A stretch of DNA of 64,000 bases, taken from positions 1,272,001 through 1,336,000 of the forward strand of contig JAGYIY010000001.1 in the NCBI GenBank assembly GCA_018402485.1, read 5' to 3'. Position 1 is the first letter of the stretch. Each line of letters begins with the position of its first letter. Origin of the DNA: Roseivirga sp. (GTDB taxonomy: Bacteria; Bacteroidota; Bacteroidia; Cytophagales; Cyclobacteriaceae). The notes under the pieces were generated by a model. The model ran no database searches, had not been told where the DNA came from, and saw only the letters and a program-made list of their open reading frames with translations. The position numbers were made by a program, and so were the translations under genes. This document shows positions 1 through 64,000 of the stretch, piece after piece.

Positions 1-2
1 CA

Positions 3-308
3 GCAGATATGGGCATCCCTGACTTTATGTTCAAAGAGGCTTGGAAGAGTTTTGATGATGAAGTAAATGATTATAGTAAATTCATGCGCTTTTCTCATCT
101 TTTAAAAAATACTTCTTTACCTGCGCTGTTGCTCTTTTCCGATGGAGATAAAACAACGCCCTCTTGGATTTTAGAAGCGGAGATGGAAGGGATGATGCAT
201 GTGTATCCTGTTCTTTTCAAGAATGCCGAACATGTGCAAATCTATACCAACGAAGAATACAAGGAGCGTTACGCCGACCGGGTAAACCAATTTTTAAGAA
301 TGGAGTGA
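3..308 (+). CDS. alpha/beta hydrolase, C-terminal part (5' end outside window)
   Basis: The reading frame is open to the left edge, so only the last ~100 residues are present. The segment LLLFSDGDKTTP carries the Asp loop and NAEHVQIY the catalytic His that close the triad of alpha/beta hydrolase fold enzymes; the Ser nucleophile would lie outside. Substrate cannot be inferred. The stop codon is embedded in a small hairpin (GGAGT at 302-306 with ACTCC at 312-316) that may end its transcript just before the promoter of the next gene. Confidence 0.7.
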   Translation, partial: ADMGIPDFMFKEAWKSFDDEVNDYSKFMRFSHLLKNTSLPALLLFSDGDKTTPSWILEAEMEGMMHVYPVLFKNAEHVQIYTNEEYKERYADRVNQFLRME

Positions 309-316
309 AAGACTCC

Positions 317-348
317 TTGCTCTTTCGCTTTGAAAAACATTAGTTTTG
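317..348 (+). promoter_or_regulatory. Bacteroidota-type promoter for the PLP/CBS-domain gene
   Basis: TAGTTTTG at 341-348 matches the -7 consensus TAnnTTTG, with TTG at 317-319 about 21 nt upstream as a -33 element. The predicted start lies about 20 nt before the ATG at 372. Confidence 0.55.
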
Positions 349-371
349 TCAATCACCTAAGGAAATAAAAA

Positions 372-1748
372 ATGAAATACTACAATTCAATTATTGAAAC
401 CATTGGTAATACGCCATTGATCCGATTAAATAAGCTGGCTAAAAAAGTAAAAGGAACGGTTTTAGTAAAAGTAGAATATTTCAACCCAGGGAATTCCATG
501 AAAGATCGTATGGCATTGAAAATGATTGAGGATGCTGAGGCCGAAGGCTTGTTAAAACCGGGAGGTACCATCATTGAAGGAACTTCCGGAAATACCGGTA
601 TGGGCTTGGCCTTAGGTGCAATTGCCAAAGGTTACAAATGTATTTTCACGCTTGCTGATAAACAATCACAAGAAAAGATAGACATTCTGAAAGCGGTGGG
701 TGCGGAAGTCATTGTGTGCCCTACCAACGTAAGTCCTGATGATGAACGCTCTTATTATTCCGTGGCCAGAAAGCTTAACCAAGACATTCCCAATTCTTTC
801 TATCCCAACCAATACGATAACCTCTCCAACACCAAAGCACATTATGAAACCACTGGCCCTGAAATTTGGACAGATACCGAGGGGAAAATTACCCACTATG
901 CAGCAGGAGTTGGTACCGGTGGATCAATGTGCGGAACAGCAAAGTACCTAAAAGAGCAAAATCCTGCCGTTGTTTCTGTGGGTATCGATACTTATGGCTC
1001 TGTTTTTAAAAAATACAAGGAAACCGGACAATTTGATGAGAAGGAAATTTACCCTTACCTCACCGAAGGCATCGGGGAAGATATTTTACCTAAAAATGTT
1101 GATTTTGATCAAATTGACCATTTTGTTAAGGTAACCGATAAGGATGGAGCGATCATGACACGAAGGTTGGCCCGAGAAGAAGGATTATTCTGTGGCTGGT
1201 CTTGTGGCTCAGCTGTAGCAGGTGCCCTGACTTGGGCAGAAGAGCACCTCAAAGAAGATGATGTGATGGTGATTATTTTACCAGACCATGGTACCCGCTA
1301 CTTGGGTAAGGTGTACAATGACGACTGGATGAAGGCACGTGGGTTTTTAGAAGAAAGGGTGTTTAAGACAGCAGCTGATGTGCTTTCAGAGCAAACTGGT
1401 AATGCGAACCTCAGAACCATTTCTAAAAATGCCTCTGTTGGCGAGGCCATTCAAATGATGACCCAAAATAGTATTTCACAATTACCTGTGACCGATGCTA
1501 CCGAATTTGTTGGGAGTTTAGTGGACTCAAAGCTATTGGCACAGATGATTGAAGACCCACAACTAAAAGACAAAAAGATTGAAGAAGTAATGGATGCGCC
1601 TTTCCAGTTTGTGCCTTCTGATAATACTCTGGATGTGCTGTCTTCGGTCATAACCAAAGATAACCCTGCAGTAATGGTAAGAGATCATCAAGATGTAGTA
1701 CATATTATTACACGGCATGATTTACTAAATGCCATGACAAATTATTAA
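372..1748 (+). CDS. cystathionine beta-synthase-like PLP enzyme with C-terminal CBS pair
   Basis: A 458-residue fold-type II PLP enzyme that most likely condenses serine (or an activated serine) with homocysteine or a related thiol in the cytoplasm. The PLP lysine is Lys44 in NSMKDR, the substrate loop is GTSGNTG (70-76), and the phosphate-binding glycine loop GVGTGGS is near 178. Residues from about 345 form two CBS domains, which in this family bind adenosyl ligands and regulate activity. There is no N-terminal haem extension, unlike vertebrate CBS. No sulfur-pathway gene is adjacent, so cystathionine beta-synthase versus cysteine synthase cannot be settled here. Its stop overlaps the end of the convergent gene by 4 nt. 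Confidence 0.85.
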   Translation: MKYYNSIIETIGNTPLIRLNKLAKKVKGTVLVKVEYFNPGNSMKDRMALKMIEDAEAEGLLKPGGTIIEGTSGNTGMGLALGAIAKGYKCIFTLADKQSQEKIDILKAVGAEVIVCPTNVSPDDERSYYSVARKLNQDIPNSFYPNQYDNLSNTKAHYETTGPEIWTDTEGKITHYAAGVGTGGSMCGTAKYLKEQNPAVVSVGIDTYGSVFKKYKETGQFDEKEIYPYLTEGIGEDILPKNVDFDQIDHFVKVTDKDGAIMTRRLAREEGLFCGWSCGSAVAGALTWAEEHLKEDDVMVIILPDHGTRYLGKVYNDDWMKARGFLEERVFKTAADVLSEQTGNANLRTISKNASVGEAIQMMTQNSISQLPVTDATEFVGSLVDSKLLAQMIEDPQLKDKKIEEVMDAPFQFVPSDNTLDVLSSVITKDNPAVMVRDHQDVVHIITRHDLLNAMTNY

Positions 1749-2509
1749 GAAAAAGTGCCTTTCCGAGTTTTTTTACGGTAAAAAGCGATAAGAAATCCAA
1801 TCAATACTAAGCTACAAGCTATGGCTGTGTATTGCACCTGAGAAGCTTTTCCAGCTTGTTCTACAGCTATGGCCAACAAAGACCAAATACCAACATAGGT
1901 CGGGATCACCCAATTTTTCCTGTTGATGAGAAGGGCATAAATGCCTGCGGAAATAATGACCAAAAGTATGGCCCATGTTTGAGGCTGAAAAAGGAATGAC
2001 CACTCTATTTTCGAGAGAAATGCACTGATGTTGGCGACCAACGCCACGATGATCCAGCCGGTATACAATAATACAGGGCCTCGATACATCCATCGTTGTT
2101 TAGACGTGGTGTAGTTCAGTTTTCCGGTAATCTCGGCAATGTATAATAGGGAACTGAGTAGAAGAATCATTACGATTACACTTAAGCCAGTTTGCTCAGT
2201 AAGCCAAACATAAATCCACAGCATATTGAAGATGTGTGTACTCAACCAAATGAACCACTCTTTTGAAGTATAAAGTAATTCATTACTTGTGAATGAAAGG
2301 TATAGGAAGAAAATGGCCTGAACGATGATAGCTAAGTAGATCAGACCCCAAATTGAAAAAGCATAGGCCGCAGGAGTGAAGAAGTTATCATAATCACGGC
2401 TGAGTGAGCCCATGGTATTATCATTCAATTGACCGCTATTAGCATAGTACCCCCAATAAATAACGACCAATACAAGTACAAGATTAACCCATGGGAACAG
2501 CTTTTTCAT
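1745..2509 (-). CDS. TspO/MBR-like tryptophan-rich membrane protein
   Basis: A 254-residue, very hydrophobic protein with about seven predicted membrane segments and many Trp residues. The stretch FTPAAYAFSIWGLIYLAI is typical of the TspO/MBR (tryptophan-rich sensory protein) superfamily as seen in Bacteroidota, where proteins are longer than the five-helix ~160-residue TspO. TspO binds porphyrins and cholesterol in other systems; whether this longer relative does is unknown. It is a single gene, convergent with the CBS-domain enzyme. No clear TAnnTTTG box is visible upstream. Confidence 0.65.
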   Translation of the reverse strand: MKKLFPWVNLVLVLVVIYWGYYANSGQLNDNTMGSLSRDYDNFFTPAAYAFSIWGLIYLAIIVQAIFFLYLSFTSNELLYTSKEWFIWLSTHIFNMLWIYVWLTEQTGLSVIVMILLLSSLLYIAEITGKLNYTTSKQRWMYRGPVLLYTGWIIVALVANISAFLSKIEWSFLFQPQTWAILLVIISAGIYALLINRKNWVIPTYVGIWSLLAIAVEQAGKASQVQYTAIACSLVLIGFLIAFYRKKTRKGTFS

Positions 2510-2905
2510 ATTATCAATGCTTTTTTAATGCTTATGGTCTCATCGGTAGCTTATCAATTGCACGGTAAAGGGAGTTATGTTCAATTTGAGCCAACCATAA
2601 CTTCTTTACCCCACTACCTAGACCTCTTAAGGTAACACTAAAAATGGTTGGCCTTAGCTTATTTTTGCAAATTTCCTTTGATGGCTCAACGGATCCGAAA
2701 GGATTTGTGACACACACTTTTCATTGTCAATGAAAACCTTGTGTTTATACTCCCATAAGCAACTGAGAGGAACCGTATCTCAAATGCGGAAACGTTTCTA
2801 ACAAATTGCATGACCACCTGTCATTTTTATACAAATTTCTTCGCCCCCAACTTGCAACATAATTGCAAATGCATTAATGTTGCATAAAACACAAACAAAA
2901 AAACT
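2510..2905. other. 396-nt divergent intergenic region
   Basis: This holds the 5' regions of the leftward TspO-like gene and the rightward lipoprotein gene. The only structured element I see is the TGCA-repeat palindrome at 2853-2884. A 61-codon frame on the minus strand (2532-2717) has no ribosome-binding site, recognisable protein character or neighbour logic and is not called. Confidence 0.6.
2853..2884. promoter_or_regulatory. palindromic operator candidate with four TGCA cores
   Basis: TGCAACAT (2853-2860) and ATGTTGCA (2877-2884) are perfect inverted repeats. Between them are two more TGCA cores (2864-2867 and 2870-2873), so TGCA recurs at 11-nt spacing on each side of the dyad, one helical turn. 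It ends 21 nt before the ATG at 2906, where a repressor would block initiation. The arrangement suits a dimeric regulator such as a Fur-superfamily metal sensor, but I cannot name it. Confidence 0.5.
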
Positions 2906-3478
2906 ATGAAACACTTGTTAAAACTGAAATGGATGATGGCTTTGGTAGTAGTAGCATTATTAACGTCTTGCGGAAACGATGATGATCCGGAGCCGGTGAA
3001 TGAGGAGGAACTCATTACCACCTTGAATCTCACATTTACGAATACAAATGACAATGCAGATATTGTTACGGCTAGCTTTAAAGACCTGGATGGTCCTGGT
3101 GGAAATACCCCAGTGATACAAAATCCTACACTTTCTGCCAATAGCTCATACCGAGTGACTGTAGAATTTTTAAATGAGTCTGAATCACCTGTCGAGGATG
3201 TTACCGAAGAAGTAGAAGAGGAAGGAGACGAGCATCAGGTGTTTTTTGTATCTGGTAACGGTTTGAATTTTACTTATACTTATGATGATACTGATGCTAA
3301 TGGTAACCCCTTGGGTTTAATAGGTACCGGTACGGTTGGAGCTGCCGGAAATGGCACATTGAACGTTGTGCTAATTCATGAACCAAATAAATCTGCAGCA
3401 GGTGTAAGCAACGGTGATCCAAGCAATGCAGGTGGAGAAACAGATATCAGTGTTACATTTAATGTAACCGTCCAGTAA
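2906..3478 (+). CDS. small acidic surface lipoprotein, function unknown
   Basis: A 190-residue protein with a lipoprotein signal peptide (positive start, hydrophobic 10-20, lipobox LLTSC with Cys22), followed by an acidic run (CGNDDDPEP) of the kind that marks surface-exposed lipoproteins in Bacteroidota. The mature part is beta-rich, Thr/Asn/Gly-rich and strongly acidic, including a Glu-rich loop near residues 97-110. Similar small lipoproteins in Bacteroidota often sit beside TonB receptors, but the nearest receptor here is 3 kb away. The palindrome just upstream suggests tight, perhaps metal-dependent, control. The function is not known. Confidence 0.75.
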   Translation: MKHLLKLKWMMALVVVALLTSCGNDDDPEPVNEEELITTLNLTFTNTNDNADIVTASFKDLDGPGGNTPVIQNPTLSANSSYRVTVEFLNESESPVEDVTEEVEEEGDEHQVFFVSGNGLNFTYTYDDTDANGNPLGLIGTGTVGAAGNGTLNVVLIHEPNKSAAGVSNGDPSNAGGETDISVTFNVTVQ

Positions 3479-3501
3479 ATCGTTTTAGTACTTCAGATAG
3501 A

Positions 3502-3545
3502 CTGTTTCTGGCTCGTATTTCTACTTTAGAATGCGAGCTGGACAG
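3502..3545 (+). other. extended hairpin in the lipoprotein 3' UTR
   Basis: GCTCGTATT (3511-3519) pairs with AATGCGAGC (3530-3538), one G-U pair, and CTGT (3502-3505) with ACAG (3542-3545) extends the stem. No T-tract follows, so it is not a terminator. It may stabilise the 3' end of the lipoprotein mRNA or be part of a 3'-derived RNA. Confidence 0.4.
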
Positions 3546-3643
3546 CAGTTTACTCAATTTAGCATAGGTGCGATATCATAGTGGAGAAGCACCCAGCAAA
3601 TGATTTTTTTACTTGTTACAATTCTTATTATGGTTAGAAGAGA

Positions 3644-3672
3644 AGCATTGGCATACGGTCAATGCTTTTTTT
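3644..3672 (+). terminator. intrinsic terminator after the lipoprotein gene
   Basis: AGCATTG (3644-3650) pairs with CAATGCT (3660-3666) across a 9-nt loop, followed by seven T (3666-3672). It ends a 3' UTR of about 190 nt for the lipoprotein gene. Confidence 0.65.
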
Positions 3673-3675
3673 ACA

Positions 3676-3704
3676 TAAAAAAACCCCAACACGAGGTTGG
3701 GGTT
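3676..3704 (-). terminator. minus-strand intrinsic terminator of the candidate small RNA
   Basis: AACCCCAAC (3682-3690) pairs with GTTGGGGTT (3696-3704) over a 5-nt loop. The A-tract at 3677-3683 becomes a T-tract on the minus strand, and there is no T-tract on the other side, so the terminator acts leftward. Confidence 0.7.
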
Positions 3705-3782
3705 GCAAGCAAAGAGTTAGGTTTCATCCCAATTTAAAAATGGTAGCGTGGATGACCGCTATCCATTTGTTTCATTAAATTT
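3676..3782 (-). ncRNA. candidate small RNA of about 107 nt with own promoter and terminator
   Basis: On the minus strand a perfect -7 element TAGATTTG (plus-strand 3787-3794) is preceded by a T-rich -33 region and would start transcription near 3782. The RNA would contain an 11-bp hairpin with a single-nucleotide bulge (plus-strand arms 3738-3748 and 3757-3768) and end in a strong terminator (3676-3704). No gene lies on this strand between the promoter and the terminator: the flanking genes, 2906-3478 and 3850-4593, both point right. No reading frame of note is inside. I do not recognise the class. Confidence 0.5.
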
Positions 3783-3786
3783 GAGT

Positions 3787-3817
3787 CAAATCTAAGGACG
3801 CGTTAGACTTAAAAAAA
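3787..3817 (-). promoter_or_regulatory. promoter of the candidate small RNA
   Basis: Read on the minus strand, TAGATTTG (3787-3794) is an exact TAnnTTTG -7 box. A 19-nt spacer leads to TTTT within a T-run at 3814-3817, close to the TTTG -33 consensus. Confidence 0.5.
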
Positions 3818-3849
3818 CTATTTTGGGAAAATCTTAAAAAAAACTTTTC

Positions 3850-4593
3850 GTGCTGAAAACAATCATTCGATACACATACACGGGCTGGTGTGCAATTACC
3901 TTTGTTTTACCTATGCTGATATTCAGTTTACCTATGGTAATTCCCCTACTCATTTCGCGAAAACTAGACTTCATAACCTTCTTTTTTATTCGTTTGTGGG
4001 TGTTCTGTTTCTCATTATTTTCAGGAATACGTTTTAAAGGTCATAACAAAAATCTCGTTGATCGTAAAAAGTCCTATATTTTTGTCATCAATCATACCTC
4101 TTTTTTAGATGCTCCTGCTATCCCCATTGCCATTCCCTCTAGTTTGGTTGCTTTAGGAAAACAAGAATTAGCTCGGATTCCTGTTTTTGGTTGGATTGCA
4201 GGTCATTTTGCCATTTGGGTAGATCGCACAAGTCCGGAAAGCCGAAAAGCAGGTAGTGCTCAACTAAAAGAATTGCTCAAGGGAGGAACATCCGTACTTG
4301 TTGCACCAGAAGGCACCCGGAATAATACCGATGAACCCTTGTTACCTTTTAAATACGGACCGTTTCGTTTGGCAATAGAATCTCAAATACCAATCATTCC
4401 AGTGATCATACACAATGCATCTAAACTGATGCAACGTGGTAGTTTACTGCTTCGTCCGGGAGTTGTAAATTGCTATTGCCTTCCTGAAATTCCGGTAAGT
4501 CATTTAACTGATGACGATTTGGACGATTTGACCCAAAGCACATACCTTTTAATGAAAGAAAAAATAGAAGAGTTGAATAACGCTCTTACATAA
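3850..4593 (+). CDS. plsC: 1-acyl-sn-glycerol-3-phosphate acyltransferase (PlsC family)
   Basis: A 247-residue membrane-associated acyltransferase that should transfer a fatty acyl chain to lysophosphatidic acid in phospholipid synthesis. Family motifs are in order: NHTSFLD (the catalytic HxxxxD, residues about 76-82), the FAIWVDRTSP block, and VAPEGTR (about 151-157) for phosphate binding. Two hydrophobic segments near residues 10-32 and 40-60 anchor it. The start is GTG; no in-frame ATG precedes the conserved region. A hairpin immediately after the stop may end the transcript. Confidence 0.85.
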   Translation: MLKTIIRYTYTGWCAITFVLPMLIFSLPMVIPLLISRKLDFITFFFIRLWVFCFSLFSGIRFKGHNKNLVDRKKSYIFVINHTSFLDAPAIPIAIPSSLVALGKQELARIPVFGWIAGHFAIWVDRTSPESRKAGSAQLKELLKGGTSVLVAPEGTRNNTDEPLLPFKYGPFRLAIESQIPIIPVIIHNASKLMQRGSLLLRPGVVNCYCLPEIPVSHLTDDDLDDLTQSTYLLMKEKIEELNNALT

Positions 4594-4618
4594 ATCAGGG
4601 AGGTAAGCCCGATTTATA
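4590..4618 (+). terminator. hairpin after plsC, probable weak terminator
   Basis: ATAAATC/GATTTAT plus GGG/CCC pair around a 7-nt loop, starting at the plsC stop codon. Only a broken T-rich stretch follows, so termination strength is doubtful. Confidence 0.4.
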
Positions 4619-4747
4619 TGCTCTTTCTTTTTGCCAACTTCCATCAGCTCAAAGCTGATAAAATGGTTTCGGATTAAACTAACTACCAAAATAAGGATGG
4701 CTTATCGCTGGCGTTTACGGTGTTCTCTACTTTTTTTTAAAAAATCG

Positions 4748-5485
4748 CTAGTTGACAATTTCAGCACCACCAAAAATGACGATACCCTTGATAATAAGAT
4801 GGTGCTGTGGGTTTGCCTCATTTATACTTGTGGCTTTTACAATTCTTTTATCTGACAATCCACCGAAAAGGGCAGTGGCTTTGATGGATACAGTCCAATC
4901 GGTAGGAACTCTGATTTTAGAACCTCCAAAGAGGTAGAAGACATCAATTTGTGCTCCTTCTTGATGTAGCTTAGCTGTGGTTAAATCAATGTTAGACCCC
5001 CCAAAAATGGCTGTCAACTGGCCATATTGGAAAAGCGGATGATTGAATACCCTATCTCCCCCCCCAAACAAAGCAAAATCTGAAACACCATCTCCCGCAT
5101 CTGCTGTGTCTGCTGGACCATTAGCTACTTTTAACTTCGCTCGTTTCATCAGGGTGGCACCTACAAAAACCAACAATAACGGCCAAAAATCTAGGATTGA
5201 GAATTCTACATTGAAAAGATAATCAGCTCCTAAAAGCAGCCCTAATAGGAGTAAAAAAACTCCCTTTCTTTTTTCATCGGTGGCAATCCATAAAAAAAGT
5301 CCTGAACCTATTAAAATATTTTCCCAATGGAATAAGTAACTACGCAGTGTTGGGGGAAGCAGCTGAAAATTAGAAAAAAGCCAAGTAAGACCAATAATGA
5401 TCAACAGAGCGCCTATTACTGTATGTTGGTTTCGCTTTTGCACATGCTCAAATGAGGGATGAAGGTAGCAAATCGAGCTACACAA
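4748..5485 (-). CDS. LiaF-like membrane protein
   Basis: A protein of up to 245 residues with four predicted membrane segments in the N-terminal half (roughly 20-108), containing the NWPL-like element LDFWPLLLVFVG, and a C-terminal soluble half with repeated FGG turns (LFGGGDRVF, IFGGSNIDL, LFGGSKIRV, LFGGLSDKR, IFGGAEIVN). This is the layout of the LiaF / cell-wall-active antibiotic response family. In Firmicutes LiaF modulates a LiaRS two-component system; no such kinase is adjacent here. The first 14 residues look atypical, and a GTG at 5443 giving VQKRNQHTV is a credible alternative start. Confidence 0.7.
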   Translation of the reverse strand: MCSSICYLHPSFEHVQKRNQHTVIGALLIIIGLTWLFSNFQLLPPTLRSYLFHWENILIGSGLFLWIATDEKRKGVFLLLLGLLLGADYLFNVEFSILDFWPLLLVFVGATLMKRAKLKVANGPADTADAGDGVSDFALFGGGDRVFNHPLFQYGQLTAIFGGSNIDLTTAKLHQEGAQIDVFYLFGGSKIRVPTDWTVSIKATALFGGLSDKRIVKATSINEANPQHHLIIKGIVIFGGAEIVN

Positions 5486-5561
5486 AACAAAGTGAATTCT
5501 AACAAAGGCTTGTTTGAAATGGTAGATTTCTTAACTACTTTTGAACCTCCATTCATGACTT

Positions 5562-5645
5562 GCGCACGTGGTGGAATTGGTAGACACGCCACCTTGAGGG
5601 GGTGGTGCATTCAGTTGTGTGGAGGTTCGAATCCTCTCGTGCGCA
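5562..5645 (+). tRNA. tRNA-Leu (anticodon GAG)
   Basis: Acceptor arms GCGCACG (5562-5568) and CGTGCGC (5638-5644) pair over 7 bp. The anticodon stem CCACC/GGTGG holds the loop TTGAGGG, giving anticodon GAG. A long class II variable arm and a T arm with TTCGAAT follow. The discriminator base is A at 5645 and the 3' CCA is not encoded. Confidence 0.95.
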
Positions 5646-5744
5646 CTTTTTTATCCCCATCATATAATTCTTTCTCCGTTAATCACAGGTAAGTGCAATG
5701 ATTCGAATGGTATGTTTTATCTTGTGCTTTCGCGATAAGAGTCC

Positions 5745-6299
5745 ATGGAGACCAGGTATGGAAAATTTTGGGTAGTGCTCTTGATGGTGTGTTTCATCTC
5801 ACCTCTATGCTTGAATTATGCCTTTTTGAAATTGAGGCAGTACAAAATAAAAGAGCAGGTGCAACACAAACTCTTGCAAGAAGTAGAACCATCAGAACTT
5901 GTTACCCTGCGTTTCACAGCGGAAGAAGCAAAAGAGCAGCTGGACTGGGAGCACAGCAGAGAATTTGAGTACAAAGGGCAAATGTATGATGTGGTAAGTA
6001 AAGCGGTGAAGGGAGATACCATCATTTACACTGTTTGGTGGGATAAAGCAGAAACCAAAATCAAAAATGAATTAAAAAGGGTGTTGGCAGGGTTCCTGCA
6101 GCGTGATATGAGCCGTCAGCCCTTTCAAGAGCAGCTTAGCTATTTCTACAAGCATTTACAATGTCTATCCATCGCATCTTGGCATCTAACCAAAGAAGGC
6201 ATTGATCAAGTATTTACCTTTCAAATGCCTTATTTATACCACGAAAAAGTTGATTTTTCGCCTCCAGTTCCCCCTCCCAATTCCATTTCTTTTACATAA
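5745..6299 (+). CDS. membrane-anchored protein of unknown function upstream of a TonB receptor
   Basis: A 184-residue protein with one N-terminal hydrophobic segment (about 8-29) and the rest predicted to be periplasmic. It has a Lys/Glu-rich stretch, a central block EFEYKGQMYDVVSKAVKGD followed by an aromatic patch (YTVWWDKAE), and a Pro-rich tail (SPPVPPPNSIS). Small proteins with this general layout are found next to TonB-dependent receptors in Bacteroidota, sometimes in metal-related loci, but I do not recognise a named family with confidence. The receptor starts 132 nt downstream from its own promoter, so the pairing rests on position. Confidence 0.65.
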   Translation: METRYGKFWVVLLMVCFISPLCLNYAFLKLRQYKIKEQVQHKLLQEVEPSELVTLRFTAEEAKEQLDWEHSREFEYKGQMYDVVSKAVKGDTIIYTVWWDKAETKIKNELKRVLAGFLQRDMSRQPFQEQLSYFYKHLQCLSIASWHLTKEGIDQVFTFQMPYLYHEKVDFSPPVPPPNSISFT

Positions 6300-6365
6300 G
6301 GGTTCTTTAGTGGATGCATAGTATTCCTTTTTCTGAAGGTGTTTTTCCATTCCACTAAGGATTCA

Positions 6366-6398
6366 TTATGCGCCTAAAAATTACTTTTGAGCGCATAA
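6366..6398 (+). promoter_or_regulatory. promoter of the TonB receptor with inverted repeat around the -7 box
   Basis: TACTTTTG (6382-6389) is an exact -7 element. It sits inside a perfect inverted repeat, TTATGCGC (6366-6373) and GCGCATAA (6391-6398). No TTTG -33 element is present, and a protein on the repeat would cover the start site near 6395. This suggests a regulated promoter, with 5' UTR about 35 nt. Confidence 0.5.
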
Positions 6399-6431
6399 GG
6401 TCTAATCTATTGAAAACATAACAAGATAAAC

Positions 6432-8837
6432 ATGAGCAAAGGGATTTTGCTCTGTATGTTGCTATGCTTAAATACCTTGGGTAGTTATGCCCAAACACTT
6501 ACAGTACGCGACATACAGACCCGAATGCCCTTAGCATCAGTTACCCTTTCCATGGAAAATGGAGAAGTGGTGGGTGTAACTGATGAAAATGGGCAATACA
6601 ATTTACAACAATTAGCACCCGCAGATCGCCTCATTTTGAGCTATGTGGGGTATAAAACCTTGAAAATTTCACGCTCCGACTTAGAAGAACGGGGGTACAC
6701 CATTGGCATGGAAATCAGTACCATCGCTTTGGATCAGGTGGTGGTGTCCGGTACTAAATGGCAGCAGTCACAGGCGGATTTACCTCAAAAAATCCAGCGG
6801 ATTTCGCCGAATGAGGTGGCTTTCCAAAATGCTCAAACGGCAGCAGATTTACTGAGTATTTCTAATAAAGTATTTATTCAGAAGAGTCAACAAGGAGGAG
6901 GAAGTCCTATGATTAGAGGATTTTCTACCCATCGCTTGCTGTATGCAATAGATGGTGTGCGTATGAACACAGCTATTTTTCGAGGGGGAAATTTGCAGAA
7001 TGTCATTTCACTGGATCCATTTGCCACTCAAAACACTGAGGTACTTTTTGGACCCGGTTCGGTGATTTATGGTAGTGATGCCATTGGCGCGGTAATGAGC
7101 TTCGAAACGCTTCAAACCAATTTGTCATTCACTGATGAAATAGAATTGTCTGGGAATGCTGCTTTAAGGTACTCTTCGGCAAATAATGAAAAAACAGGTC
7201 ATGTTGATTTGAGTATGGCAGGGAAGCGTTGGGGTTGGATAGGGAGTTTTACCCGTTTTGACTTTGAGGATTTGCGACAAGGGAAAAATGGTCCAGACGA
7301 TTTTGTGAAAGGATTTTATACCTCAAGGGTCAAAGGAGAGGATATCTTAATCATGCAAGACAATCCTTTGCTTCAGGTACCATCCGGGTATCATCAAACC
7401 AATATGATGCAAAAACTGAAGTTTAAGCCCAATGCCCAATGGGAGGTGAATTATGCTTTTCACTATTCCGCAACTTCACCTTACGGAAGATACGATCGGC
7501 ACAACCGAATGCGTAACAGCACAGCCCGGTATGCAGAATGGGACTATGGACCCCAGAAGTGGATGATGAACCATCTGAATGTGAAACTATTCGATCAAAA
7601 TAAGTTCTTTGACAAAGCCACATTCAGTTTTGCTCACCAGAACTTTCAAGAAAGCCGTATCAGCAGAGACTTTGGCAACCCTATTCGTGAAATCAGAGAA
7701 GAGGATGTACAAGCCTTTGCAGCGAACTTAGATTTTACCAAGATGGCTGGTCAACATACACTTTTTTATGGGCTTGAATATGTGCTCAACAATGTATTGT
7801 CCAACGGTAAGGATGAAAACATTGAAAATGGAGTGGTGATAGAAGCACAAAGTAGGTACCCTCAAGCCGACTGGCAATCATTGGCCTTCTACATCACTGA
7901 TGAATATAAAATTTCGGAAGAAATGACGCTAAGTGGTGGTTTAAGGTTGAACCATTTTGCCATGGAAGCAGATTTTAACACCGACTTTTTTCCTTTTCCT
8001 TTCGAGAAAGCAGAGCTGAATCATACGGCCTTAACAGGCAGCATGGGTCTGAGTTATCGACCAAGTGTAAGTTGGGTACTAAGGGCCAATGCAGGCACTG
8101 CTTTCCGCGCACCCAATGTAGACGACATCGGTAAAATATTTGACAGCGAACCCGGAGCTGTGGTAGTGCCCAATACCGATTTGGAAGCAGAGTTTGCCTA
8201 TAATTTTGATCTAGGAGTGACCAAACAGCTCTTTGGACAGTTGAAAATTGAGGTGACAGGATTTTATACAAGGTTGAACAATGCATTGGTGAGAAGGGAC
8301 TTTCAACTCAATGGGCAAGACCAAATTTTCTTTGCAGGTCAAATCAGTCAAGTACAAGCCATTCAAAATGCAGCCCAATCAGAGCGCTATGGTTTGCAGT
8401 TGGGAGTCGATTGGAATATTTCTTCTGCTTGGGTTTTTGATTTGGATTTGAATTGGCAAGAAGGCCAAGATGAAATGGCCGATGGTTCCATAAGCCCTGC
8501 AAGGCATGTCGCACCCACTTTTGGAGCGACAAGCCTAAGGTACAACGGGGGAAGGTTTACATTGGAAACTAACCTGAAATTTCAGGGTGATTTTACCCAT
8601 GAGGAGCTTTCTGTGGAAGAACGCAATAAAGTGGAAATATACGCATTGGATGCTAATGGAAATACTTTCGCTCACTCATGGTACACGCTCAATTTTAAAT
8701 CACAATTTAACATCTCTGAGACGCTGAGTTTGCAAATGGGTGTAGAGAATATAACTGACCAGCGTTATAGACCTTACAGTTCAGGGATTTCAGCAGCTGG
8801 TCGTAACTTCGTTGTATCCATTCGTGCTCAATTTTGA
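6432..8837 (+). CDS. TonB-dependent outer membrane receptor with N-terminal carboxypeptidase-regulatory-like domain
   Basis: An 801-residue receptor that should import a ligand through the outer membrane using TonB energy. A signal peptide ends at about residue 20 (GSYAQ). Residues 21-95 form a CarbopepD_reg-like beta-sandwich (SVTLSMENGEVVGVTDENGQY). The plug follows (about 110-225), with the pattern SPMIRGFSTHRLLYAIDGVRMN, then a beta-barrel ending in the C-terminal signature NFVVSIRAQF with a terminal Phe. It is shorter than SusC types and lacks a SusD partner, so a siderophore, haem, metal complex or cobamide is more likely than a glycan. The ligand is not determinable. Confidence 0.9.
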   Translation: MSKGILLCMLLCLNTLGSYAQTLTVRDIQTRMPLASVTLSMENGEVVGVTDENGQYNLQQLAPADRLILSYVGYKTLKISRSDLEERGYTIGMEISTIALDQVVVSGTKWQQSQADLPQKIQRISPNEVAFQNAQTAADLLSISNKVFIQKSQQGGGSPMIRGFSTHRLLYAIDGVRMNTAIFRGGNLQNVISLDPFATQNTEVLFGPGSVIYGSDAIGAVMSFETLQTNLSFTDEIELSGNAALRYSSANNEKTGHVDLSMAGKRWGWIGSFTRFDFEDLRQGKNGPDDFVKGFYTSRVKGEDILIMQDNPLLQVPSGYHQTNMMQKLKFKPNAQWEVNYAFHYSATSPYGRYDRHNRMRNSTARYAEWDYGPQKWMMNHLNVKLFDQNKFFDKATFSFAHQNFQESRISRDFGNPIREIREEDVQAFAANLDFTKMAGQHTLFYGLEYVLNNVLSNGKDENIENGVVIEAQSRYPQADWQSLAFYITDEYKISEEMTLSGGLRLNHFAMEADFNTDFFPFPFEKAELNHTALTGSMGLSYRPSVSWVLRANAGTAFRAPNVDDIGKIFDSEPGAVVVPNTDLEAEFAYNFDLGVTKQLFGQLKIEVTGFYTRLNNALVRRDFQLNGQDQIFFAGQISQVQAIQNAAQSERYGLQLGVDWNISSAWVFDLDLNWQEGQDEMADGSISPARHVAPTFGATSLRYNGGRFTLETNLKFQGDFTHEELSVEERNKVEIYALDANGNTFAHSWYTLNFKSQFNISETLSLQMGVENITDQRYRPYSSGISAAGRNFVVSIRAQF

Positions 8838-9144
8838 ATAGAATTGTGTTGGATGATCCTACATATCTGTTTTGTAAGGTATCACTTTGGTTTATCGGCT
8901 GGCTCAAAAATAGGGACATAGAGGAGTAAGGTTGGTTACGTACTCACGTGCAAATGAATTGACTGGAATTGATATTGATCAATTTTATCGGAATACTTTA
9001 AAAAAAATTGTATTATTTTACCTAGCACGTATTGGCCTAAAAAGTTTTTCCCTGTCTCATTCCTGTTTAAGCTCAACACTATCAATTTGCTTTTTTCATA
9101 GACATTCCTGCAGTATCTTCGCTTTTCATAAAAGTCTACTGCTC
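8838..9144. other. 307-nt intergenic region
   Basis: The frame of the M42 peptidase is open upstream to 8932, but that stretch is Phe/Ser/Leu-rich, unlike the family, and is treated as non-coding. A near-consensus -7 box, TATCTTCG, is at about 9113-9120. I see no terminator with a proper T-tract after the TonB receptor. Confidence 0.5.
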
Positions 9145-10197
9145 ATGTCATTTAACCTATTATTGCTCAAGAAAATTTGTGAATTACCCGGAGCCCCCGG
9201 ATTCGAAAAACCGATTCGCGACTTTGTATTTAAAGAGATAGCTCCACATGTAGATGATTGCAAGGTAGATAATTTAGGGAATATCATCGCTTTCAAAAAG
9301 GGGCATAATAACCCCGAAGGGAAAAAGGTAATGGTGGCCGCTCATATGGATGAGATTGGCTTCATTGTTACCCATATCGACGACAAAGGTTTTGTTCGTT
9401 TTCATACCCTAGGAGGCTTCGATCCGAAAACACTTACAGCACAGCGAGTCATCGTTCACGGTAAACAAGACTTGATTGGTGTCATGGGTAGTAAACCCAT
9501 TCATGTGATGTCGGCAGAAGAAAAGAATAAAGTGGCAAAAACCTCCGACTATTTTATCGATTTAGGTATGTCGAAAGAAGAAGTCGAAAAGGTAGTTTCC
9601 GTTGGGGACCCTATTACGCGCGAAAGGGCCTTGATTGAAATGGGTAACTGTGTGAACTGCAAATCGATTGATAACAGGGTGTCCGTATTTATTTTGATTG
9701 AAGCCTTAAGACAACTAAGTCATCACCCTTTTGATATTTACGCAGTTTTTACTGTGCAGGAAGAAGTAGGGCTGAGGGGAGCAAATGTTTCTGCACACAG
9801 CATAGACCCCGACTTTGGAATAGGCCTCGATACCACCATTGCCTACGATTTACCAGGTGCACAAGCGCATGAGAAGGTTACCTCGCTAGGAGAAGGGGTA
9901 GCGATTAAAATCATGGATGCTTCAACCATTTGTGACTACCGCATGATAGATTTTATGAAAAAGACAGCAAATGGTGATCACATAAAATGGCAACCCGAGA
10001 TTTTAACAGCAGGAGGAACCGATACTGCTGGTGTTCAACGCATGGGGAAACATGGGGCCATATCAGGGGCCATATCTATACCTACACGCCATTTGCACCA
10101 GGTCATTGAAATGGCCGATAAAAACGATATTCAAGGGGCTATCGATCTATTAAAAGCTTGCCTGCAACAGCTCGATCAATATGATTGGAGTCATTAG
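9145..10197 (+). CDS. M42 family metallopeptidase (glutamyl aminopeptidase / endoglucanase M type)
   Basis: A 350-residue cytoplasmic aminopeptidase of the TET/FrvX group that trims N-terminal residues from peptides and normally assembles as a dodecamer. All five metal ligands are visible: His in AAHMDEIGF, Asp in SIDNRVSVF, the catalytic and bridging Glu pair in VQEEVGLRG, Asp in GLDTTIAYD, and His in TRHLHQVIEMAD. The start ATG at 9145 (MSFNLLLLKKICELPGAPGFE) gives the normal family N-terminus; an earlier in-frame start at 8932 would add 71 uncharacteristic residues. Confidence 0.88.
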   Translation: MSFNLLLLKKICELPGAPGFEKPIRDFVFKEIAPHVDDCKVDNLGNIIAFKKGHNNPEGKKVMVAAHMDEIGFIVTHIDDKGFVRFHTLGGFDPKTLTAQRVIVHGKQDLIGVMGSKPIHVMSAEEKNKVAKTSDYFIDLGMSKEEVEKVVSVGDPITRERALIEMGNCVNCKSIDNRVSVFILIEALRQLSHHPFDIYAVFTVQEEVGLRGANVSAHSIDPDFGIGLDTTIAYDLPGAQAHEKVTSLGEGVAIKIMDASTICDYRMIDFMKKTANGDHIKWQPEILTAGGTDTAGVQRMGKHGAISGAISIPTRHLHQVIEMADKNDIQGAIDLLKACLQQLDQYDWSH

Positions 10198-10210
10198 ATA
10201 TAGCCTATGA

Positions 10211-10585
10211 TCAATGTTGTACAAGCCGATAACCAAGATAAGCTAAGACCAATCCGACAACGACGCTAAGCCCTATATACAGGATAGCTGCCAAGGGTTT
10301 TTGAGACAAGAACAGTTGATTACCCTGCATGGCAAAGGTAGAGAATGTTGTAAAACCCCCACAAAACCCTGTTATCAAAAGGAGATTCCATTGTGGATGA
10401 AGGAGCTTGCCTTGTTCAAACCAGCCTAACAAAAGGCCAATGAGAAAACAACCTAAAATATTGACCATAAACGTACCATACGGTGCAAAACCTTGAATTT
10501 GTTTGTGAAGTCCCTCCTGAATAGCATACCTTAATCCACTGCCTAAAGCACCCCCTAAAGCCACTATTAAAAAATTTTTAATCAT
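10211..10585 (-). CDS. crcB: fluoride ion channel CrcB/FluC
   Basis: A 124-residue protein with four membrane helices. It has the CrcB signatures GGALGSGLRY near the N-terminus, VNILGCFLIG in helix 2 and GFCGGFTTFSTF in helix 3, the Phe/Thr residues that line the fluoride pore. As a dual-topology dimer it exports F- from the cytoplasm. Its start overlaps the stop of the upstream gene (ATGA), so the two are translationally coupled. I see no fluoride riboswitch upstream of the pair. Confidence 0.9.
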   Translation of the reverse strand: MIKNFLIVALGGALGSGLRYAIQEGLHKQIQGFAPYGTFMVNILGCFLIGLLLGWFEQGKLLHPQWNLLLITGFCGGFTTFSTFAMQGNQLFLSQKPLAAILYIGLSVVVGLVLAYLGYRLVQH

Positions 10586-11025
10586 TCTTTCACCTCCTTT
10601 TTTGGTGCTTTTCTACGAATATAATGATAAACCTTTTGATATTCGCTATTTTCCTTGTTGCTCAACTTCACATAGCCCTTGTCCTTAAATACCAACTTGA
10701 GTTGTTTGAATTCCGTAGAATTGGTATGTATGATGGTTTCTTGCCAAGCGCCAAGGTTTTTAATCGGTTGAACGGTTTTAAAAAGGCGGAATGGAAAATA
10801 AATATGTACTTGATCATGGTGTATTTTGATGACTTTATAATTGAAAAGTAATTTATAATATAGCAGCGAAGTACTGATAAGTAATACAACTAAAGCCACA
10901 TAACGCCAAGTTCCCTGAGGTTCTGCCAAGATTTGCCGCATGAAATAAATGGAACCAATGGTACAGATGGTGGAGAAAACAACCAGAACGAAGAGCGTAT
11001 TTCTTTTGGGTTTAGAGATAATCAT
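10582..11025 (-). CDS. two-TM membrane protein with PH-like cytoplasmic domain, unknown function
   Basis: A 147-residue protein with membrane segments at about 10-29 and 40-59, then a soluble, basic beta-rich domain (VIKIHHDQVHIYFPFRLFKTVQPIKNLGAWQ...) that resembles bacterial PH-like domains (bPH). It ends in a Lys/Glu-rich tail. It precedes crcB by a 4-nt overlap, so it is probably made together with the fluoride channel, but no functional link is known to me. Confidence 0.6.
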   Translation of the reverse strand: MIISKPKRNTLFVLVVFSTICTIGSIYFMRQILAEPQGTWRYVALVVLLISTSLLYYKLLFNYKVIKIHHDQVHIYFPFRLFKTVQPIKNLGAWQETIIHTNSTEFKQLKLVFKDKGYVKLSNKENSEYQKVYHYIRRKAPKKEVKE

Positions 11026-11064
11026 AGGCCTTTCCGGTGACTAATTTAATACATAATATGAAAC

Positions 11065-11688
11065 TTAACTGAGCTTCAACTCATTTCGGATAAATGCATG
11101 AGCATGTTGATGCATATCTGCAAAAAACAGCTCGAATTCTTGTTCAAAGACCTTTTCATTTTCTGTAAGCGTTTGAATGGCCAAATGAAGTTCGGAAGTA
11201 TAAGGTGTTCTCCTACCAATACCTTTCAAAGATCTATGTATGCCCTCTTTTGTAGCATAGCTACTCAACCAATCTCCTTTCACCATAAAATGTAACATAT
11301 GTCGGGCTTTTTCAGGAAGCAGCTCCTGCTTGTGCAACAGTAAGGCATAACATTGCTGAGCAAAATCTACCAAGGACATGTCATGATATCGCCTAAAGTT
11401 TTTGGCTAAAAAATAATCATAAAACATGTCAACAATAATACCTGAAAAGTGCCTGAATTGCACCCTGAGCTTGTCTTTGCTTTGCAGTACAATAGGATGA
11501 TTATCGGTAAAATGGTCAATTTCTCGGTGGAGAAAAACGCCTTTCCCAACCAGTTCAGGAAGTGTTTCCCATTGATTGCCCTTTATAAAGTCTCCCATAA
11601 AGTTGCCAACTAAGACTTCTTCATGTTTTCCAGATAAATAAAGGTGTGCTAAATAGTTGATGCGCTTTTCTTTTGCACTAACATACAA
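11065..11688 (-). CDS. acpH: acyl carrier protein phosphodiesterase (AcpH-like)
   Basis: A 207-residue HD-like hydrolase that removes the 4'-phosphopantetheine group from holo-ACP. Family marks are INYLAHLYLS at the start, VGNFMGDFIKG, the metal-binding block HREIDHFTDNHP, and FRHFSGIIVDMFYDYFLA. The characteristic N-terminus begins with the NYLAHL motif at residue 11, so the annotated ATG adds about nine residues; no better ATG exists inside. It follows the DUF5916 gene by 13 nt on the same strand. Confidence 0.8.
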   Translation of the reverse strand: MYVSAKEKRINYLAHLYLSGKHEEVLVGNFMGDFIKGNQWETLPELVGKGVFLHREIDHFTDNHPIVLQSKDKLRVQFRHFSGIIVDMFYDYFLAKNFRRYHDMSLVDFAQQCYALLLHKQELLPEKARHMLHFMVKGDWLSSYATKEGIHRSLKGIGRRTPYTSELHLAIQTLTENEKVFEQEFELFFADMHQHAHAFIRNELKLS

Positions 11689-11701
11689 ATTTAAGAGCAG
11701 C

Positions 11702-14185
11702 TTAGGTCTGACTGAAAATATTTTTAATACTAAGATAATCTATGAAGTAGACCATTCTTAGTGTAAAAGTATCAAAGTTCGGAGCCGTCATGGTATCATT
11801 GAAGTTATTGAGGAAAGAGGTGCCCGTATCAAAATTATTAGTCCCTATAGATCGCTTCCAAATGAACCGTATTTCACTACCTGGTAAAAATTGCCAGTTG
11901 TATTCCATGTCAATGTTGAACTGATTGAAATTTCTGTTGTGAATTAAATCTCCGGTCTCAGCATCGATGCCCGTGTAATCAATGTCAACCAATGATTTAT
12001 TTTCTTGTAATGCCAGAAAGTCACTGTACTCTACGCGGCTCCAATAATGTCTCATTCTAAACGTCAAGCCCATGCGGTTGGTGAAAATGTAACTGGAAGA
12101 AAGGGTATTGGTAACATTTCTTACATCTCTAATCCCCATGACAACTTGTTGAAGATTACCACCTTCATCAAACAATCTGGTCGCATAACCTCTTTCATTG
12201 AGCCTTGTATTTAATTCCAAATCATGGTTTAATTCGACTCGTTCACCAATCCTTAAACGGCCTCCTAAACGAATGAATTTGGAAGTCGCATCCCATTCAG
12301 GCCTTTCCGAAAATCTTGCCCGCACGCTCAATCGGAAAGGTTTTCTACCATCCGTATTAAGGTTAAAGCCATAAGAATAAGACTCCGGCTGACGGAAAAC
12401 AAAACCGCTGGTCCTGGCTTCAAAGAAATCATCACTGCCCCTGGGTGAACCACTTACATCTACACCAAAACTCCAGAAGTTTGTTAGCGTTCCATTGAAA
12501 CTAAGACTGGTATTGAAGTCTGTAAAGGCCTTGGGAGCATACAACTGACCTTGGTTTACATTGAAGCGAAACCGGTAACTATTAAATTTCCCAACAGGTG
12601 TAAAACGAATGTATTCTACCCTTGCAGAATGCCGAATCTGATTGGCCCTGCGCTGAAAGCCCAAGTCGTTGATGTCAAAGTGATCGGTTTCATGCCTTCT
12701 GGATACTTCGAATTGAAAATTACCTCTGTTCTTACCAAATTCCAAGTTATATCTGGTTCCTGATTTATTGCTTTTCTCTGTTTTACCAACGCCATAGGAA
12801 GTGATAGAGCTATAGGCTACGTTTCCCCTGAACCGCCAAGTGAGCGTAGGGTCGTTCAATGATAAATTGAGGCCTACAACATTGGAATCATCTCCATTTT
12901 TACCTCGGGTAACGTTGGTGTTTGTAAAGGTGGCACTGGAGTTATTTTTTAAGTTTTGGTCCATTACCAAAACATTAAAATTGGTGAGAGGGTCGGCCTC
13001 TATTTCTCGAACTTCTCCGGTTTCTGAATTTTCTACCTTGACAAAAGTTCGATCCGTGATGGCATTGAAAAACCCAATGCCCAAGCCTTTGTTCGTACGT
13101 CCTGTAATTTTACTCGCATTGATTAGTTGTGCTGCTTGTGGCCGATTAATGAGGGTTTCATTATCGAAAATTTCTTCGCTAATATTTCCAAAGGTGGTTC
13201 CAATTCTACGTGAGTAAAACAAACCTGCTTTGTTAAATAGCTCTACACCCTCCGTAAAAAACTGACGGTTTTCGTCAAAGCGCACTTCGAAAGGAGAAAG
13301 ATTCAAAATCTCATTATCTGAGCGTACACCGCTGAAGTCAGGAATCAGGGTAACATCTAAGGTGAAGGCATCGCTCAATCCATATTTGATGTCCATGCCT
13401 CCGTTGAGCTGTGGTGTGGTAAATCCTGTTTCAGTAGACCTCGACAACACCGTAGATAAATAAGGGTAAAAGAACAAACGTGGAGGTGTTTCTATTCCCC
13501 TGAAGTCCTTTACTTGCCCAGATTGGTTCAAGTAACCATCAATTTCCGGATCCAAAGGGTTCCAATAAGAATCTTCATTCAAAAAAGTTGATTGGCGCAT
13601 GAAATTAATACCCCAATTCTGCACGTCTTTAGAATCAAAACGCAAAACGGCATAAGGTATTTTCATTTCAACCGTCCAGAAATCTTCAAAAACTTTTGTT
13701 TCTGACAACCATACTGCATTCCAATTGCGGTCATTTCTCCAAATACTTTCACTACCACCATTGCTGTAGAGTGCATCGTTTTGCACACCTGCAACCGTTA
13801 CAAAAAGCCCTACACCATTCAAACCCGCATTGAAAGGGTCTATTGTGACACCAAAATAATCTGCGTTTCCAATGTTGTCACGATTGGTCAAAAGGCTAAA
13901 AACATTTTCTTCCGCTTCGTACAGCTTGGCAAAAACATAAATGGCTTCATCATCATAAACCAATTGCACCTCTGATTTTCTTTTAGATGGATCTCCTGGG
14001 TTTGGCCGCCTTTGTACAAAATCGGTTTGTACCGAGGCTTTGCTCCATACATCTTCATCTGACAAACCATCAATTTTTATTTTTTCTGTGGTTCTCAAAG
14101 CTTGGAAAGATTTTTTGGGCCCTTGAGCCCATAAGCAAGCGGTGCTGAGGAAAAAAATGGCGAGAAGAAATGGTGTGCGCATCAA
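11702..14185 (-). CDS. DUF5916 outer-membrane protein with N-terminal CBM9-like domain
   Basis: An 827-residue exported protein. A signal peptide (residues 1-20, ACLWAQ) is followed by a carbohydrate-binding family 9-like beta-sandwich (about 30-215; start pattern KIDGLSDEDVWSKA). The long C-terminal part is DUF5916, rich in alternating aromatic and polar residues as in outer-membrane beta-barrels (for example FTLRMVYFIDYLSIKNIF). The family is widespread in Bacteroidota and often near peptidase or nutrient-uptake genes; its function is not established. Here it stands upstream of acpH. Confidence 0.85.
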   Translation of the reverse strand: MMRTPFLLAIFFLSTACLWAQGPKKSFQALRTTEKIKIDGLSDEDVWSKASVQTDFVQRRPNPGDPSKRKSEVQLVYDDEAIYVFAKLYEAEENVFSLLTNRDNIGNADYFGVTIDPFNAGLNGVGLFVTVAGVQNDALYSNGGSESIWRNDRNWNAVWLSETKVFEDFWTVEMKIPYAVLRFDSKDVQNWGINFMRQSTFLNEDSYWNPLDPEIDGYLNQSGQVKDFRGIETPPRLFFYPYLSTVLSRSTETGFTTPQLNGGMDIKYGLSDAFTLDVTLIPDFSGVRSDNEILNLSPFEVRFDENRQFFTEGVELFNKAGLFYSRRIGTTFGNISEEIFDNETLINRPQAAQLINASKITGRTNKGLGIGFFNAITDRTFVKVENSETGEVREIEADPLTNFNVLVMDQNLKNNSSATFTNTNVTRGKNGDDSNVVGLNLSLNDPTLTWRFRGNVAYSSITSYGVGKTEKSNKSGTRYNLEFGKNRGNFQFEVSRRHETDHFDINDLGFQRRANQIRHSARVEYIRFTPVGKFNSYRFRFNVNQGQLYAPKAFTDFNTSLSFNGTLTNFWSFGVDVSGSPRGSDDFFEARTSGFVFRQPESYSYGFNLNTDGRKPFRLSVRARFSERPEWDATSKFIRLGGRLRIGERVELNHDLELNTRLNERGYATRLFDEGGNLQQVVMGIRDVRNVTNTLSSSYIFTNRMGLTFRMRHYWSRVEYSDFLALQENKSLVDIDYTGIDAETGDLIHNRNFNQFNIDMEYNWQFLPGSEIRFIWKRSIGTNNFDTGTSFLNNFNDTMTAPNFDTFTLRMVYFIDYLSIKNIFSQT

Positions 14186-14427
14186 TAAAAATTTCTATGT
14201 ATCAACACACAAAAGACCTCATTGTTCGGGCACATTACAATGTAAATTCTCTTAGAACCCCTTTTCTGGAGATAAACGGTAAAGGCTAACTTTTTTCCTT
14301 GATGTTGCATGTCTATTTCATTTTTTACCTTATCGAACAATTTCCAATGGATATGGAAATCCATTGCGTAAATACCATGTATAATTTGGTGTTGATTTGG
14401 TTACTCAAACATTTATTTCGTAAGGGT

Positions 14428-14454
14428 TGAAAAGCAACATTTATACTAGCTTTG
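14428..14454 (+). promoter_or_regulatory. promoter of the methyltransferase gene, abutting its start codon
   Basis: TAGCTTTG (14447-14454) is an exact -7 element, with TTG at 14428-14430 upstream. The ATG at 14461 is only 6 nt from the box, so the predicted start falls at or next to the initiation codon, implying a leaderless mRNA. A TTG codon at 14452 lies inside the -7 box and cannot be the real start. Confidence 0.55.
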
Positions 14455-14460
14455 CAACAT

Positions 14461-15147
14461 ATGACTACACCTTACGCTTCGGCTATTACAGATTATCATA
14501 CTTCGGGTGAAAGCGAAACCTTGTGGCTTCATACTTCCTATGGTTCGCCCGAGGAAATGCCAGTTTGGTATTTTTTTAGATCCTTCGAAGAAATGTCTGA
14601 AATAGAGCAGATGGCACTCTCTGTTTGCGAAGGAAACATACTCGACGTCGGTGCGGGTACGGGTTGCCATTCCCTTGTGTTGCAAGAGATGGGCAAGAGG
14701 GTCCTCGCTATCGACAGTTGTGCGGAAGCTGTTGAGATCATCAAGGCCAATGGCATAGCAAGAGCCATTCAAGCTGATTTTTTTCAACACAAGCATGGTA
14801 CTTTTGATACCCTGCTATTTTTGATGAACGGTCTTGGGGTAATGGGCAAATTATCGGGGTTGGAAAGGTTTTTACAACAAGCAGACCATCTGCTGAAGCC
14901 CGGAGGGCAAATCATTGTAGATTCCAGCGACATTCAATACCTCTACCCCCAAAATCGACCGAAAGATCATTATTACGGAGAGGTGGCGTTTCAATACGAA
15001 TACAATGGTAAAAAAGGGGAATGGTTCGACTGGGTTTATGTAGACATGGATACCTTGACAGAGAAGGCTTATGATTTAGGTTGGATTACCTACATTTTGA
15101 ATAAAGATGAGAACGACCAATACCTGGCCAGGTTGGTACGTAAATAA
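14461..15147 (+). CDS. class I SAM-dependent methyltransferase, substrate unknown
   Basis: A 228-residue cytoplasmic Rossmann-fold methyltransferase. Motif I is ILDVGAGTGCHSL, the acidic end of strand 2 is AIDSCAEAVE, motif II/III is AIQADFF, and FLMNGLGVMG and LLKPGGQIIVDSSD correspond to later strands. The N-terminal AITDYHTSGESETLWLH and EEMPVWYFFR blocks match a Bacteroidota methyltransferase subgroup whose substrate I do not know. The start at 14461 is chosen because those N-terminal blocks are conserved and upstream codons lie in the promoter. Confidence 0.8.
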   Translation: MTTPYASAITDYHTSGESETLWLHTSYGSPEEMPVWYFFRSFEEMSEIEQMALSVCEGNILDVGAGTGCHSLVLQEMGKRVLAIDSCAEAVEIIKANGIARAIQADFFQHKHGTFDTLLFLMNGLGVMGKLSGLERFLQQADHLLKPGGQIIVDSSDIQYLYPQNRPKDHYYGEVAFQYEYNGKKGEWFDWVYVDMDTLTEKAYDLGWITYILNKDENDQYLARLVRK

Positions 15148-15150
15148 ATA

Positions 15151-15687
15151 CTACTGATTGTCTTTATGACTTTTAATTTGGTGACTCAGGTAGGACAACA
15201 CGTTACCAAAGTGATTAAGTTGGGGCTGAACATGCTCGGGTATTTCCTTGCCATTCATGCGGGTGATCATGAGTCCGAAAACCCCATTTAAACAGGCTTG
15301 AATAGGGTCAGAAACCTTACCTTCAGCAGCTAAAATATTTTCACGAATGGCAGGCCTTGCTTCATTAAAAATAGGTTGATAATCAGTATCGTAAGTCAAT
15401 AATTGCACACTTAAATCAGAAAGTTTTTGCACTTGTTTTTGTACCGATGCCAAATGGCCACTGTTTTGAATACCTTCAGCTATCATTTGCTCGAGGGTAC
15501 CTTGGTACCAAGCTCTAAGCTCTTGCTTGCCTTGGATGTCGAGCTTTTCCTCTGGAATATTGGCAATGATGTGTTGCTCAATCAGTGTAATGTTAAAGTC
15601 AAAATTCCTGATCAACATTTCTGTTTGATACATGTACACGATGTATTCTGCTAGATTTTCTTTCTTTTTCTTTTCGGCTATTAACAT
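15151..15687 (-). CDS. DUF4924 family protein
   Basis: A 178-residue, all-helical cytoplasmic protein beginning MLIAEKKKKENLAEYIVYMYQTE, the typical start of DUF4924, a Bacteroidota family of unknown function. There is no signal peptide or catalytic motif. Its end faces the end of the methyltransferase gene 3 nt away, and it diverges from lepA, sharing a 75-nt promoter region. The -7 element ends 5 nt before the ATG, suggesting leaderless expression. Confidence 0.8.
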   Translation of the reverse strand: MLIAEKKKKENLAEYIVYMYQTEMLIRNFDFNITLIEQHIIANIPEEKLDIQGKQELRAWYQGTLEQMIAEGIQNSGHLASVQKQVQKLSDLSVQLLTYDTDYQPIFNEARPAIRENILAAEGKVSDPIQACLNGVFGLMITRMNGKEIPEHVQPQLNHFGNVLSYLSHQIKSHKDNQ

Positions 15688-15692
15688 ATCGG

Positions 15693-15700
15693 CAAAAATA
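15693..15700 (-). promoter_or_regulatory. -7 element of the DUF4924 gene
   Basis: On the minus strand TATTTTTG matches TAnnTTTG exactly and is separated from the ATG by only 5 nt. TTTG lies about 17 nt further upstream. Confidence 0.5.
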
Positions 15701-15736
15701 AGCGTTATCTCTCAAATCAAATGCCTTAGATTTTTC

Positions 15737-15758
15737 TATTTTTGCCAGTTCTAAGGAG
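15737..15758 (+). promoter_or_regulatory. lepA -7 element and strong Shine-Dalgarno sequence
   Basis: TATTTTTG (15737-15744) is an exact -7 box. AAGGAGGA follows at 15753-15760, immediately before the ATG at 15763. Such a full Shine-Dalgarno sequence is unusual in Bacteroidota, whose ribosomes rarely use it, and it decides the start over the upstream in-frame ATG at 15742, which lies inside the promoter. Confidence 0.55.
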
Positions 15759-15762
15759 GATT

Positions 15763-17550
15763 ATGGAGCGAATAAGAAATTTCTGCATCATTGCACACAT
15801 CGACCACGGGAAAAGTACCCTGGCCGATCGATTGCTGCAATTTACAGGTACGGTGGCCGATCGAGACATGCAAGAGCAATTGCTAGACAATATGGATTTG
15901 GAGCGTGAGCGTGGCATTACTATCAAGTCACATGCCATTCAAATGAATTATCAGTACAAAGGTGAAACCTACGTGCTGAACCTTATCGATACTCCGGGCC
16001 ACGTAGATTTTTCCTACGAAGTGTCAAGGTCGATTGCTGCCTGCGAGGGTGCCTTGCTCATTGTAGATGCCTCTCAAGGGGTTGAGGCACAGACCATCTC
16101 CAATTTGTACCTTGCCTTGGAGCATGATTTGGAAATCATTCCTGTGCTGAATAAAATAGATTTGCCCGGAGCTATGCCAGAGGAAATGACAGATCAGGTC
16201 GTAGAACTATTAGGCTGTGCCCCAGAAGATGTAATTATGGCTAGTGGAAAAGAGGGCCTGGGCATTGATAAAATATTAGAGGCCATTGTTGAGAAGGTAC
16301 CTGCTCCGAAAGGCGATACTGAAGAACCGTTGCAGGCCATGATTTTTGATTCTGTTTTTAATTCCTTTCGGGGCATAGAAGTTATTTTTAGGGTGTTCAA
16401 TGGTACCATTAAAAAAGGCGATAAGGTGAAATTCGTCAACACCGGCAGATCCTATGATGCAGACGAAATTGGCGTATTGCGGCTCAAACAAGACCCTCAA
16501 ACGGAAATCAAAGCAGGGAATGTAGGCTATCTGATTTCTGGAATCAAGGAAGCAAAAGAAGTTAAAGTAGGAGATACCATAACCCATGTTCACCGACCCA
16601 CTACCCGGATGGTGAAAGGTTTTGAAGATGTAAAACCGATGGTTTTTGCCGGCATTTACCCTGTAGAAACTTCCGATTTTGAAGAACTAAGAACAGCCAT
16701 GGAAAAGCTGCAGCTCAACGATGCCTCGTTGGTTTGGGAGCCAGAAACGTCTGCCGCCCTAGGCTTTGGATTTCGCTGTGGGTTTTTGGGTATGTTACAC
16801 CTAGAGATAGTACAAGAGCGGCTCGAACGCGAATTCGACATGACCGTCATTACCACTGTACCTTCGGTGCAGTTTCATGTCATTATGAATGACGGTAGCT
16901 TGAATAAAATCAATGCCCCTTCAGAAATGCCTGAATTGAATTTGATGTCTCATATGGAAGAGCCTTTTATCAGGACACAAATCATTTCCAAATCTGAGTA
17001 CATTGGCCCTATCATAAGCCTGTGCATCGATAAAAGAGGAGAGATCAAAAATCAAGTTTACCTTACCTCAGACAGAGTAGAGCTAACATTCGAAATGCCT
17101 CTGGCTGAAATTGTTTTCGACTTTTTTGACAAACTCAAAACCATTTCTCGAGGCTATGCCTCTCTCGACTACGAGTTGATTGGTTTTAGACAATCAAACT
17201 TGGTGAAGCTGGATATTCAGCTGAATGGTGACAAAGTTGATGCACTTTCGGCTATTGTTCACCGCGATAAAGCCTATGAATGGGGCAAGAGACTGTGCGA
17301 AAAATTGAGAGAATTGCTGCCACGACAAATGTTTGAGATAGCCATTCAAGCATCGGTTGGGACCAAAATCATAGCAAGAGAAACGGTAAAAGCCTTAAGA
17401 AAAAACGTTTTGGCCAAATGTTATGGAGGTGATATTTCTCGAAAAAGAAAACTTTTAGAGAAACAGAAGAAAGGAAAAAAACGCATGCGACAAGTAGGGA
17501 ATGTGGAAATTCCCCAAGAGGCTTTTATGGCGGTATTAAAATTAGATTAG
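15763..17550 (+). CDS. lepA: elongation factor 4 (LepA), ribosome back-translocase GTPase
   Basis: A 595-residue translational GTPase that acts on ribosomes under stress and in 30S maturation. Visible G motifs are AHIDHGKST (G1), the switch [15 protein letters not shown] (G3) and NKIDLPGA (G4). Domains II, III and V follow, then the LepA-specific C-terminal domain with a basic tail ([20 protein letters not shown]). The start is set by the Shine-Dalgarno sequence and the conserved [16 protein letters not shown] opening. Length is normal for the family. Confidence 0.97.
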
Positions 17551-17613
17551 GGATTGTGGAATGATGTTGAGGTGATAGGCACGCCAACATAAAAAGGGTA
17601 TCACTCCAATTCT

Positions 17614-17621
17614 TAATTTTG
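17614..17621 (+). promoter_or_regulatory. -7 element upstream of folD with ~200-nt leader
   Basis: TAATTTTG matches TAnnTTTG. It lies between two inverted-repeat arms, AAAAAGGGT (17591-17599) and ACCCTTTTTT (17652-17661). If used, folD mRNA would have a leader near 200 nt. I see no known riboswitch in it. Confidence 0.35.
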
Positions 17622-17824
17622 TGCTTGGGGTTCTTTATGAAATAACGGCACACCCTTTTTTGATGCTAGTAAAATGAGCTGAAAGCTTAAGACGCTTAAA
17701 GACGATTGGAACAGTTCATCGAACGTTACAAGTTAAAACAAGGCGGTATAAAATTGTGAAAGAAATAAACGGAGATTCCCATTTTGAACAGCGTATGAGG
17801 GAATGAGCGCTAAAACCAAGTACA

Positions 17825-18700
17825 ATGAAACTACTAGACGGAAAAACTACAGCACAAGCCATTAAGGATGAATTGGCAGAGAAAGTAAAAGAAATCAAGG
17901 CGCTTGGGGGTAAGACACCTCATTTGGCAGCCGTTTTAGTAGGAGAAGACGGGGCGAGTAAAACGTATGTGAATGCCAAGGTAAAGGCTTGCGAGCAAAT
18001 TGGCTTTGGTTCTACACTCATTCATTTGCCTGAAGATACGTCTGAGCAAAAACTTTTAAATACGGTATCTGAACTCAATGACAATCCTAACATTGACGGC
18101 TTTATCGTACAAGTGCCTTTGCCCCCACAAATTGACGAGCATAAAATAGTGGAGGCGATTCTGCCCCACAAAGATGTTGACGGTTTTCACCCAGCCAACT
18201 TGGGGAAAATGCTGCTCGATTTGCCTACTTTGTTGCCAGCTACCCCAAAAGGGATGATGTTATTGTTGGAAAGAAACGGTATTGAAACCTCCGGAAAGCA
18301 TTGTGTTGTGATAGGAAGAAGCCATACAGTAGGCACGCCTATGAGTGTATTAATGTCGCGCAATGCTAAGCCGGGCAATGCAACGGTAACACTTTGCCAT
18401 AGTCGAACCAAAAATTTAGAATCCATTACACGGCAAGCAGATATTTTGATTGTGGCCATCGGTAAGGAAGGGTTTGTTACGGAGTCTATGGTGAAAGAAG
18501 GCGCTGTGGTCATCGATGTGGGTATCCACCGTGTGCCCAGCGATACGACCAAATCTGGCTTTAAGTTGAAGGGCGATGTGCGCTTTGATGAAGTAGCACC
18601 TCATTGTAGTTACATTACGCCTGTACCAGGAGGTGTTGGCCCTATGACCATCGCTTCTTTGTTATGGAATACGTATTTGACCAGCCAAAAGCTAGTATAA
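17825..18700 (+). CDS. folD: bifunctional methylenetetrahydrofolate dehydrogenase / methenyltetrahydrofolate cyclohydrolase
   Basis: A 291-residue cytoplasmic enzyme that interconverts methylene-, methenyl- and 10-formyl-tetrahydrofolate with NADP(H). Signatures are the [14 protein letters not shown] helix with the catalytic Lys, [12 protein letters not shown], the GRSHTVGTP cofactor loop, and the C-terminal [16 protein letters not shown]. Length is normal. It is followed by queE on the same strand after 54 nt containing the palindrome GGGAATATTCCC (18709-18720). With fau at the right end of the window it contributes to one-carbon metabolism, though they are unlinked. Confidence 0.96.
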
Positions 18701-18754
18701 CTGAAACAGGGAATATTCCCGGAACCAAGCAGTTTCAACACCTGCTTTAAAAAA

Positions 18755-19369
18755 TTGAAGATGAAAGAAAATGTCCAGCAGCTTCCCATCATGGAGGCTT
18801 TTTACACCATTCAAGGAGAAGGGTACTTTACAGGGAATCCTGCCTATTTTATCAGAACCGGAGGTTGCGATGTCGGCTGTGTTTGGTGTGATGTTAAAGA
18901 AAGTTGGTCAGACCAATGGCCCACGCTTACAGTGGACCAGTTGGTTGCGCAGACCTTGGCTGCTGAAACCCGTTTGGTGGTCATTACCGGTGGAGAGCCC
19001 TTGATGTATGACATGCGGCCTTTAACTAGTGCTTTGCGGAAGGAAGGTTTACAAACACATGTGGAAACTTCAGGGGCACATCCGCTTACAGGAGAATGGG
19101 ATTGGCTTTGTTTTTCCCCAAAAAAATTCATGAAGCCTCGTGAGGCGTATTATCAGGCAGCCGATGAATTGAAAATAGTCATCTATCACAAAAGCGATTT
19201 TGCTTGGGCTGAAGAGCATGCCGAAAAAGTAAGGCCGGAATGTTTACTTTACTTGCAACCTGAATGGGAAAAGTCAGAAAAAATACTTCCTGAGCTAATT
19301 GAATACGTAAAACACAATCCTCGTTGGAGAATTTCGCTGCAAACGCATAAATTTATGAAAATTCCTTAA
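18755..19369 (+). CDS. queE: 7-carboxy-7-deazaguanine synthase (radical SAM)
   Basis: A 204-residue radical SAM enzyme that contracts 6-carboxy-tetrahydropterin to 7-carboxy-7-deazaguanine in the queuosine pathway. The cluster-binding CX3CX2C is Cys38, Cys42 and Cys45, preceded by FYTIQGEGYFTGNPAYFIRTGGC, the typical QueE opening. VITGGEPLM is the SAM-binding GGE motif, and LCFSPKKF is in the middle. The C-terminus RISLQTHKFMKIP is characteristic. The next gene starts directly after its stop. The ATG at 18761 is an equally possible start. Confidence 0.92.
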   Translation: MKMKENVQQLPIMEAFYTIQGEGYFTGNPAYFIRTGGCDVGCVWCDVKESWSDQWPTLTVDQLVAQTLAAETRLVVITGGEPLMYDMRPLTSALRKEGLQTHVETSGAHPLTGEWDWLCFSPKKFMKPREAYYQAADELKIVIYHKSDFAWAEEHAEKVRPECLLYLQPEWEKSEKILPELIEYVKHNPRWRISLQTHKFMKIP

Positions 19370-21235
19370 ATGGTTCGCTTCATTTATTTCTTGGTACTGC
19401 TCCTTATGACCCTCCCTTTTTACGGGCAGGAACGAGCGTACCATACGCGAAAGAAAAAGGCCATAGCTTTTTATGAAGAGGCACAGCAGGGGTTTGCAAG
19501 GGGAGATTTGAACCGCACACAAAACTTACTCAGACAAGCCTTGGGCAAAGATGATTCATTCGATGAGGCCATTGTTTTACTGCATCAGGTTTTACTCCGT
19601 TCCAATCAACCTGAAGCGGCAGCAGAGTGGATTGCCTTGAAAGAAACGGAACTGACTTCTGCTTTCGCGAATCAGCTTAAAATTGACCAGAGTTATTATC
19701 ATTTCAGTGATGGGGCATATGCGGAAGCTCAAAACTGGATGGGCCAGGTGGCGCTCGATGGCTTAAAAGATGATGAAATGGCTGGAGTGAAGCACCTCAA
19801 GGCCAATATTGACTTCTCTTTGAAGCAAGTACAGCAAAGTCGAGAGATCCATTTCGAAACCTTACCGGAACCATTGAATATGTGGACACAGCAATATTTC
19901 CCCTCTGTTTTTGGCGATGACCATCTGGTGTTTACGGTACGCGATAGGACCGGGCGAGGTGATGAAGACCTTTTCATAAGTTGGAAAAAGGAGGTTGGCT
20001 GGAGCGAACCTGCCAGTATTTCAGACAAAATCAATTCTCAACAGAATGAAGGAACGGCATCCATCTCTGCGGATGGAAAAACCATAGTCTTCACCAGTTG
20101 TAACCGCCCCAACAACATGGGGAGCTGTGATTTATACATCACTTACCAAGAGCAAGGACATTGGAAAACCCCTGAATTATTGAATGAAAATGTGAATAGC
20201 ATTCATTGGGACTCACAACCTTCGTTAAGTAGTGATGGCCGAGTGTTATTCTTTGTAAGCAAGCGTCCTGGCGGTGTAGGTGGACAAGATATTTACCGTT
20301 CCGAGTGGGCTAATGGACAATGGCAGCCCGCCCAAAACTTGGGTAAACCGATCAATACACCCTTCGATGATGTTTCTCCTGTAATTCTAAACGAAAGAGC
20401 TACGCTCATTTATGCGTCAAAAGGAAACCGAAGCATGGGTGGTTTCGACCTTTTTCAAAGTGAATGGAAAGATGGTAATTGGCAAAAGCCCATCCATTTA
20501 GGTTATCCCATCAACAATGCATACGATCAGGTAGGCTATAGTATTAGTCATTCAGGCTGGGCTTATTTTAGCTCAGAACAGCCCGATGGTCGTATTTTAC
20601 TCAGCCGTTTCCGATACCCTCAAGAATTGCTTCCAGAGCCGGTAGCACCCCTAAATCCCATCTTGAGGTTCCTCAATGCCCGAACCAAAACCCCCATTAT
20701 AAAGGAGATTCTTGTAGAAGAGGGGGGAGTTGTACGAAGAGAAAATGGCCCTTTTCTTAAGTGGGAGCCTGGTAAAACAGGAGATTTCACTGTCTATGCC
20801 GATGGTTTTGAAAAGCAAAACATCACAGATATGCCAGCGGCTGGCGACACCACAGAGGTTGGATTGATGCCAGTGTCATTTGATGAATCCATCTTGCAAG
20901 AACCCATATTTTTTGGTTTCGATGATGCTGAATTATCACCCGCGGCTCAGGCCAAACTCGATCCCTTGGCACATTACATGAGGAAGCAAAACCACTTTCT
21001 TTTTGAGATTCAAGGACACACAGATGGGGTAGGGACGGATGCCTACAATGAAAAACTTTCCAGAATGCGCGCAGAAAAAGTAAAGGCCTATCTTTTGAAA
21101 AAAAATGTCTCCAAAGAAAATTTGGTTATCCGTGCTTACGGAAAATCTCGTATGTTAAGCAAAAGTTACGAAAGTTGGAGGCAGTCTGAAAACCGTAGAG
21201 TAGAAATAGTAATCAAACGATCACTCACAAAATAG
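19370..21235 (+). CDS. PorE-like OmpA family protein (TPR, PD40 propeller, CRD-like, OmpA)
   Basis: A 621-residue periplasmic/outer-membrane protein with a signal peptide ending near residue 18 (LPFYGQ). Order of parts: helical TPR-like segment (about 20-150), a beta-propeller of PD40 repeats (about 165-425; SADGKTIVFTSCN, SSDGRVLFFVSKRPGG, GGQDIYRSEW), a small carboxypeptidase-regulatory-like domain (about 428-495), and a C-terminal OmpA peptidoglycan-binding domain (about 505-621; FDDAELSP, IQGHTDGVG, SENRRVEIVIK). This order matches PorE, a type IX secretion component, but the lipoprotein Cys of PorE is missing, so it may be a paralogue. The ATG touches the queE stop. Confidence 0.8.
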   Translation: MVRFIYFLVLLLMTLPFYGQERAYHTRKKKAIAFYEEAQQGFARGDLNRTQNLLRQALGKDDSFDEAIVLLHQVLLRSNQPEAAAEWIALKETELTSAFANQLKIDQSYYHFSDGAYAEAQNWMGQVALDGLKDDEMAGVKHLKANIDFSLKQVQQSREIHFETLPEPLNMWTQQYFPSVFGDDHLVFTVRDRTGRGDEDLFISWKKEVGWSEPASISDKINSQQNEGTASISADGKTIVFTSCNRPNNMGSCDLYITYQEQGHWKTPELLNENVNSIHWDSQPSLSSDGRVLFFVSKRPGGVGGQDIYRSEWANGQWQPAQNLGKPINTPFDDVSPVILNERATLIYASKGNRSMGGFDLFQSEWKDGNWQKPIHLGYPINNAYDQVGYSISHSGWAYFSSEQPDGRILLSRFRYPQELLPEPVAPLNPILRFLNARTKTPIIKEILVEEGGVVRRENGPFLKWEPGKTGDFTVYADGFEKQNITDMPAAGDTTEVGLMPVSFDESILQEPIFFGFDDAELSPAAQAKLDPLAHYMRKQNHFLFEIQGHTDGVGTDAYNEKLSRMRAEKVKAYLLKKNVSKENLVIRAYGKSRMLSKSYESWRQSENRRVEIVIKRSLTK

Positions 21236-21545
21236 GTTATAAAGCACTTTTTAAGGCCTATTTTATAGAGTAGAAAAATAGTCAATATCAAAAATGAAGT
21301 GATGAATTGCCCTTTTAAGGCTTCAAAAATTTCATTATTTCCTAACTAGAGCTTTACCCTTATTCATCAAAACAAAATTCTTAATTTCTGTTAAAATGAG
21401 CCTTTAAACCAAAATTAAGCCTGATTTTGAAGTGGCTTGATTCAGAAATTTATTTCCGAATTATTATTAAATGATGACTTTTTGTTTTATGTTTGACCTT
21501 CACAACAAATAAATTTTTCATTAACTAAACTAAAACGAAAGCAAA
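21236..21545 (+). promoter_or_regulatory. 310-nt AT-rich region with the susC promoter
   Basis: TATGTTTG at 21488-21495 is an exact -7 element, giving a 5' UTR of about 45 nt before the ATG at 21546. The -33 position is weak (TTAT/ATTA), as expected for an activator- or sigma-dependent SusCD promoter. No regulator gene, terminator with a T-tract or small RNA is obvious in the rest. Confidence 0.5.
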
Positions 21546-24500
21546 ATGAAGAGAATTTTACTGACATGTGTTTCGTTAGCGTTGGTGTTTTTATCAACAG
21601 CTGCGATGGCACAGAACAGGACAGTCTCAGGAAAGGTAACCAGTGCCGAAGATGGCCTGCCATTGCCTAATGTAACTGTTTTGTTAAAAGGGACTACCCA
21701 GGGTACTCCTACTAATGTGGATGGCGAATTCACCTTAAGTGTTCCTAATTCTGGTGCAACTTTGGTGTTCCGTTTCCTAGGTTTTGTCACCCAAGAAGTT
21801 GAGGTAACAGAGCGTTCTGTTTACAATATTGCAATGCAGACTGACGCAACCTCGTTGGGAGATGTAATTGTAACAGGGGTGGCTACGGGTACGCCTGAGA
21901 AAAAGCTGGCTTTCTCTATTGCTAAAGTAGACGAAGAATTGATTCAGCAAGTACCTCAGTCTAACGCTGGTGGAGCCCTTCGTGGTAAAGTAGCAGGTGT
22001 AAAAGTAAGACAAAGTGGTGCGCCACTTTCTAACCCTACTTTTCAAATTCGTGGTGCAGCTCAGTTGAGAACTTCTAATGCTCCTTTGATTGTTGTAGAT
22101 GGTATTTTGATTGAAGGTGCATTAAGTGATATCAACATGCAAGATGTTGAAAACATCGAAGTATTGAAAGGTGCTTCTGGTGCATCTTTGTATGGATCTC
22201 GTGCAGCAAATGGTGTAATTGCCATTACCACAAGAAGAGGTGACAAATTAGATCAAGGTACAACCAATGTGAAGTTCAGAAATGAAGTTGGTTTTGAGAC
22301 GCTTTACAATTCTAGAGCACCTCAAAAAACCAATTCTCATCACTTTGCGACAAACGCTGACGGGTCAATTCAAACGAATCCTGATCCACTAGGTTTTCAA
22401 TTGGGTATTGATGATGCACGTCAGATTCAGGATCAACCCTTCCCTAATGGTACAGTAGATCACCTAGACCAAGGTTTCCAAGGAAATACCTTTTGGACTT
22501 CTTATCTACAAATTACTTCAAACTATGCATCAGGAAACGTAGCTGCATCTTTTGAAAATACTCTTTCTGGAGGAGTTGTTCCATTAAATGGTGGTGCAAA
22601 CCGTCAAAATCTTCGCGTGAACGTAGATCAAAACTTATCTGATCGATTGAAATTATCCGTATCTTCTCTATGGGCACGAAGATTCCGCGACCAAAACTTA
22701 AATGGTGGTTTAGGAACTCGTGGAGCTTTAAGGAATCTTTTCATGATGGATCCTTCAGCTGACTTGTTCGAGAAAAACGTAGATGGTTCTAACTATCGTT
22801 GGAATGTGAATAAGTTTGGTAATTCTGAATCTAACCCACTTTATACGTTAGATAGATTAACCAATGAGTTTGAATCGAATCGTTTCTTAGGAAATGTAAG
22901 ATTGAACTATGAGTTAGCCGAGGGCTTAAATCTAGAATATGCAGCGTCTATCGATAGATCTAATACGGAGAGTTTTGCTTTCTTACCAAAGGGTCACTTA
23001 GATTTGTCAGCAGGAGATGGTCCAACGCTAGGAAATAGATCGGATAGCTTTGGTTCACAAACGGCCATAATTTCAACAGCAACAGTTTCTTATGCCACTT
23101 CTTTCGGAGATTGGAATGTAAGGTCTAGGGCTTTTTATCAGTATGAGAACAACGAGTTCGAAAGCTGGGGATTATCTGCACGTGAGCAGCAAGCATCTGG
23201 TGTTACCAGTTTCAACAACTTTGCAATTACTAACCCTTTGTCTTCTAGTCAAGGTGAAATAACTGCAAGTAACTTTGCTGCCGCCATTGGTGGTGATTAC
23301 CAAGATAAGTACATTGCTGATATGGTAATCCGCTATGAAGGTGTGTCTTTGTTTGGTGCTGAAGAGCGTTGGCAAACCTTCTTTAGAGGTTCATTTAACT
23401 ACAGAATCTCCGAAGATGTTGAAATCCCGGGTTTTCAAGAATTATCCATTAGAGGTTCTTATGGTACTTCTGGTAACCGTCCTGGTTTCTCAGATCAGTT
23501 TGAGGCCTTTGGTGTTAGCGCTGGAAACATTTCAGCTAACGGTACCTTGGGTAACCCGAACCTAAAAAATGCGATTACTACAGAATGGGAAGTTTCATTG
23601 AGAGCTGACTTTTTAGATCGCTTCAGCATGTTAGCTTCTTACTCTGATCAAGTGAACGCAGACCAAATCTTGGTTGTACCAGTTTCTGGTGCTGCTACGG
23701 GTGGGTTTTCTTCTCAAATCGCAAATGCAGGTACTGTAGAAAGTAGCTCTTTTGAGGTTACTTTGGATTACGAAGCCATTAGAACTGAAAAAATGGGTCT
23801 TACTTTTGGATTGGTATTCGATCGCTACAGAGGAGAGATTACTGAATTCGACAGAAGAGATCAAGTAGTTGGTTTGAACATTTGGAGAGTTGGCGCACAG
23901 ATCGGTGACATTTATGGAGAGGATTTTGCAAGAACTTTAGACCAATTGTCAGTTGATGGTAATGGTTTTGTTTTGAATGATCCTTTTGCTGGAGATAGAA
24001 CAATTGATGAATATAGCATTAACTCTGACGGGTTTGTAGTTCACACCGCTTCTATTGGTACTAACCAAGAATCTGTGTTAAGACTAACCGATGATAATGG
24101 TGTTGTGCAAAACGACCTTTTATTAGGTAATGCTACTCCTGACTTTAACTTAGGTTTAAATACGAACTTCCGTTTAGGTGGCCTAAACATTTACATGTTA
24201 TGGACATACCAAAGTGGTGGTTTAGTATACAACCAGTCTAGACAGTGGATGCACAGAGATTTGATCGATGCTAGATTTGATCAAGCAGGAAAAGCTGATG
24301 GTGATAAAAAGACAACAGCTTACTATACAAGTATTTATAATGTTAACAGGTCAAACTCTTGGTTCTTGGAAGATGCAACGAACCTAAGATTAGCTGAGTT
24401 AGCTGTAAATTATAACTTTAATAAGAGTGTGTTAGATCGTATGGGATTAGGCAATGTATTCAAAGCAGCTAAGATTTCTTTTATCGGAAGAAACTTACTA

Positions 24501-24617
24501 GTAGCTTCGGATTACACAGGTTTCGATCCTGAGGTAGGTAACTTACAGCGTCCGGTAGACGACTTTGCTTATCCTTTGGTAAGAACGTTCACAGGAGCTA
24601 TCGACCTCACTTTCTAA
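21546..24617 (+). CDS. SusC/RagA family TonB-dependent transporter
   Basis: A 1023-residue outer-membrane transporter that forms a lidded complex with the SusD-like lipoprotein encoded next. A signal peptide ends near residue 23 (AMAQN). A CarboxypepD_reg-like domain (24-105; DGLPLPNVTVLLKGTTQGT, DGEFTLSVPNSG) precedes the plug, which holds QVPQSNAGGALRGKVAGVKV and the SusC signature VLKGASGASLYGSRAANGVI. The barrel runs to FTGAIDLTF with a terminal Phe. There is no nearby glycoside hydrolase, sulfatase or peptidase, so the substrate (glycan, peptide or other oligomer) is open. The pair is separated by 31 nt and co-transcribed. Confidence 0.95.
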   Translation: MKRILLTCVSLALVFLSTAAMAQNRTVSGKVTSAEDGLPLPNVTVLLKGTTQGTPTNVDGEFTLSVPNSGATLVFRFLGFVTQEVEVTERSVYNIAMQTDATSLGDVIVTGVATGTPEKKLAFSIAKVDEELIQQVPQSNAGGALRGKVAGVKVRQSGAPLSNPTFQIRGAAQLRTSNAPLIVVDGILIEGALSDINMQDVENIEVLKGASGASLYGSRAANGVIAITTRRGDKLDQGTTNVKFRNEVGFETLYNSRAPQKTNSHHFATNADGSIQTNPDPLGFQLGIDDARQIQDQPFPNGTVDHLDQGFQGNTFWTSYLQITSNYASGNVAASFENTLSGGVVPLNGGANRQNLRVNVDQNLSDRLKLSVSSLWARRFRDQNLNGGLGTRGALRNLFMMDPSADLFEKNVDGSNYRWNVNKFGNSESNPLYTLDRLTNEFESNRFLGNVRLNYELAEGLNLEYAASIDRSNTESFAFLPKGHLDLSAGDGPTLGNRSDSFGSQTAIISTATVSYATSFGDWNVRSRAFYQYENNEFESWGLSAREQQASGVTSFNNFAITNPLSSSQGEITASNFAAAIGGDYQDKYIADMVIRYEGVSLFGAEERWQTFFRGSFNYRISEDVEIPGFQELSIRGSYGTSGNRPGFSDQFEAFGVSAGNISANGTLGNPNLKNAITTEWEVSLRADFLDRFSMLASYSDQVNADQILVVPVSGAATGGFSSQIANAGTVESSSFEVTLDYEAIRTEKMGLTFGLVFDRYRGEITEFDRRDQVVGLNIWRVGAQIGDIYGEDFARTLDQLSVDGNGFVLNDPFAGDRTIDEYSINSDGFVVHTASIGTNQESVLRLTDDNGVVQNDLLLGNATPDFNLGLNTNFRLGGLNIYMLWTYQSGGLVYNQSRQWMHRDLIDARFDQAGKADGDKKTTAYYTSIYNVNRSNSWFLEDATNLRLAELAVNYNFNKSVLDRMGLGNVFKAAKISFIGRNLLVASDYTGFDPEVGNLQRPVDDFAYPLVRTFTGAIDLTF

Positions 24618-24648
24618 ACAATTTATTTAAACAGAAAGAATAATACAT

Positions 24649-26136
24649 ATGAAAAACTATAAACTATTAATCATCGCTTTAGCCTTCATAGCTGTAGGGA
24701 TGGGGTGTCAAGATCTCGAAGTAGAGAACTTGAACTCTCCTGATAGAAGAGCTTTGCTTGCAGAACCTTCGGAGTATCCTGCGAGTATAGAAGGTGCGTA
24801 CTCCTCAGTGTGGGGTGCAACGCAGTACAGTACCTTCCAGTTTCCAATCTCTGTCATGGCGCAAAGTTTGTCCATGTCTTGGGGTAACTGGGGTGCACAA
24901 GATTTGGGTACCATACCTCGTCAAGCTTTACAAAATAACTTGACTTACAATAACCGTGGTGTTTTTACAGGATCTTGGAATGGTATGTATTCAGCTCTAG
25001 GACCTGTCAATAACATTCTTAAAATCATTGCTGAAGATGGCGTAACAGTGCCCGACGGTGCTGGTAACGACATCACTCAGAGTGTTGTTGCGAATGGTAA
25101 ATTTGTACAGGGAATGGCATTGGGATATTTGTCTTTGATTTATAATCAGGCCTATATCGTAGATGAAGCTTCAGACATTAGCAACCTTGAATTCAGACCT
25201 TACAGTGAAGTAAATGCTGCTGCTGTTCAAAAATTGGAAGAAGCGGCTGCCTTATTTGCAGGTTCTAATTGGTCTATGACTGGTTTTCCAGAATATAATT
25301 TTGTTGGCAACGACGCTGCAAAAGTTGCTCGTTCATTTGCTGCAAAATTTCAAGCTGTTGTGGCCAGAAATACTACTGAAGCTGCTGCTATAGATTGGGC
25401 TAATGTTCTTTCGAATGCATCTAATGGCATGGACTTTGACTTGGCACCTCTGGGTGACGGTGGTAATGTCTGGTGGCATCGTTTGTTGATCCAAGGACAA
25501 GATCCGGGATGGGCTCGTGTTTCTCAAAAAATGATCAAAATGATGAACCCTGATGCTAGTAATGCTGCGGTTCCTTATCCATGGCCTGATGGTGTGGGAA
25601 CAATTGGTGCAATTGCTAACCCTGGCGATGACCGTATCGGTACTGATATTACTTTTGCTGGTGCTTCTCCTTTTTCCTCTGCTAGAGGTTGGTATTTCTA
25701 CAGTGATTATGATTACAGTAGATATGAATCTTACAGAGCTTCATTTGCCGAACCAATGGATTATTTAACAGAAGCGGAGGTAGGTTTAATCAGAGCAGAA
25801 GCGCTTATTAGAACTGGCGGAAGCAAAACTGATGCAGCTAATTTAATCAACGTAACTCGTGTTGCACGTGGTGGTCTAGCACCATTGACTGGAGCAGAGT
25901 CCGATGATGTATTATTGAATGCAATCACTTACGAGTTGTTAGTAGAGACTTCTCATCACATGGGTGGTAACCCTTGGTTCCAGAGACGTATGAGAACTCC
26001 ATCTGGAAACACAGATGCGACAAATCTATACTATCTAGAGCCTGCTACAGCAAGACATTTACCAGTTCCTGCAGATGAGCTATCTATATTTGGTATTCCT
26101 TTCTATACTTTTGGAGGTAACCAACCAGAGCAATAG
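24649..26136 (+). CDS. SusD/RagB family nutrient-binding outer membrane lipoprotein
   Basis: A 495-residue surface lipoprotein that acts as the ligand-capturing lid on the SusC-like transporter. Lipobox VGMGC gives Cys20, followed by acidic residues (CQDLEVENLN) as in surface-exported lipoproteins. The N-terminal helices carry TPR-like features of SusD folds (SWNGMYSALGPVNNILKII; FVQGMALGYLSLIYNQAYIVDE), and the C-terminus has YLTEAEVGLIRAEALIRTGG and the terminal ATARHLPVPADELS, which is the usual RPIPxxE-type ending of SusD proteins. A terminator follows. Confidence 0.93.
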   Translation: MKNYKLLIIALAFIAVGMGCQDLEVENLNSPDRRALLAEPSEYPASIEGAYSSVWGATQYSTFQFPISVMAQSLSMSWGNWGAQDLGTIPRQALQNNLTYNNRGVFTGSWNGMYSALGPVNNILKIIAEDGVTVPDGAGNDITQSVVANGKFVQGMALGYLSLIYNQAYIVDEASDISNLEFRPYSEVNAAAVQKLEEAAALFAGSNWSMTGFPEYNFVGNDAAKVARSFAAKFQAVVARNTTEAAAIDWANVLSNASNGMDFDLAPLGDGGNVWWHRLLIQGQDPGWARVSQKMIKMMNPDASNAAVPYPWPDGVGTIGAIANPGDDRIGTDITFAGASPFSSARGWYFYSDYDYSRYESYRASFAEPMDYLTEAEVGLIRAEALIRTGGSKTDAANLINVTRVARGGLAPLTGAESDDVLLNAITYELLVETSHHMGGNPWFQRRMRTPSGNTDATNLYYLEPATARHLPVPADELSIFGIPFYTFGGNQPEQ

Positions 26137-26155
26137 ACTAAATAATAAACTACTT

Positions 26156-26187
26156 AAAAAGCCACTCTTTCAGAGTGGCTTTTTTTA
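26156..26187 (+). terminator. intrinsic terminator of the susCD operon
   Basis: GCCACTCT (26161-26168) and AGAGTGGC (26172-26179) form an 8-bp stem with a 3-nt loop, extended by flanking A and T runs, ending in seven T. It separates the susCD pair from the FG-GAP lipoprotein gene. Confidence 0.9.
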
Positions 26188-26266
26188 TGCCAATTTATTT
26201 CTAGTTTCTAAAAATATTGTTAGATTAACATTCTGATTGTCATATAAATGTTATCAAAGTACACAA

Positions 26267-29200
26267 ATGGGGGTTCATTTTAGTAGTATATATTCCCTAT
26301 TTAGCATCAACAGACTTGTTGGTTTGCTGTTTTTAATGGCATTTTTGTGTTCGTGCACTAATAAGGACAATGACCTTTTTTCTAGGGCTGATGGCTCATC
26401 TAGTGGGTTCCTTTTTGAGAATAATATCTTTGAATCAGATACTTTAAATGCATTTGAGCATTTGTATATCTATAATGGTAGCGGTGTTGGCATTGGAGAC
26501 TTAAATAATGATGGTTTGATGGATGTCGTTATGGCGGCGAATATGAATTCGAGCTCAATATTTATAAACAAAGGAAATTTTCAATTTGATAAAACACCAG
26601 ATGATGCTGGGTTTAATGCGAAAGGTTGGGTGCATGGTGTAACTTTGGTTGATATCAATTTAGACGGCTGGTTGGATATTTATTTAAGTATTGGAGGTAA
26701 GCAAATAGGCGAATCTTCTCGAAACCAACTCTTTATGAATCAAGGCGATATGACTTTTATTGAATCGGCTTCTGAGTATGGTCTTGATAGTAAATATTTG
26801 ACTTCTCATACCGTCTTCTTTGACATCGACAAGGATGGGGATTTAGATGCATATATGATCAATTATGAAAATAACCCAACCAAAGACCCCAATTTAGTAG
26901 TAGCTAAAAAAGCATCTGGTAGTACACTAAGTAATGACCGTTTGTTTATCAATCAGGATAATTATTATCTAGATCAATCAAAACAGGCTGGCGTGTTACA
27001 TGAGGGCTATGGATTGGGTATTGCAGTGCATGATTTCAATAACGATCACTGGCTTGATCTTTACATCAGCAACGATTTTGCATACGACGATTTGCTTTAT
27101 ATTAATAATAAGGATGGCACTTTTACCGAATCTTTGCAAGAATATGTAAAACACACCAGTAATTTTGGAATGGGCCTAGATGTAGGTGACATCAACAATG
27201 ATGGATTTGCTGATATTTTTCAGCTAGATATGTTACCTCAAGACAATCGTCGACAGAAGAAATTGCTCAGCGGTTTAAACTACGATAGGCAGCGTCTATT
27301 ATTAGACCGAGGGTATACCTCTCAATACATGCGCAATAGCCTTCAATTAAATGATGGAAAGGGAAGGTATAAAGAAATTGGCTATTTAGCCGGGGTCCAT
27401 GCTACGGATTGGTCATGGACACCTTTAATGGCAGATATGGATAATGATGGTCTATTGGATATTTATGTGACCAACGGTTATGTAAAAGATGTGACCGACA
27501 TTGATTTTAGAGATTATATAGTAAATGAAAGTCGTAATTCGAATCAACCTTTTGACCCAAAGCTGGTGGTAACAGCCCTGCAAGACTTAAAGGGAGAAAA
27601 AGTAAGTAATTACGCTTTTAAAAATAAGGGGAATTATCAGTTTGAAAACTATGCCCGAGATTGGGGCCTTTCCCGACCTTCATTCTCAACAGGCGCAGCT
27701 TACAGTGATTTAGATAATGATGGAGATCTAGACTTTATTGTAAATAATTTGAACGAGCCCTCATTTTTATTTAAAAATCATCTGGAAGAAATTGACAGTG
27801 TAAATTATTTAATGGTGAATGTAACTGTTCAAAATAACCATGCATTAGCCATTGGAAGTAAGGTAGAGGTTTACCTTCCAACCGTTAAAATGATCCGTTT
27901 TGTAAATCCTTACAGAGGTTTTCAATCTTCTGTAGATCCACGTTTGCATTTTGGCTTGGCTAGTAATCAAACCATTGATTCTTTGGTGGTTACTTGGCCA
28001 GACGGCACCAAAGAACGCTTATTAAATATAGAAGCCAATCAGCATTTAACATTTAACAAGAACAACCTTATTTCCGTGGAACAAAGCCCAATTGAAGATT
28101 CCATTTTCCTATGGGAAGATTTTTCTGATCAGCTTACTTTTGAATATTTACATGAAGAATCTGACTTTGTAGACTTTAAAAGGGAAGCATTGCTACCCCA
28201 TCAGCTGTCTCAAGAAGGGCCTATAGCCGCTGCTGCAGATATTAACGGCGATGGTTTAACCGATCTTTTTATAGGGGGTGCTGCCAATAAGAATGCCAGT
28301 ATTTGGATGCAATCTTGGTCAAATAGTGGCTCTTCTTGGAGTCAATCCACCTTTCCATGGCATAGAGAATCAGAGGATACTGATGCATTCTTTTATGATT
28401 TTGATGGAGATGGAGATTTGGACTTATATGTGGTTAGTGGTAGTAACGAATTTGATCCGGATCATGAAACCTATCAGGATAGATTATATGCCAATGATGG
28501 TAAGGGCAATTTTAGTCCACTCGAAGGGGTGTTACCAAAGGCTCATTTAAGTGGAGGGGTAATTGCAGCGCATGACATTACAGGAAATGGAGAGTTAGAA
28601 CTCTTTATTGGAGGTCGTTTGAACCCAGGAAACTATCCTTTACCTGGCACTAGTCAGTTACTAGTAAAAGAAGATGGGGTTTATAAAGATAGAATAGATG
28701 AATGGATGCCCGGTTTGAAAAATATAGGAATGGTCAAAGCGGCTCAGTGGGCTGACTTGAATAACGATGGGCAAGTCGAGTTGATCGTGACGGGTGAATT
28801 TATGAGTATTCACATTTACGAAAAGCAAGGTGAGATTTGGAAGGATGAATCTGAAAGGTTTGGTACAGCTGGATACGAAGGTTGGTGGAATACAATTGAG
28901 GTAAAAGACCTAAATCAAGATGGATATTTGGAAATTATTGTAGGTAACCTTGGCTTGAACAGCCGCTACAAAGCTAGTGAAACGTATCCATTGCGAATTT
29001 ATGCATCAGATTATGATGCCAACGGATCAATTGATGCAGTCATGTCATACGCCAATGCTCAAGGTGAATTTATCATTCATGATAAAACAACGCTATCCCA
29101 ACAAATCAATGCAATTAGAAAAAAATTCCCAAAGAATATAAATTATGCAGAATCAAGCTTGAAAGACGTTATTCCCCAAAGCGAATTAGAAGAATCGTAC

Positions 29201-29614
29201 AGGCTTGAAGCTGTCAATTTTTCTAGTGGTACGTTTTTGAACCAGTCCGGACGTTTTAATTTTATACCTTTTCCAATAGAGGCTCAGTTTTCACCAATTA
29301 ATGAACTGATGATCGATGATATCAATGAAGACGGTTTTCCAGATATTTTAACAGGTGGAAATTCTTTTGCTCCTGAGGTATTTAACGGACGTTACGATGC
29401 ACAAGCCTCATTACTAATGCTAGGAAAAGGAAACGGACACTTTATTCCTATCACACAAAAAACCCTTTCACCCCTATTGAAAGATGGTGTAATTCGTCAA
29501 TTTTTAAAATTGAACATACAAAATCAACCTTATTTAATGGTGCTGAAAAACAATGCCGAGGGTGCGATATTGAAGCGAAATCAATCTTTACAATTCAACG
29601 CTGCTAATTATTGA
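26267..29614 (+). CDS. FG-GAP/VCBS-repeat and ASPIC_UnbV (CRTAC1-like) lipoprotein
   Basis: A 1115-residue exported protein with a long n-region signal and lipobox FLCSC (Cys30). About thirteen repeats of the calcium-binding type D-x-(N/D)-x-D-G-x-x-D are visible, for example DLNNDGLMD, DIDKDGDLD, DINNDGFAD, DLDNDGDLD, DINGDGLTD, DFDGDGDLD and DINEDGFPD. These should form two seven-bladed FG-GAP propellers around a central ASPIC_UnbV segment (about 560-620; PYRGFQSSVDPRLHFGLA). Such proteins commonly follow SusCD pairs in Bacteroidota and may be accessory surface binders. Start: a TTG at 26237 would be in frame, but the ATG at 26267 gives a better signal peptide. Confidence 0.88.
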   Translation: MGVHFSSIYSLFSINRLVGLLFLMAFLCSCTNKDNDLFSRADGSSSGFLFENNIFESDTLNAFEHLYIYNGSGVGIGDLNNDGLMDVVMAANMNSSSIFINKGNFQFDKTPDDAGFNAKGWVHGVTLVDINLDGWLDIYLSIGGKQIGESSRNQLFMNQGDMTFIESASEYGLDSKYLTSHTVFFDIDKDGDLDAYMINYENNPTKDPNLVVAKKASGSTLSNDRLFINQDNYYLDQSKQAGVLHEGYGLGIAVHDFNNDHWLDLYISNDFAYDDLLYINNKDGTFTESLQEYVKHTSNFGMGLDVGDINNDGFADIFQLDMLPQDNRRQKKLLSGLNYDRQRLLLDRGYTSQYMRNSLQLNDGKGRYKEIGYLAGVHATDWSWTPLMADMDNDGLLDIYVTNGYVKDVTDIDFRDYIVNESRNSNQPFDPKLVVTALQDLKGEKVSNYAFKNKGNYQFENYARDWGLSRPSFSTGAAYSDLDNDGDLDFIVNNLNEPSFLFKNHLEEIDSVNYLMVNVTVQNNHALAIGSKVEVYLPTVKMIRFVNPYRGFQSSVDPRLHFGLASNQTIDSLVVTWPDGTKERLLNIEANQHLTFNKNNLISVEQSPIEDSIFLWEDFSDQLTFEYLHEESDFVDFKREALLPHQLSQEGPIAAAADINGDGLTDLFIGGAANKNASIWMQSWSNSGSSWSQSTFPWHRESEDTDAFFYDFDGDGDLDLYVVSGSNEFDPDHETYQDRLYANDGKGNFSPLEGVLPKAHLSGGVIAAHDITGNGELELFIGGRLNPGNYPLPGTSQLLVKEDGVYKDRIDEWMPGLKNIGMVKAAQWADLNNDGQVELIVTGEFMSIHIYEKQGEIWKDESERFGTAGYEGWWNTIEVKDLNQDGYLEIIVGNLGLNSRYKASETYPLRIYASDYDANGSIDAVMSYANAQGEFIIHDKTTLSQQINAIRKKFPKNINYAESSLKDVIPQSELEESYRLEAVNFSSGTFLNQSGRFNFIPFPIEAQFSPINELMIDDINEDGFPDILTGGNSFAPEVFNGRYDAQASLLMLGKGNGHFIPITQKTLSPLLKDGVIRQFLKLNIQNQPYLMVLKNNAEGAILKRNQSLQFNAANY

Positions 29615-29681
29615 GTGGCTTTAATACGATACTTCATCGTCCATTTCTTTCCATTCTTGTATATTAGCAGTTCGAAAAACT

Positions 29682-30653
29682 ATGGGTATGATTGTTGTTA
29701 CAGGAGCAGTGGGGTTTATTGGGAGCTGTTTAATCGGTAAATTGAATGCTGAGGGCTTCAATAATATTGTAGCTGTTGACGCTTTTGATACACCACTAAA
29801 AAACCTTAATCTTAACAATAAAAACGTTTTAGAAAAGGTAGAAAGAGGTATGTTTTTTGAATGGCTAGATCAAAAGAAAGATAAAGTTGAATTCATTTTT
29901 CACCTCGGAGCACGTACCGATACGGCTGAATTTGATACAAACCTACTTAGTACATTGAATACAGAATATTCTAAAATGATCTGGCAAAAATGTATTGATT
30001 ATCAAATACCATTGGTTTATGCATCTTCGGCTGCGACATACGGGGATGGAAGTCTTGGCTATAAAGATGACCATCAAATTATTCCTGAGTTGAAACCGCT
30101 AAATCCGTACGGTGTTTCTAAAAATGAGTTTGATAAGTGGGTCTTACTTCAAAAAGAAAGACCATTTTTTTGGGCAGGACTTAAGTTTTTTAACGTTTAT
30201 GGTCCCAATGAATATCATAAAGGGAGGATGGGGTCAGTAGTGTGGCATGCCTTCCGTTCAATTATGGATCACCAAGAAATGAGGCTGTTTCGTTCTCATC
30301 ACCCGGATTATAAAGATGGCGAACAAAGGCGAGATTTTGTTTATGTCAAAGATGTAGTAAATGTACTTTACTTTCTAATGCATCATCGCAAGAATTCTGC
30401 CATATATAATTTGGGAAGTGGCGAGGCAAGAACATTTTTAGATTTGGTGAGGACTACCTTCGATGCCCTAAATATGAAGGAAAATATTTCTTTTATGGAC
30501 ACCCCTGAAGACATAAGAGATAATTACCAATACTTCACCCAGGCAGAGATGAAAAAAATAAAAGATATTGGCTACAATAAGCCTTTTACCTCCTTGGAAG
30601 ATGGAGTGTCTGATTACGTGATTAATTATTTGTTGAACACTAAAAGAATTTAA
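29682..30653 (+). CDS. hldD: ADP-L-glycero-D-manno-heptose 6-epimerase-like protein (SDR family)
   Basis: A 323-residue extended short-chain dehydrogenase. The NAD(P)-binding loop is TGAVGFIGSCL (residues 8-18). HLGARTDT, the catalytic Ser/Tyr region YASSAATYGDG and LNPYGVSKNEFD (YxxxK), and the HldD-typical FFNVYGPNEYHKGRMGSVVWH follow. It should invert C6 of ADP-heptose for LPS inner-core synthesis. ATG at 29688 (MIVVTGA) is an alternative start. It heads a compact operon of envelope genes; no other heptose gene (hldE, waaC) is in the window. Confidence 0.9.
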   Translation: MGMIVVTGAVGFIGSCLIGKLNAEGFNNIVAVDAFDTPLKNLNLNNKNVLEKVERGMFFEWLDQKKDKVEFIFHLGARTDTAEFDTNLLSTLNTEYSKMIWQKCIDYQIPLVYASSAATYGDGSLGYKDDHQIIPELKPLNPYGVSKNEFDKWVLLQKERPFFWAGLKFFNVYGPNEYHKGRMGSVVWHAFRSIMDHQEMRLFRSHHPDYKDGEQRRDFVYVKDVVNVLYFLMHHRKNSAIYNLGSGEARTFLDLVRTTFDALNMKENISFMDTPEDIRDNYQYFTQAEMKKIKDIGYNKPFTSLEDGVSDYVINYLLNTKRI

Positions 30654-30655
30654 AA

Positions 30656-31096
30656 ATGAGATGGATAGTATGTGTTGCTTTTGCTTTATGTATGATGAGT
30701 GCCCAAGCACAAAAGATAGAAGCCAAAGATAATGTAAATGATAGTACAGTGTATTATTTCGCTACCTTAAAGTTAAACTCAGGCTTATATGTAGTGACTC
30801 CCATTGATACCTTAAAAGCAAAGGCAGATCAAGTGAAAAATAAATTAATCGAAATCAATGAGCTGAATAAGCCTAGGTTACTGAAATATTCGATGCAGGA
30901 GTTGGGCGATAAAGACTTGACAGCAGAAATAGGATCAAATGTAAATATTCTTGAGATTCAGCCTACAGTTCCTCTGCTACGGTCGGAACTTGATAAGTTT
31001 ATTAGTATGAATGATGGGAAAGTATACAATTTACTCAGGTTTAAGTTTGCAAAACCTAGGGTAAGAGAACGAATAAATGTAAGAAAGTATGACTAG
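30656..31096 (+). CDS. secreted protein of unknown function in the hldD operon
   Basis: A 146-residue protein with a signal peptide cleaved near residue 19 (MMSAQAQ). The mature part is small, charged and mixed alpha/beta (VYYFATLKLNSGLYVVTPID; DKFISMNDGKVYNLLRFKF), with no Cys and no recognisable motif. It starts 2 nt after the hldD stop and overlaps the next gene by 8 nt, so it is part of the same translation-coupled run. I do not recognise a family. Confidence 0.65.
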   Translation: MRWIVCVAFALCMMSAQAQKIEAKDNVNDSTVYYFATLKLNSGLYVVTPIDTLKAKADQVKNKLIEINELNKPRLLKYSMQELGDKDLTAEIGSNVNILEIQPTVPLLRSELDKFISMNDGKVYNLLRFKFAKPRVRERINVRKYD

Positions 31097-31628
31097 ATAT
31101 ATGAAGTTTATTGTAATGGCAACTGTGGTTTTGTTCATTCATTCGTGTAATGAAAGAGCAAAGTATGTTAAATCCCAAAAGATAGAAATAGAATATTGGG
31201 GAGAAGTTGAGGAAGGTGATTGGATTGAAGTCGATGGCTTAAGGTTATATCATATTACGAATGACACATCGGGAGGATGTGAACCAGACTATGAATATAA
31301 TTATCTGGCGCTTAATTCAGATCCTGATGCAGAGCAATTTTATCTACCTTCTACAAAGTATAAAGTGTGCCTGATTGATGACACATGGACAGATAAGAAG
31401 TTAACAAGCGGTGACCTTGCTTTTAATTTGATCTCTGCATTGAACGAATTTGCTGAGCAGGATGAGATATCCTTACAATTACCCTATAAGAATACAAGTT
31501 CTATTTATTATACCACAATGGGTAAACTGCATCTAGAGCGCACAGATGGAAAGGCAATAAAGGTAAGTACCAGTGAGAATTATAAAGGTACTGTACGCAT
31601 AATGCAACCCTCTGACGCTGAAGAATGA
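31089..31628 (+). CDS. lipoprotein of unknown function in the hldD operon
   Basis: A 179-residue protein with a lipobox, FIHSC (Cys20), and a basic start. The mature domain is acidic with alternating beta patterns (EIEYWGEVEEGDWIEVDGLRLYHIT) and two further Cys (SGGCEPDY and YKVCLID) that could form a disulfide. It overlaps the preceding gene by 8 nt and the following SGNH hydrolase gene by 4 nt (ATGA). An inner ATG at 31101 (MKFIVMATV) is a plausible start that would keep the signal peptide. No family is recognised. Confidence 0.65.
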   Translation: MTRYMKFIVMATVVLFIHSCNERAKYVKSQKIEIEYWGEVEEGDWIEVDGLRLYHITNDTSGGCEPDYEYNYLALNSDPDAEQFYLPSTKYKVCLIDDTWTDKKLTSGDLAFNLISALNEFAEQDEISLQLPYKNTSSIYYTTMGKLHLERTDGKAIKVSTSENYKGTVRIMQPSDAEE

Positions 31629-33493
31629 GTTCTGTAAAAAAACGGCTGTTTTACGTTGTTACGCTCTTAATTCCATTTGCTTTTTTTGCAATCTTGGAGC
31701 TGATTCTCCTTGCAATCAATTTTGGTGAAACACCTCCTTTATTTATTGATGATGTAAGTTCTTCCAAACATCGTGTGATGAATCCTATTGTTTCAGAGCG
31801 TTATTTTCCCACCAAGGATTATAGTACCAAAGGCCAATACGATGTTTTCTTGAAAGAAAAAACAAATAATACATTTAGAGTTTTTGTACAAGGTGCATCT
31901 TCCTCAGCTGGCTTCCCTTATTTACATAGTGGCTCCTTCCCACGACTATTAGAGCAAAAGCTTCAACACTATTACCCTAACCATCATATTGAAGTAATTA
32001 ATACGAGCTTAGCAGCTACTAATAGTTATACCTTGTTAGATTTCGTTGATGAAATTCTAGCAGAACAGCCAGACCTGGTACTCATATATAGTGGTCATAA
32101 TGAGTATTATGGTGCTTTGGGGGTTGGTTCTTCGCAACGTTTTGCAGGTTCTGTTGGCCTTACTAATCTTTATTTGAAATTAAAAAATGTCCGTACTGTA
32201 CAACTATTGAAAAACTTATTGCAATGGATTTACTCAGAGAATGAAAAACAGTCAAGCCAAACATTGATGTCTAAAATGGTACGCGATGAAAGCATACCTT
32301 TTGGTTCTTCTGCCTATCATCAAGGTTTGGATCAATATTCTACCAATATAGGAACCTTATTGAGTAAGTATCAGGAAGCACGTGTTCCCGTAATGATATC
32401 CAATCTTGTGAGTAATCTTAGGGATTTTGAGCCCTTTATTACGGGTGAGGATACAGAGTTTGACGCATCATTGGCTTTTGAACAAGCTAAAAAGTTTTAT
32501 GAGAAGGAAGATTTTGAAAATGCTCTGGTTGCTTTTAAAAAAGCCAGAGACTATGATCTGTTAAAGTTCAGAGCCCCTACAGATTTGGTGAATAGGATTC
32601 CTCAACTAGCTGAAAAATACGGTGCTCGCTGGATAGATATGAGGACGGCATTTGAAAAAAAGAGTGAAAATGGGATCATAGGAAACGATTTACTTTTAGA
32701 ACACGTGCATGCTAATTTAACAGGAGTACGGCTTTTTGCAGACGTTTTTTTTGAGGAAGTTGCAAGCTTTTTAAAAGAGAAAAATATTAAAATAGACTCC
32801 TCTCAGTCTTTTACCTACCGCATAGCAGAGGTTGATAGCCTTTATGGTAGCACCTCAATTCAACAGTTAATGAGTAATTGGCCTTTTACAGATAAGGTTC
32901 AAAACCAAATTAGCCCTCCAAGAAATGAAATAGAAAAGCTAATTGCCGGCGATTTCTTGTGGGTTGCTGTAATGTCTAATGCTTTTGCAAGACAAATTGA
33001 AACCAGACCTGAAAAAGCCTTAACAACAGCTCTCGTAATGGTTCAGGAATACCCGCATACAGCACAACCCTATTTGATGGCTGGTGAAGCTTACTATAAA
33101 ATGAAAGCATATGATGAAACAGTGGATTTTTTATCTCAAATGCCAAAAGAATTTCAATCGCAAAGCAGCTTTCAATTACAGCTAAATGCTCGATTGTCAC
33201 AAGGAAATTATCTTAGTGCTTTACCCATTGCAAAATCGTTATTTGCTTTGGAGAAGTCCATTGAAAACCAATATTTAGTAGCTGCATTGACCGATATTAC
33301 TTCCATTCGATTGGCAGTAATAGAACCGAAACAAGTTCTGTCTAATCCTGATGCTTACATCAGAGCTTTAGGAGCCTTGGCTTACCTGAAGCGGACTGAT
33401 GATGTTGCTAACCTTCATAGAAAATTGAAGCAGATTATTCCAACGAATAGTGCTTTGAATCAATTGCAAGAAACCTTAAAATTAAAACGATGA
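31625..33493 (+). CDS. membrane-anchored SGNH/GDSL hydrolase with TPR repeats (first paralogue)
   Basis: A 622-residue protein with one N-terminal membrane anchor (about 7-32). The SGNH core is read as FVQGASSSAGFP (nucleophile Ser92), IYSGHNEYYG (Asn159; GxND-like block III) and LEHVHAN (catalytic His362). The usual DxxH acid is Glu359 here. A single TPR-like hairpin (about 283-315; KKFYEKEDFENALVAFKKARDYD) is inserted inside the catalytic domain, and further TPR-like helices fill 430-610. The family includes O-acyl esterases and acyltransferase partners acting on envelope glycans; the substrate is unknown. It is 4-nt overlapped with genes on both sides. Confidence 0.82.
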   Translation: MSSVKKRLFYVVTLLIPFAFFAILELILLAINFGETPPLFIDDVSSSKHRVMNPIVSERYFPTKDYSTKGQYDVFLKEKTNNTFRVFVQGASSSAGFPYLHSGSFPRLLEQKLQHYYPNHHIEVINTSLAATNSYTLLDFVDEILAEQPDLVLIYSGHNEYYGALGVGSSQRFAGSVGLTNLYLKLKNVRTVQLLKNLLQWIYSENEKQSSQTLMSKMVRDESIPFGSSAYHQGLDQYSTNIGTLLSKYQEARVPVMISNLVSNLRDFEPFITGEDTEFDASLAFEQAKKFYEKEDFENALVAFKKARDYDLLKFRAPTDLVNRIPQLAEKYGARWIDMRTAFEKKSENGIIGNDLLLEHVHANLTGVRLFADVFFEEVASFLKEKNIKIDSSQSFTYRIAEVDSLYGSTSIQQLMSNWPFTDKVQNQISPPRNEIEKLIAGDFLWVAVMSNAFARQIETRPEKALTTALVMVQEYPHTAQPYLMAGEAYYKMKAYDETVDFLSQMPKEFQSQSSFQLQLNARLSQGNYLSALPIAKSLFALEKSIENQYLVAALTDITSIRLAVIEPKQVLSNPDAYIRALGALAYLKRTDDVANLHRKLKQIIPTNSALNQLQETLKLKR

Positions 33494-33639
33494 ATTCTTT
33501 GAAAGAGCTTTTTCAATTTATGTCGGAGCGCAAGCGTTTATGGTTAGCTCCAATTATTATTATCTTATTGCTTTTAGGATTACTCATTGTTTTTGTCGAG
33601 GGTTCTGCCCTTGCCCCTTTCATATACAGTGTATTTTAA
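33490..33639 (+). CDS. DUF5989 family small membrane protein (49 aa)
   Basis: A 49-residue protein: short amphipathic start (MNSLKELFQFMSERKRLWL), one membrane helix (APIIIILLLLGLLIVFVEG), and the conserved tail GSALAPFIYSVF. This pattern is the DUF5989 family, found in many Bacteroidota and other bacteria next to SGNH hydrolases, SxtJ-type membrane proteins and carbamoyltransferases. Its ATG overlaps the stop of the first SGNH gene (ATGA), and the second SGNH gene starts 26 nt later. It is small enough to be missed by automatic calling. It may be a small scaffold subunit; that is inference. Confidence 0.8.
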   Translation: MNSLKELFQFMSERKRLWLAPIIIILLLLGLLIVFVEGSALAPFIYSVF

Positions 33640-33665
33640 ATGATAAACTAGCACAGATGTGATTT

Positions 33666-35531
33666 ATGGTCAAAGGCAGGAAAAAACGTTTCTTTTATCT
33701 CATTACTTTACTTGTACCCTTCTTTTTTCTTGGGTTGTTTGAACTGAGCCTGCGTTTTTTTCAAGTGGGAGAGAATGCTCCTCCTTTGTTTATTACCAAC
33801 CCGATGAATCGTTCTCAGTTCATTATGAACCCGGCAGTTGCTGAACGTTATTTTCCTAATAAGGATTTTGTAACGGTGGGGGCTTATGACCCATTTAAGA
33901 AAATAAAAACGGAAAAGACCATTAGAATTTTTGTGCAAGGGGCTTCTTCCTCGGCTGGTTTTCCTTTTCGTGCAGCTTCTTTCCCCAGGTTATTGGAACA
34001 GAAATTGCAATATTATTACCCGAATTACTCGATTGAGGTAGTGAATACAAGTTTAGTGGCCACCAATAGCTATACCATACGCGATATGGTGCCTGAAATA
34101 CTGGAACAACAGCCTGATATGGTAATTATTTATAGCGGACATAATGAATATTATGGTGCTTTGGGTGTGGGGTCGAGTCAATCTTTAGGGCGCTATCCAA
34201 TGGTGACTAATTTTTATCTCCGATTAAAAAACCTGAGGATTGTTCAACTATTGAAAAAGGTGATTACCCGCTCTTATGGAGTTTCCACTAACAGGAACGG
34301 CGAAACATTAATGTCTCAAATGGTTCAAGAGGAGCAAATTCCCCATGGTTCTAAAATTGCAATGCTAGGAGTTGAGCAGTACCAAGCAAATTTAAAAAAG
34401 ACATTATCTGACTATCAGACAAAAGGTGTGCCGGTATTGATCTCAACCCTTGTCAGTAATGTCAAAGATTTTTCTCCCTTTGCAAGCAGTGATAATGCCT
34501 ATAGTGCAACGCACGCTTTTAATGAAGGTAAAAAATTACTACTTGCAAAAGATACAGTTTTAGCCAAGCAATCCTTTGAAAAAGCTAGAGATTATGATCT
34601 GATAAAATTCAGGGCAACAAGCCAGATTGAAGCAACCATTCCCAAATTAGCAGAAGCTTATCAAGCGCATCTTCTTGATATGAAAGGCGCTTTTGAATCA
34701 CGTAACTCAATCGTCGGCAATGAATTGTTGTTGGAGCACGTACATGCTAATTTGGAGGGACAAAAATTATGGGCAGAAACAGCGTTTGAAAAGGTGAGTT
34801 GGCTTTTGTTAAAGGAAAGAAATATAGTACAGCAAGATGTAGAGGCTCCTTTTTCTTTTGCCATTGCAGAAACGGATAGCACATATGCGTATCAGTTAGT
34901 TGAGGAAATGATGCAAAAATGGCCCTTTGTTCCTGTAGGACAAGAAGTCCAAATGCAACCCAACCCCATATTAAAACAAATTGTAAGTGGGCAAATTTCC
35001 TTCGACCAATTGTTGTTGAATTCTTATTATACTCAAATGAGCCAGAAGTCAAGTGAGGCCTGGAAAACGGCTCATGTTTTGTGGCAGGAATATGAAAATC
35101 CCGATTATCTTTTATTGGAAATTGATGCTTTACTAATGCTAGAAAATTATGAAAGAGCTGCATTCATGCTGAACAGATTCCCTGAAAACAAACAAGATTA
35201 TCGCTACTTGGAGGCGAAGCTTAAACTGGCTCTAGCCAAAAAGGAGTATCAAAAAGCGCTTGGGTTTGCCAATCAATTTCTAAGTGAAAAATATGATTTT
35301 GATGTGCAAAAGGTTTTTGAATCGTTGGAGTATATCTTAACTCATCCAGCATTATCGGTACAAGATAAAAGCGAAGAAATAAAACAAGCTCCCAATGAAT
35401 ATATCGCCTTGTTGGAAGCCTATATTTTCTTAAAAGAACAGGATCTTGTGAATCAAATAAAACCTAAGGTTTTAAAGTATCTATCGAACCACCCCGCATT
35501 AATTCGATTAAAAAAACAAGGTTTGCTATAG
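33666..35531 (+). CDS. membrane-anchored SGNH/GDSL hydrolase with TPR repeats (second paralogue)
   Basis: A 621-residue paralogue of the protein at 31625-33493, similar along its whole length. Anchor at about 9-33; nucleophile Ser94 in VQGASSSAGFP; Asn160 in IYSGHNEYYG; His in LEHVHAN near 361-364, again with Glu in the acid position. It has the same inserted TPR-like hairpin (GKKLLLAKDTVLAKQSFEKARDYD) and a more divergent C-terminal helical region. The catalytic half is much better conserved between the two than the C-terminal half, suggesting the same chemistry with different partners. It ends the hldD operon. Confidence 0.82.
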   Translation: MVKGRKKRFFYLITLLVPFFFLGLFELSLRFFQVGENAPPLFITNPMNRSQFIMNPAVAERYFPNKDFVTVGAYDPFKKIKTEKTIRIFVQGASSSAGFPFRAASFPRLLEQKLQYYYPNYSIEVVNTSLVATNSYTIRDMVPEILEQQPDMVIIYSGHNEYYGALGVGSSQSLGRYPMVTNFYLRLKNLRIVQLLKKVITRSYGVSTNRNGETLMSQMVQEEQIPHGSKIAMLGVEQYQANLKKTLSDYQTKGVPVLISTLVSNVKDFSPFASSDNAYSATHAFNEGKKLLLAKDTVLAKQSFEKARDYDLIKFRATSQIEATIPKLAEAYQAHLLDMKGAFESRNSIVGNELLLEHVHANLEGQKLWAETAFEKVSWLLLKERNIVQQDVEAPFSFAIAETDSTYAYQLVEEMMQKWPFVPVGQEVQMQPNPILKQIVSGQISFDQLLLNSYYTQMSQKSSEAWKTAHVLWQEYENPDYLLLEIDALLMLENYERAAFMLNRFPENKQDYRYLEAKLKLALAKKEYQKALGFANQFLSEKYDFDVQKVFESLEYILTHPALSVQDKSEEIKQAPNEYIALLEAYIFLKEQDLVNQIKPKVLKYLSNHPALIRLKKQGLL

Positions 35532-35729
35532 GAATATGCGACTAAGGTTGAGAAGTTGATGATCAAACCACGATTGCTCTCATTTATTCACTTTTTGGGT
35601 ATAGGCCCTTATTTCTCTCTGAATAAGGCTCAGGAAGGGAGGAATAAATAGGGTCTTTGCATTTTAATTGTTTAGCGTTTTTTTTCGCGCACCTAAAGCG
35701 ACACGATTATTTCAGTACAGGGGTTGGTC

Positions 35730-36260
35730 TTAAACACCTTTTAAATAACTTTTAATGAGCTGATGGTGGTGGTGTGCGTGATATATGGTAAAATAAAGCA
35801 ACTCTCTTCCGGTGAGCTTACCAAGTAAGGGATGTGGAAAAATATATTGGTCCAATTCATCCTCCGACCATTTATTCAACTTATGATTGATTTTATCAAT
35901 CAATTCTAGTTGTGTTTCCTTGAGTTTTTTTTGCTGGTGGTGGGTACTTGCATTGGGTTGATAGGCAGAACTTACCTGGTAATGCGTTTCACTCAGAAGA
36001 TTCAGGTATCTTTCAACTAATTCTTCATAGCTACGCGATGAACGATTTGCCTTTCCAAATTTATAGCGAATCATGAACTTGGGGTAAGAAAAGGCTTTCA
36101 CCAGAGGCGAAGTACTTTTGATCAGGTGCTCGGCTTGTTGGGCTGCCGACCACTTACCTTGCGGGGCATAATCGAAGTCATCTTTGGAGAGGCTGTCTAG
36201 GTAATTCAAAAAAGCCGAATAACTTTCTTCTAACCTAGATTTGATTTCAACTTTATTCAT
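35730..36260 (-). CDS. DinB-like metal-dependent four-helix protein
   Basis: A 176-residue cytoplasmic four-helix-bundle protein of the DinB/YfiT superfamily. The usual three-His metal site is likely built from His45 in WSAAQQAEHLIK and the His-rich YHAHHHHQLIKSYL near the C-terminus. Superfamily members include thiol-dependent S-transferases that use bacillithiol or mycothiol, which fits the presence of bshC and ytxJ elsewhere in the window, but the link is inference. It is a single gene between divergent or convergent neighbours. Confidence 0.75.
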   Translation of the reverse strand: MNKVEIKSRLEESYSAFLNYLDSLSKDDFDYAPQGKWSAAQQAEHLIKSTSPLVKAFSYPKFMIRYKFGKANRSSRSYEELVERYLNLLSETHYQVSSAYQPNASTHHQQKKLKETQLELIDKINHKLNKWSEDELDQYIFPHPLLGKLTGRELLYFTIYHAHHHHQLIKSYLKGV

Positions 36261-36395
36261 GCACGCTTATCACCTAATTCTATTGCAAAGCTAAAGGCTT
36301 TTTAACATACTGCCAAGCGTTTTAAAGCAAGCCATGATGAAACTTATTCTACCCGAAAGAGATGATAAGTTGGAGAACATTTTTAATTTACAGAA

Positions 36396-37664
36396 ATGGA
36401 ACCTTCAAACAAACCACTCGCCGAAAGGGTCAGGCCGCAACAGCTCGATGAGGTGATAGGACAAGAACATTTGGTAGGCGAGCATGGCGTATTGAGAAAA
36501 GCGATTCAATCCGGAAGAGTGCCTTCTATGATTCTATGGGGACCTCCAGGGGTAGGCAAAACCACTTTGGCAAATATCATTGCACAAACCGTTAAGGCTC
36601 CATTTTTTACGCTTAGTGCCATCAGTTCGGGCGTTAAAGAAGTACGCGAAGTCATTCAACGTGCAAAATTTCAATCCGATACCATTTTGTTCATTGATGA
36701 GATTCATCGGTTTAACAAAGGCCAGCAAGATGCGCTGCTTGGTGCTGTAGAAAAAGGAGACATTACGCTCATTGGTGCCACCACAGAAAACCCCTCCTTT
36801 GAGGTAAATGCGGCTTTGTTATCTCGGTCGCAAGTGTATACCCTCAAGGCATTGAATAAGAAAGATTTAACCCGATTGCTAGAAGTTGCCTTAACCAAGG
36901 ATGTTGTTTTGTCGCAACGCAAGGTGGAACTCGAAGAAACAGAGGCTTTGTTCAACATTTCGGGAGGAGATGCCCGAAAGCTATTGAACTTGCTTGATCT
37001 GGTGCTCGAACATGTGATTGATGATCCGGCCATCCTCACCAACGAGGTGGTCAAGTCGGTTGCCCAGCAAAGGGTAGCTACCTACGATAAATCGGGGGAT
37101 ATGCACTATGATATCATTTCTGCTTTTATTAAGTCCATTAGAGGTAGTGATCCGAACGCTGCGGTGTATTATTTGGCACGCATGATCGAAGGAGGCGAAG
37201 ATATTAAATTTATTGCCAGACGCTTGGTGATACTGGCTTCAGAAGATATTGGCAATGCGAACCCAACGGCTTTGGTGATTGCTACCAATGCTTTTCAAGC
37301 TGTGAGCATGATTGGCTATCCGGAAGGACGCATCATTTTATCTCAAGTGGTGGCCTACTTGGCTTCTTCCCCCAAAAGTAATGCAGCGTATCTGGCCATC
37401 AATAAGGCGCAGGAAATGGTAAAAAAGACAGGCGACCTACCCGTTCCTTTGCCCATTAGAAATGCACCCACACGTTTGATGAAGGAAGAGGGCTATGGGC
37501 AAGGGTATAAATACAGCCATGACTTCCCCAATAATTTCGCTCCTCAGGAGTTTTTACCTGATGAAATTGCACGGACCACCTTTTTCGATCCCGGTAAAAA
37601 CCCGCGAGAAGAAGAAATGCGCAAGAGACTGAGGTTTTTATGGCAAGACAAGTATGGCTATTGA
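36396..37664 (+). CDS. rarA: replication-associated recombination protein A (RarA/MgsA AAA+ ATPase)
   Basis: A 422-residue AAA+ ATPase related to clamp loaders, acting at stalled replication forks. The N-terminal PLAERVRPQQLDEVIGQEHLVG, Walker A GPPGVGKTT (about 48-56), Walker B LFIDEIHRFNKGQQDALL, sensor GATTENPSFEVNAALLSR, and the C-terminal tetramerisation part with IKSIRGSDPNAAVYYLARMIEGGED are all present. Length is normal. A near-consensus -7 box (TAATTTAC) precedes the ATG. Confidence 0.95.
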   Translation: MEPSNKPLAERVRPQQLDEVIGQEHLVGEHGVLRKAIQSGRVPSMILWGPPGVGKTTLANIIAQTVKAPFFTLSAISSGVKEVREVIQRAKFQSDTILFIDEIHRFNKGQQDALLGAVEKGDITLIGATTENPSFEVNAALLSRSQVYTLKALNKKDLTRLLEVALTKDVVLSQRKVELEETEALFNISGGDARKLLNLLDLVLEHVIDDPAILTNEVVKSVAQQRVATYDKSGDMHYDIISAFIKSIRGSDPNAAVYYLARMIEGGEDIKFIARRLVILASEDIGNANPTALVIATNAFQAVSMIGYPEGRIILSQVVAYLASSPKSNAAYLAINKAQEMVKKTGDLPVPLPIRNAPTRLMKEEGYGQGYKYSHDFPNNFAPQEFLPDEIARTTFFDPGKNPREEEMRKRLRFLWQDKYGY

Positions 37665-37697
37665 AGTAAATGAACTCAACCAATAAAGGAATATAAA

Positions 37698-38150
37698 ATG
37701 AAGATTGCAATTTTGATAGTTCTAGGCGTGCTTTGTTGGGCTTGTGACCATAAAGCAGAGGAAAATACTTATGATGCTGCTTTGGCTCAAGCTTGGGGCG
37801 CTGATGATTATGGCATGCGTACCTATGTTTTTGCTTTTTTAAAGGAAGGACCTAACAGGAGTCAAGATTCCACAAAAGTGGCAGAAATTCAGGCAGGTCA
37901 CCTCAAGAACATTCAACGCTTGGCCCAAGAAGGAAAACTAACCTTGGCAGGCCCTTTTAACGATGATTGGGAGATGAAAGGCATTTTTGTCTTTGCAGTG
38001 GAAACCTTAGAAGAAGCCAAAGCCTTAATAGAAACAGATCCTGCCGTTCAGTCAGGTCGATTGACCATGGAATTACACCTGTGGTATGGTAGCGCCGCAT
38101 TGATGAATGTAAATGCCATGCAAGAAAAAATAGCAAAAACATCTTTTTAA
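37698..38150 (+). CDS. YciI-like domain lipoprotein
   Basis: A 150-residue protein with a signal peptide ending at a probable lipobox (LCWAC, Cys16). The mature part matches the YciI/YCII dimeric alpha-beta-barrel-like family: a YVFAFLKEGPNR strand, a helix HLKNIQRLAQEGKLTLAGPF with the conserved His and AGPF turn, and FVFAVETLEEAKALIETDPAVQSGRL. YciI domains are usually cytoplasmic and of unclear enzymatic role; an exported form is less common. It is 33 nt after rarA and may be co-transcribed. Confidence 0.75.
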   Translation: MKIAILIVLGVLCWACDHKAEENTYDAALAQAWGADDYGMRTYVFAFLKEGPNRSQDSTKVAEIQAGHLKNIQRLAQEGKLTLAGPFNDDWEMKGIFVFAVETLEEAKALIETDPAVQSGRLTMELHLWYGSAALMNVNAMQEKIAKTSF

Positions 38151-38154
38151 AGCA

Positions 38155-38883
38155 CTAGACGGTTTTGATGACTTCCTCATTGGGTACTCTGAATCTTTTT
38201 GAGTAAATGCCTTTTTCAGCTGCAGGGCCACATCCAATCACCATTACAATTTCAGCCTTTCGGGGAAGGTTTAAGTATTTTTTAATGCGCAGGCTGTCCA
38301 TTCCTTCCATGGGGCAAGAGTCATAACCTTCAGCCTTCATGGCCAACATAAAGTTTTCTGCTGCCAGTGCTGCACTTTTGTGCACGGAAATCCGAATATC
38401 AGCTCGGTTACCATGCCGTACAATAGGTCTTTTCAAACCAACAAAAAAATAAATGATTTTTTTCATGACACCCCACAAATCAAACCAATCTGTCCAATAA
38501 TATTTTGGTATCAGGTTTTTATAGTAATTCATGGCACGCTTGGCCTGCTTTGCTGCTGCATCCGGATATGCGCGTTGCATTTCCTCAACCAATGCTCGCT
38601 GTCTTTTTCTCCATAGATCTCTTCTTCCCACGACAACAATTAATTCATGGGCGGTTTTGGCTGCCTTTTGGTTCATGCACATCCAGGCAATCTTCTCTTT
38701 TGCCTTGGCACTTTGTATGCGATAAAACTCCCACAACTGCATATTACTACTGTTGGGCGCTAAAACAGCACTTTTTAAGCTTCTGCTCACTGCTTCGGAA
38801 TCGAAGTCTGCCTCTGGGTCGTAAATCCGAACAGATCTTCGGTCTTCTATGATTTGATAAAGGGTTTTTGCTGTTGCTCTCAT
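38155..38883 (-). CDS. nitroreductase family protein
   Basis: A 242-residue flavin-dependent oxidoreductase-like protein. The N-terminal IIEDRRSVRIYDPEADF carries the RRSVR FMN-phosphate motif, APNSSNMQLWEFYRI is the second conserved block, and AALAAENFMLAMKAEGYDSCPMEG with a late VIGCGPAAEKG completes the fold. It would reduce quinones, nitro-compounds or a specific substrate using NAD(P)H. It begins 3 nt after the end of the transporter gene on the same strand, so they form a two-gene operon. Confidence 0.82.
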   Translation of the reverse strand: MRATAKTLYQIIEDRRSVRIYDPEADFDSEAVSRSLKSAVLAPNSSNMQLWEFYRIQSAKAKEKIAWMCMNQKAAKTAHELIVVVGRRDLWRKRQRALVEEMQRAYPDAAAKQAKRAMNYYKNLIPKYYWTDWFDLWGVMKKIIYFFVGLKRPIVRHGNRADIRISVHKSAALAAENFMLAMKAEGYDSCPMEGMDSLRIKKYLNLPRKAEIVMVIGCGPAAEKGIYSKRFRVPNEEVIKTV

Positions 38884-38886
38884 GGC

Positions 38887-40350
38887 TTAATAGATCAATG
38901 GAACCAAGGTTTGCGATAAGATAACCAAAACAATAATGGCAATGATGTTTAACAAGATACCCGCTCTTATCATGTCTTTCATTCGGATCATTCCACTCGA
39001 AAACACAATGGCATTTGGCGGTGTGGAAATGGGCATCATGAAAGCATAGCTAGCGGCTAGGGTAACTGGTACGGTGAGATACATGGGGTTGATCTCCAAA
39101 CTCTGTGAAATCCCAATCACTACGGGTACGAATATAACGACGAGTGCGACATTGCTCATTACCTCTGTCATAAAAAGCATGAAGGCTGTAAGTCCTGCGA
39201 TTAAAAGTATGCTATTGATTTCACCAGAGCCAGCAATGCTGTCTCCAATGGTTTGTACAATGTTTGATTTTTCCATGGCCTTGGCCAAGGTAAGTCCACC
39301 ACCAAAGAGTAATAAAATACCCCAGGGTAATTTGCGGGTATATTCCCATTCTAATAGAAATTCACCTCTTCCCAAATGGTTTGGGGTGATGAACATAAGA
39401 ATTCCACCCGCCATAGCAATTATAGAATCATTGAGTAAATCGGAATTCAGCACGTTATTGATTGAACCTCTGAGTATCCATGTTAGAGCAGTGAGGATAA
39501 AAATAATGGCAACCTTTTTTTCTGCTCCCGACATGCGCCCCAATGATTTCAATTGATCTTCTATGATTTGATTAGATGCGGTGAGCTGACCTATTTTACT
39601 TGGATAAAGCACACGAGTAATCATCAAGTAAACAATGGTGAGCATCAACAGACAAATGGGAATTCCTATCAATAAATAAGTGGAGAAGGTCACCTCGTAG
39701 CCAATCATATCACTCATAAAACCCACCCATGCCACATTGGGTGGTGTACCAATGATGGTGGCAGTTCCTCCCACATTGGCAGCATAGGCAATGCTTAACA
39801 TTAAGCCCAAAGCAAACTTACGTTTTGGGGCAGATGATTGCTGATCGATTTCAAGCAGGTTGATGATGCTCATCCCAATGGGCAGCATCATGACTGTGGT
39901 AGCTGTATTGCTGATCCACATGGAGATGAATGCTGTGGTAAGCATAAAACCTAAAATAATTCCGTTTGGGTTTGTGCCTGTTTTGAGGATCAGGTTAAGC
40001 GCAATGCGTTTGTGCAGGTTATGTCTTTCCATGCCCAGCCCCAACATAAAACCACCCATGAACAAGAATATAATTTTGTTTGCATAGGGAGCCGTAGCCT
40101 CATCGATATTGAAAACCCCTGCTAAGGGAAAGAGAACAATGGGTAACAGAGCGGTAACGGCAATAGGTGCGGCTTCTGTGGCCCACCAAAAAATCATCCA
40201 TAATGCAATTCCTATTACTTGCCAAGCTTCAGGGTTCAAGAGGTCTGGGGGAGCCAATAGGGGAGTGAGTACATAAAAAATAGGCCCCAGAACTAAACCC
40301 ACTAGTTTTATCGGTAGTCTTGCAGCCCCTTTGACATCCTTAATTTTCAT
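38887..40350 (-). CDS. SLC13/DASS family sodium-coupled anion symporter
   Basis: A 487-residue inner-membrane transporter for dicarboxylates, citrate or sulfate. The signatures are SMWISNTATTVMMLPIG (the SNT motif binding Na+ and carboxylate) and the second repeat MTEVMSNVALVVIFVPV with the matching SN motif, with ISTPPNAIVFSSG near the end. The start at 40350 (MKIKDVKGAARLP) is chosen over upstream in-frame starts because a terminator-like hairpin (40393-40419) lies in that upstream stretch. sucD, a citric acid cycle gene, diverges from it, which would suit a C4-dicarboxylate substrate. Confidence 0.88.
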   Translation of the reverse strand: MKIKDVKGAARLPIKLVGLVLGPIFYVLTPLLAPPDLLNPEAWQVIGIALWMIFWWATEAAPIAVTALLPIVLFPLAGVFNIDEATAPYANKIIFLFMGGFMLGLGMERHNLHKRIALNLILKTGTNPNGIILGFMLTTAFISMWISNTATTVMMLPIGMSIINLLEIDQQSSAPKRKFALGLMLSIAYAANVGGTATIIGTPPNVAWVGFMSDMIGYEVTFSTYLLIGIPICLLMLTIVYLMITRVLYPSKIGQLTASNQIIEDQLKSLGRMSGAEKKVAIIFILTALTWILRGSINNVLNSDLLNDSIIAMAGGILMFITPNHLGRGEFLLEWEYTRKLPWGILLLFGGGLTLAKAMEKSNIVQTIGDSIAGSGEINSILLIAGLTAFMLFMTEVMSNVALVVIFVPVVIGISQSLEINPMYLTVPVTLAASYAFMMPISTPPNAIVFSSGMIRMKDMIRAGILLNIIAIIVLVILSQTLVPLIY

Positions 40351-40392
40351 GCGGACACAAATTAGCACAATTCGCATAAAACTGAAAGCAAT

Positions 40393-40419
40393 AAAAAAAG
40401 CCCCGAGTGGGGCTTTTTT
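40393..40419. terminator. bidirectional terminator-like hairpin in the SLC13-sucD gap
   Basis: GCCCC (40400-40404) pairs with GGGGC (40409-40413) around GAGT, flanked by seven A and six T, so it would terminate in either direction. Both neighbouring genes point away from it, so it has no obvious client. Confidence 0.65.
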
Positions 40420-40660
40420 CATCTTCAACCTTAAAATACTAAAAACTAACTAACTGTATTATACTACTCACTTAGAATTTTATTCTGCTTGAAAGCTATT
40501 TTGAGCCATCTCGTAAAATAAAACTTACTGTAAATACGGAAAGGCCGTTCTATTTGTTTCAAAAGCGAACAAATATTTCAGTTAAAATACGTTAAGTGCA
40601 GCTGCCTATTGTTCAAAAAAAAATGGGGAATAAATAAGATAGGCCTTAATGGCTTTAGGC

Positions 40661-40691
40661 TTTGGACAAGCCATTTAATGTTCTAATTTTG
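40661..40691 (+). promoter_or_regulatory. consensus promoter of sucD
   Basis: TTTG (40661-40664), a 19-nt spacer and TAATTTTG (40684-40691) match the Bacteroidota vegetative consensus exactly. The 5' UTR is about 18 nt. Confidence 0.75.
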
Positions 40692-40713
40692 TTCAAATTT
40701 TAAGGCAACAACC

Positions 40714-41589
40714 ATGAGTGTTTTAGTAAATAAAGATTCTAGAATTATTGTTCAGGGCTTTACCGGGTCTGAAGGTTCTTTTCATGCAGAACAAATGATC
40801 GCATACGGTACACAAGTAGTAGGTGGAGTGACCCCGGGAAAGGGAGGTCAGAAGCATTTAGATAAACCTGTTTTTAATACCGTTGCAGATGCGGTTGAAT
40901 CAACAGGAGCCGATGTTTCGATCATTTTTGTCCCCCCGGCTTTTGCAGCAGATGCCATTATGGAGGCAGCAGATGCGGGCATAAAAGTAATCATTGCCAT
41001 TACTGAAGGTATTCCCGTAAAAGATATGGTTACCGCAAAAGAATACATCCAGCACAGAGACGTAACTTTAATCGGACCAAATTGCCCGGGTGTTATAACG
41101 CCCGAAGAAGCGAAAGTAGGAATTATGCCGGGTTTTGTTTTCAAGAAAGGTCGTGTAGGTCTGGTTTCAAAATCGGGTACTTTGACCTACGAAGCCGCTG
41201 ATCAGTTGGCGAAAGCCGGATTGGGCATTTCAACGGCTATCGGTATTGGTGGTGATCCCATTATTGGAACACCTACAAAAGATGCAGTTCAATTATTGAT
41301 GGAAGACGACGAAACTGATGCCATTGTAATGATTGGTGAAATTGGCGGAAACTATGAGGCCATGGCCGCAGAGTACATCAAAAGTACAGGTAACAAAAAG
41401 CCTGTTGTTGGTTTTATCGCAGGGCAAACGGCACCTCCCGGAAGAAGAATGGGACATGCCGGAGCCATTATCGGTGGGGCTGATGACACAGCAGCGGCCA
41501 AAATGAAAATCTTAGAAGCCAATGGCATTCATGTGGTGAAATCACCTGCAGATATTGGTGAAACCATGGCTAAAGTGTTGAAGGGTTAA
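40714..41589 (+). CDS. sucD: succinyl-CoA synthetase alpha subunit
   Basis: A 291-residue subunit that with SucC forms succinate, CoA and a nucleoside triphosphate from succinyl-CoA in the citric acid cycle. The CoA-binding start is [16 protein letters not shown], the Rossmann part gives [15 protein letters not shown] and GPNCPGVI, and the phosphohistidine is in [11 protein letters not shown]. SucC is not adjacent, as is common in this phylum. Monocistronic: its own promoter and terminator are visible. Confidence 0.96.
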
Positions 41590-41901
41590 AATTTATAGTG
41601 TTAGTATAAGCCCTCTTTGCGCAAGTAAAGAGGGTTTTTTTATGCAATATTGATCCAATAAATCATTTGCATCAAGCAGGGGTATGCTATTCGAATGGGC
41701 AAAATAGGCTGAGGCTTTTATCTTTTTTTAAACAACAGCAAGGCGACCCTTTGCATGCGCTGTATTCAAAAGACTCAACTCAAAAGCAGAAGAACATGCC
41801 GAATGAATGCTGACTATCAAAGCCAGGCGCATGATTGGGGCGCATACATACCCAAAAAGGGATATGGATGGGGTCGAACAGGTACCTTAAGGTATTCGTT
41901 A
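41590..41901 (+). terminator. sucD terminator followed by featureless sequence
   Basis: CCCTCTTT (41611-41618) and AAAGAGGG (41627-41634) form an 8-bp stem with an 8-nt loop, followed by seven T (41635-41641). The remaining 260 nt to the end of rny show no credible gene or structure; a plus-strand frame at 41755-42108 is mostly antisense to rny and is not called. Confidence 0.8.
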
Positions 41902-43467
41902 CTATTTAGCAAAATTAACAGAGCGCATCTCACGGATTACGGTGACTTTAATTTGCCCGGGGTACTGCATTTCTTTTTCTATTTTCTGAGATATATCGAA
42001 AGAAAGCTGACTGGCCTTACTATCTGTTACAGATTCGGCATCTACCATCACGCGCAGTTCACGGCCGGCTTGAATGGCATAGCATTTATTGACGCCCTCG
42101 AAGTCTAGGGCCAAGTTTTCAAGGTCTTTCAAGCGCTTGATATATGACTCAATGATTTCCCTACGTGCTCCAGGGCGCGCTCCTGAAATGGCATCGCAAG
42201 CTTGTACAAGTGGGGCAATCATGGATGTCATTTCTATTTCATCGTGGTGGGCACCAATGGCATTACAGACATCGGGGCTCTCCTTGTACTTCTTGGCCAA
42301 CTCCATACCTAGAGGTGCATGCGGAAGTTCAGGTTCGTCGTACCATACCTTACCTATATCGTGCAAAAGACCGGCTCTTTTGGCTTTCTTGGCATTTAAT
42401 CCTAGCTCAGAGGCCATGGTGGCACACAAATTAGCTACCTCTCTTGAATGCTGCAAAAGGTTTTGACCATAGGAAGACCTAAAGCGCATGCGCCCCACCA
42501 ATTTGATGAGCTCGGGGTGAAGGCCATGAATGCCTAAGTCGATGACCGTACGCTCGCCAATCTCTGCAATCTCCTCTTCCATGTTTTTGGTGGTTTTGGA
42601 TACGATTTCTTCAATGCGAGCAGGGTGTATCCTTCCATCTTGCACCAGTCGATGTAAAGATAACCTTGCAATCTCTCTGCGTACCGGGTCGAATCCTGAG
42701 ATGATAATGGCTTCTGGGGTATCGTCTACTATGATTTCTACACCTGTAGCTGCTTCTAAAGCGCGAATATTACGGCCTTCACGGCCAATGATTTTACCCT
42801 TGATTTCATCGCCTTCTATATTGAAAATCGATACGCAATTTTCTATGGCGTGCTCAGTGGCTGTGCGTTGAATGGATTGTATCACAATTTTTTTTGCTTC
42901 CTTCGCGCCGCTGAGTTTAGCTTCATCAATGATGTCTTTAACCAATGCAGAGGCTTTACTCTCAGCTTCGTCTTTTAAGGTTTCGATGAGTTGTTCGCGT
43001 GCTTCATCGGCTGAGAGCTGAGCTACTTTTTCAAGTGCTTTAACCTTCGCATCTACTTTGTTTACGAGTTCCTGACGTTTTTTGGCTACGATTTCAAGTT
43101 GTGCTTGAAGATTTTCCTTTTCACTTTCGAGTTCTGCTTGTTGCCTATTGATACCTTCTTGCAGCTGTGAAAGCTTACTTTCACGTTGTTTTAACTTGTT
43201 TTCATTGCTGATGAGGATTTCTTTCTTACGATTTGCCTCCTCTTCAAAAGAGGATTTGATTTTGTAATATGCTTCCTTTGCCTCAAGGATTTTATCTTTC
43301 TTGATGTTTTCGGCCTCTAGCTGTGCAGATTTAATGATTTGTTCAGCTTTAGCTTGTTGTTCTTCAAGAGCTTTTCCGTTCAGCTTTTGTAACAATGATC
43401 TACCGATAAAAAACCCCATTGCCGCTGCTCCGAACGCAATGAGTATGATTGTAAGCATTTCTCCCAT
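41902..43467 (-). CDS. rny: ribonuclease Y
   Basis: A 521-residue membrane-anchored endoribonuclease that initiates mRNA decay. An N-terminal membrane helix (about 4-22) is followed by a long coiled coil rich in Glu/Lys/Gln (about 30-200), a KH RNA-binding domain ([19 protein letters not shown] pattern near 225-245), and an HD domain with the metal-binding LLHDIGKV and GAHHDEIE. The C-terminus matches family length. It ends a minus-strand run pheT - coiled-coil gene - zapA - rny. Confidence 0.95.
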
Positions 43468-43521
43468 AAGTATGTATAATTTATGTGGAGTAAAAACTTA
43501 CTGAAAAAGTACCCGAGCTAT

Positions 43522-43809
43522 CTAAGAGAGTGTTTTTTGAATGAGTTGATCCAAGGTTTCAATTTTAGCCTCCGAGTGATGGTCTAACGCTACCATCTCT
43601 TCTTCACCTTTCATCCTCGCTACGGTAGCATCGAAGGCTACCATTGCCAAAAGGTCTTCCTTATCATCTATACCAAACTTCTCTCTGTAGGTCTTTAAGC
43701 GCTCATTGATGGCTTTTCCCGCATTGCGCACGCGCTCTTCCTCTTCAGGCTTTACCTTCATGGGGTACTCACGATCACCGATTTTTAACTTGACTGAGAG
43801 AAGGTTCAT
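43522..43809 (-). CDS. zapA: cell division protein ZapA
   Basis: A 95-residue FtsZ-ring-associated protein. It starts with the ZapA beta-strand/turn SVKLKIGDREYPMKV, then the conserved helix EEEERVRNAGKAINERLKTYREKFG, KEDLLAMVAFDATVARM and a C-terminal coiled coil. It bundles FtsZ filaments. It lies between the 98-residue coiled-coil gene (11 nt) and rny (54 nt). Confidence 0.88.
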   Translation of the reverse strand: MNLLSVKLKIGDREYPMKVKPEEEERVRNAGKAINERLKTYREKFGIDDKEDLLAMVAFDATVARMKGEEEMVALDHHSEAKIETLDQLIQKTLS

Positions 43810-43819
43810 GGATTTATGT

Positions 43820-44116
43820 TTAACTCAAATGATCGATACATCGATCAATCTCTTTTATGTACTCGTTTAATTGGTCCTTTAATTCAGCGGCTTCTACTTT
43901 CTCCACTGTTGTCCCGTATGCAATTTTACTAATTTTCTCTTTATTTTGAAAGTCAGATAATTGTGAGCTGAGTTGTTCAGAGCTGGTTTTGAGGCTTTCG
44001 TTCTCTTTCTTTAACTCATCATAGGCTTTTTTTTGCCCCTCATACGCACTAATCAAAGACATGAGTCTTTTTTCTAAACCTTCTAGTTTTTGATTAATGG
44101 TGGTTTCGCTCATCAC
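43820..44116 (-). CDS. coiled-coil protein between pheT and zapA, unknown
   Basis: A 98-residue protein that is almost wholly coiled coil from residue 8 to 60 (Leu/Ile heptads with Lys/Glu/Ser), then a short helical tail (AAELKDQLNEYIKEIDRCIDHLS). It has no signal peptide or Cys pairs. It overlaps the pheT stop by 4 nt (ATGA) and precedes zapA by 10 nt. Its size, coiled-coil character and position suggest a ZapB-like partner of ZapA; that is inference from context, not a recognised homology. Confidence 0.65.
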   Translation of the reverse strand: MMSETTINQKLEGLEKRLMSLISAYEGQKKAYDELKKENESLKTSSEQLSSQLSDFQNKEKISKIAYGTTVEKVEAAELKDQLNEYIKEIDRCIDHLS

Positions 44117-46527
44117 TGTCTGATTTTTGCTCCTACTTTTTGCTCAAAGATAAGCATTAATGTGCGCATCGTTTTATCAATCATTTTATCTGTCAAGGTC
44201 TGATGCTCATCTTGTAAAAAGAAGCTGATGGCATACGCTTTTTCTTCTTCCCCAATTTTATCTCCTTCATAGACATCGAAAACCCTTAGGCCTTGCAACA
44301 AACGCGATGCCTCTTGATAGGCTATTTTCTTAATGTCTTCAAATCTTACTTTTCGATCTACCACCAAAGATAAATCTCTTCTTACCATTGGGAATTTGGA
44401 AATGCTGTGTGCGGTTACGTCTAATGATAACTGCGATTTCAGTAGTGTCCAGTCTAGTTCAGCATAGAATACCTCCTGTTGTATTTGGCAGAGACGACTG
44501 AACTCTGGATGCACCTTGCCCATTCGTACAAGTACTTTGGTATTGATCAGTACGTGCAAGCCATAAGCGAAGTAGTCTTCTGTAGCGTCTTGTGTTGTTG
44601 TTTTTAGAACACCAAACTTATTCAAGATCTGATTAACCGTTTGAGACAAGTCGTGGAACTGGAGCGGTCTGCTCTTTTCTAACCAGTTTTCTGACATTTT
44701 TTCTCCTGTGAGAAAAAGTACCAGATGATTGTTTTCATCATAGCCTTTGGAGGTTTTATGATAGGTATGACCGAACTCGAAAAGTCTGAGGTTTTTTTGC
44801 TGCCTGCGGATGTTATGGGCAACTACTTCTAAACCACTGAACAGCATGGATTGGCGCAAAACGTTCAGTTCTTCACTGAGCGCATTGAGCATGTAAACGC
44901 TTTCTGCTTCCGGCAGGTCTTTCGAAGCTTCAGCATATTGATGCTTGGTCAACGAGTTGGTAATGATTTCGGAAAACCCCGACCCTGTTAAAACGCGGGC
45001 GGTTTCCAATTGCAAAGCATCATCATCTTTTTTAGGAAAATCAGATAAATATGTACTACTCAGAAAAGGTTTCAACGCCACATTATTGTAACCATGCAAA
45101 CGCAGTACTTCCTCGATGATATCGGCTTCACGCTGAACATCTACCCGATAGCTAGGTACTTGAAGCTCTAGTCCTTCCTGGCTTTCTTTCAAGATTTTAA
45201 TGTCTAACAGCCTCATGGTTTCTTTTACCTCCTCTGGTTCAATGTTCTTACCAATCAAGCGGTTGACATGGGCATAAGTAACCGAGACCTGAAAAGGTAA
45301 AACAGGGGCATCGTAGAGATCAACGAACTCCCCAACCACTTCACCACCAGCCAATTCCTGAATCAATGCTGCTGCTCTCTTCAAGGCTACCATGGTGATT
45401 TCAGGGTCTGTACCTCTCTCGTAGCGAAAGGCAGCGTCTGTTTTGATTTGGTGGTGCTGTGAGGTTTTTCTAATGCTATCAGGCGAAAAGTAAGCGCTTT
45501 CTAAGAAAACACGGGTTGTTTTCTCTGTCACTCCCGAGGATAAACCGCCCAATACACCTGCAAGGCAAAGTCCTTCGTTGCCATTGCAGATCATTAAATC
45601 GTGCGCAGATAGTTTTCTGTTTTTCTCGTCTAAGGTTGTAAATGCCGTATTTTCAGGTAGGGTTTGTACCACTATTTTGCCAGTTGAAATGGCATCGGCA
45701 TCAAAAGCATGCATGGGTTGGCCCCATCCGTGTAAGATGTAATTGGTTACATCTACCACATTGTTGATGGGTTGAATGCCAATGTTTTTCAAACGGTTTT
45801 GCAACCATTCCGGGGAGGTTGCCACTTTTACATTTTTGATGGTAAGACCAGAGTATCGAGGGCAAGCCTGCTTGTCTTTTACCTCTACTTGAATGGCATC
45901 TTCAGATGGCCTCGTTTCAATTTTAGGTAATGGTGGTAATTGTAAGTCTTGCTTAAAAGCTGCCTTTAGGTCTCTGGCTACGCCGTAGTGAGACGCTGCA
46001 TCCGCACGATTGGGGGTCAAGCCAATTTCGATCACATGGTCAGAAGAGAGATTGAAATAGTCAGCAGCAGGAGTACCATTCGGTAAATCTGTATCGAGGA
46101 CTAGAATACCTTCATGACTTTGACCTAGACCTACTTCATCCTCAGCACAGATCATGCCTTCCGACACTTCACCCCGTATTTTGGCTTTTTTGATTTTGAA
46201 GGGTTCACCTTGGCTAGGGTATAACGTAGCACCAACCGTGGCTACCAGTACTTTTTGTCCTACAGCTACATTTTTGGCACCACAAACAACCGGCGATGGA
46301 GTGTCTGCACCAATATCGACGGTGGTTTTTTTCAATCGATCGGCATTAGGATGTGGTTCGCAAGTGATGAGTTCACCAATGACTAAACCTTTCAGTCCAC
46401 CAGGAATAGATTCTATTTCCTCTAGGTGTTCTACTTCTAAACCAATATCTGTTAATTTTTCAGAGATGGCCTCAGGAGAGGCGTCCAGTTCGATAAATTC
46501 TTTGAGCCAGCTAAGGGATATTTTCAT
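44113..46527 (-). CDS. pheT: phenylalanine--tRNA ligase beta subunit
   Basis: An 804-residue subunit of the (alpha-beta)2 enzyme that charges tRNA-Phe. Order: N-terminal MKISLSWLKEFIELDASPE, EMAP/tRNA-binding domain (about 40-150; CGAKNVAVGQKVLVATVGATL), B3/4 editing domain (GLCLAGVLGG), B5 domain, catalytic-like core (EFGHTYHK), and C-terminal anticodon-binding FDX domain (KFPMVRRDLSLVVD). pheS is elsewhere. A -7 box lies 30 nt before the start. Confidence 0.96.
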   Translation of the reverse strand: MKISLSWLKEFIELDASPEAISEKLTDIGLEVEHLEEIESIPGGLKGLVIGELITCEPHPNADRLKKTTVDIGADTPSPVVCGAKNVAVGQKVLVATVGATLYPSQGEPFKIKKAKIRGEVSEGMICAEDEVGLGQSHEGILVLDTDLPNGTPAADYFNLSSDHVIEIGLTPNRADAASHYGVARDLKAAFKQDLQLPPLPKIETRPSEDAIQVEVKDKQACPRYSGLTIKNVKVATSPEWLQNRLKNIGIQPINNVVDVTNYILHGWGQPMHAFDADAISTGKIVVQTLPENTAFTTLDEKNRKLSAHDLMICNGNEGLCLAGVLGGLSSGVTEKTTRVFLESAYFSPDSIRKTSQHHQIKTDAAFRYERGTDPEITMVALKRAAALIQELAGGEVVGEFVDLYDAPVLPFQVSVTYAHVNRLIGKNIEPEEVKETMRLLDIKILKESQEGLELQVPSYRVDVQREADIIEEVLRLHGYNNVALKPFLSSTYLSDFPKKDDDALQLETARVLTGSGFSEIITNSLTKHQYAEASKDLPEAESVYMLNALSEELNVLRQSMLFSGLEVVAHNIRRQQKNLRLFEFGHTYHKTSKGYDENNHLVLFLTGEKMSENWLEKSRPLQFHDLSQTVNQILNKFGVLKTTTQDATEDYFAYGLHVLINTKVLVRMGKVHPEFSRLCQIQQEVFYAELDWTLLKSQLSLDVTAHSISKFPMVRRDLSLVVDRKVRFEDIKKIAYQEASRLLQGLRVFDVYEGDKIGEEEKAYAISFFLQDEHQTLTDKMIDKTMRTLMLIFEQKVGAKIRQ

Positions 46528-46557
46528 AATGTGCTATTCGCCAATTCGTGTTGATGG

Positions 46558-46565
46558 CAAAAATA
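46558..46565 (-). promoter_or_regulatory. -7 element of pheT operon
   Basis: TATTTTTG on the minus strand matches TAnnTTTG. It lies 30 nt upstream of the pheT ATG. No TTTG -33 is evident. Confidence 0.5.
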
Positions 46566-46663
46566 AGGATTATGTTTATTCCTTTCATCTTTCGGTAAGA
46601 AAGTAATTGAGGGTTGAGAGTGGGGGTTAGTTTTTAGGGATTGGTTTTTGGTGGGGAGTAGAG

Positions 46664-46706
46664 GTTAGAAGCTAGAAGTTGGTGGTCGGAAGTTAGAAGC
46701 TAGAAG
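46664..46706. repeat. short direct repeat in low-complexity intergenic DNA
   Basis: GTTAGAAGCTAGAAG occurs at 46664-46678 and again at 46692-46706, a 28-nt period, in a purine-rich tract. It appears to be two decayed copies of a simple repeat, not a CRISPR array. Confidence 0.6.
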
Positions 46707-46755
46707 AGCCAAATCGAAGCCTTGCCTCGAGGGCCTCAGCAACCTGCTTCGAGGT

Positions 46756-46896
46756 ACCGTCATCCTGAACTTGTTTCAGGATCCCTGCGAAAATGGGTAC
46801 TTTCTTACATTGTAAAAGAACAATGGGTTTCCAATAAAAAGGGATCCTGAACTGCGCACTGCTCCTATGGGTCGCAATGCTTTTCAGGATGACGGT
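46756..46896. repeat. REP/REPIN-like inverted-repeat element, 141 bp
   Basis: The outer ends ACCGTCATCCTGAA (46756-46769) and TTCAGGATGACGGT (46883-46896) are perfect 14-bp inverted repeats. Inside are TTCAGGATCCC (46775-46785) and GGGATCCTGAA (46841-46851), also perfect inverted repeats. The left unit alone folds as ATCCTGAA-CTTGT-TTCAGGAT. Two hairpin units facing each other is the layout of REPIN elements, mobilised by a RAYT transposase in trans. The ATCCTGAA...TTCAGGAT core is familiar as a dispersed intergenic repeat in many bacterial genomes. Confidence 0.75.
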
Positions 46897-46965
46897 GCAG
46901 TATTGGTTTCGGTGCATCAATTCCAAAATCGTCAGTCGTAGTTCATCAATAGCTCTGCCAATGGC

Positions 46966-47598
46966 TTACTTTTCATCCATTACTTCAAACAACTTTTCGC
47001 CTGCTTCGATGGCTATATCAAGCATATTTTCTGCGGGGGGGAGTGGGCAGCTGAATTCCGGATTGTAATGACAATAGGGGTTATAAGCCTCATTAAAGTC
47101 GATAATAACAGAATTGGTATTCCGATACATTACATCTATGTACCGCCCACCTCCGTAGGTGCTGCGTGCACTGGTTTCATCGGCAAACATAAAAGATAAC
47201 TTGTTTGGATTTTTTTCTTCCCAATTTTGGTAGAGCAAAACTTCAAAAGACTTGTCTTTTAATTCGAAGAAAGCCTTGGCAAAGGGAATGTATTTTAGCT
47301 GTTCTCCCGTGTTGGAGGGAATGAAGATGGGTTGCTTGTTTTCCAAAAGGTCAATACGAGCCGTCACCTGATAGCTTTTGTCAATGTCAAAATAATGAAG
47401 GCCTTTGAAATCGGCTTTACCTTCGTCTGTAAAAGGGGAGGTAGAAGACAACATAAAACCATTTTTATCTTTGCGCTCTGTGAGAATCCGTTCTTTATAA
47501 TCTTCGGTGCTTTCACCCACCGTTAGGAAATTGAAGAGGGTAATGGCCACTAAGGCAATGATCACAAAAATAAAAAGGTTGCTTCTTTTCATAGCCAC
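46966..47598 (-). CDS. DUF1684 domain-containing protein
   Basis: A 210-residue protein with an N-terminal membrane segment or uncleaved signal (about 7-24), then a DUF1684 domain: DYKERILTERKDKNGFMLSSTSPF at the start, YGGGRYIDV in the middle, and VIIDFNEAYNPYCHYNPEFSCPLPP, the characteristic CxY-x(n)-FSCPLPPxEN block with two Cys. The family is widespread in Bacteroidota and Actinobacteria; its function is unknown. It stands between the REPIN-like element and radC. Confidence 0.85.
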   Translation of the reverse strand: MAMKRSNLFIFVIIALVAITLFNFLTVGESTEDYKERILTERKDKNGFMLSSTSPFTDEGKADFKGLHYFDIDKSYQVTARIDLLENKQPIFIPSNTGEQLKYIPFAKAFFELKDKSFEVLLYQNWEEKNPNKLSFMFADETSARSTYGGGRYIDVMYRNTNSVIIDFNEAYNPYCHYNPEFSCPLPPAENMLDIAIEAGEKLFEVMDEK

Positions 47599-47651
47599 AA
47601 AGGTAAACCTGTTCTGCTGAAATAGGAAGGCAGCTGAGTGAAATGGCTGAA

Positions 47652-48341
47652 TTAAAGTTGGCCTTCGTCTGCAAAACTAAAATAATCACGATCAGCAAAA
47701 ATAATGTGGTCTAAGACCGGGATTTCAAGAATCTGGCCAATGTCCTTCATTTTTTGGGTGAGTTTATGATCTGCGTTACTAGGTTTTCGGTTACCACTGG
47801 GGTGATTGTGCACCAAAATAATACCACTGGCTAGATCGTCCATGGCCTGTTTAAAAATTACTTTAGGATCTGCTACAGTGCCTGCTATACCACCTGTGCT
47901 AATCAATCGTCGACGAATGATGTGATTAGCCCTATCGAGCATCAATACCCAGAATTGCTCCACGGGTTGATCTAGTAGGTCAGGCACCATGGATTCATAT
48001 GCCAATTGAGAAGATGTGATTTTTATTTTTTTTGTAGGCTCTGCATTTTTCCTTCTTCTGCCTAGTTCTAAAGCGCTTACGATGGCAATGGCTTTAGCCT
48101 CTCCAATTCCTTTGAACTGCATCAGGTCCTTAACACTGAGGCTAGCCAGTCGGTTGAGGTCATAACCGATGGATGCTAAAATTTGCTTAGATAAGTCCAC
48201 AGCACTTAAGGTTCGTGTCCCGGAACCGATCAAAATAGCAATTAACTCAGCATCTGATAAAGCCGATCGCCCCTTAAGCAAGAGTTTCTCGCGGGGCCGG
48301 TCTTCTTCAGCCCAGCTCAATATTTTCAAGGAGTTGCCCAT
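47652..48341 (-). CDS. radC: RadC family JAB-domain protein
   Basis: A 229-residue protein of the RadC family. Residues 1-95 include a helix-hairpin-helix (LMQFKGIGEAKAIAIVSALELGRR); residues 105-229 are a JAB1/MPN metalloprotease-like domain with the zinc motif LVHNHPSGNRKPSNAD (HxHPSG...D). The old annotation as a DNA repair protein is not well supported; the biochemical role is open. Confidence 0.92.
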   Translation of the reverse strand: MGNSLKILSWAEEDRPREKLLLKGRSALSDAELIAILIGSGTRTLSAVDLSKQILASIGYDLNRLASLSVKDLMQFKGIGEAKAIAIVSALELGRRRKNAEPTKKIKITSSQLAYESMVPDLLDQPVEQFWVLMLDRANHIIRRRLISTGGIAGTVADPKVIFKQAMDDLASGIILVHNHPSGNRKPSNADHKLTQKMKDIGQILEIPVLDHIIFADRDYFSFADEGQL

Positions 48342-48458
48342 ACCTGATAAGCAATATGAGATTATTTATGAATAATATCAAGGAGTAATAGTATTAATGT
48401 GTCTTTAGTATGGATTTGATCGTATGGCTAAGGACTGAGCTTTAGCGAAAAGGCATAA

Positions 48459-48487
48459 AAAAAACCGAATGTGTACATCCGGTTTTG
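48459..48487 (-). terminator. terminator of rpsT
   Basis: On the minus strand AACCGGATG pairs with CATTCGGTT (one G-U pair) over a 4-nt loop, followed by eight T. It begins about 20 nt after the rpsT stop. Confidence 0.8.
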
Positions 48488-48508
48488 ATTTATCTTTAAA
48501 AAAAAAAC

Positions 48509-48760
48509 CTAGAGACTGTTGACCAATTTTGTCAACTTAGACTTTTGGTTAGATGCTTTTTTCTTATGAATGATGTTTTTCTTGGCGAGTTTATCCAACA
48601 TACCAATCACTTTTTTCAACAAATCCTGAGCTTCTGATTTGTCTGTAGTATTGCGCAAACGTGTCACAAAAGTACGTGTAGTTTTGTGCTGATAGCGATT
48701 TCTCAAACGCTTCGCTTCGTTTGATCTGATTCTTTTTAATGCGGACTTATGATTTGCCAT
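48509..48760 (-). CDS. rpsT: 30S ribosomal protein bS20
   Basis: An 83-residue, Lys/Arg-rich helical protein that binds 16S rRNA early in 30S assembly. The start MANHKSALKRIRSNEAKRLRNRY is the usual one, then RNTTDKSEAQDLLKKVIGMLDKLAKKNIIHKKKA. An upstream in-frame ATG at 48892 would add 44 atypical residues and run through the promoter, so it is rejected. Confidence 0.96.
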   Translation of the reverse strand: MANHKSALKRIRSNEAKRLRNRYQHKTTRTFVTRLRNTTDKSEAQDLLKKVIGMLDKLAKKNIIHKKKASNQKSKLTKLVNSL

Positions 48761-48785
48761 GCTCTTTTTTTTCTGAATTGGGATG

Positions 48786-48816
48786 CAAAGATAAGTCTTC
48801 TTCAAATATACACAAA
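48786..48816 (-). promoter_or_regulatory. consensus promoter of rpsT
   Basis: Minus strand: TTTG (48813-48816), a 19-nt spacer and TATCTTTG (48786-48793), an exact match to the Bacteroidota consensus. It fits the high expression of a ribosomal protein gene. Confidence 0.75.
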
Positions 48817-48947
48817 GTTTTACCTTAAAATTTAGTGAGGTTTCGAAATCAGATAAGTCTGGTGTATCTGATGATCCGACCTTGTTTGGCAAACGGTTTT
48901 CATTTCCTTTTAAAAATTCTTTATCTTTAAATTATAAAACATGGGTT

Positions 48948-49688
48948 ATGAAATCTTTAATGATATTCTTGCTTATTCTTTTTCTTATTATTCCTTGGGG
49001 GGCACCCTCCGATACAATCTCCATGCATGCGTTAGAAGGCGCATGGGAGGTGCAAACCATTAATGGAGAATCGTTACCGCATCGTGGCATTATGCTCATT
49101 CAGGCTCCATATGCTTTTTACACCGAGTTCGATGTTGATGCCAAAACATTTGTGAATGCACAAGGTGGGATGATTGATTTACAGGCCAATAAAATGAGCT
49201 ATACGACTGAATTTAACACAGGTGATCCAGATCAAATTGGGACGAATTTATCATTGGAGGCCGATATCAAGGGAAGTCAAGTGACATTTCGGTATGCCTT
49301 GATGGGTGAGGAGGTTACCGTTGTAGCCCGCCGTGTAGATGATGGTATGGGTGATTTAGCGGGTGCTTGGCGCATTACCGACCGTATGCGCAATGGAGCG
49401 ATGCAAGCCATGCGCTTAGGGGCACGCAAAACCATCAAAATGATAACGGGTTCACGTTTTCAGTGGGCGGCTTTCAATCCTGAAACCAAGCAATTCTCCG
49501 GAACCGGAGGGGGCAGGGTTACTTTAGCGAACGGGACATACACCGAGCATATTGAGTTTTTCTCTCGAAATCCGGACCGTATAGGAGCTAATTTATCTTT
49601 TAATTACGAGGTGAATGGTAATCAATGGACACACTCGGGCAACAGCTCTTCAGGAGACCCTATCAAAGAAATCTGGACTCGACAATAA
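48948..49688 (+). CDS. exported protein with two tandem lipocalin-like domains
   Basis: A 246-residue protein with a signal peptide (about 1-20) and two similar halves. Half one begins LEGAWEVQTINGE and contains KMSYTTEFNTGDPDQIGTNLSLEADIKGSQVTF; half two begins LAGAWRITDRMRNG and contains GTYTEHIEFFSRNPDRIGANLSFNYEVNGNQWTH. The aligned blocks (DPDQIGTNLS and NPDRIGANLS) show an internal duplication of one beta-sandwich. The function is unknown. The start at 48948 is chosen because upstream in-frame codons lack signal character and lie in the promoter (TATCTTTA at 48922-48929). Confidence 0.75.
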   Translation: MKSLMIFLLILFLIIPWGAPSDTISMHALEGAWEVQTINGESLPHRGIMLIQAPYAFYTEFDVDAKTFVNAQGGMIDLQANKMSYTTEFNTGDPDQIGTNLSLEADIKGSQVTFRYALMGEEVTVVARRVDDGMGDLAGAWRITDRMRNGAMQAMRLGARKTIKMITGSRFQWAAFNPETKQFSGTGGGRVTLANGTYTEHIEFFSRNPDRIGANLSFNYEVNGNQWTHSGNSSSGDPIKEIWTRQ

Positions 49689-49692
49689 AGCC

Positions 49693-50079
49693 TTAGTTCT
49701 TTAAAGCAGAAACAATATTTGTAACGGATATCCCCATGTGCGAGGCATTGTGTATTACTTGCCCATCTTTGATGACCAATACTTGTGGCGATTCGTGATG
49801 CACTTGAAATACATGGGCCACTTCATTGGAGATGGAGCGGTAAGATAAAAGGTCTAGGTAGTACAACTTGGTGTGGGCTAATGACGCGTCCCAGTTCCGC
49901 TCCAAACGGTTCAGTGCCATTCCTGAAATGCTACAGGTGGTGCTGTGTTTATAGATGATTACCGGTTGTTGAAAGCTTTCTTCTCGAATTTCCTCCAATT
50001 GATTCTTGTGCGTTAAGGGATGCCAAGAAATGGCTGGGCTATCACTTTTTGTCTTCCAAAACATAGGCTCAATAAGCAT
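49693..50079 (-). CDS. ytxJ: bacillithiol system redox-active protein YtxJ
   Basis: A 128-residue thioredoxin-fold protein with the monothiol active site KHSTTCSISGMAL, the signature of YtxJ, a putative bacilliredoxin that resolves bacillithiol mixed disulfides. QVLVIKDGQVIHNASHMGIS has the strand-turn of thioredoxin folds, but the cis-Pro lies in ESPQVLVI. bshC at 59337-60923 provides the thiol. It overlaps the E1 gene by 11 nt on the same strand. Either MLIEP or the Met at residue 6 could be the start. Confidence 0.85.
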   Translation of the reverse strand: MLIEPMFWKTKSDSPAISWHPLTHKNQLEEIREESFQQPVIIYKHSTTCSISGMALNRLERNWDASLAHTKLYYLDLLSYRSISNEVAHVFQVHHESPQVLVIKDGQVIHNASHMGISVTNIVSALKN

Positions 50080-52048
50080 TAAGTGTGTATAACTTTTCTT
50101 TAAGTCTTTTAATGGGTAAAAAGTTCTCTTCTAGATTTTTGGCAAATGGAACTGGCGTGTCTAAACTACCTATGCGCACCACAGGAGCATCTAAATGCTC
50201 AAATAAATGTTCGCTGATCCATGCAGCAATCTCGGCACCTATACCACCAGCCAGTGTATCTTCATGCAAAACCAAAACTTTATTGGTTTTCTTAACAGAT
50301 GCACATACGCTTTCTTTATCCCAAGGCAGTAGCGTTCTCAAATCGATGATATCGGCGGAAATATTTTCCATAGCTTCTACAGCGCTAAGTGCCCAGTGAA
50401 CGCCCATTCCATAAGTAATGATGCTCATGTTATTACCGGAAAGTACCGTTTTCGCTTTTCCTACTGCTGTGGTGTAATAAGCATCTGGTATTTCTTCACT
50501 ATGCGACCTGTATAAAGCTTTGTGCTCGAAAAACAAATAGGGATTGGGGTCTTCAATGGCCGCATTGAGCAAACCTTTGGCATCTTCCGCACAAGAGGGA
50601 TATACAATTTTGAGGCCTGGGGTATGAAAAAACCAAGCTTCGTTAGACTGTGAATGAAAAGGCCCTGCACCTACTCCGGCACCCGTGGGCATACGCACCA
50701 CTACATCTGCCGATTGCCCCCAACGGTAATGAATTTTCGCCAAATTATTGACAATCTGATTAAAGCCGCATGTCACAAAATCGGCAAACTGCATTTCGAC
50801 AACAGCTTTATAACCTTGAATGGAGAGCCCCAAAGCGGTACCAATAATGGCCGATTCGCACAAGGGTGTATTCCGAATGCGTTCTTTTCCAAATTGCTCC
50901 AAAAAACCTTCCGTAATTTTGAATACACCTCCATAATCGGCAATGTCCTGCCCCATTACAATGAGTTTAGGGTAGCGTTCAAGACTTTGCTTTAGGCCAT
51001 CGGAAATGGCATCTACAAACCGCTTGCTATGTTTTGTAGAATTACCGGGAGCTGTCACTTTTTGGTCAAAAGGAAAATAGAGATCATGGGTTTCAGTGTC
51101 TGTATCAGCTACCACTTCTGGCTCTTGATACGCCTTAGCCAATCCTTCATCAATCGCTTGTTTGATTTCTGCCTTGATGGCATCACTTACCTCTGTACTG
51201 ATTATTTTTTGCTGGAGAAGATACGCTTCATAACGTAATACAGGATCTTTTTTTGCCCAATGCTCCATCAATTCCTTGGGAACGTACTTTGTACCACTGG
51301 CTTCTTCATGCCCACGCATGCGAAAGGTAAGGGCTTCGATCATTACAGGACGAGGGTTTTTACGGATGTCTTTTGCTACCTTATTTACGGTTTGATAAAC
51401 TTCTAACACATTATTGCCATCTACTTGGTGCGCTTCGATTCCATAACCCGGCCCTTTGTCAATAAAATAATTGAATTTGAATTGCTCGTGGCTTGGTGTG
51501 GATAGCCCGTATCCGTTATTTTCAATCATAAAAATAACAGGCAGATTCCACACGGCTGCTACATTGAGCGCTTCATGAAAATCGCCTTCAGAGCTTGCTC
51601 CATCTCCAGTAAAAACCAAAGTGGCTTTTTCGTTTCCACCTAACAGATGACCTAAGGCAATACCATCGGCCAAAGCCATTTGAGGCCCTAGGTGAGAGAT
51701 CATTCCTACAATATGATGCTCCATGGTGCCAAAATGAAAAGAACGATCTCTTCCTTTTGTGAATCCTGTCTTTTTTCCTTGAAATTGAGCGAAAAGTCGC
51801 TCTAAAGGCACATTTCTTCCTGTGAAAACCCCCAAGTTTCGGTGCATGGGTAAAATTACTTCGTCGGCTCTAAGCGCCTGCACTGCACCTACAGAAACTG
51901 CCTCCTGACCAATACCGGAGAACCATTTGGAAATTTTACCCTGCCGTAAAAGAATGAGCATCTTTTCTTCGATCAGGCGAGGCAGAAGAATCGCTTTGTA
52001 AAGGTCTAATAACTTTTCGTTTGTAAATCCGGTTTTGTTGAATCGCAT
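50069..52048 (-). CDS. 2-oxoacid dehydrogenase E1, alpha/beta fusion (TPP-dependent)
   Basis: A 659-residue fusion of both E1 subunits of a pyruvate or branched-chain 2-oxoacid dehydrogenase. The alpha half (about 1-320) has the TPP motif VFTGDGASSEGDFHEALNVAAVWNLPVIFMIENN and the phosphorylation-loop-like GHEEASGTKY. The beta half (about 335-659) has DISDGLKQSL..-type entry, MGQDIADYGGVFKITEGF, LCESAIIGTALGLSIQG and VVVRMPTGAGVGAGPFHSQSNEAWFFHTPGLKIVYPS. Bacteroidota often use this fused form. No E2 or E3 gene is adjacent, so the substrate is not certain; the branched-chain type is the usual annotation. Confidence 0.9.
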   Translation of the reverse strand: MRFNKTGFTNEKLLDLYKAILLPRLIEEKMLILLRQGKISKWFSGIGQEAVSVGAVQALRADEVILPMHRNLGVFTGRNVPLERLFAQFQGKKTGFTKGRDRSFHFGTMEHHIVGMISHLGPQMALADGIALGHLLGGNEKATLVFTGDGASSEGDFHEALNVAAVWNLPVIFMIENNGYGLSTPSHEQFKFNYFIDKGPGYGIEAHQVDGNNVLEVYQTVNKVAKDIRKNPRPVMIEALTFRMRGHEEASGTKYVPKELMEHWAKKDPVLRYEAYLLQQKIISTEVSDAIKAEIKQAIDEGLAKAYQEPEVVADTDTETHDLYFPFDQKVTAPGNSTKHSKRFVDAISDGLKQSLERYPKLIVMGQDIADYGGVFKITEGFLEQFGKERIRNTPLCESAIIGTALGLSIQGYKAVVEMQFADFVTCGFNQIVNNLAKIHYRWGQSADVVVRMPTGAGVGAGPFHSQSNEAWFFHTPGLKIVYPSCAEDAKGLLNAAIEDPNPYLFFEHKALYRSHSEEIPDAYYTTAVGKAKTVLSGNNMSIITYGMGVHWALSAVEAMENISADIIDLRTLLPWDKESVCASVKKTNKVLVLHEDTLAGGIGAEIAAWISEHLFEHLDAPVVRIGSLDTPVPFAKNLEENFLPIKRLKEKLYTLNAY

Positions 52049-52131
52049 AAGTGCAGATTAAAAAGTAAAAGTAAGTTAAAGGTAAGATTGCCAAAATTAA
52101 CTCACAATCTTTTTAATTTCGTGCTACAATT

Positions 52132-53385
52132 ATGGTTCAACACGAAAGTTTTTATTTGGCCAATGGCTTAAAAGTTATTGTACACGAAGATCATAAGGCA
52201 CCTTTGGCTGTGGTCAATTTATTGTACAAAGTAGGGGCGAGGGATGAAGATCCAGAAAAAACAGGATTTGCCCATCTTTTCGAGCACCTAATGTTTGGAG
52301 GCTCTAAGCACATACCGGCCTACGATGAGCCTCTACAGCGTGTAGGTGGCGATAACAATGCCTTTACAAGTAATGACATTACCAATTACTACATCACCCT
52401 TCCTGCCAAAAACCTTGAAACGGCTTTTTGGTTGGAATCAGACCGAATGATGGGTTTATCTTTCGATCCTGAGGTATTGCGCATACAGCGCGATGTGGTG
52501 ATTGAAGAGTTTAAACAACGTTACCTCAACCAACCGTATGGCGATGTTTGGCTGAAACTTCGGCCCTTGTGCTATCAGGTGCATCCTTATCGTTGGCCAA
52601 CCATTGGTAAAGAAATAGCCCATGTGGAGCGTGCTACAATGGAGGATGTGAAAGCATTTTTTTACAAGTTTTACATACCCAATAATGCAACCTTGGTGGT
52701 TGCTGGAGATGTAACGGTCGAGGAGGTCAAAAGGCTTTCTGAAAAATGGTTTGGCCCAATACCTGCAGGTAAAACGGTACAAAGAAATTTACCTGAAGAA
52801 CCTGAGCAAAACGCCTACCGCATGGTAGAAACAGAAGCTGATGTTCCTCTTCATGGACTTTATCTGGCTTTTCAAATGCCTGAGCGTATGCATCCCGATT
52901 ATCATGCGGTAGATCTGCTGAGTGATGTATTGGGCAGAGGTAAGTCGAGCAGGCTTTATCAGTCTTTGGTTGAAGAGTCTCATGTTTTTAACAACTTGAG
53001 TGCGCATGTTTCTGGGGCAATCGACAAAGGGCTATTTGTCATAGAGGGATTGTTGGCTCCCGGTAAAACTGCTGAAATGGGAGAAAAGGCCGTTTGGGAT
53101 TTTTTAGAAGTTTTTAAAAAAGAGAGCCTTTCACCTCGCGAGGCGGAAAAAGTAAAAATTAAGGCAGAGTCTACGGTTACTTTTTCCAATTTAGAATTGC
53201 TCAACAAAGCCATGAATCTGGCTTATTTCGATATGCTAGGCAATGCTGATCAGGTGAATACAGAGCTGGATGCGATAAGAAAAGTAACGGCCAATGACAT
53301 CATGGATCAGGCAAATCTTATCTTGCAAAGGGAGAGAGCTTCAGTTTTAAGATATCATGCAAAAAAAATAAATCATGAAAATTAG
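52132..53385 (+). CDS. M16 family zinc peptidase (single-domain-pair form)
   Basis: A 417-residue metallopeptidase of the pitrilysin/insulinase type. The inverted zinc motif HxxEH is FAHLFEHLMFGGS (His48, Glu51, His52), with the third ligand expected in VVIEEFKQR near 125. The second half (about 180-417) is the structural M16 C-domain, with a SRLYQSLVEE-type stretch. At this size it probably dimerises with an inactive M16 partner, often encoded next door in Bacteroidota, but no second M16 gene is here. There is no signal peptide. It overlaps ispF by 11 nt. Confidence 0.9.
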   Translation: MVQHESFYLANGLKVIVHEDHKAPLAVVNLLYKVGARDEDPEKTGFAHLFEHLMFGGSKHIPAYDEPLQRVGGDNNAFTSNDITNYYITLPAKNLETAFWLESDRMMGLSFDPEVLRIQRDVVIEEFKQRYLNQPYGDVWLKLRPLCYQVHPYRWPTIGKEIAHVERATMEDVKAFFYKFYIPNNATLVVAGDVTVEEVKRLSEKWFGPIPAGKTVQRNLPEEPEQNAYRMVETEADVPLHGLYLAFQMPERMHPDYHAVDLLSDVLGRGKSSRLYQSLVEESHVFNNLSAHVSGAIDKGLFVIEGLLAPGKTAEMGEKAVWDFLEVFKKESLSPREAEKVKIKAESTVTFSNLELLNKAMNLAYFDMLGNADQVNTELDAIRKVTANDIMDQANLILQRERASVLRYHAKKINHEN

Positions 53386-53854
53386 AGTAGGATTTGGATA
53401 TGATGTTCATCAGCTGGCCGAAGGACAAGACTTTTGGCTGGGGGGTATAAAAATTGACCATACCCATGGGGCTGTGGGTCACTCTGATGCTGATGTGCTC
53501 ATCCATGTAATTTGTGATGCCCTACTCGGGGCAGCCAACATGCGCGACATTGGCTTTCATTTCTCTGATCAGGATTCAAAATACAAAGGGATAGATAGTA
53601 AGCTATTACTAAAGGAAGTGATGAAAATGATTCGCGCAGCAGGTTATGAACTAGGAAATATCGATGCTACCATTGCCCTGCAAATTCCAAAACTTTCGCC
53701 CCACATAGAAGCCATGAAAGTTTGTTTGGCAGAGGTAATGAAAATTTCCCAAGAAGACATTGCCATCAAGGCGACTACTACTGAGCATTTAGGGTTTGTA
53801 GGAAAAAAAGAAGGTATAGCTGCTTATGCAACGGTATTGATTCAAAAAGCGTAA
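53375..53854 (+). CDS. ispF: 2-C-methyl-D-erythritol 2,4-cyclodiphosphate synthase
   Basis: A 159-residue trimeric enzyme of the MEP isoprenoid pathway. The zinc ligands are in GFGYDVHQL (Asp, His) and the His of the GHSDADVLIHVICDALLGAA block; IGFHFSDQD follows, and IAIKATTTEHLGFVGKKEGIAAYA is the C-terminal nucleotide-binding region. Length is normal. Its start overlaps the end of the M16 peptidase gene, an arrangement of unrelated functions that implies translational coupling. Confidence 0.96.
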   Translation: MKIRVGFGYDVHQLAEGQDFWLGGIKIDHTHGAVGHSDADVLIHVICDALLGAANMRDIGFHFSDQDSKYKGIDSKLLLKEVMKMIRAAGYELGNIDATIALQIPKLSPHIEAMKVCLAEVMKISQEDIAIKATTTEHLGFVGKKEGIAAYATVLIQKA

Positions 53855-53857
53855 GAG

Positions 53858-54559
53858 ATGGCTCCGGATTTGAAAGTAATAACTACTTCTGACGGCTCTC
53901 ATTCTTTGTACCACCCACTACTGAAAGAAACCTACCACTCTACCCATGGTGCCATCACTGAATCTCAGCATGTTTTCATTCAAAAAGGACTGGCCTATCA
54001 AAAGTCTCTGGGTTTGGATGCCATTTCAGTGCTGGAGGTGGGCTTCGGAACAGGGCTAAATGCGCTGCTCACCCTCCATTTTGCCCATCAACATCCAGAG
54101 ATGAATATCATCTACCATAGCTTAGAACCCTTTCCATTACCCACAGAAATTGTAGATCAGCTAAACTATGCACAACGAATAGGTTTGAGTAGTAAGGACT
54201 TTAAGAACTTACATGAATGTGCTTGGGATGAACCCATTGATCTGAGGTTTAACTTTCATCTTTTAAAAATGAAAAGTAGATTAGAGCATTTAACCGCAGG
54301 TGAACGGTATGATTTGGTGTATTTCGATGCCTTTGCTCCAAGCAAGCAGAAAGAGATGTGGGATATTTCGATATTGAATAAGGTGTATGAAATGATGAAT
54401 CCTGGTGGTGTTTTTGTGACCTACTGCGCGCAAGGTCAATTGAAAAGAAGTTTGAAAGCCATAGGCCTTGAAATAGAATCTCTTAATGGACCTCCGGGCA
54501 AAAAAGAGATGACCAGAGCAGTGAAGTATATGAATGAGAAGAAAAGAACCGACGCTTAG
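53858..54559 (+). CDS. mnmD: tRNA (5-methylaminomethyl-2-thiouridine) methyltransferase MnmD
   Basis: A 233-residue SAM methyltransferase corresponding to the N-terminal half of MnmC, without the oxidase domain. The SAM site is VLEVGFGTGLNALLTL, YFDAFAPSKQKEMWD is the conserved active-site block, and NPGGVFVTYCAQGQLKRSLKAIGLEIESLNGPPGKKEM is the C-terminal signature. It completes mnm5s2U at the wobble position of certain tRNAs. It lies 3 nt after ispF. Confidence 0.92.
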   Translation: MAPDLKVITTSDGSHSLYHPLLKETYHSTHGAITESQHVFIQKGLAYQKSLGLDAISVLEVGFGTGLNALLTLHFAHQHPEMNIIYHSLEPFPLPTEIVDQLNYAQRIGLSSKDFKNLHECAWDEPIDLRFNFHLLKMKSRLEHLTAGERYDLVYFDAFAPSKQKEMWDISILNKVYEMMNPGGVFVTYCAQGQLKRSLKAIGLEIESLNGPPGKKEMTRAVKYMNEKKRTDA

Positions 54560-54632
54560 TTTTTTGTATTAAAACTTTCAATTTTAAAGAATCATCTTTA
54601 CTTTTCAATGTCATTTAAAAAAACACGAACGG

Positions 54633-55031
54633 ATGAAGATTGCTAGAATCATGTTTTTGCTTAGCCTAATCATTATGTTAGGCAGTTTAGGGTGCCAATC
54701 TACCCAACAAATGAAACAATTTTCAGTTAATGAAGATGGCTACTTGGCGTTTGGTCAAGGTGCCATGCATAAAGATGCTGTTCGACTTCGAGGAATGATC
54801 TTAAGTAAGGGAAAAAAGTTGGGCGACAGAATAATTTATGAGATGGAAGTTGATGAAGTTGTGCAGCTAGGTGCGACAGTTAGTTCCATAGTGCCTCGAC
54901 AAGGAGAAAAAGTTGAGCTGGTTACATTGAGTACCATCAAACTAAAAAGAAATTTAAAAATAATGATTGATGTTTATACTCCGCAGAGGAGAGGGGATGG
55001 ATTATTAAGCATTGACATGATAAATAATTAA
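54633..55031 (+). CDS. small lipoprotein, unknown function, paired with the T9SS cargo gene
   Basis: A 132-residue protein with lipobox GSLGC (Cys21). The mature part is basic with a beta-rich core (RIIYEMEVDEVVQLGATVSSIVPRQGEKVELVT) and a Lys-rich strand; it could be a compact OB- or barrel-like domain, but no family is recognised. It ends 4 nt before the 1238-residue secreted protein on the same strand, so they share a transcript. Confidence 0.65.
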   Translation: MKIARIMFLLSLIIMLGSLGCQSTQQMKQFSVNEDGYLAFGQGAMHKDAVRLRGMILSKGKKLGDRIIYEMEVDEVVQLGATVSSIVPRQGEKVELVTLSTIKLKRNLKIMIDVYTPQRRGDGLLSIDMINN

Positions 55032-55035
55032 TCAG

Positions 55036-58000
55036 ATGAAAAGAATTTTACAAGTTACCCTGCTTTTACTTATAGTATTTTCGGCAGTCCGCTGGGGTTT
55101 TCAACAGAAGGATGCTTCATATCAACAAAACATTTCTTTATCTTTTGAACAAGGTGTGAAAGACCTTTCACCCCTCGTGAATGATGATATTTTAAGCAGT
55201 ACCAATGAAAGAAAGCTTTCCGAAAAATTGGAGAATCCTGAAGAGCGTTTAGCATGGGAAACTAGCCAGCTAATCAATCCCGAAACGGGTAAGATTCCAT
55301 TGAATATTCGGGATAGGTCATTAAAATTCTTACGAGAAAAAATAAATGCGAATATTCAACAAATTCCGTTCGCTAAAATGGGAACATCTAATACTGAAGA
55401 AGTTGCATTTGTAAATTATGGTCCCTTTAACAAAGGTGGTCGCACACGCGCCCTGGCAATTGATGTCAACGATGAAGAGGTTATTTTGGCTGGCGGTATT
55501 TCTGGTGGTATGTGGAAATCAACTGATGCAGGAGCCTCCTGGGGACGTACAACCAGATTAGAAGACCACCCTGCAGTTTCTTTTGTCATTCAAGATGAAA
55601 GAGATGGAAAAACAAGCGAGTGGTATTACGCTACAGGAGAGTTTAGAGGAAATTCAGCGAGCTCATCTGGAGCCTTTTATCAAGGCAATGGAATTTACAA
55701 ATCTGCAGACAATGGTGATACTTGGTCATTGATCAATAGTACTGCTGTACCTGGTACAGCAGGAACTGATGTGATTGTAAATTCAGATGTATTCACAATC
55801 ATTCATAAATTAGCCATAGACTTTTCCGAGCCGAATGGCACAGAAATATATGCCGCAGGATTGAGTGAGATTATTAAGTCGACAGATGGCTTTGACACCT
55901 GGGCAATCGTATTGGGTGATGAAAATACGGGCTCAAACTATAGTGATGTGGCAGTAACTTCGGAAGGCGTCGTTTATGCTGTAATTTCGAATGCGAGCTT
56001 TAATGGGGCAAATGGTGTGGATGGTTTTTTTGTCTCGGAAGATGGTGAAAATTGGGCACAACTGGAAGAGCCAGAAAGCATGCCCACCACATTTAATCGC
56101 TTTGAAATTGGTATTGATCCTAATGATGAAACAAAAGTTTATTTTGTGAGCAATGATAAGTTATTTCTTTACAATGCTACTTCTGACACATGGACAGATT
56201 TAAGTGCAAACATTAGAGCAGTGAGTAGTGGTGGAGATGTTGGAGATGGTCATAACGATCAGGGTGGTTATGATTTGTATGTTTCCGTTCATCCAGACAG
56301 TTCGGAGGTAGTATTTTTAGGTGGAATAAATTTGACTAGATCCACAAACGGATTCAGTACTTCAACTAACGCAATGCAGGTTGGAGGTTATGCTAATGAT
56401 AATAATCCGAACTCTTTTCCTGTTTACCCCAGCCATCATCCAGATCAGCACTGGTATGCATTTTATAACTCTAACCCTAATCAAATGCTGACCTCTAATG
56501 ATGGAGGAGTTTTTAGAACAGAAAATAATATACTAAGTACAAATCAGGTAAGGCCTATTAGTTGGGAATCTTTAAATAATGGATACCTCACTACCCAGTT
56601 TTATCATGGCAACATACACCAATATGATTTAGCAGATGAGCAAGTAATCGGTGGAATGCAAGATAATAGTGTTTGGGTTAAATTTACAGAGGACCCTAAT
56701 GAGAATTGGGTTCAGGCAACCAGTGGAGATGGAGCCTACACGGCTTTCACTTATAATGCACTTTATGGCTCATCGCAGAACGGTAGAATTTTAAGATTCC
56801 CTTTGGTCGACAACGTCTATCAATCTGCTGCTAATATTACACCGACTACCAATAATGTTTTATTCATTAACCCTTTTATTTTCAATCCCGTACAACAGAA
56901 TCAGATTTTTTCTGCCAGTAGAAGTGAGGTTCTTTTTACCCACGATGCTCGTAGAAACCCTAGTGGAACGGAAGAATGGTTGAGCATTAAAGGGCCAGGG
57001 TTGAATAATATTTTTGTGAGTTCATTTGGTCTTTCACACCAACCAGAAGGTGTTTTGTATTTTGGTACGAGAGTCGGAAGAATATACAAGGTAGAAGATG
57101 TAAAAAATCTAGCAGATGAAGATGAGGCTGTTCGCCTAAACGATGAGTCTTTACCGATAGGGAATATCAATGATATTTCGGTCAATCCTCTGGATGCCGA
57201 CCATTTGATGATAGCTTTCTCCAATTATGAAATTCCAAGTATTTTTATGAGTGAAGATGGTGGGGATACCTGGACAGATGTATCAGGTAATTTAGAAGAA
57301 AATACAGACGGCACTGGTGCAGGACCATCCGTACGAGCTGTTCGTATTATGCCTGACGGGCTAGGTGGTTATTATTACTTTGCAGGTACTTCTGTAGGGT
57401 TGTTTATGACGCGCGCTTTAGATGGTGCTAACACAGTCTGGGAACAACAAGGAGCCTCACAAATTGGTAATGTAGTGGTTTCTTCGCTTCAGATAAGACC
57501 CATCGATGGCACAGTGCTAGCAACAACACATGGTAATGGGGTATTTAAAGGACAATATGAGGTAGCTATCGTTCCAAACATCAATTACACATATGCCGAT
57601 GATAGCTCCACGGTCACTCTTCGGGGAAACAGGAGTTTTGATGTAGATAACCCTCTTGGGTACCAATGGTACGTAGATGGTACCCCCATTGAAGGGGCCA
57701 ATGAATCAGAATTTGTGGCAGATAATGAAGGCGATTACCAACTACAAGTGTTTAATCAGAATGAACAATCTGGATTTTCAAATACGGTAACCCTAACCTT
57801 AGATGGTATTGCGCCAGAAATTACTTCCATTGTTCGTGCTAACCCTTTGGGCGAAGACCTTACGGCAACTACGGCTCAGTTTACTGTTACTTTTAACGAA
57901 CCCGTGATAAATGTTACCCCTGAATCATTTGCCACTTCAGGAACTGCTTCGGGTGTTCCGACAATAGTTGAAGAAACCACAACCGGCCTTGTTTTTGACG

Positions 58001-58752
58001 TTACAGTAAACGGAATTGGGGGCAGTGGTGAGCTCAGGTTGGTAGGTTCAACTTCTCCAACGATTACAGATTTAGCAGGCAACCTGTTTGAAGGTATAAT
58101 ACAGTCCTCTGAAAGCTATAACGTAATTGATACAATTGAACCGACTGTGACAATTACAAGAAGAAATCCATCTGAGCAAACGACTAATGCCAATGAAGTG
58201 AGTTTTACGGTTGACTTCAGCGAAGGTGTAAATAATGTAGATCTACTCGATTTTGTGTTTAGTACAGGCTCGCCTCGTGCTGAATTCGATACACTCATCG
58301 CACTTACCGGAACTAAAACTTTTGAGCTACGAGTGAATGAAATTGCGGCAGATGGTCGTTTAAGCATTGGTTTTGCCCCTGGTCAAGACATCTCCGATTT
58401 AGCTGGTAATGCTTTTACAGGAGAAATAGTAAGTGTTGAAGACTTTCTAATCGATAATGTCATAGCCTCAATTATCGAAGAATCTGTTCTGCTTTCCAAT
58501 GAGATTGTTGTTGATGCTAATCCTTCAGCCGGTGTTTTCAATGTTTCTTTCCCTGTCGAATTTACCGGAAAGATAGAGCTGCAGATTGTTGATGCTTCAG
58601 GTCGTAGTGTACAGACCAGGCAAATAGAAGCCTATCAAACAGGTCAGCAAGTACCTATAGATTTGACAACACAGCAAGATGGTGTTTACGTGTTGCGCGC
58701 CATTAGTTCAAGAGAAAGGGCAACAGTTAAACTGTTAAAGCAACCTAAGTAG
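55036..58752 (+). CDS. large secreted BNR/sortilin-like repeat protein with type IX sorting domain
   Basis: A 1238-residue extracellular or surface protein. A signal peptide (1-20) is followed by a BNR/sortilin-like propeller region (about 120-850) with repeated Asp-box-like motifs such as GGMWKSTDAGASWG, GIYKSADNGDTWS, FVSEDGENWAQ and FMSEDGGDTWTD. Two bacterial Ig-like repeats come next (about 930-1130; TAQFTVTFNEPVINVTPESF and NEVSFTVDFSEGVNNVDLLDF). The end (about 1155-1238) is a type A T9SS sorting domain: NPSAGVFNVSF, KIELQIVDASGRSV, DGVYVLRAIS, and VKLLKQ. It should be secreted by type IX machinery. A glycan-binding or hydrolase-like role is possible. Confidence 0.88.
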   Translation: MKRILQVTLLLLIVFSAVRWGFQQKDASYQQNISLSFEQGVKDLSPLVNDDILSSTNERKLSEKLENPEERLAWETSQLINPETGKIPLNIRDRSLKFLREKINANIQQIPFAKMGTSNTEEVAFVNYGPFNKGGRTRALAIDVNDEEVILAGGISGGMWKSTDAGASWGRTTRLEDHPAVSFVIQDERDGKTSEWYYATGEFRGNSASSSGAFYQGNGIYKSADNGDTWSLINSTAVPGTAGTDVIVNSDVFTIIHKLAIDFSEPNGTEIYAAGLSEIIKSTDGFDTWAIVLGDENTGSNYSDVAVTSEGVVYAVISNASFNGANGVDGFFVSEDGENWAQLEEPESMPTTFNRFEIGIDPNDETKVYFVSNDKLFLYNATSDTWTDLSANIRAVSSGGDVGDGHNDQGGYDLYVSVHPDSSEVVFLGGINLTRSTNGFSTSTNAMQVGGYANDNNPNSFPVYPSHHPDQHWYAFYNSNPNQMLTSNDGGVFRTENNILSTNQVRPISWESLNNGYLTTQFYHGNIHQYDLADEQVIGGMQDNSVWVKFTEDPNENWVQATSGDGAYTAFTYNALYGSSQNGRILRFPLVDNVYQSAANITPTTNNVLFINPFIFNPVQQNQIFSASRSEVLFTHDARRNPSGTEEWLSIKGPGLNNIFVSSFGLSHQPEGVLYFGTRVGRIYKVEDVKNLADEDEAVRLNDESLPIGNINDISVNPLDADHLMIAFSNYEIPSIFMSEDGGDTWTDVSGNLEENTDGTGAGPSVRAVRIMPDGLGGYYYFAGTSVGLFMTRALDGANTVWEQQGASQIGNVVVSSLQIRPIDGTVLATTHGNGVFKGQYEVAIVPNINYTYADDSSTVTLRGNRSFDVDNPLGYQWYVDGTPIEGANESEFVADNEGDYQLQVFNQNEQSGFSNTVTLTLDGIAPEITSIVRANPLGEDLTATTAQFTVTFNEPVINVTPESFATSGTASGVPTIVEETTTGLVFDVTVNGIGGSGELRLVGSTSPTITDLAGNLFEGIIQSSESYNVIDTIEPTVTITRRNPSEQTTNANEVSFTVDFSEGVNNVDLLDFVFSTGSPRAEFDTLIALTGTKTFELRVNEIAADGRLSIGFAPGQDISDLAGNAFTGEIVSVEDFLIDNVIASIIEESVLLSNEIVVDANPSAGVFNVSFPVEFTGKIELQIVDASGRSVQTRQIEAYQTGQQVPIDLTTQQDGVYVLRAISSRERATVKLLKQPK

Positions 58753-59344
58753 TAGGCGATCTCGGGGAGTCGTCAAAAGCATATATGCCCAAGGGTGTAA
58801 TACATTGATTCAAAGGAATGTCATGAGTCTCTGTGTAAGGGATATGATCTAGGGGGGGGCTCAATGAGAGTCCTATTTTAAGGCAATCAGGACGTAATTG
58901 GCTTAAAAAACGATCATAAAGCCCTGCGCCATAACCGATGCGATTTCCTTTTCGGTCGAATGAAATTAAAGGAATGAATACCAAATCCATTATTGCGGCT
59001 GGAAATTCTTCAGTCTGCATAGGGAAAGGAATACCGCGTTTATCTCGATGAATATCTCTAAATGCGGAGATCAGATGGTGGCTAAGCCTTCTTTCTGCAT
59101 AATGCGTTTTAGAACTATAGACTTTTGTGTTATGTCGTGCCCAAAGTATAGGGAGCATTTGAAGTGTCGAAGCTTCTTTTTGCTCTTCCATGGCAAGGTA
59201 GGTATGAATGTGAATCGGGGAAGAATGCTGAGCTAAAAATGCCTTGGCAAATGATAGGATTTGTGCGTTTCGACTCTTGTATTCCCTATTGGAAAGACCA
59301 AGTCTTTTTTGAAGGTAAACTGAGCGGAGGGTACTTTTATTCAT
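58745..59344 (-). CDS. 5-formyltetrahydrofolate cyclo-ligase
   Basis: A 199-residue cytoplasmic enzyme (YgfA/MTHFS family) that converts 5-formyl-THF to 5,10-methenyl-THF with ATP. The motif SFDRKGNRIGYGAGLYDRFL is the hallmark nucleotide/substrate loop, and DLVFIPLI precedes it. It overlaps bshC by 8 nt at its start and its 3' end overlaps the convergent T9SS cargo gene by 8 nt. Confidence 0.9.
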   Translation of the reverse strand: MNKSTLRSVYLQKRLGLSNREYKSRNAQILSFAKAFLAQHSSPIHIHTYLAMEEQKEASTLQMLPILWARHNTKVYSSKTHYAERRLSHHLISAFRDIHRDKRGIPFPMQTEEFPAAIMDLVFIPLISFDRKGNRIGYGAGLYDRFLSQLRPDCLKIGLSLSPPLDHIPYTETHDIPLNQCITPLGIYAFDDSPRSPTT

Positions 59345-60923
59345 GGCACTTGAGCAAGTGAAAACGAAAATCGAAAGGGTCTAAAGCAGAAAAACATTGC
59401 GTTACAAATTGATCATTGTGGAGGTAGAAATTTAAAAAATTATCTTTTCGTTCTTGCGGTGTGCCATCGGGAAAAAGATGCTCATGAATGGCATAAATAC
59501 GATTCACCAAAATTTCTTGATTTTTCCTTTCCGCTTTGAGCATTTTGCGCTCTATTTTTTCGAAGGATTTTTCTGCTTTTCTCTGCTCTGCTTTCACCAA
59601 TTGCTCAAGTGTGGTATCAATGGCTTTGGCTTCTTGCTGGGCTTCTTCAAACAGCTTGGCTAAGGCTTTTAAGGGTTGTTCCAGGTCTAAGTTGAACTGC
59701 GATTGTGCTATGACTTTTGCTTTGACCACTTCATGCGTTGGCATAAATAATTCTTCCCAATCAAGCCCAATTTGCTCTACTTTCCGCAAGGTGTCAGGGT
59801 TCAAAATGGCAGCAAAATTGCGTGGCATTAATACAGGGAATGGCGTATTGTGCAGGTCAAAAACACTTTTTAATTGTAGCCAGTACACAAGCTCGGACGG
59901 CCCGCCAATGTAGGCTAGGTTCGGTAAAATTTGTTCTTGGTATAAAGGACGCAAAACCACATTGGGACTGAAGCGTTGTGGAAATATTTCTATTTCTTTT
60001 TCTAATTCTGTTTTTGACCATGTAATTTTTGTACCCAAGACAGCGTATTGATCCCCTTCTTTAACAATACGTTCTCGAAGTCCTTCTTTAAGATAGAAAA
60101 AATTAATACCTCTAGGTGTTACCGGAGTTTCATAACCCATTGCTTGCAAGGCTGTCAGGCTTTCGTTGACCAAAGACTCTGAGCGGTTATCAAAGATATC
60201 TGAATGCATTACCCCTTTGAATTGCTCTTTAAGTCGGGGGTGATCGGCATTTAAAACGATCAAACCTTTAGCACCAAACAAGGCATTGACATAGTGTAGG
60301 CAAGCATCAGCCAAGTTTTCTTGTTGGGTATAAGCCTCTTTAAAAAAATCAGGCATACCCATAATCTCTTTTAATATAGAGTCTAAACCATCTAAATGAA
60401 AATGTCCGACAGCTCCTTTTTGCTTCGTTTCCCATCTAAAAGTTTTTCCATTGAACCGAAAGTGATCTATTTCATCAAAATCATGATCTTCACTCGCCAT
60501 CCAATAAACAGGTACGAAGTGCTTTTTAGGATACTTTTCATTCATTACTTCACAAGCCTTAATGGTTGTGATGATCTTATAAATAAAATAAAGTGGGCCG
60601 GTAAAAATATTTAATTGATGTCCTGTGGTGATGGTAAAGGTGTTTTCCTTTTTCAGGCTTTCCAGATTATTTTTTACTACAGGGCTAGTTTTTACTTTTT
60701 GATAGGCTTCTGAGAGTACATCATAAAGTACTTGGCGCTTTTTGGCTGAGAAATTACTCTGTTCTGCATGATCATGAATGCGTTCCGGGGAGGGGAGGCC
60801 ATTGTGAAAATTTTCGAGTTCGCCTTTATTTTGGATGTAATCTAGGAAGGTTCGAGAGAAACTGTGGGTAGCGGCAAAAGGTATTTTGGCAAGCAAACAG
60901 TCAGATTCGGTAGTTGTATTCAT
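59337..60923 (-). CDS. bshC: bacillithiol biosynthesis cysteine-adding enzyme BshC
   Basis: A 528-residue enzyme that adds cysteine to glucosaminyl-malate in the last step of bacillithiol synthesis. Recognisable blocks are FTITTGHQLNIFTGPLYFIYKI, HFVPVYWMASEDHDFDEIDHFRF, RPLYQEQILPNLAYIGGPSELVYWLQLK, and a coiled-coil segment (about 420-485) used for dimerisation. Length is normal. It is 63 nt downstream of rimO and overlaps fau. It gives the pathway that ytxJ would use. Confidence 0.92.
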   Translation of the reverse strand: MNTTTESDCLLAKIPFAATHSFSRTFLDYIQNKGELENFHNGLPSPERIHDHAEQSNFSAKKRQVLYDVLSEAYQKVKTSPVVKNNLESLKKENTFTITTGHQLNIFTGPLYFIYKIITTIKACEVMNEKYPKKHFVPVYWMASEDHDFDEIDHFRFNGKTFRWETKQKGAVGHFHLDGLDSILKEIMGMPDFFKEAYTQQENLADACLHYVNALFGAKGLIVLNADHPRLKEQFKGVMHSDIFDNRSESLVNESLTALQAMGYETPVTPRGINFFYLKEGLRERIVKEGDQYAVLGTKITWSKTELEKEIEIFPQRFSPNVVLRPLYQEQILPNLAYIGGPSELVYWLQLKSVFDLHNTPFPVLMPRNFAAILNPDTLRKVEQIGLDWEELFMPTHEVVKAKVIAQSQFNLDLEQPLKALAKLFEEAQQEAKAIDTTLEQLVKAEQRKAEKSFEKIERKMLKAERKNQEILVNRIYAIHEHLFPDGTPQERKDNFLNFYLHNDQFVTQCFSALDPFDFRFHLLKCHE

Positions 60924-60986
60924 AGGTTACATCCATTTAAAACAGCTCGATCGGCTTTTTTATTTGTGAGCTAAACGCTTAAAGGT

Positions 60987-62297
60987 TTAGACAGGTTCGC
61001 CAAACAAGTCAAACTCTGTTGCATCTGTGATTTTAATTGCTGCATAGTCTCCTACTCTTAAATAATGTTCTTTGGCAGAAACAATCACCTCATTGTCTAC
61101 TTCTGGAGAATCATGCTCCGTTCTACCTATAAAATTACCACTTTCTTTTCGATCGATAAGCACTTTAAAAGTTTGTCCGATTTTGCCTTGGTTGATATCG
61201 TACGAAATACCTTCTTGCAACTGCATGACGGCATTGGCACGTTCTTGTTTGACATCTTCCGGCACATCGTCTTCCATTCCAAAAGCATGTGTGTCTTCTT
61301 CATGCGAGTAAGTGAATATGCCTAATCGATCGAATCTTGATTGTTCTACAAACTCCATCATTTCCTGAAAATCCGCTTCTGTCTCTCCAGGATGTCCGGC
61401 AATCAGCGTGGTACGAATGGCAATACCAGGAACACGATCACGCATTTGTGTCAGCAAGGCTGCGGTCTTCTCTCGAGTTGTGCCCCTTCGCATTAACTTG
61501 AGCATTCTCGTAGACCCATGCTGAAGCGGAATGTCTAGGTAATTGCAGATATTCGAACGCTGAGCCATTACATCTAATACATCTGTAGGAAAACCAGTCG
61601 GGAAAGCATAATGCAATCTGATCCATTCAATTCCATCCACATCGGACAAACGCTGTAGCAATTCAGCTAAATTCCTTTTTTTGTATAGATCAAGACCATA
61701 GTAGGTTGAATCTTGAGCAATCAGCAGCAACTCTTTGGTGCCATTTTTGGCCAAATGTTGTGCTTCTTTGACCAACTCCTCTATAGGGCGCGATACATGG
61801 CCACCACGCATCAGAGGGATAGCACAAAAAGAACAGGGGCGATCGCAGCCTTCGGCAATTTTCATGTAGGCATAGTGCTGTTGTCCGGCCACTAATCGTT
61901 CCCCGACCAATTCATGCTTATAGTCAGCTTTAAATTTCTTTAAAAGGTTAGGTAATTCTCTTGTACCGAAAAAGGCATCGACTTGAGGGATTTCGTTTTC
62001 CAAATCTGTTCTGTAGCGTTCGGAAAGGCAGCCACTTACATATACTTTTTCAATCAGGCCCTCCTCTTTGGCATCAACATAACGAAGGATGGTATCGATA
62101 GATTCTTGCTTGGCATTGTCGATAAAGCCGCAGGTATTAATGATAACGATGTTGGCATCATCATTTTTAGACTCATGATGTGTGTCGATGCCATTCCCTC
62201 GCAGCTGGCTCAGCATCACTTCTGAATCTACTAGGTTTTTGGAGCAGCCTAGTGTAACGATATTTACTTTGTCTTTTTTGAGTCCCTTTGCCTTCAT
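60987..62297 (-). CDS. rimO: ribosomal protein uS12 methylthiotransferase RimO
   Basis: A 436-residue radical SAM enzyme that methylthiolates an Asp in ribosomal protein uS12. The N-terminal UPF0004 domain has VNIVTLGCSKNLVDSEVM and further Cys in INTCGF and VSGCL. The radical SAM CX3CX2C is in EGCDRPCSFCAIPLMRGGHVSR, and the C-terminal TRAM domain ends at FDLFGEP. The start is supported by a -7 box 16 nt upstream. Confidence 0.95.
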   Translation of the reverse strand: MKAKGLKKDKVNIVTLGCSKNLVDSEVMLSQLRGNGIDTHHESKNDDANIVIINTCGFIDNAKQESIDTILRYVDAKEEGLIEKVYVSGCLSERYRTDLENEIPQVDAFFGTRELPNLLKKFKADYKHELVGERLVAGQQHYAYMKIAEGCDRPCSFCAIPLMRGGHVSRPIEELVKEAQHLAKNGTKELLLIAQDSTYYGLDLYKKRNLAELLQRLSDVDGIEWIRLHYAFPTGFPTDVLDVMAQRSNICNYLDIPLQHGSTRMLKLMRRGTTREKTAALLTQMRDRVPGIAIRTTLIAGHPGETEADFQEMMEFVEQSRFDRLGIFTYSHEEDTHAFGMEDDVPEDVKQERANAVMQLQEGISYDINQGKIGQTFKVLIDRKESGNFIGRTEHDSPEVDNEVIVSAKEHYLRVGDYAAIKITDATEFDLFGEPV

Positions 62298-62313
62298 TCT
62301 ACGAATTTGCCTG

Positions 62314-62321
62314 CAAAGGTA
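62314..62321 (-). promoter_or_regulatory. -7 element of the rimO-bshC-fau operon
   Basis: TACCTTTG on the minus strand matches TAnnTTTG, 16 nt upstream of the rimO ATG, leaving a 5' UTR of about 10 nt. Confidence 0.55.
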
Positions 62322-62429
62322 ATGAATTCTAAAGGCCTTCTACTGAATTTTTTACATTGAGGTATTCTAATAGGGCTTCCTAGATATTAGGTGCTATTGA
62401 AAACCCGCTTAGACTTGTATTTTGCTGCA

Positions 62430-63383
62430 TCACTTTGAAAACAAAGAATTTACAAATTCAACTTTATTGAAAATTTGCAGGTCTTCTACTTTTTCGCCAA
62501 CGCCAATGTACTTGACAGGTATCTTAAATTGATCGGAGATACCAATAACTACTCCACCCTTTGCAGTTCCGTCAAGTTTGGTAATGGCCAAGGCCGTTAC
62601 TTCTGTAGCCTTGGTGAATTCTTTGGCTTGTAAGAATGCATTTTGCCCGGTGGAACCATCCAATACCAATAAGATTTCGTGTGGGGCTTCCGGAATGAAC
62701 TTCTGCATAACGCGTTTGATTTTACTCAGCTCATTCATCAAGTTAACTTTGGTATGTAAGCGACCCGCAGTATCGATGATAACCAAATCTGCTTGCTTTT
62801 CAACGCCTTCCTTCACAGCATCATAAGCTACTGCGCTTGGGTCGGTATTCATGCCATGGGCCACTACCGGCACATCAATGCGTTCTCCCCACAATTTCAA
62901 TTGATCAACCGCTGCGGCACGGAAGGTGTCTGCAGCACCTAAAATTACTGACTTACCTTTGTTTTTGAATTGGGCAGCGAGCTTTCCAATGGTAGTGGTT
63001 TTTCCTACCCCATTAACGCCTACGACAAGAATGACATAGGGCTTGGGTCCATCGGGTAGTTGAAAGTCTATGAGGTCTTGGGTGTTGTTTTCTGAAAGCA
63101 AGGCCGCTATTTCGTCACGCAGGATGCGATCCAATTCATCCGTGTTCATGTATTTGTCGCGTGCCACTCGCTCCTCTATGCGCTCAATGATTTTTACTGT
63201 AGTATCGACGCCAACATCTGAAGTAATGAGAATCTCTTCCAGTTCATCCAAAATTTCATCATCTACCTTAGATTTGCCTGCAACGGCACGACCGATTTTT
63301 GAAAAGAGATTTTCTTTTGTTTTTTCTAACCCTTTATCGAGATTTTCTTTTTTGTCTTTAGAAAATAAACCGAATAAAGCCAT
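62430..63383 (-). CDS. ftsY: signal recognition particle receptor FtsY
   Basis: A 317-residue GTPase that docks SRP-ribosome complexes at the inner membrane. The short acidic/basic N-terminal part (ALFGLFSKDKKENLDKGLEKTKENLFSKIG) is followed by the N domain and the G domain with VVGVNGVGKTTTIGKLA (G1), DTFRAAAVDQL, DTAGRLHTK (G3) and ITKLDGTAKGG (G4). It lacks the long A domain of enterobacteria, normal for this phylum. It lies after the rpmG-DUF4295 terminator. Confidence 0.96.
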   Translation of the reverse strand: MALFGLFSKDKKENLDKGLEKTKENLFSKIGRAVAGKSKVDDEILDELEEILITSDVGVDTTVKIIERIEERVARDKYMNTDELDRILRDEIAALLSENNTQDLIDFQLPDGPKPYVILVVGVNGVGKTTTIGKLAAQFKNKGKSVILGAADTFRAAAVDQLKLWGERIDVPVVAHGMNTDPSAVAYDAVKEGVEKQADLVIIDTAGRLHTKVNLMNELSKIKRVMQKFIPEAPHEILLVLDGSTGQNAFLQAKEFTKATEVTALAITKLDGTAKGGVVIGISDQFKIPVKYIGVGEKVEDLQIFNKVEFVNSLFSK

Positions 63384-63403
63384 GATGCTGAGTGATTGAG
63401 TGA

Positions 63404-63430
63404 AATAAAAAAGTCCCTGAACGGGACTTC
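63404..63430 (-). terminator. terminator between DUF4295 and ftsY
   Basis: On the minus strand AAGTCCC pairs with GGGACTT over a 5-nt loop, followed by TTTTTT. It separates the ribosomal-protein transcript from ftsY, perhaps incompletely. Confidence 0.75.
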
Positions 63431-63454
63431 AATATAGCTTAAAAAAGACTTGGA

Positions 63455-63610
63455 TTACTTATCAGACAAAACTGTTTTTACCATGTCCTCAACAACCATT
63501 TCTTCTTTGAAAGTGTAAGCTCCTGTTTTTGGAGATTTTACAGCCTTAATTACTTTGGCATATTTTACGCCACCTTCTTTTTTTAATGTTGCTACTACCT
63601 TCTTAGCCAT
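63455..63610 (-). CDS. DUF4295 family small basic protein (51 aa)
   Basis: A 51-residue basic protein, MAKKVVATLKKEGGVKYAKV... ending KTVLSDK, that matches DUF4295, a Bacteroidota-specific family almost always encoded just after bL33. The MAKK start and Lys richness resemble ribosomal proteins, so a ribosome-associated role is suspected but unproven. It starts 2 nt after rpmG. Too short for many automatic callers. Confidence 0.9.
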   Translation of the reverse strand: MAKKVVATLKKEGGVKYAKVIKAVKSPKTGAYTFKEEMVVEDMVKTVLSDK

Positions 63611-63612
63611 GA

Positions 63613-63795
63613 TTATTTAATTTCTTTGTGGACAGTATATTTCTTCAAAATGGGGTTGTACTTCTTCAACTCCAAACGCTCGGTGGTGTTTCTACGGTTT
63701 TTTGTAGTGATGTATCTTGACGTTCCGGGTCTGCCGGACTCTTTGTGCTCGGTACATTCTAAAATTACCTGAACTCTATTACCTTTCTTAGCCAT
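63613..63795 (-). CDS. rpmG: 50S ribosomal protein bL33
   Basis: A 60-residue basic protein: [33 protein letters not shown] and [16 protein letters not shown] are standard bL33 features. Only one of the zinc-site Cys positions is filled (ECTE), so it is the Cys-poor, zinc-independent form. It leads a two-gene unit with DUF4295. rpmB (bL28), often immediately upstream in this phylum, is not present in the 118 nt before the next gene end. Confidence 0.95.
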
Positions 63796-63822
63796 TTTTC
63801 TCTGCTTTCAAAATTCGGACTG

Positions 63823-63830
63823 CAAATATA
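63823..63830 (-). promoter_or_regulatory. -7 element of rpmG-DUF4295
   Basis: TATATTTG on the minus strand matches TAnnTTTG, 27 nt upstream of the rpmG ATG. A TTTG lies about 24 nt further up, somewhat far. Confidence 0.55.
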
Positions 63831-63913
63831 GCTAACTGTTTTTGATTATAAAATCAAAGGTAGGAAATTATTTAAAGTCTTTCAAGGTTGCGATTATAGC
63901 CTTTTTAAGAAGG

Positions 63914-64000
63914 TTATCTGTAATTGACATCCCCAGATTTCCCACCTCTTTTCTCCAATAAGCGAATTTTTTCGATCGAAATCTCTTTATCTATGGGTTT
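63914..64000 (-). CDS. C-terminal end of a gene entering from the right edge
   Basis: A minus-strand frame open from the right edge encodes 28 residues ending IEKIRLLEKRGGKSGDVNYR before the stop at 63914-63916. Codon use and the Lys/Glu/Arg-rich helix look like real coding sequence. A second frame gives a shorter open stretch ending at about 63870, so the choice is not certain. No family can be named. Confidence 0.4.
   Translation of the reverse strand, partial: KPIDKEISIEKIRLLEKRGGKSGDVNYR

What the first reader, a model, noticed from the sequence alone, without database searches (positions are those of the whole stretch)
29682..35531. Compact operon: hldD-like epimerase, two unknown envelope proteins, and SGNH-DUF5989-SGNH
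Six genes are joined by gaps or overlaps of 2, 8, 4, 4 and 26 nt. A sugar-nucleotide epimerase, a secreted protein and a lipoprotein precede two paralogous membrane-anchored SGNH hydrolases that flank a 49-residue DUF5989 protein. DUF5989 usually accompanies one SGNH protein with SxtJ and a carbamoyltransferase; these are missing here and a second SGNH takes their place. It may be a new O-acyl modification module for LPS or another envelope glycan.
Basis: partly seen in the sequence, partly recalled or inferred. Interest (0 to 1): 0.75.

Follow-up and report, generated by a model that had tools for sequence, protein, structure and literature searches.

The report
Split carbamoyl-transfer system with DltX-like shuttle
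This operon looks like half of a widespread but unstudied bacterial machine for passing a small chemical group (probably carbamoyl) across the inner membrane onto surface sugars; its tiny unknown protein ends in the same tail signature that other bacteria use to ferry such groups, and the enzymes that seemed to be missing are found elsewhere in the genome.

Summary
The six genes, coordinates and spacings are confirmed. "Missing, replaced by a second SGNH" is true only locally. The genome carries a CarbT-SxtJ pair on another contig, at a locus syntenic with a relative's CarbT-SGNH-DUF5989-SxtJ but lacking SGNH and DUF5989, so the part list is split over two loci. A Melioribacteraceae genome shows the same split. 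New observation: all 54 distinct DUF5989 examined end in [FL]-x-Y-x-x-[FW] exactly at the C-terminus, the FXYXXF acyl-shuttle motif of DltX and MBOAT proteins, whose Tyr carries the acyl group to an SGNH enzyme. Length and predicted orientation match DltX. Best reading: DUF5989 is a DltX-like shuttle, SxtJ plus CarbT stand in for the MBOAT, and the SGNH proteins place carbamoyl on an envelope glycan. HldD hints at heptose.

The parts
21546..24617 (+). SusC-like TonB-dependent receptor, upstream member of the conserved cluster
   Evidence: Pfam Plug/CarboxypepD_reg; also in L030, L031, L032
24649..26136 (+). SusD-like protein (weak SusD_RagB match, below cut-off)
26237..29614 (+). FG-GAP / UnbV_ASPIC repeat protein
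   Evidence: Pfam FG-GAP_3 8.6e-70, UnbV_ASPIC 4e-22; present in 3 of 3 same-genus relatives with the long SGNH
29682..30653 (+). HldD, ADP-glyceromanno-heptose 6-epimerase; the only match over the cut-off found in this genome
   Evidence: TIGR02197 361.6 bits over 274.6; own-genome search
30656..31096 (+). P3, 146-aa protein, secreted by its N-terminus (by eye), no family; present in 3 of 3 same-genus relatives with the long SGNH
31089..31628 (+). P4, putative 179-aa lipoprotein (by eye), no family; present in the same 3 relatives and in G094 next to SusCD and CarbT
31625..33493 (+). SGNH1: N-terminal hydrophobic anchor, SGNH domain (Ser92, Asn159, Glu359xxHis362), weak TPR-like match in the C-terminal part; proposed transferase
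33490..33639 (+). DUF5989: 49-aa single-TM microprotein, proposed DltX-like shuttle
   Evidence: PF19451
33619..33636 (+). C-terminal hexapeptide FIYSVF = FXYXXF acyl-shuttle motif; Tyr46 codon at 33625-33627
   Evidence: sequence; Tyr invariant in 54 of 54 distinct DUF5989; motif as in PMC12148441 and PMC5541007
33666..35531 (+). SGNH2: paralogue of SGNH1, catalytic residues intact

Best explanation
The window holds the extracytoplasmic half of a four-part carbamoyl-transfer system. Proposed mechanism: (1) cytoplasmic CarbT (a TobZ/NovN/GdmN-type O-carbamoyltransferase, on contig C10) activates carbamoyl phosphate; (2) together with the small membrane protein SxtJ (also C10) it loads carbamoyl onto the invariant Tyr of the C-terminal FXYXXF tail of DUF5989; (3) DUF5989, a one-TM microprotein with its C-terminus outside, hands the group to the catalytic Ser of a membrane-anchored SGNH, as DltX does to DltD; (4) SGNH1 and SGNH2, two acceptor enzymes sharing one shuttle, place it on an envelope glycan, perhaps containing heptose since HldD is co-encoded. 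Shown here: gene content, co-occurrence, the split into two loci, the C-terminal motif, intact SGNH residues. Inferred: that the two loci work together, that the group is carbamoyl, the Tyr intermediate, the role of SxtJ, the direction of transfer, the acceptor.
For: Co-occurrence: DUF5989 in 77, CarbT clade in 79, SxtJ in 76 of 390 family genomes; all three in 75 of 80 with any. Own genome: one DUF5989 (window), one CarbT of this clade and one SxtJ, both at C10. C10 is syntenic with G003, where SGNH and DUF5989 lie between CarbT and SxtJ. Same split in Melioribacteraceae G412; in G111 SGNH-DUF5989 and CarbT-SxtJ lie 1.8 Mb apart on one contig; in G013 a second SGNH-DUF5989 has no CarbT or SxtJ beside it and the genome has one of each. 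Of 21 genomes with no CarbT in the fetched stretch round their SGNH, 18 have one elsewhere. Motif: Tyr at -4 in 54 of 54, strict FXYXXF in 48 of 54. Background: 2 of 1856 other called ORFs end so; one is itself a DUF5989 missed by the filter, the other a Pfam MBOAT, a family known to carry the motif. Orientation: mean 4.5 K/R in the first 20 residues, 0.04 in the last 13. DltX of B. thuringiensis: 48 aa, ends TFIYNEF, Tyr at -4, predicted N-in/C-out (PMC5541007 passages). SGNH-CarbT fusions in G067 and G425 show no strongly hydrophobic segment in the SGNH part and no DUF5989 or SxtJ beside them; G067 has neither in the genome (not among the matches), as expected if the shuttle is needed only across a membrane.
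Against: No sequence homology of DUF5989 to DltX was shown: no Pfam DltX match; hhalign against one DltX gives probability 10%, E 0.003, over 9 N-terminal residues only. The shared tail could be convergent or have another role. No MBOAT is encoded in the operon, how CarbT would reach a Tyr outside is unknown, and SxtJ shows no evident catalytic residue (by eye). CarbT's nearest solved relatives modify small molecules in the cytoplasm (recalled). In G034 the split does not follow SGNH-DUF5989 against CarbT-SxtJ: SGNH stays with SxtJ-CarbT and no SGNH was seen beside DUF5989. G425 has, besides its fusion, an ordinary CarbT-SxtJ-DUF5989 locus (L237). No structure or complex prediction could be run. 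The genome is 84.6% complete, so another CarbT or DUF5989 may be missing. Three of the 21 genomes had no CarbT, and the base rate of CarbT in those phyla was not measured (79 of 390 in the window's family).
Confidence: 0.55

Rival explanations
1. CarbT carbamoylates its target on the cytoplasmic face; DUF5989 and SxtJ only anchor or regulate it, and the SGNH proteins are esterases that remove or edit groups on the exported glycan.
For: Nearest solved relatives of CarbT are NovN, GdmN and TobZ, which act in the cytoplasm (recalled); in Pseudomonas a single putative carbamoyltransferase, WapO, is held to carbamoylate core heptose (PMC8005017 passages); a gene next to sxtI-J-K is listed as decarbamoylation in PMC2679770 (passages).
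Against: Does not explain an invariant Tyr in an FXYXXF tail at the predicted extracytoplasmic C-terminus. A CarbT-SGNH fusion would be a futile pair (G067, G425).
Confidence: 0.22
2. One reading: SGNH2 replaces CarbT and SxtJ, giving a new O-acyl module independent of carbamoyl.
For: SGNH2 occupies the place of CarbT-SxtJ next to DUF5989.
Against: CarbT and SxtJ are present at C10 without SGNH or DUF5989; DUF5989 occurs with CarbT in 76 of 77 genomes.
Confidence: 0.08
3. DUF5989 and the SGNH pair are loaded by a genuine MBOAT elsewhere in the genome.
For: The genome encodes an MBOAT ending in DFIYFQF (L171 12881-14314).
Against: That MBOAT carries its own tail motif and so should not need DUF5989; DUF5989 tracks CarbT and SxtJ. 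MBOAT presence across genomes was not tested.
Confidence: 0.06
4. The locus is a decaying remnant after loss of CarbT and SxtJ.
For: Both loci lack parts that relatives have.
Against: All frames open; catalytic residues of both SGNHs intact; DUF5989 82-84% identical to two genus homologues; the losses are complementary.
Confidence: 0.05

Closest known systems
Dlt D-alanylation system (DltA-C-B-X-D)
   Same: About 50-aa one-TM microprotein with C-terminal FXYXXF Tyr and the same predicted orientation; SGNH partner; activated group loaded from the cytoplasm (PMC12148441 and PMC5541007, passages)
   Different: No MBOAT DltB or carrier DltC seen in the operon; donor is an O-carbamoyltransferase with SxtJ; no sequence homology shown between DUF5989 and DltX; Gram-negative hosts
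PatA/PatB peptidoglycan O-acetylation (PMC12148441, abstract and passages); alginate AlgI with the two SGNH proteins AlgJ and AlgX (title in search listing, otherwise recalled)
   Same: FIYxxF tail (NgPatA ends FIYANF), SGNH partner; in alginate two SGNH proteins in one system
   Different: The motif is on the MBOAT itself; the group is acetyl from acetyl-CoA
sxtI-sxtJ-sxtK-sxtL block of a cyanobacterial toxin cluster
   Same: Published gene list has carbamoylation (sxtI), two unknowns (sxtJ; sxtK, 165 bp) and decarbamoylation (sxtL) (PMC2679770 passages). That sxtK is a DUF5989 and sxtL a GDSL protein is recalled, not tested
   Different: Small-molecule product; not compared or fetched here
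WapO, putative LPS core-heptose carbamoyltransferase of Pseudomonas
   Same: Carbamoyltransferase linked to heptose in the envelope (PMC8005017 passages)
   Different: No DUF5989/SxtJ/SGNH partner is mentioned in the passages seen

Membership tests
DUF5989 (PF19451) | Match over the curated cut-off | tested here: met
   84.1 bits over 27, positions 1-49 of 49
DltX (PF12459) | Sequence match to the family | tested here: not met
   No DltX among the Pfam families listed for 24 members at E up to 10; no PF12459 match in own genome; hhalign against one DltX: probability 10%
Acyl-Tyr shuttle systems (Dlt, Pat) | FXYXXF at an extracytoplasmic C-terminus | tested here: met
   Motif in the window protein; 48 of 54 strictly, 54 of 54 relaxed; location from charge distribution only
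Acyl-Tyr shuttle systems (Dlt, Pat) | Membrane-anchored SGNH with catalytic Ser, Asn, His | tested here: met
   Ser92, Asn159, His362 in 37 of 37 aligned, both window copies included; [DE] at 359; N-terminal hydrophobic segment
Acyl-Tyr shuttle systems (Dlt, Pat) | Partner MBOAT | tested here: not met
   No MBOAT among the cluster's genes; the one seen in the genome (L171) lies on another contig. Other loci were not scanned for MBOAT
Acyl-Tyr shuttle systems (Dlt, Pat) | Covalent acyl-Tyr intermediate | not testable with these tools
   Needs biochemistry
SGNH hydrolase superfamily (PF13472) | Match over the cut-off | tested here: inconclusive
   26.9 and 25.2 bits, below 32.9; motif residues conserved; relative L061 passes at 50.5 bits
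O-carbamoyltransferase (PF02543/PF16861) for the C10 protein | Both domains over cut-off | tested here: met
   326.7 and 244.3 bits; nearest solved relatives NovN, GdmN, TobZ
SxtJ (PF19588) for the C10 protein | Match over the cut-off | tested here: met
   33.2 bits over 24.4
HldD (TIGR02197) | Equivalog cut-off | tested here: met
   361.6 over 274.6

The most novel reading that the evidence does not exclude
DUF5989 is a carbamoyl-carrying microprotein, and DUF5989-SxtJ-CarbT-SGNH is an MBOAT-free transmembrane O-carbamoylation machine that reuses the acyl-Tyr tail logic of DltX, is spread over several phyla, and has parts that work from separate loci.
Probability: 0.45. Interest if true: 0.88.

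Novelty: new variant of a known kind. Interest (0 to 1): 0.72.

Why it matters
How a carbamoyl group could be added outside the cytoplasm is, as far as I know, an open matter, and three protein families (DUF5989, SxtJ, this long SGNH family) lack an assigned role. A single Tyr at a fixed place, -4 from the C-terminus, gives a direct test. If true, the acyl-Tyr shuttle is not tied to MBOAT proteins, and it would explain why these genes travel together across phyla. The split locus suggests that the parts can be shared in trans and that one shuttle may serve two SGNH enzymes.

Tried and rejected
Second SGNH as substitute for CarbT/SxtJ: rejected after both were found at C10. Six family genomes with only weak DUF5989 hits inside larger proteins (G061, G112, G117, G136, G140, G380), at first hoped to be MBOAT tails: fetched and judged chance matches, most in O-antigen-ligase-like membrane proteins, one CPBP-like, others unlike these (by eye; its output was cut); dropped before the counts, as were secondary weak hits in G079, G083 and G234. 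CarbT paralogues: 36 of the 115 genomes have best scores of 544.6 bits or less and were not counted as CarbT; one counted genome (G020, 596 bits) has a split CarbT. The own genome also has distant CarbT paralogues on C13 and C1, not counted. PDB search with DUF5989: 0 matches; with the SGNH alignment: 418 matches, the 60 shown being mostly TPR-type repeat proteins matched in the C-terminal part, uninformative for the SGNH part. Promoter and terminator counts were no higher than in shuffles.

Limits: of 21 strong genome-contig loci without CarbT in the fetched stretch, 19 were submitted (L052 and L062 were left out by oversight) plus two weak loci (L090, L101). Of the 19, 16 have CarbT elsewhere (one, L059, as a fragment at a contig start); both weak ones do (L090 in two pieces). 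Several of these stretches are cut by contig ends, so 'elsewhere' is not always a proven distance. The weak long-SGNH loci (38 of 80) have CarbT in the fetched stretch in only 4.
Full report
Observation. The six genes lie where stated, with the stated gaps and overlaps. HldD passes its equivalog cut-off; DUF5989 is a full-length PF19451 match; the SGNH proteins score below the Lipase_GDSL_2 cut-off but keep their catalytic residues. In two same-genus genomes (G001, G013) the order is SusC-SusD-FG-GAP-hldD-P3-P4-SGNH-DUF5989-CarbT-SxtJ; in a third (G016) the same genes are reordered. Contig lengths identify two of these with public records: Roseivirga sp. E12 (G013) and Roseivirga thermotolerans (G016). 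The window is therefore this module with SGNH2 in place of CarbT-SxtJ, and it starts at SusC, not at hldD.

The missing genes. Searching the window's own genome with a relative's CarbT finds one member of the clade on contig C10 (51% identical), immediately followed by SxtJ; more distant paralogues lie on C13 and C1. The C10 locus is syntenic with G003: CarbT 67%, SxtJ 57%, and seven further genes downstream in the same order, G003 having one extra gene among them; a biotin-carboxylase-like gene (by eye) is next to CarbT in the window genome and 4.3 kb upstream in G003. G003 has SGNH and DUF5989 between CarbT and SxtJ; the window genome has no DUF5989 or long SGNH hit there and no room between the two genes. 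The C10 CarbT is closer to G003's (67%) than to the CarbTs of the hldD operon (48-49%), so the operon pair looks lost rather than moved. The genome has one DUF5989 hit. Two four-part loci have thus lost complementary parts. Caveat: the assembly is 84.6% complete, 0.17% contaminated.

Co-occurrence. In 390 family genomes DUF5989 is in 77, CarbT (590 bits or more; the next best genome scores 544.6) in 79, SxtJ in 76; all three in 75 of the 80 that have any (Fisher p about 3e-76 for DUF5989 with CarbT, not corrected for relatedness). Of the five exceptions, G061, G192 and G141 have hits close to a contig end, G250 is unexplained, and G067 carries an SGNH-CarbT fusion of 1063 aa and gave no DUF5989 or SxtJ match. 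In four of the 75, CarbT-SxtJ stay together while DUF5989 lies elsewhere: G000, G034, G077, G111; in three (G032, G170, G319) DUF5989-SxtJ stay together and CarbT is on another contig. Contig breaks may explain several (G077's DUF5989 contig is 3.3 kb), but in G111 both halves are on one 2.15-Mb contig about 1.8 Mb apart and DUF5989 directly follows an SGNH. In G034 the SGNH lies with SxtJ-CarbT instead. G013 has a second SGNH-DUF5989 pair without CarbT or SxtJ beside it and one CarbT and one SxtJ in all.

Other phyla. A genome-contig scan with the SGNH alignment kept 80 loci of 93 confirmed. Of 42 strong ones, 21 have CarbT, 21 SxtJ and 23 DUF5989 in the fetched stretch, and 8 have two or more long-SGNH pieces (in L082 these are frames of one broken gene, in L071 of two). 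Pairs occur in Psychrosphaera and Arsukibacterium (L066, L071, L076, L081; divergent from CarbT-SxtJ-DUF5989), Neomarinimicrobiota (L086), an Ignavibacteria genome (L078, the two apart) and Melioribacteraceae L049, SGNH-DUF5989(minus strand)-SGNH. Of 21 genomes with no CarbT in the fetched stretch round their SGNH, 18 have CarbT elsewhere; the Melioribacteraceae genome has CarbT-SxtJ, without DUF5989 in the 19.5 kb fetched, on another contig: the same split as in the window. The tree of 36 SGNH proteins places SGNH1 and SGNH2 in one genus clade (100/99), the gammaproteobacterial pairs on a separate older duplication (99/95 for each half) and the Melioribacteraceae pair elsewhere.

The tail motif. 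All 58 DUF5989 found in the loci scanned (54 distinct) have Tyr at -4; 48 of 54 end strictly in FXYXXF and 54 of 54 in [FL]xYxx[FW]. Among 1856 other called ORFs of 40 aa or more (called, not proven genes) only 2 end in FXYXXF: one is a DUF5989 missed by the filter, the other a Pfam MBOAT of the window's own genome ending DFIYFQF. FXYXXF is the acyl-shuttle hexapeptide of DltX and of bacterial MBOATs, whose Tyr is acylated and feeds the SGNH partner (PMC12148441: abstract and passages). B. thuringiensis DltX is 48 aa: 11 inside, 22 TM, 15 outside by prediction, ending TFIYNEF (PMC5541007: passages). DUF5989 has on average 4.5 Lys/Arg in its first 20 residues, none in 21-36 and 0.04 in the last 13: the same orientation by the positive-inside rule. 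Homology is not shown, so this is 'works like', not 'is a'.

Mechanism. CarbT and SxtJ are proposed to load DUF5989, and SGNH to unload it onto a glycan. The SGNH-CarbT fusions in Bacteroidota (G067) and KSB1 (G425) show no strongly hydrophobic stretch in their SGNH part (best 19-residue means 1.2 and 1.5, against 2.7 and 2.1 in the anchors of the window SGNHs) and have no DUF5989 or SxtJ in the 14 and 19 kb fetched: with both enzymes on one side, no shuttle is needed. G425 also has an ordinary CarbT-SxtJ-DUF5989 locus (L237), so only G067 tests the absence in a whole genome. Alternatives (anchors plus esterase, MBOAT partner, decay) are ranked in the rivals. The acceptor is unknown; HldD in the operon and carbamoylated core heptose in Pseudomonas (PMC8005017: passages) make heptose a reasonable guess, no more.

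Novelty. In the held library no paper has DUF5989, none holds carbamoyl, SGNH and MBOAT together, none has the SxtJ-family terms, and of the terms only FXYXXF occurs, in PMC12148441. Broader searches gave 107 and 203 papers of which only listings of 25 and 20 were seen. Most subscription papers and all bioRxiv preprints are not held, so prior notice cannot be excluded.

Noticed in passing
L221:6384-9572 (G067) and L244:376-3672 (G425): Single-polypeptide SGNH-carbamoyltransferase fusions in two phyla, without a strongly hydrophobic N-terminal segment and without DUF5989 or SxtJ in the stretch fetched.
   Followed up: partly
L171:12881-14314 (own genome, contig C13): An MBOAT ending in DFIYFQF, the acyl-shuttle motif; its partner was not identified.
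   Followed up: partly
own genome C13 and C1:448000-478000: Sugar-epimerase hits with identical scores on both contigs suggest that C13 is a near copy of part of C1; the CarbT paralogue is one frame on C13 but falls in pieces on C1.
   Followed up: no
L173-L189 and window 21546-26136: A SusC-like gene lies in the fetched stretch round the long SGNH in 13 of 17 family loci, hinting at an outer-membrane import or docking role linked to this system.
   Followed up: no
window 26237-29614: FG-GAP/UnbV_ASPIC repeat protein that goes with the module in the genus; role unknown.
   Followed up: no
L038:6243-7406 (G013): Second SGNH-DUF5989 pair lacking its own CarbT and SxtJ in a genome that has one of each elsewhere.
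   Followed up: yes
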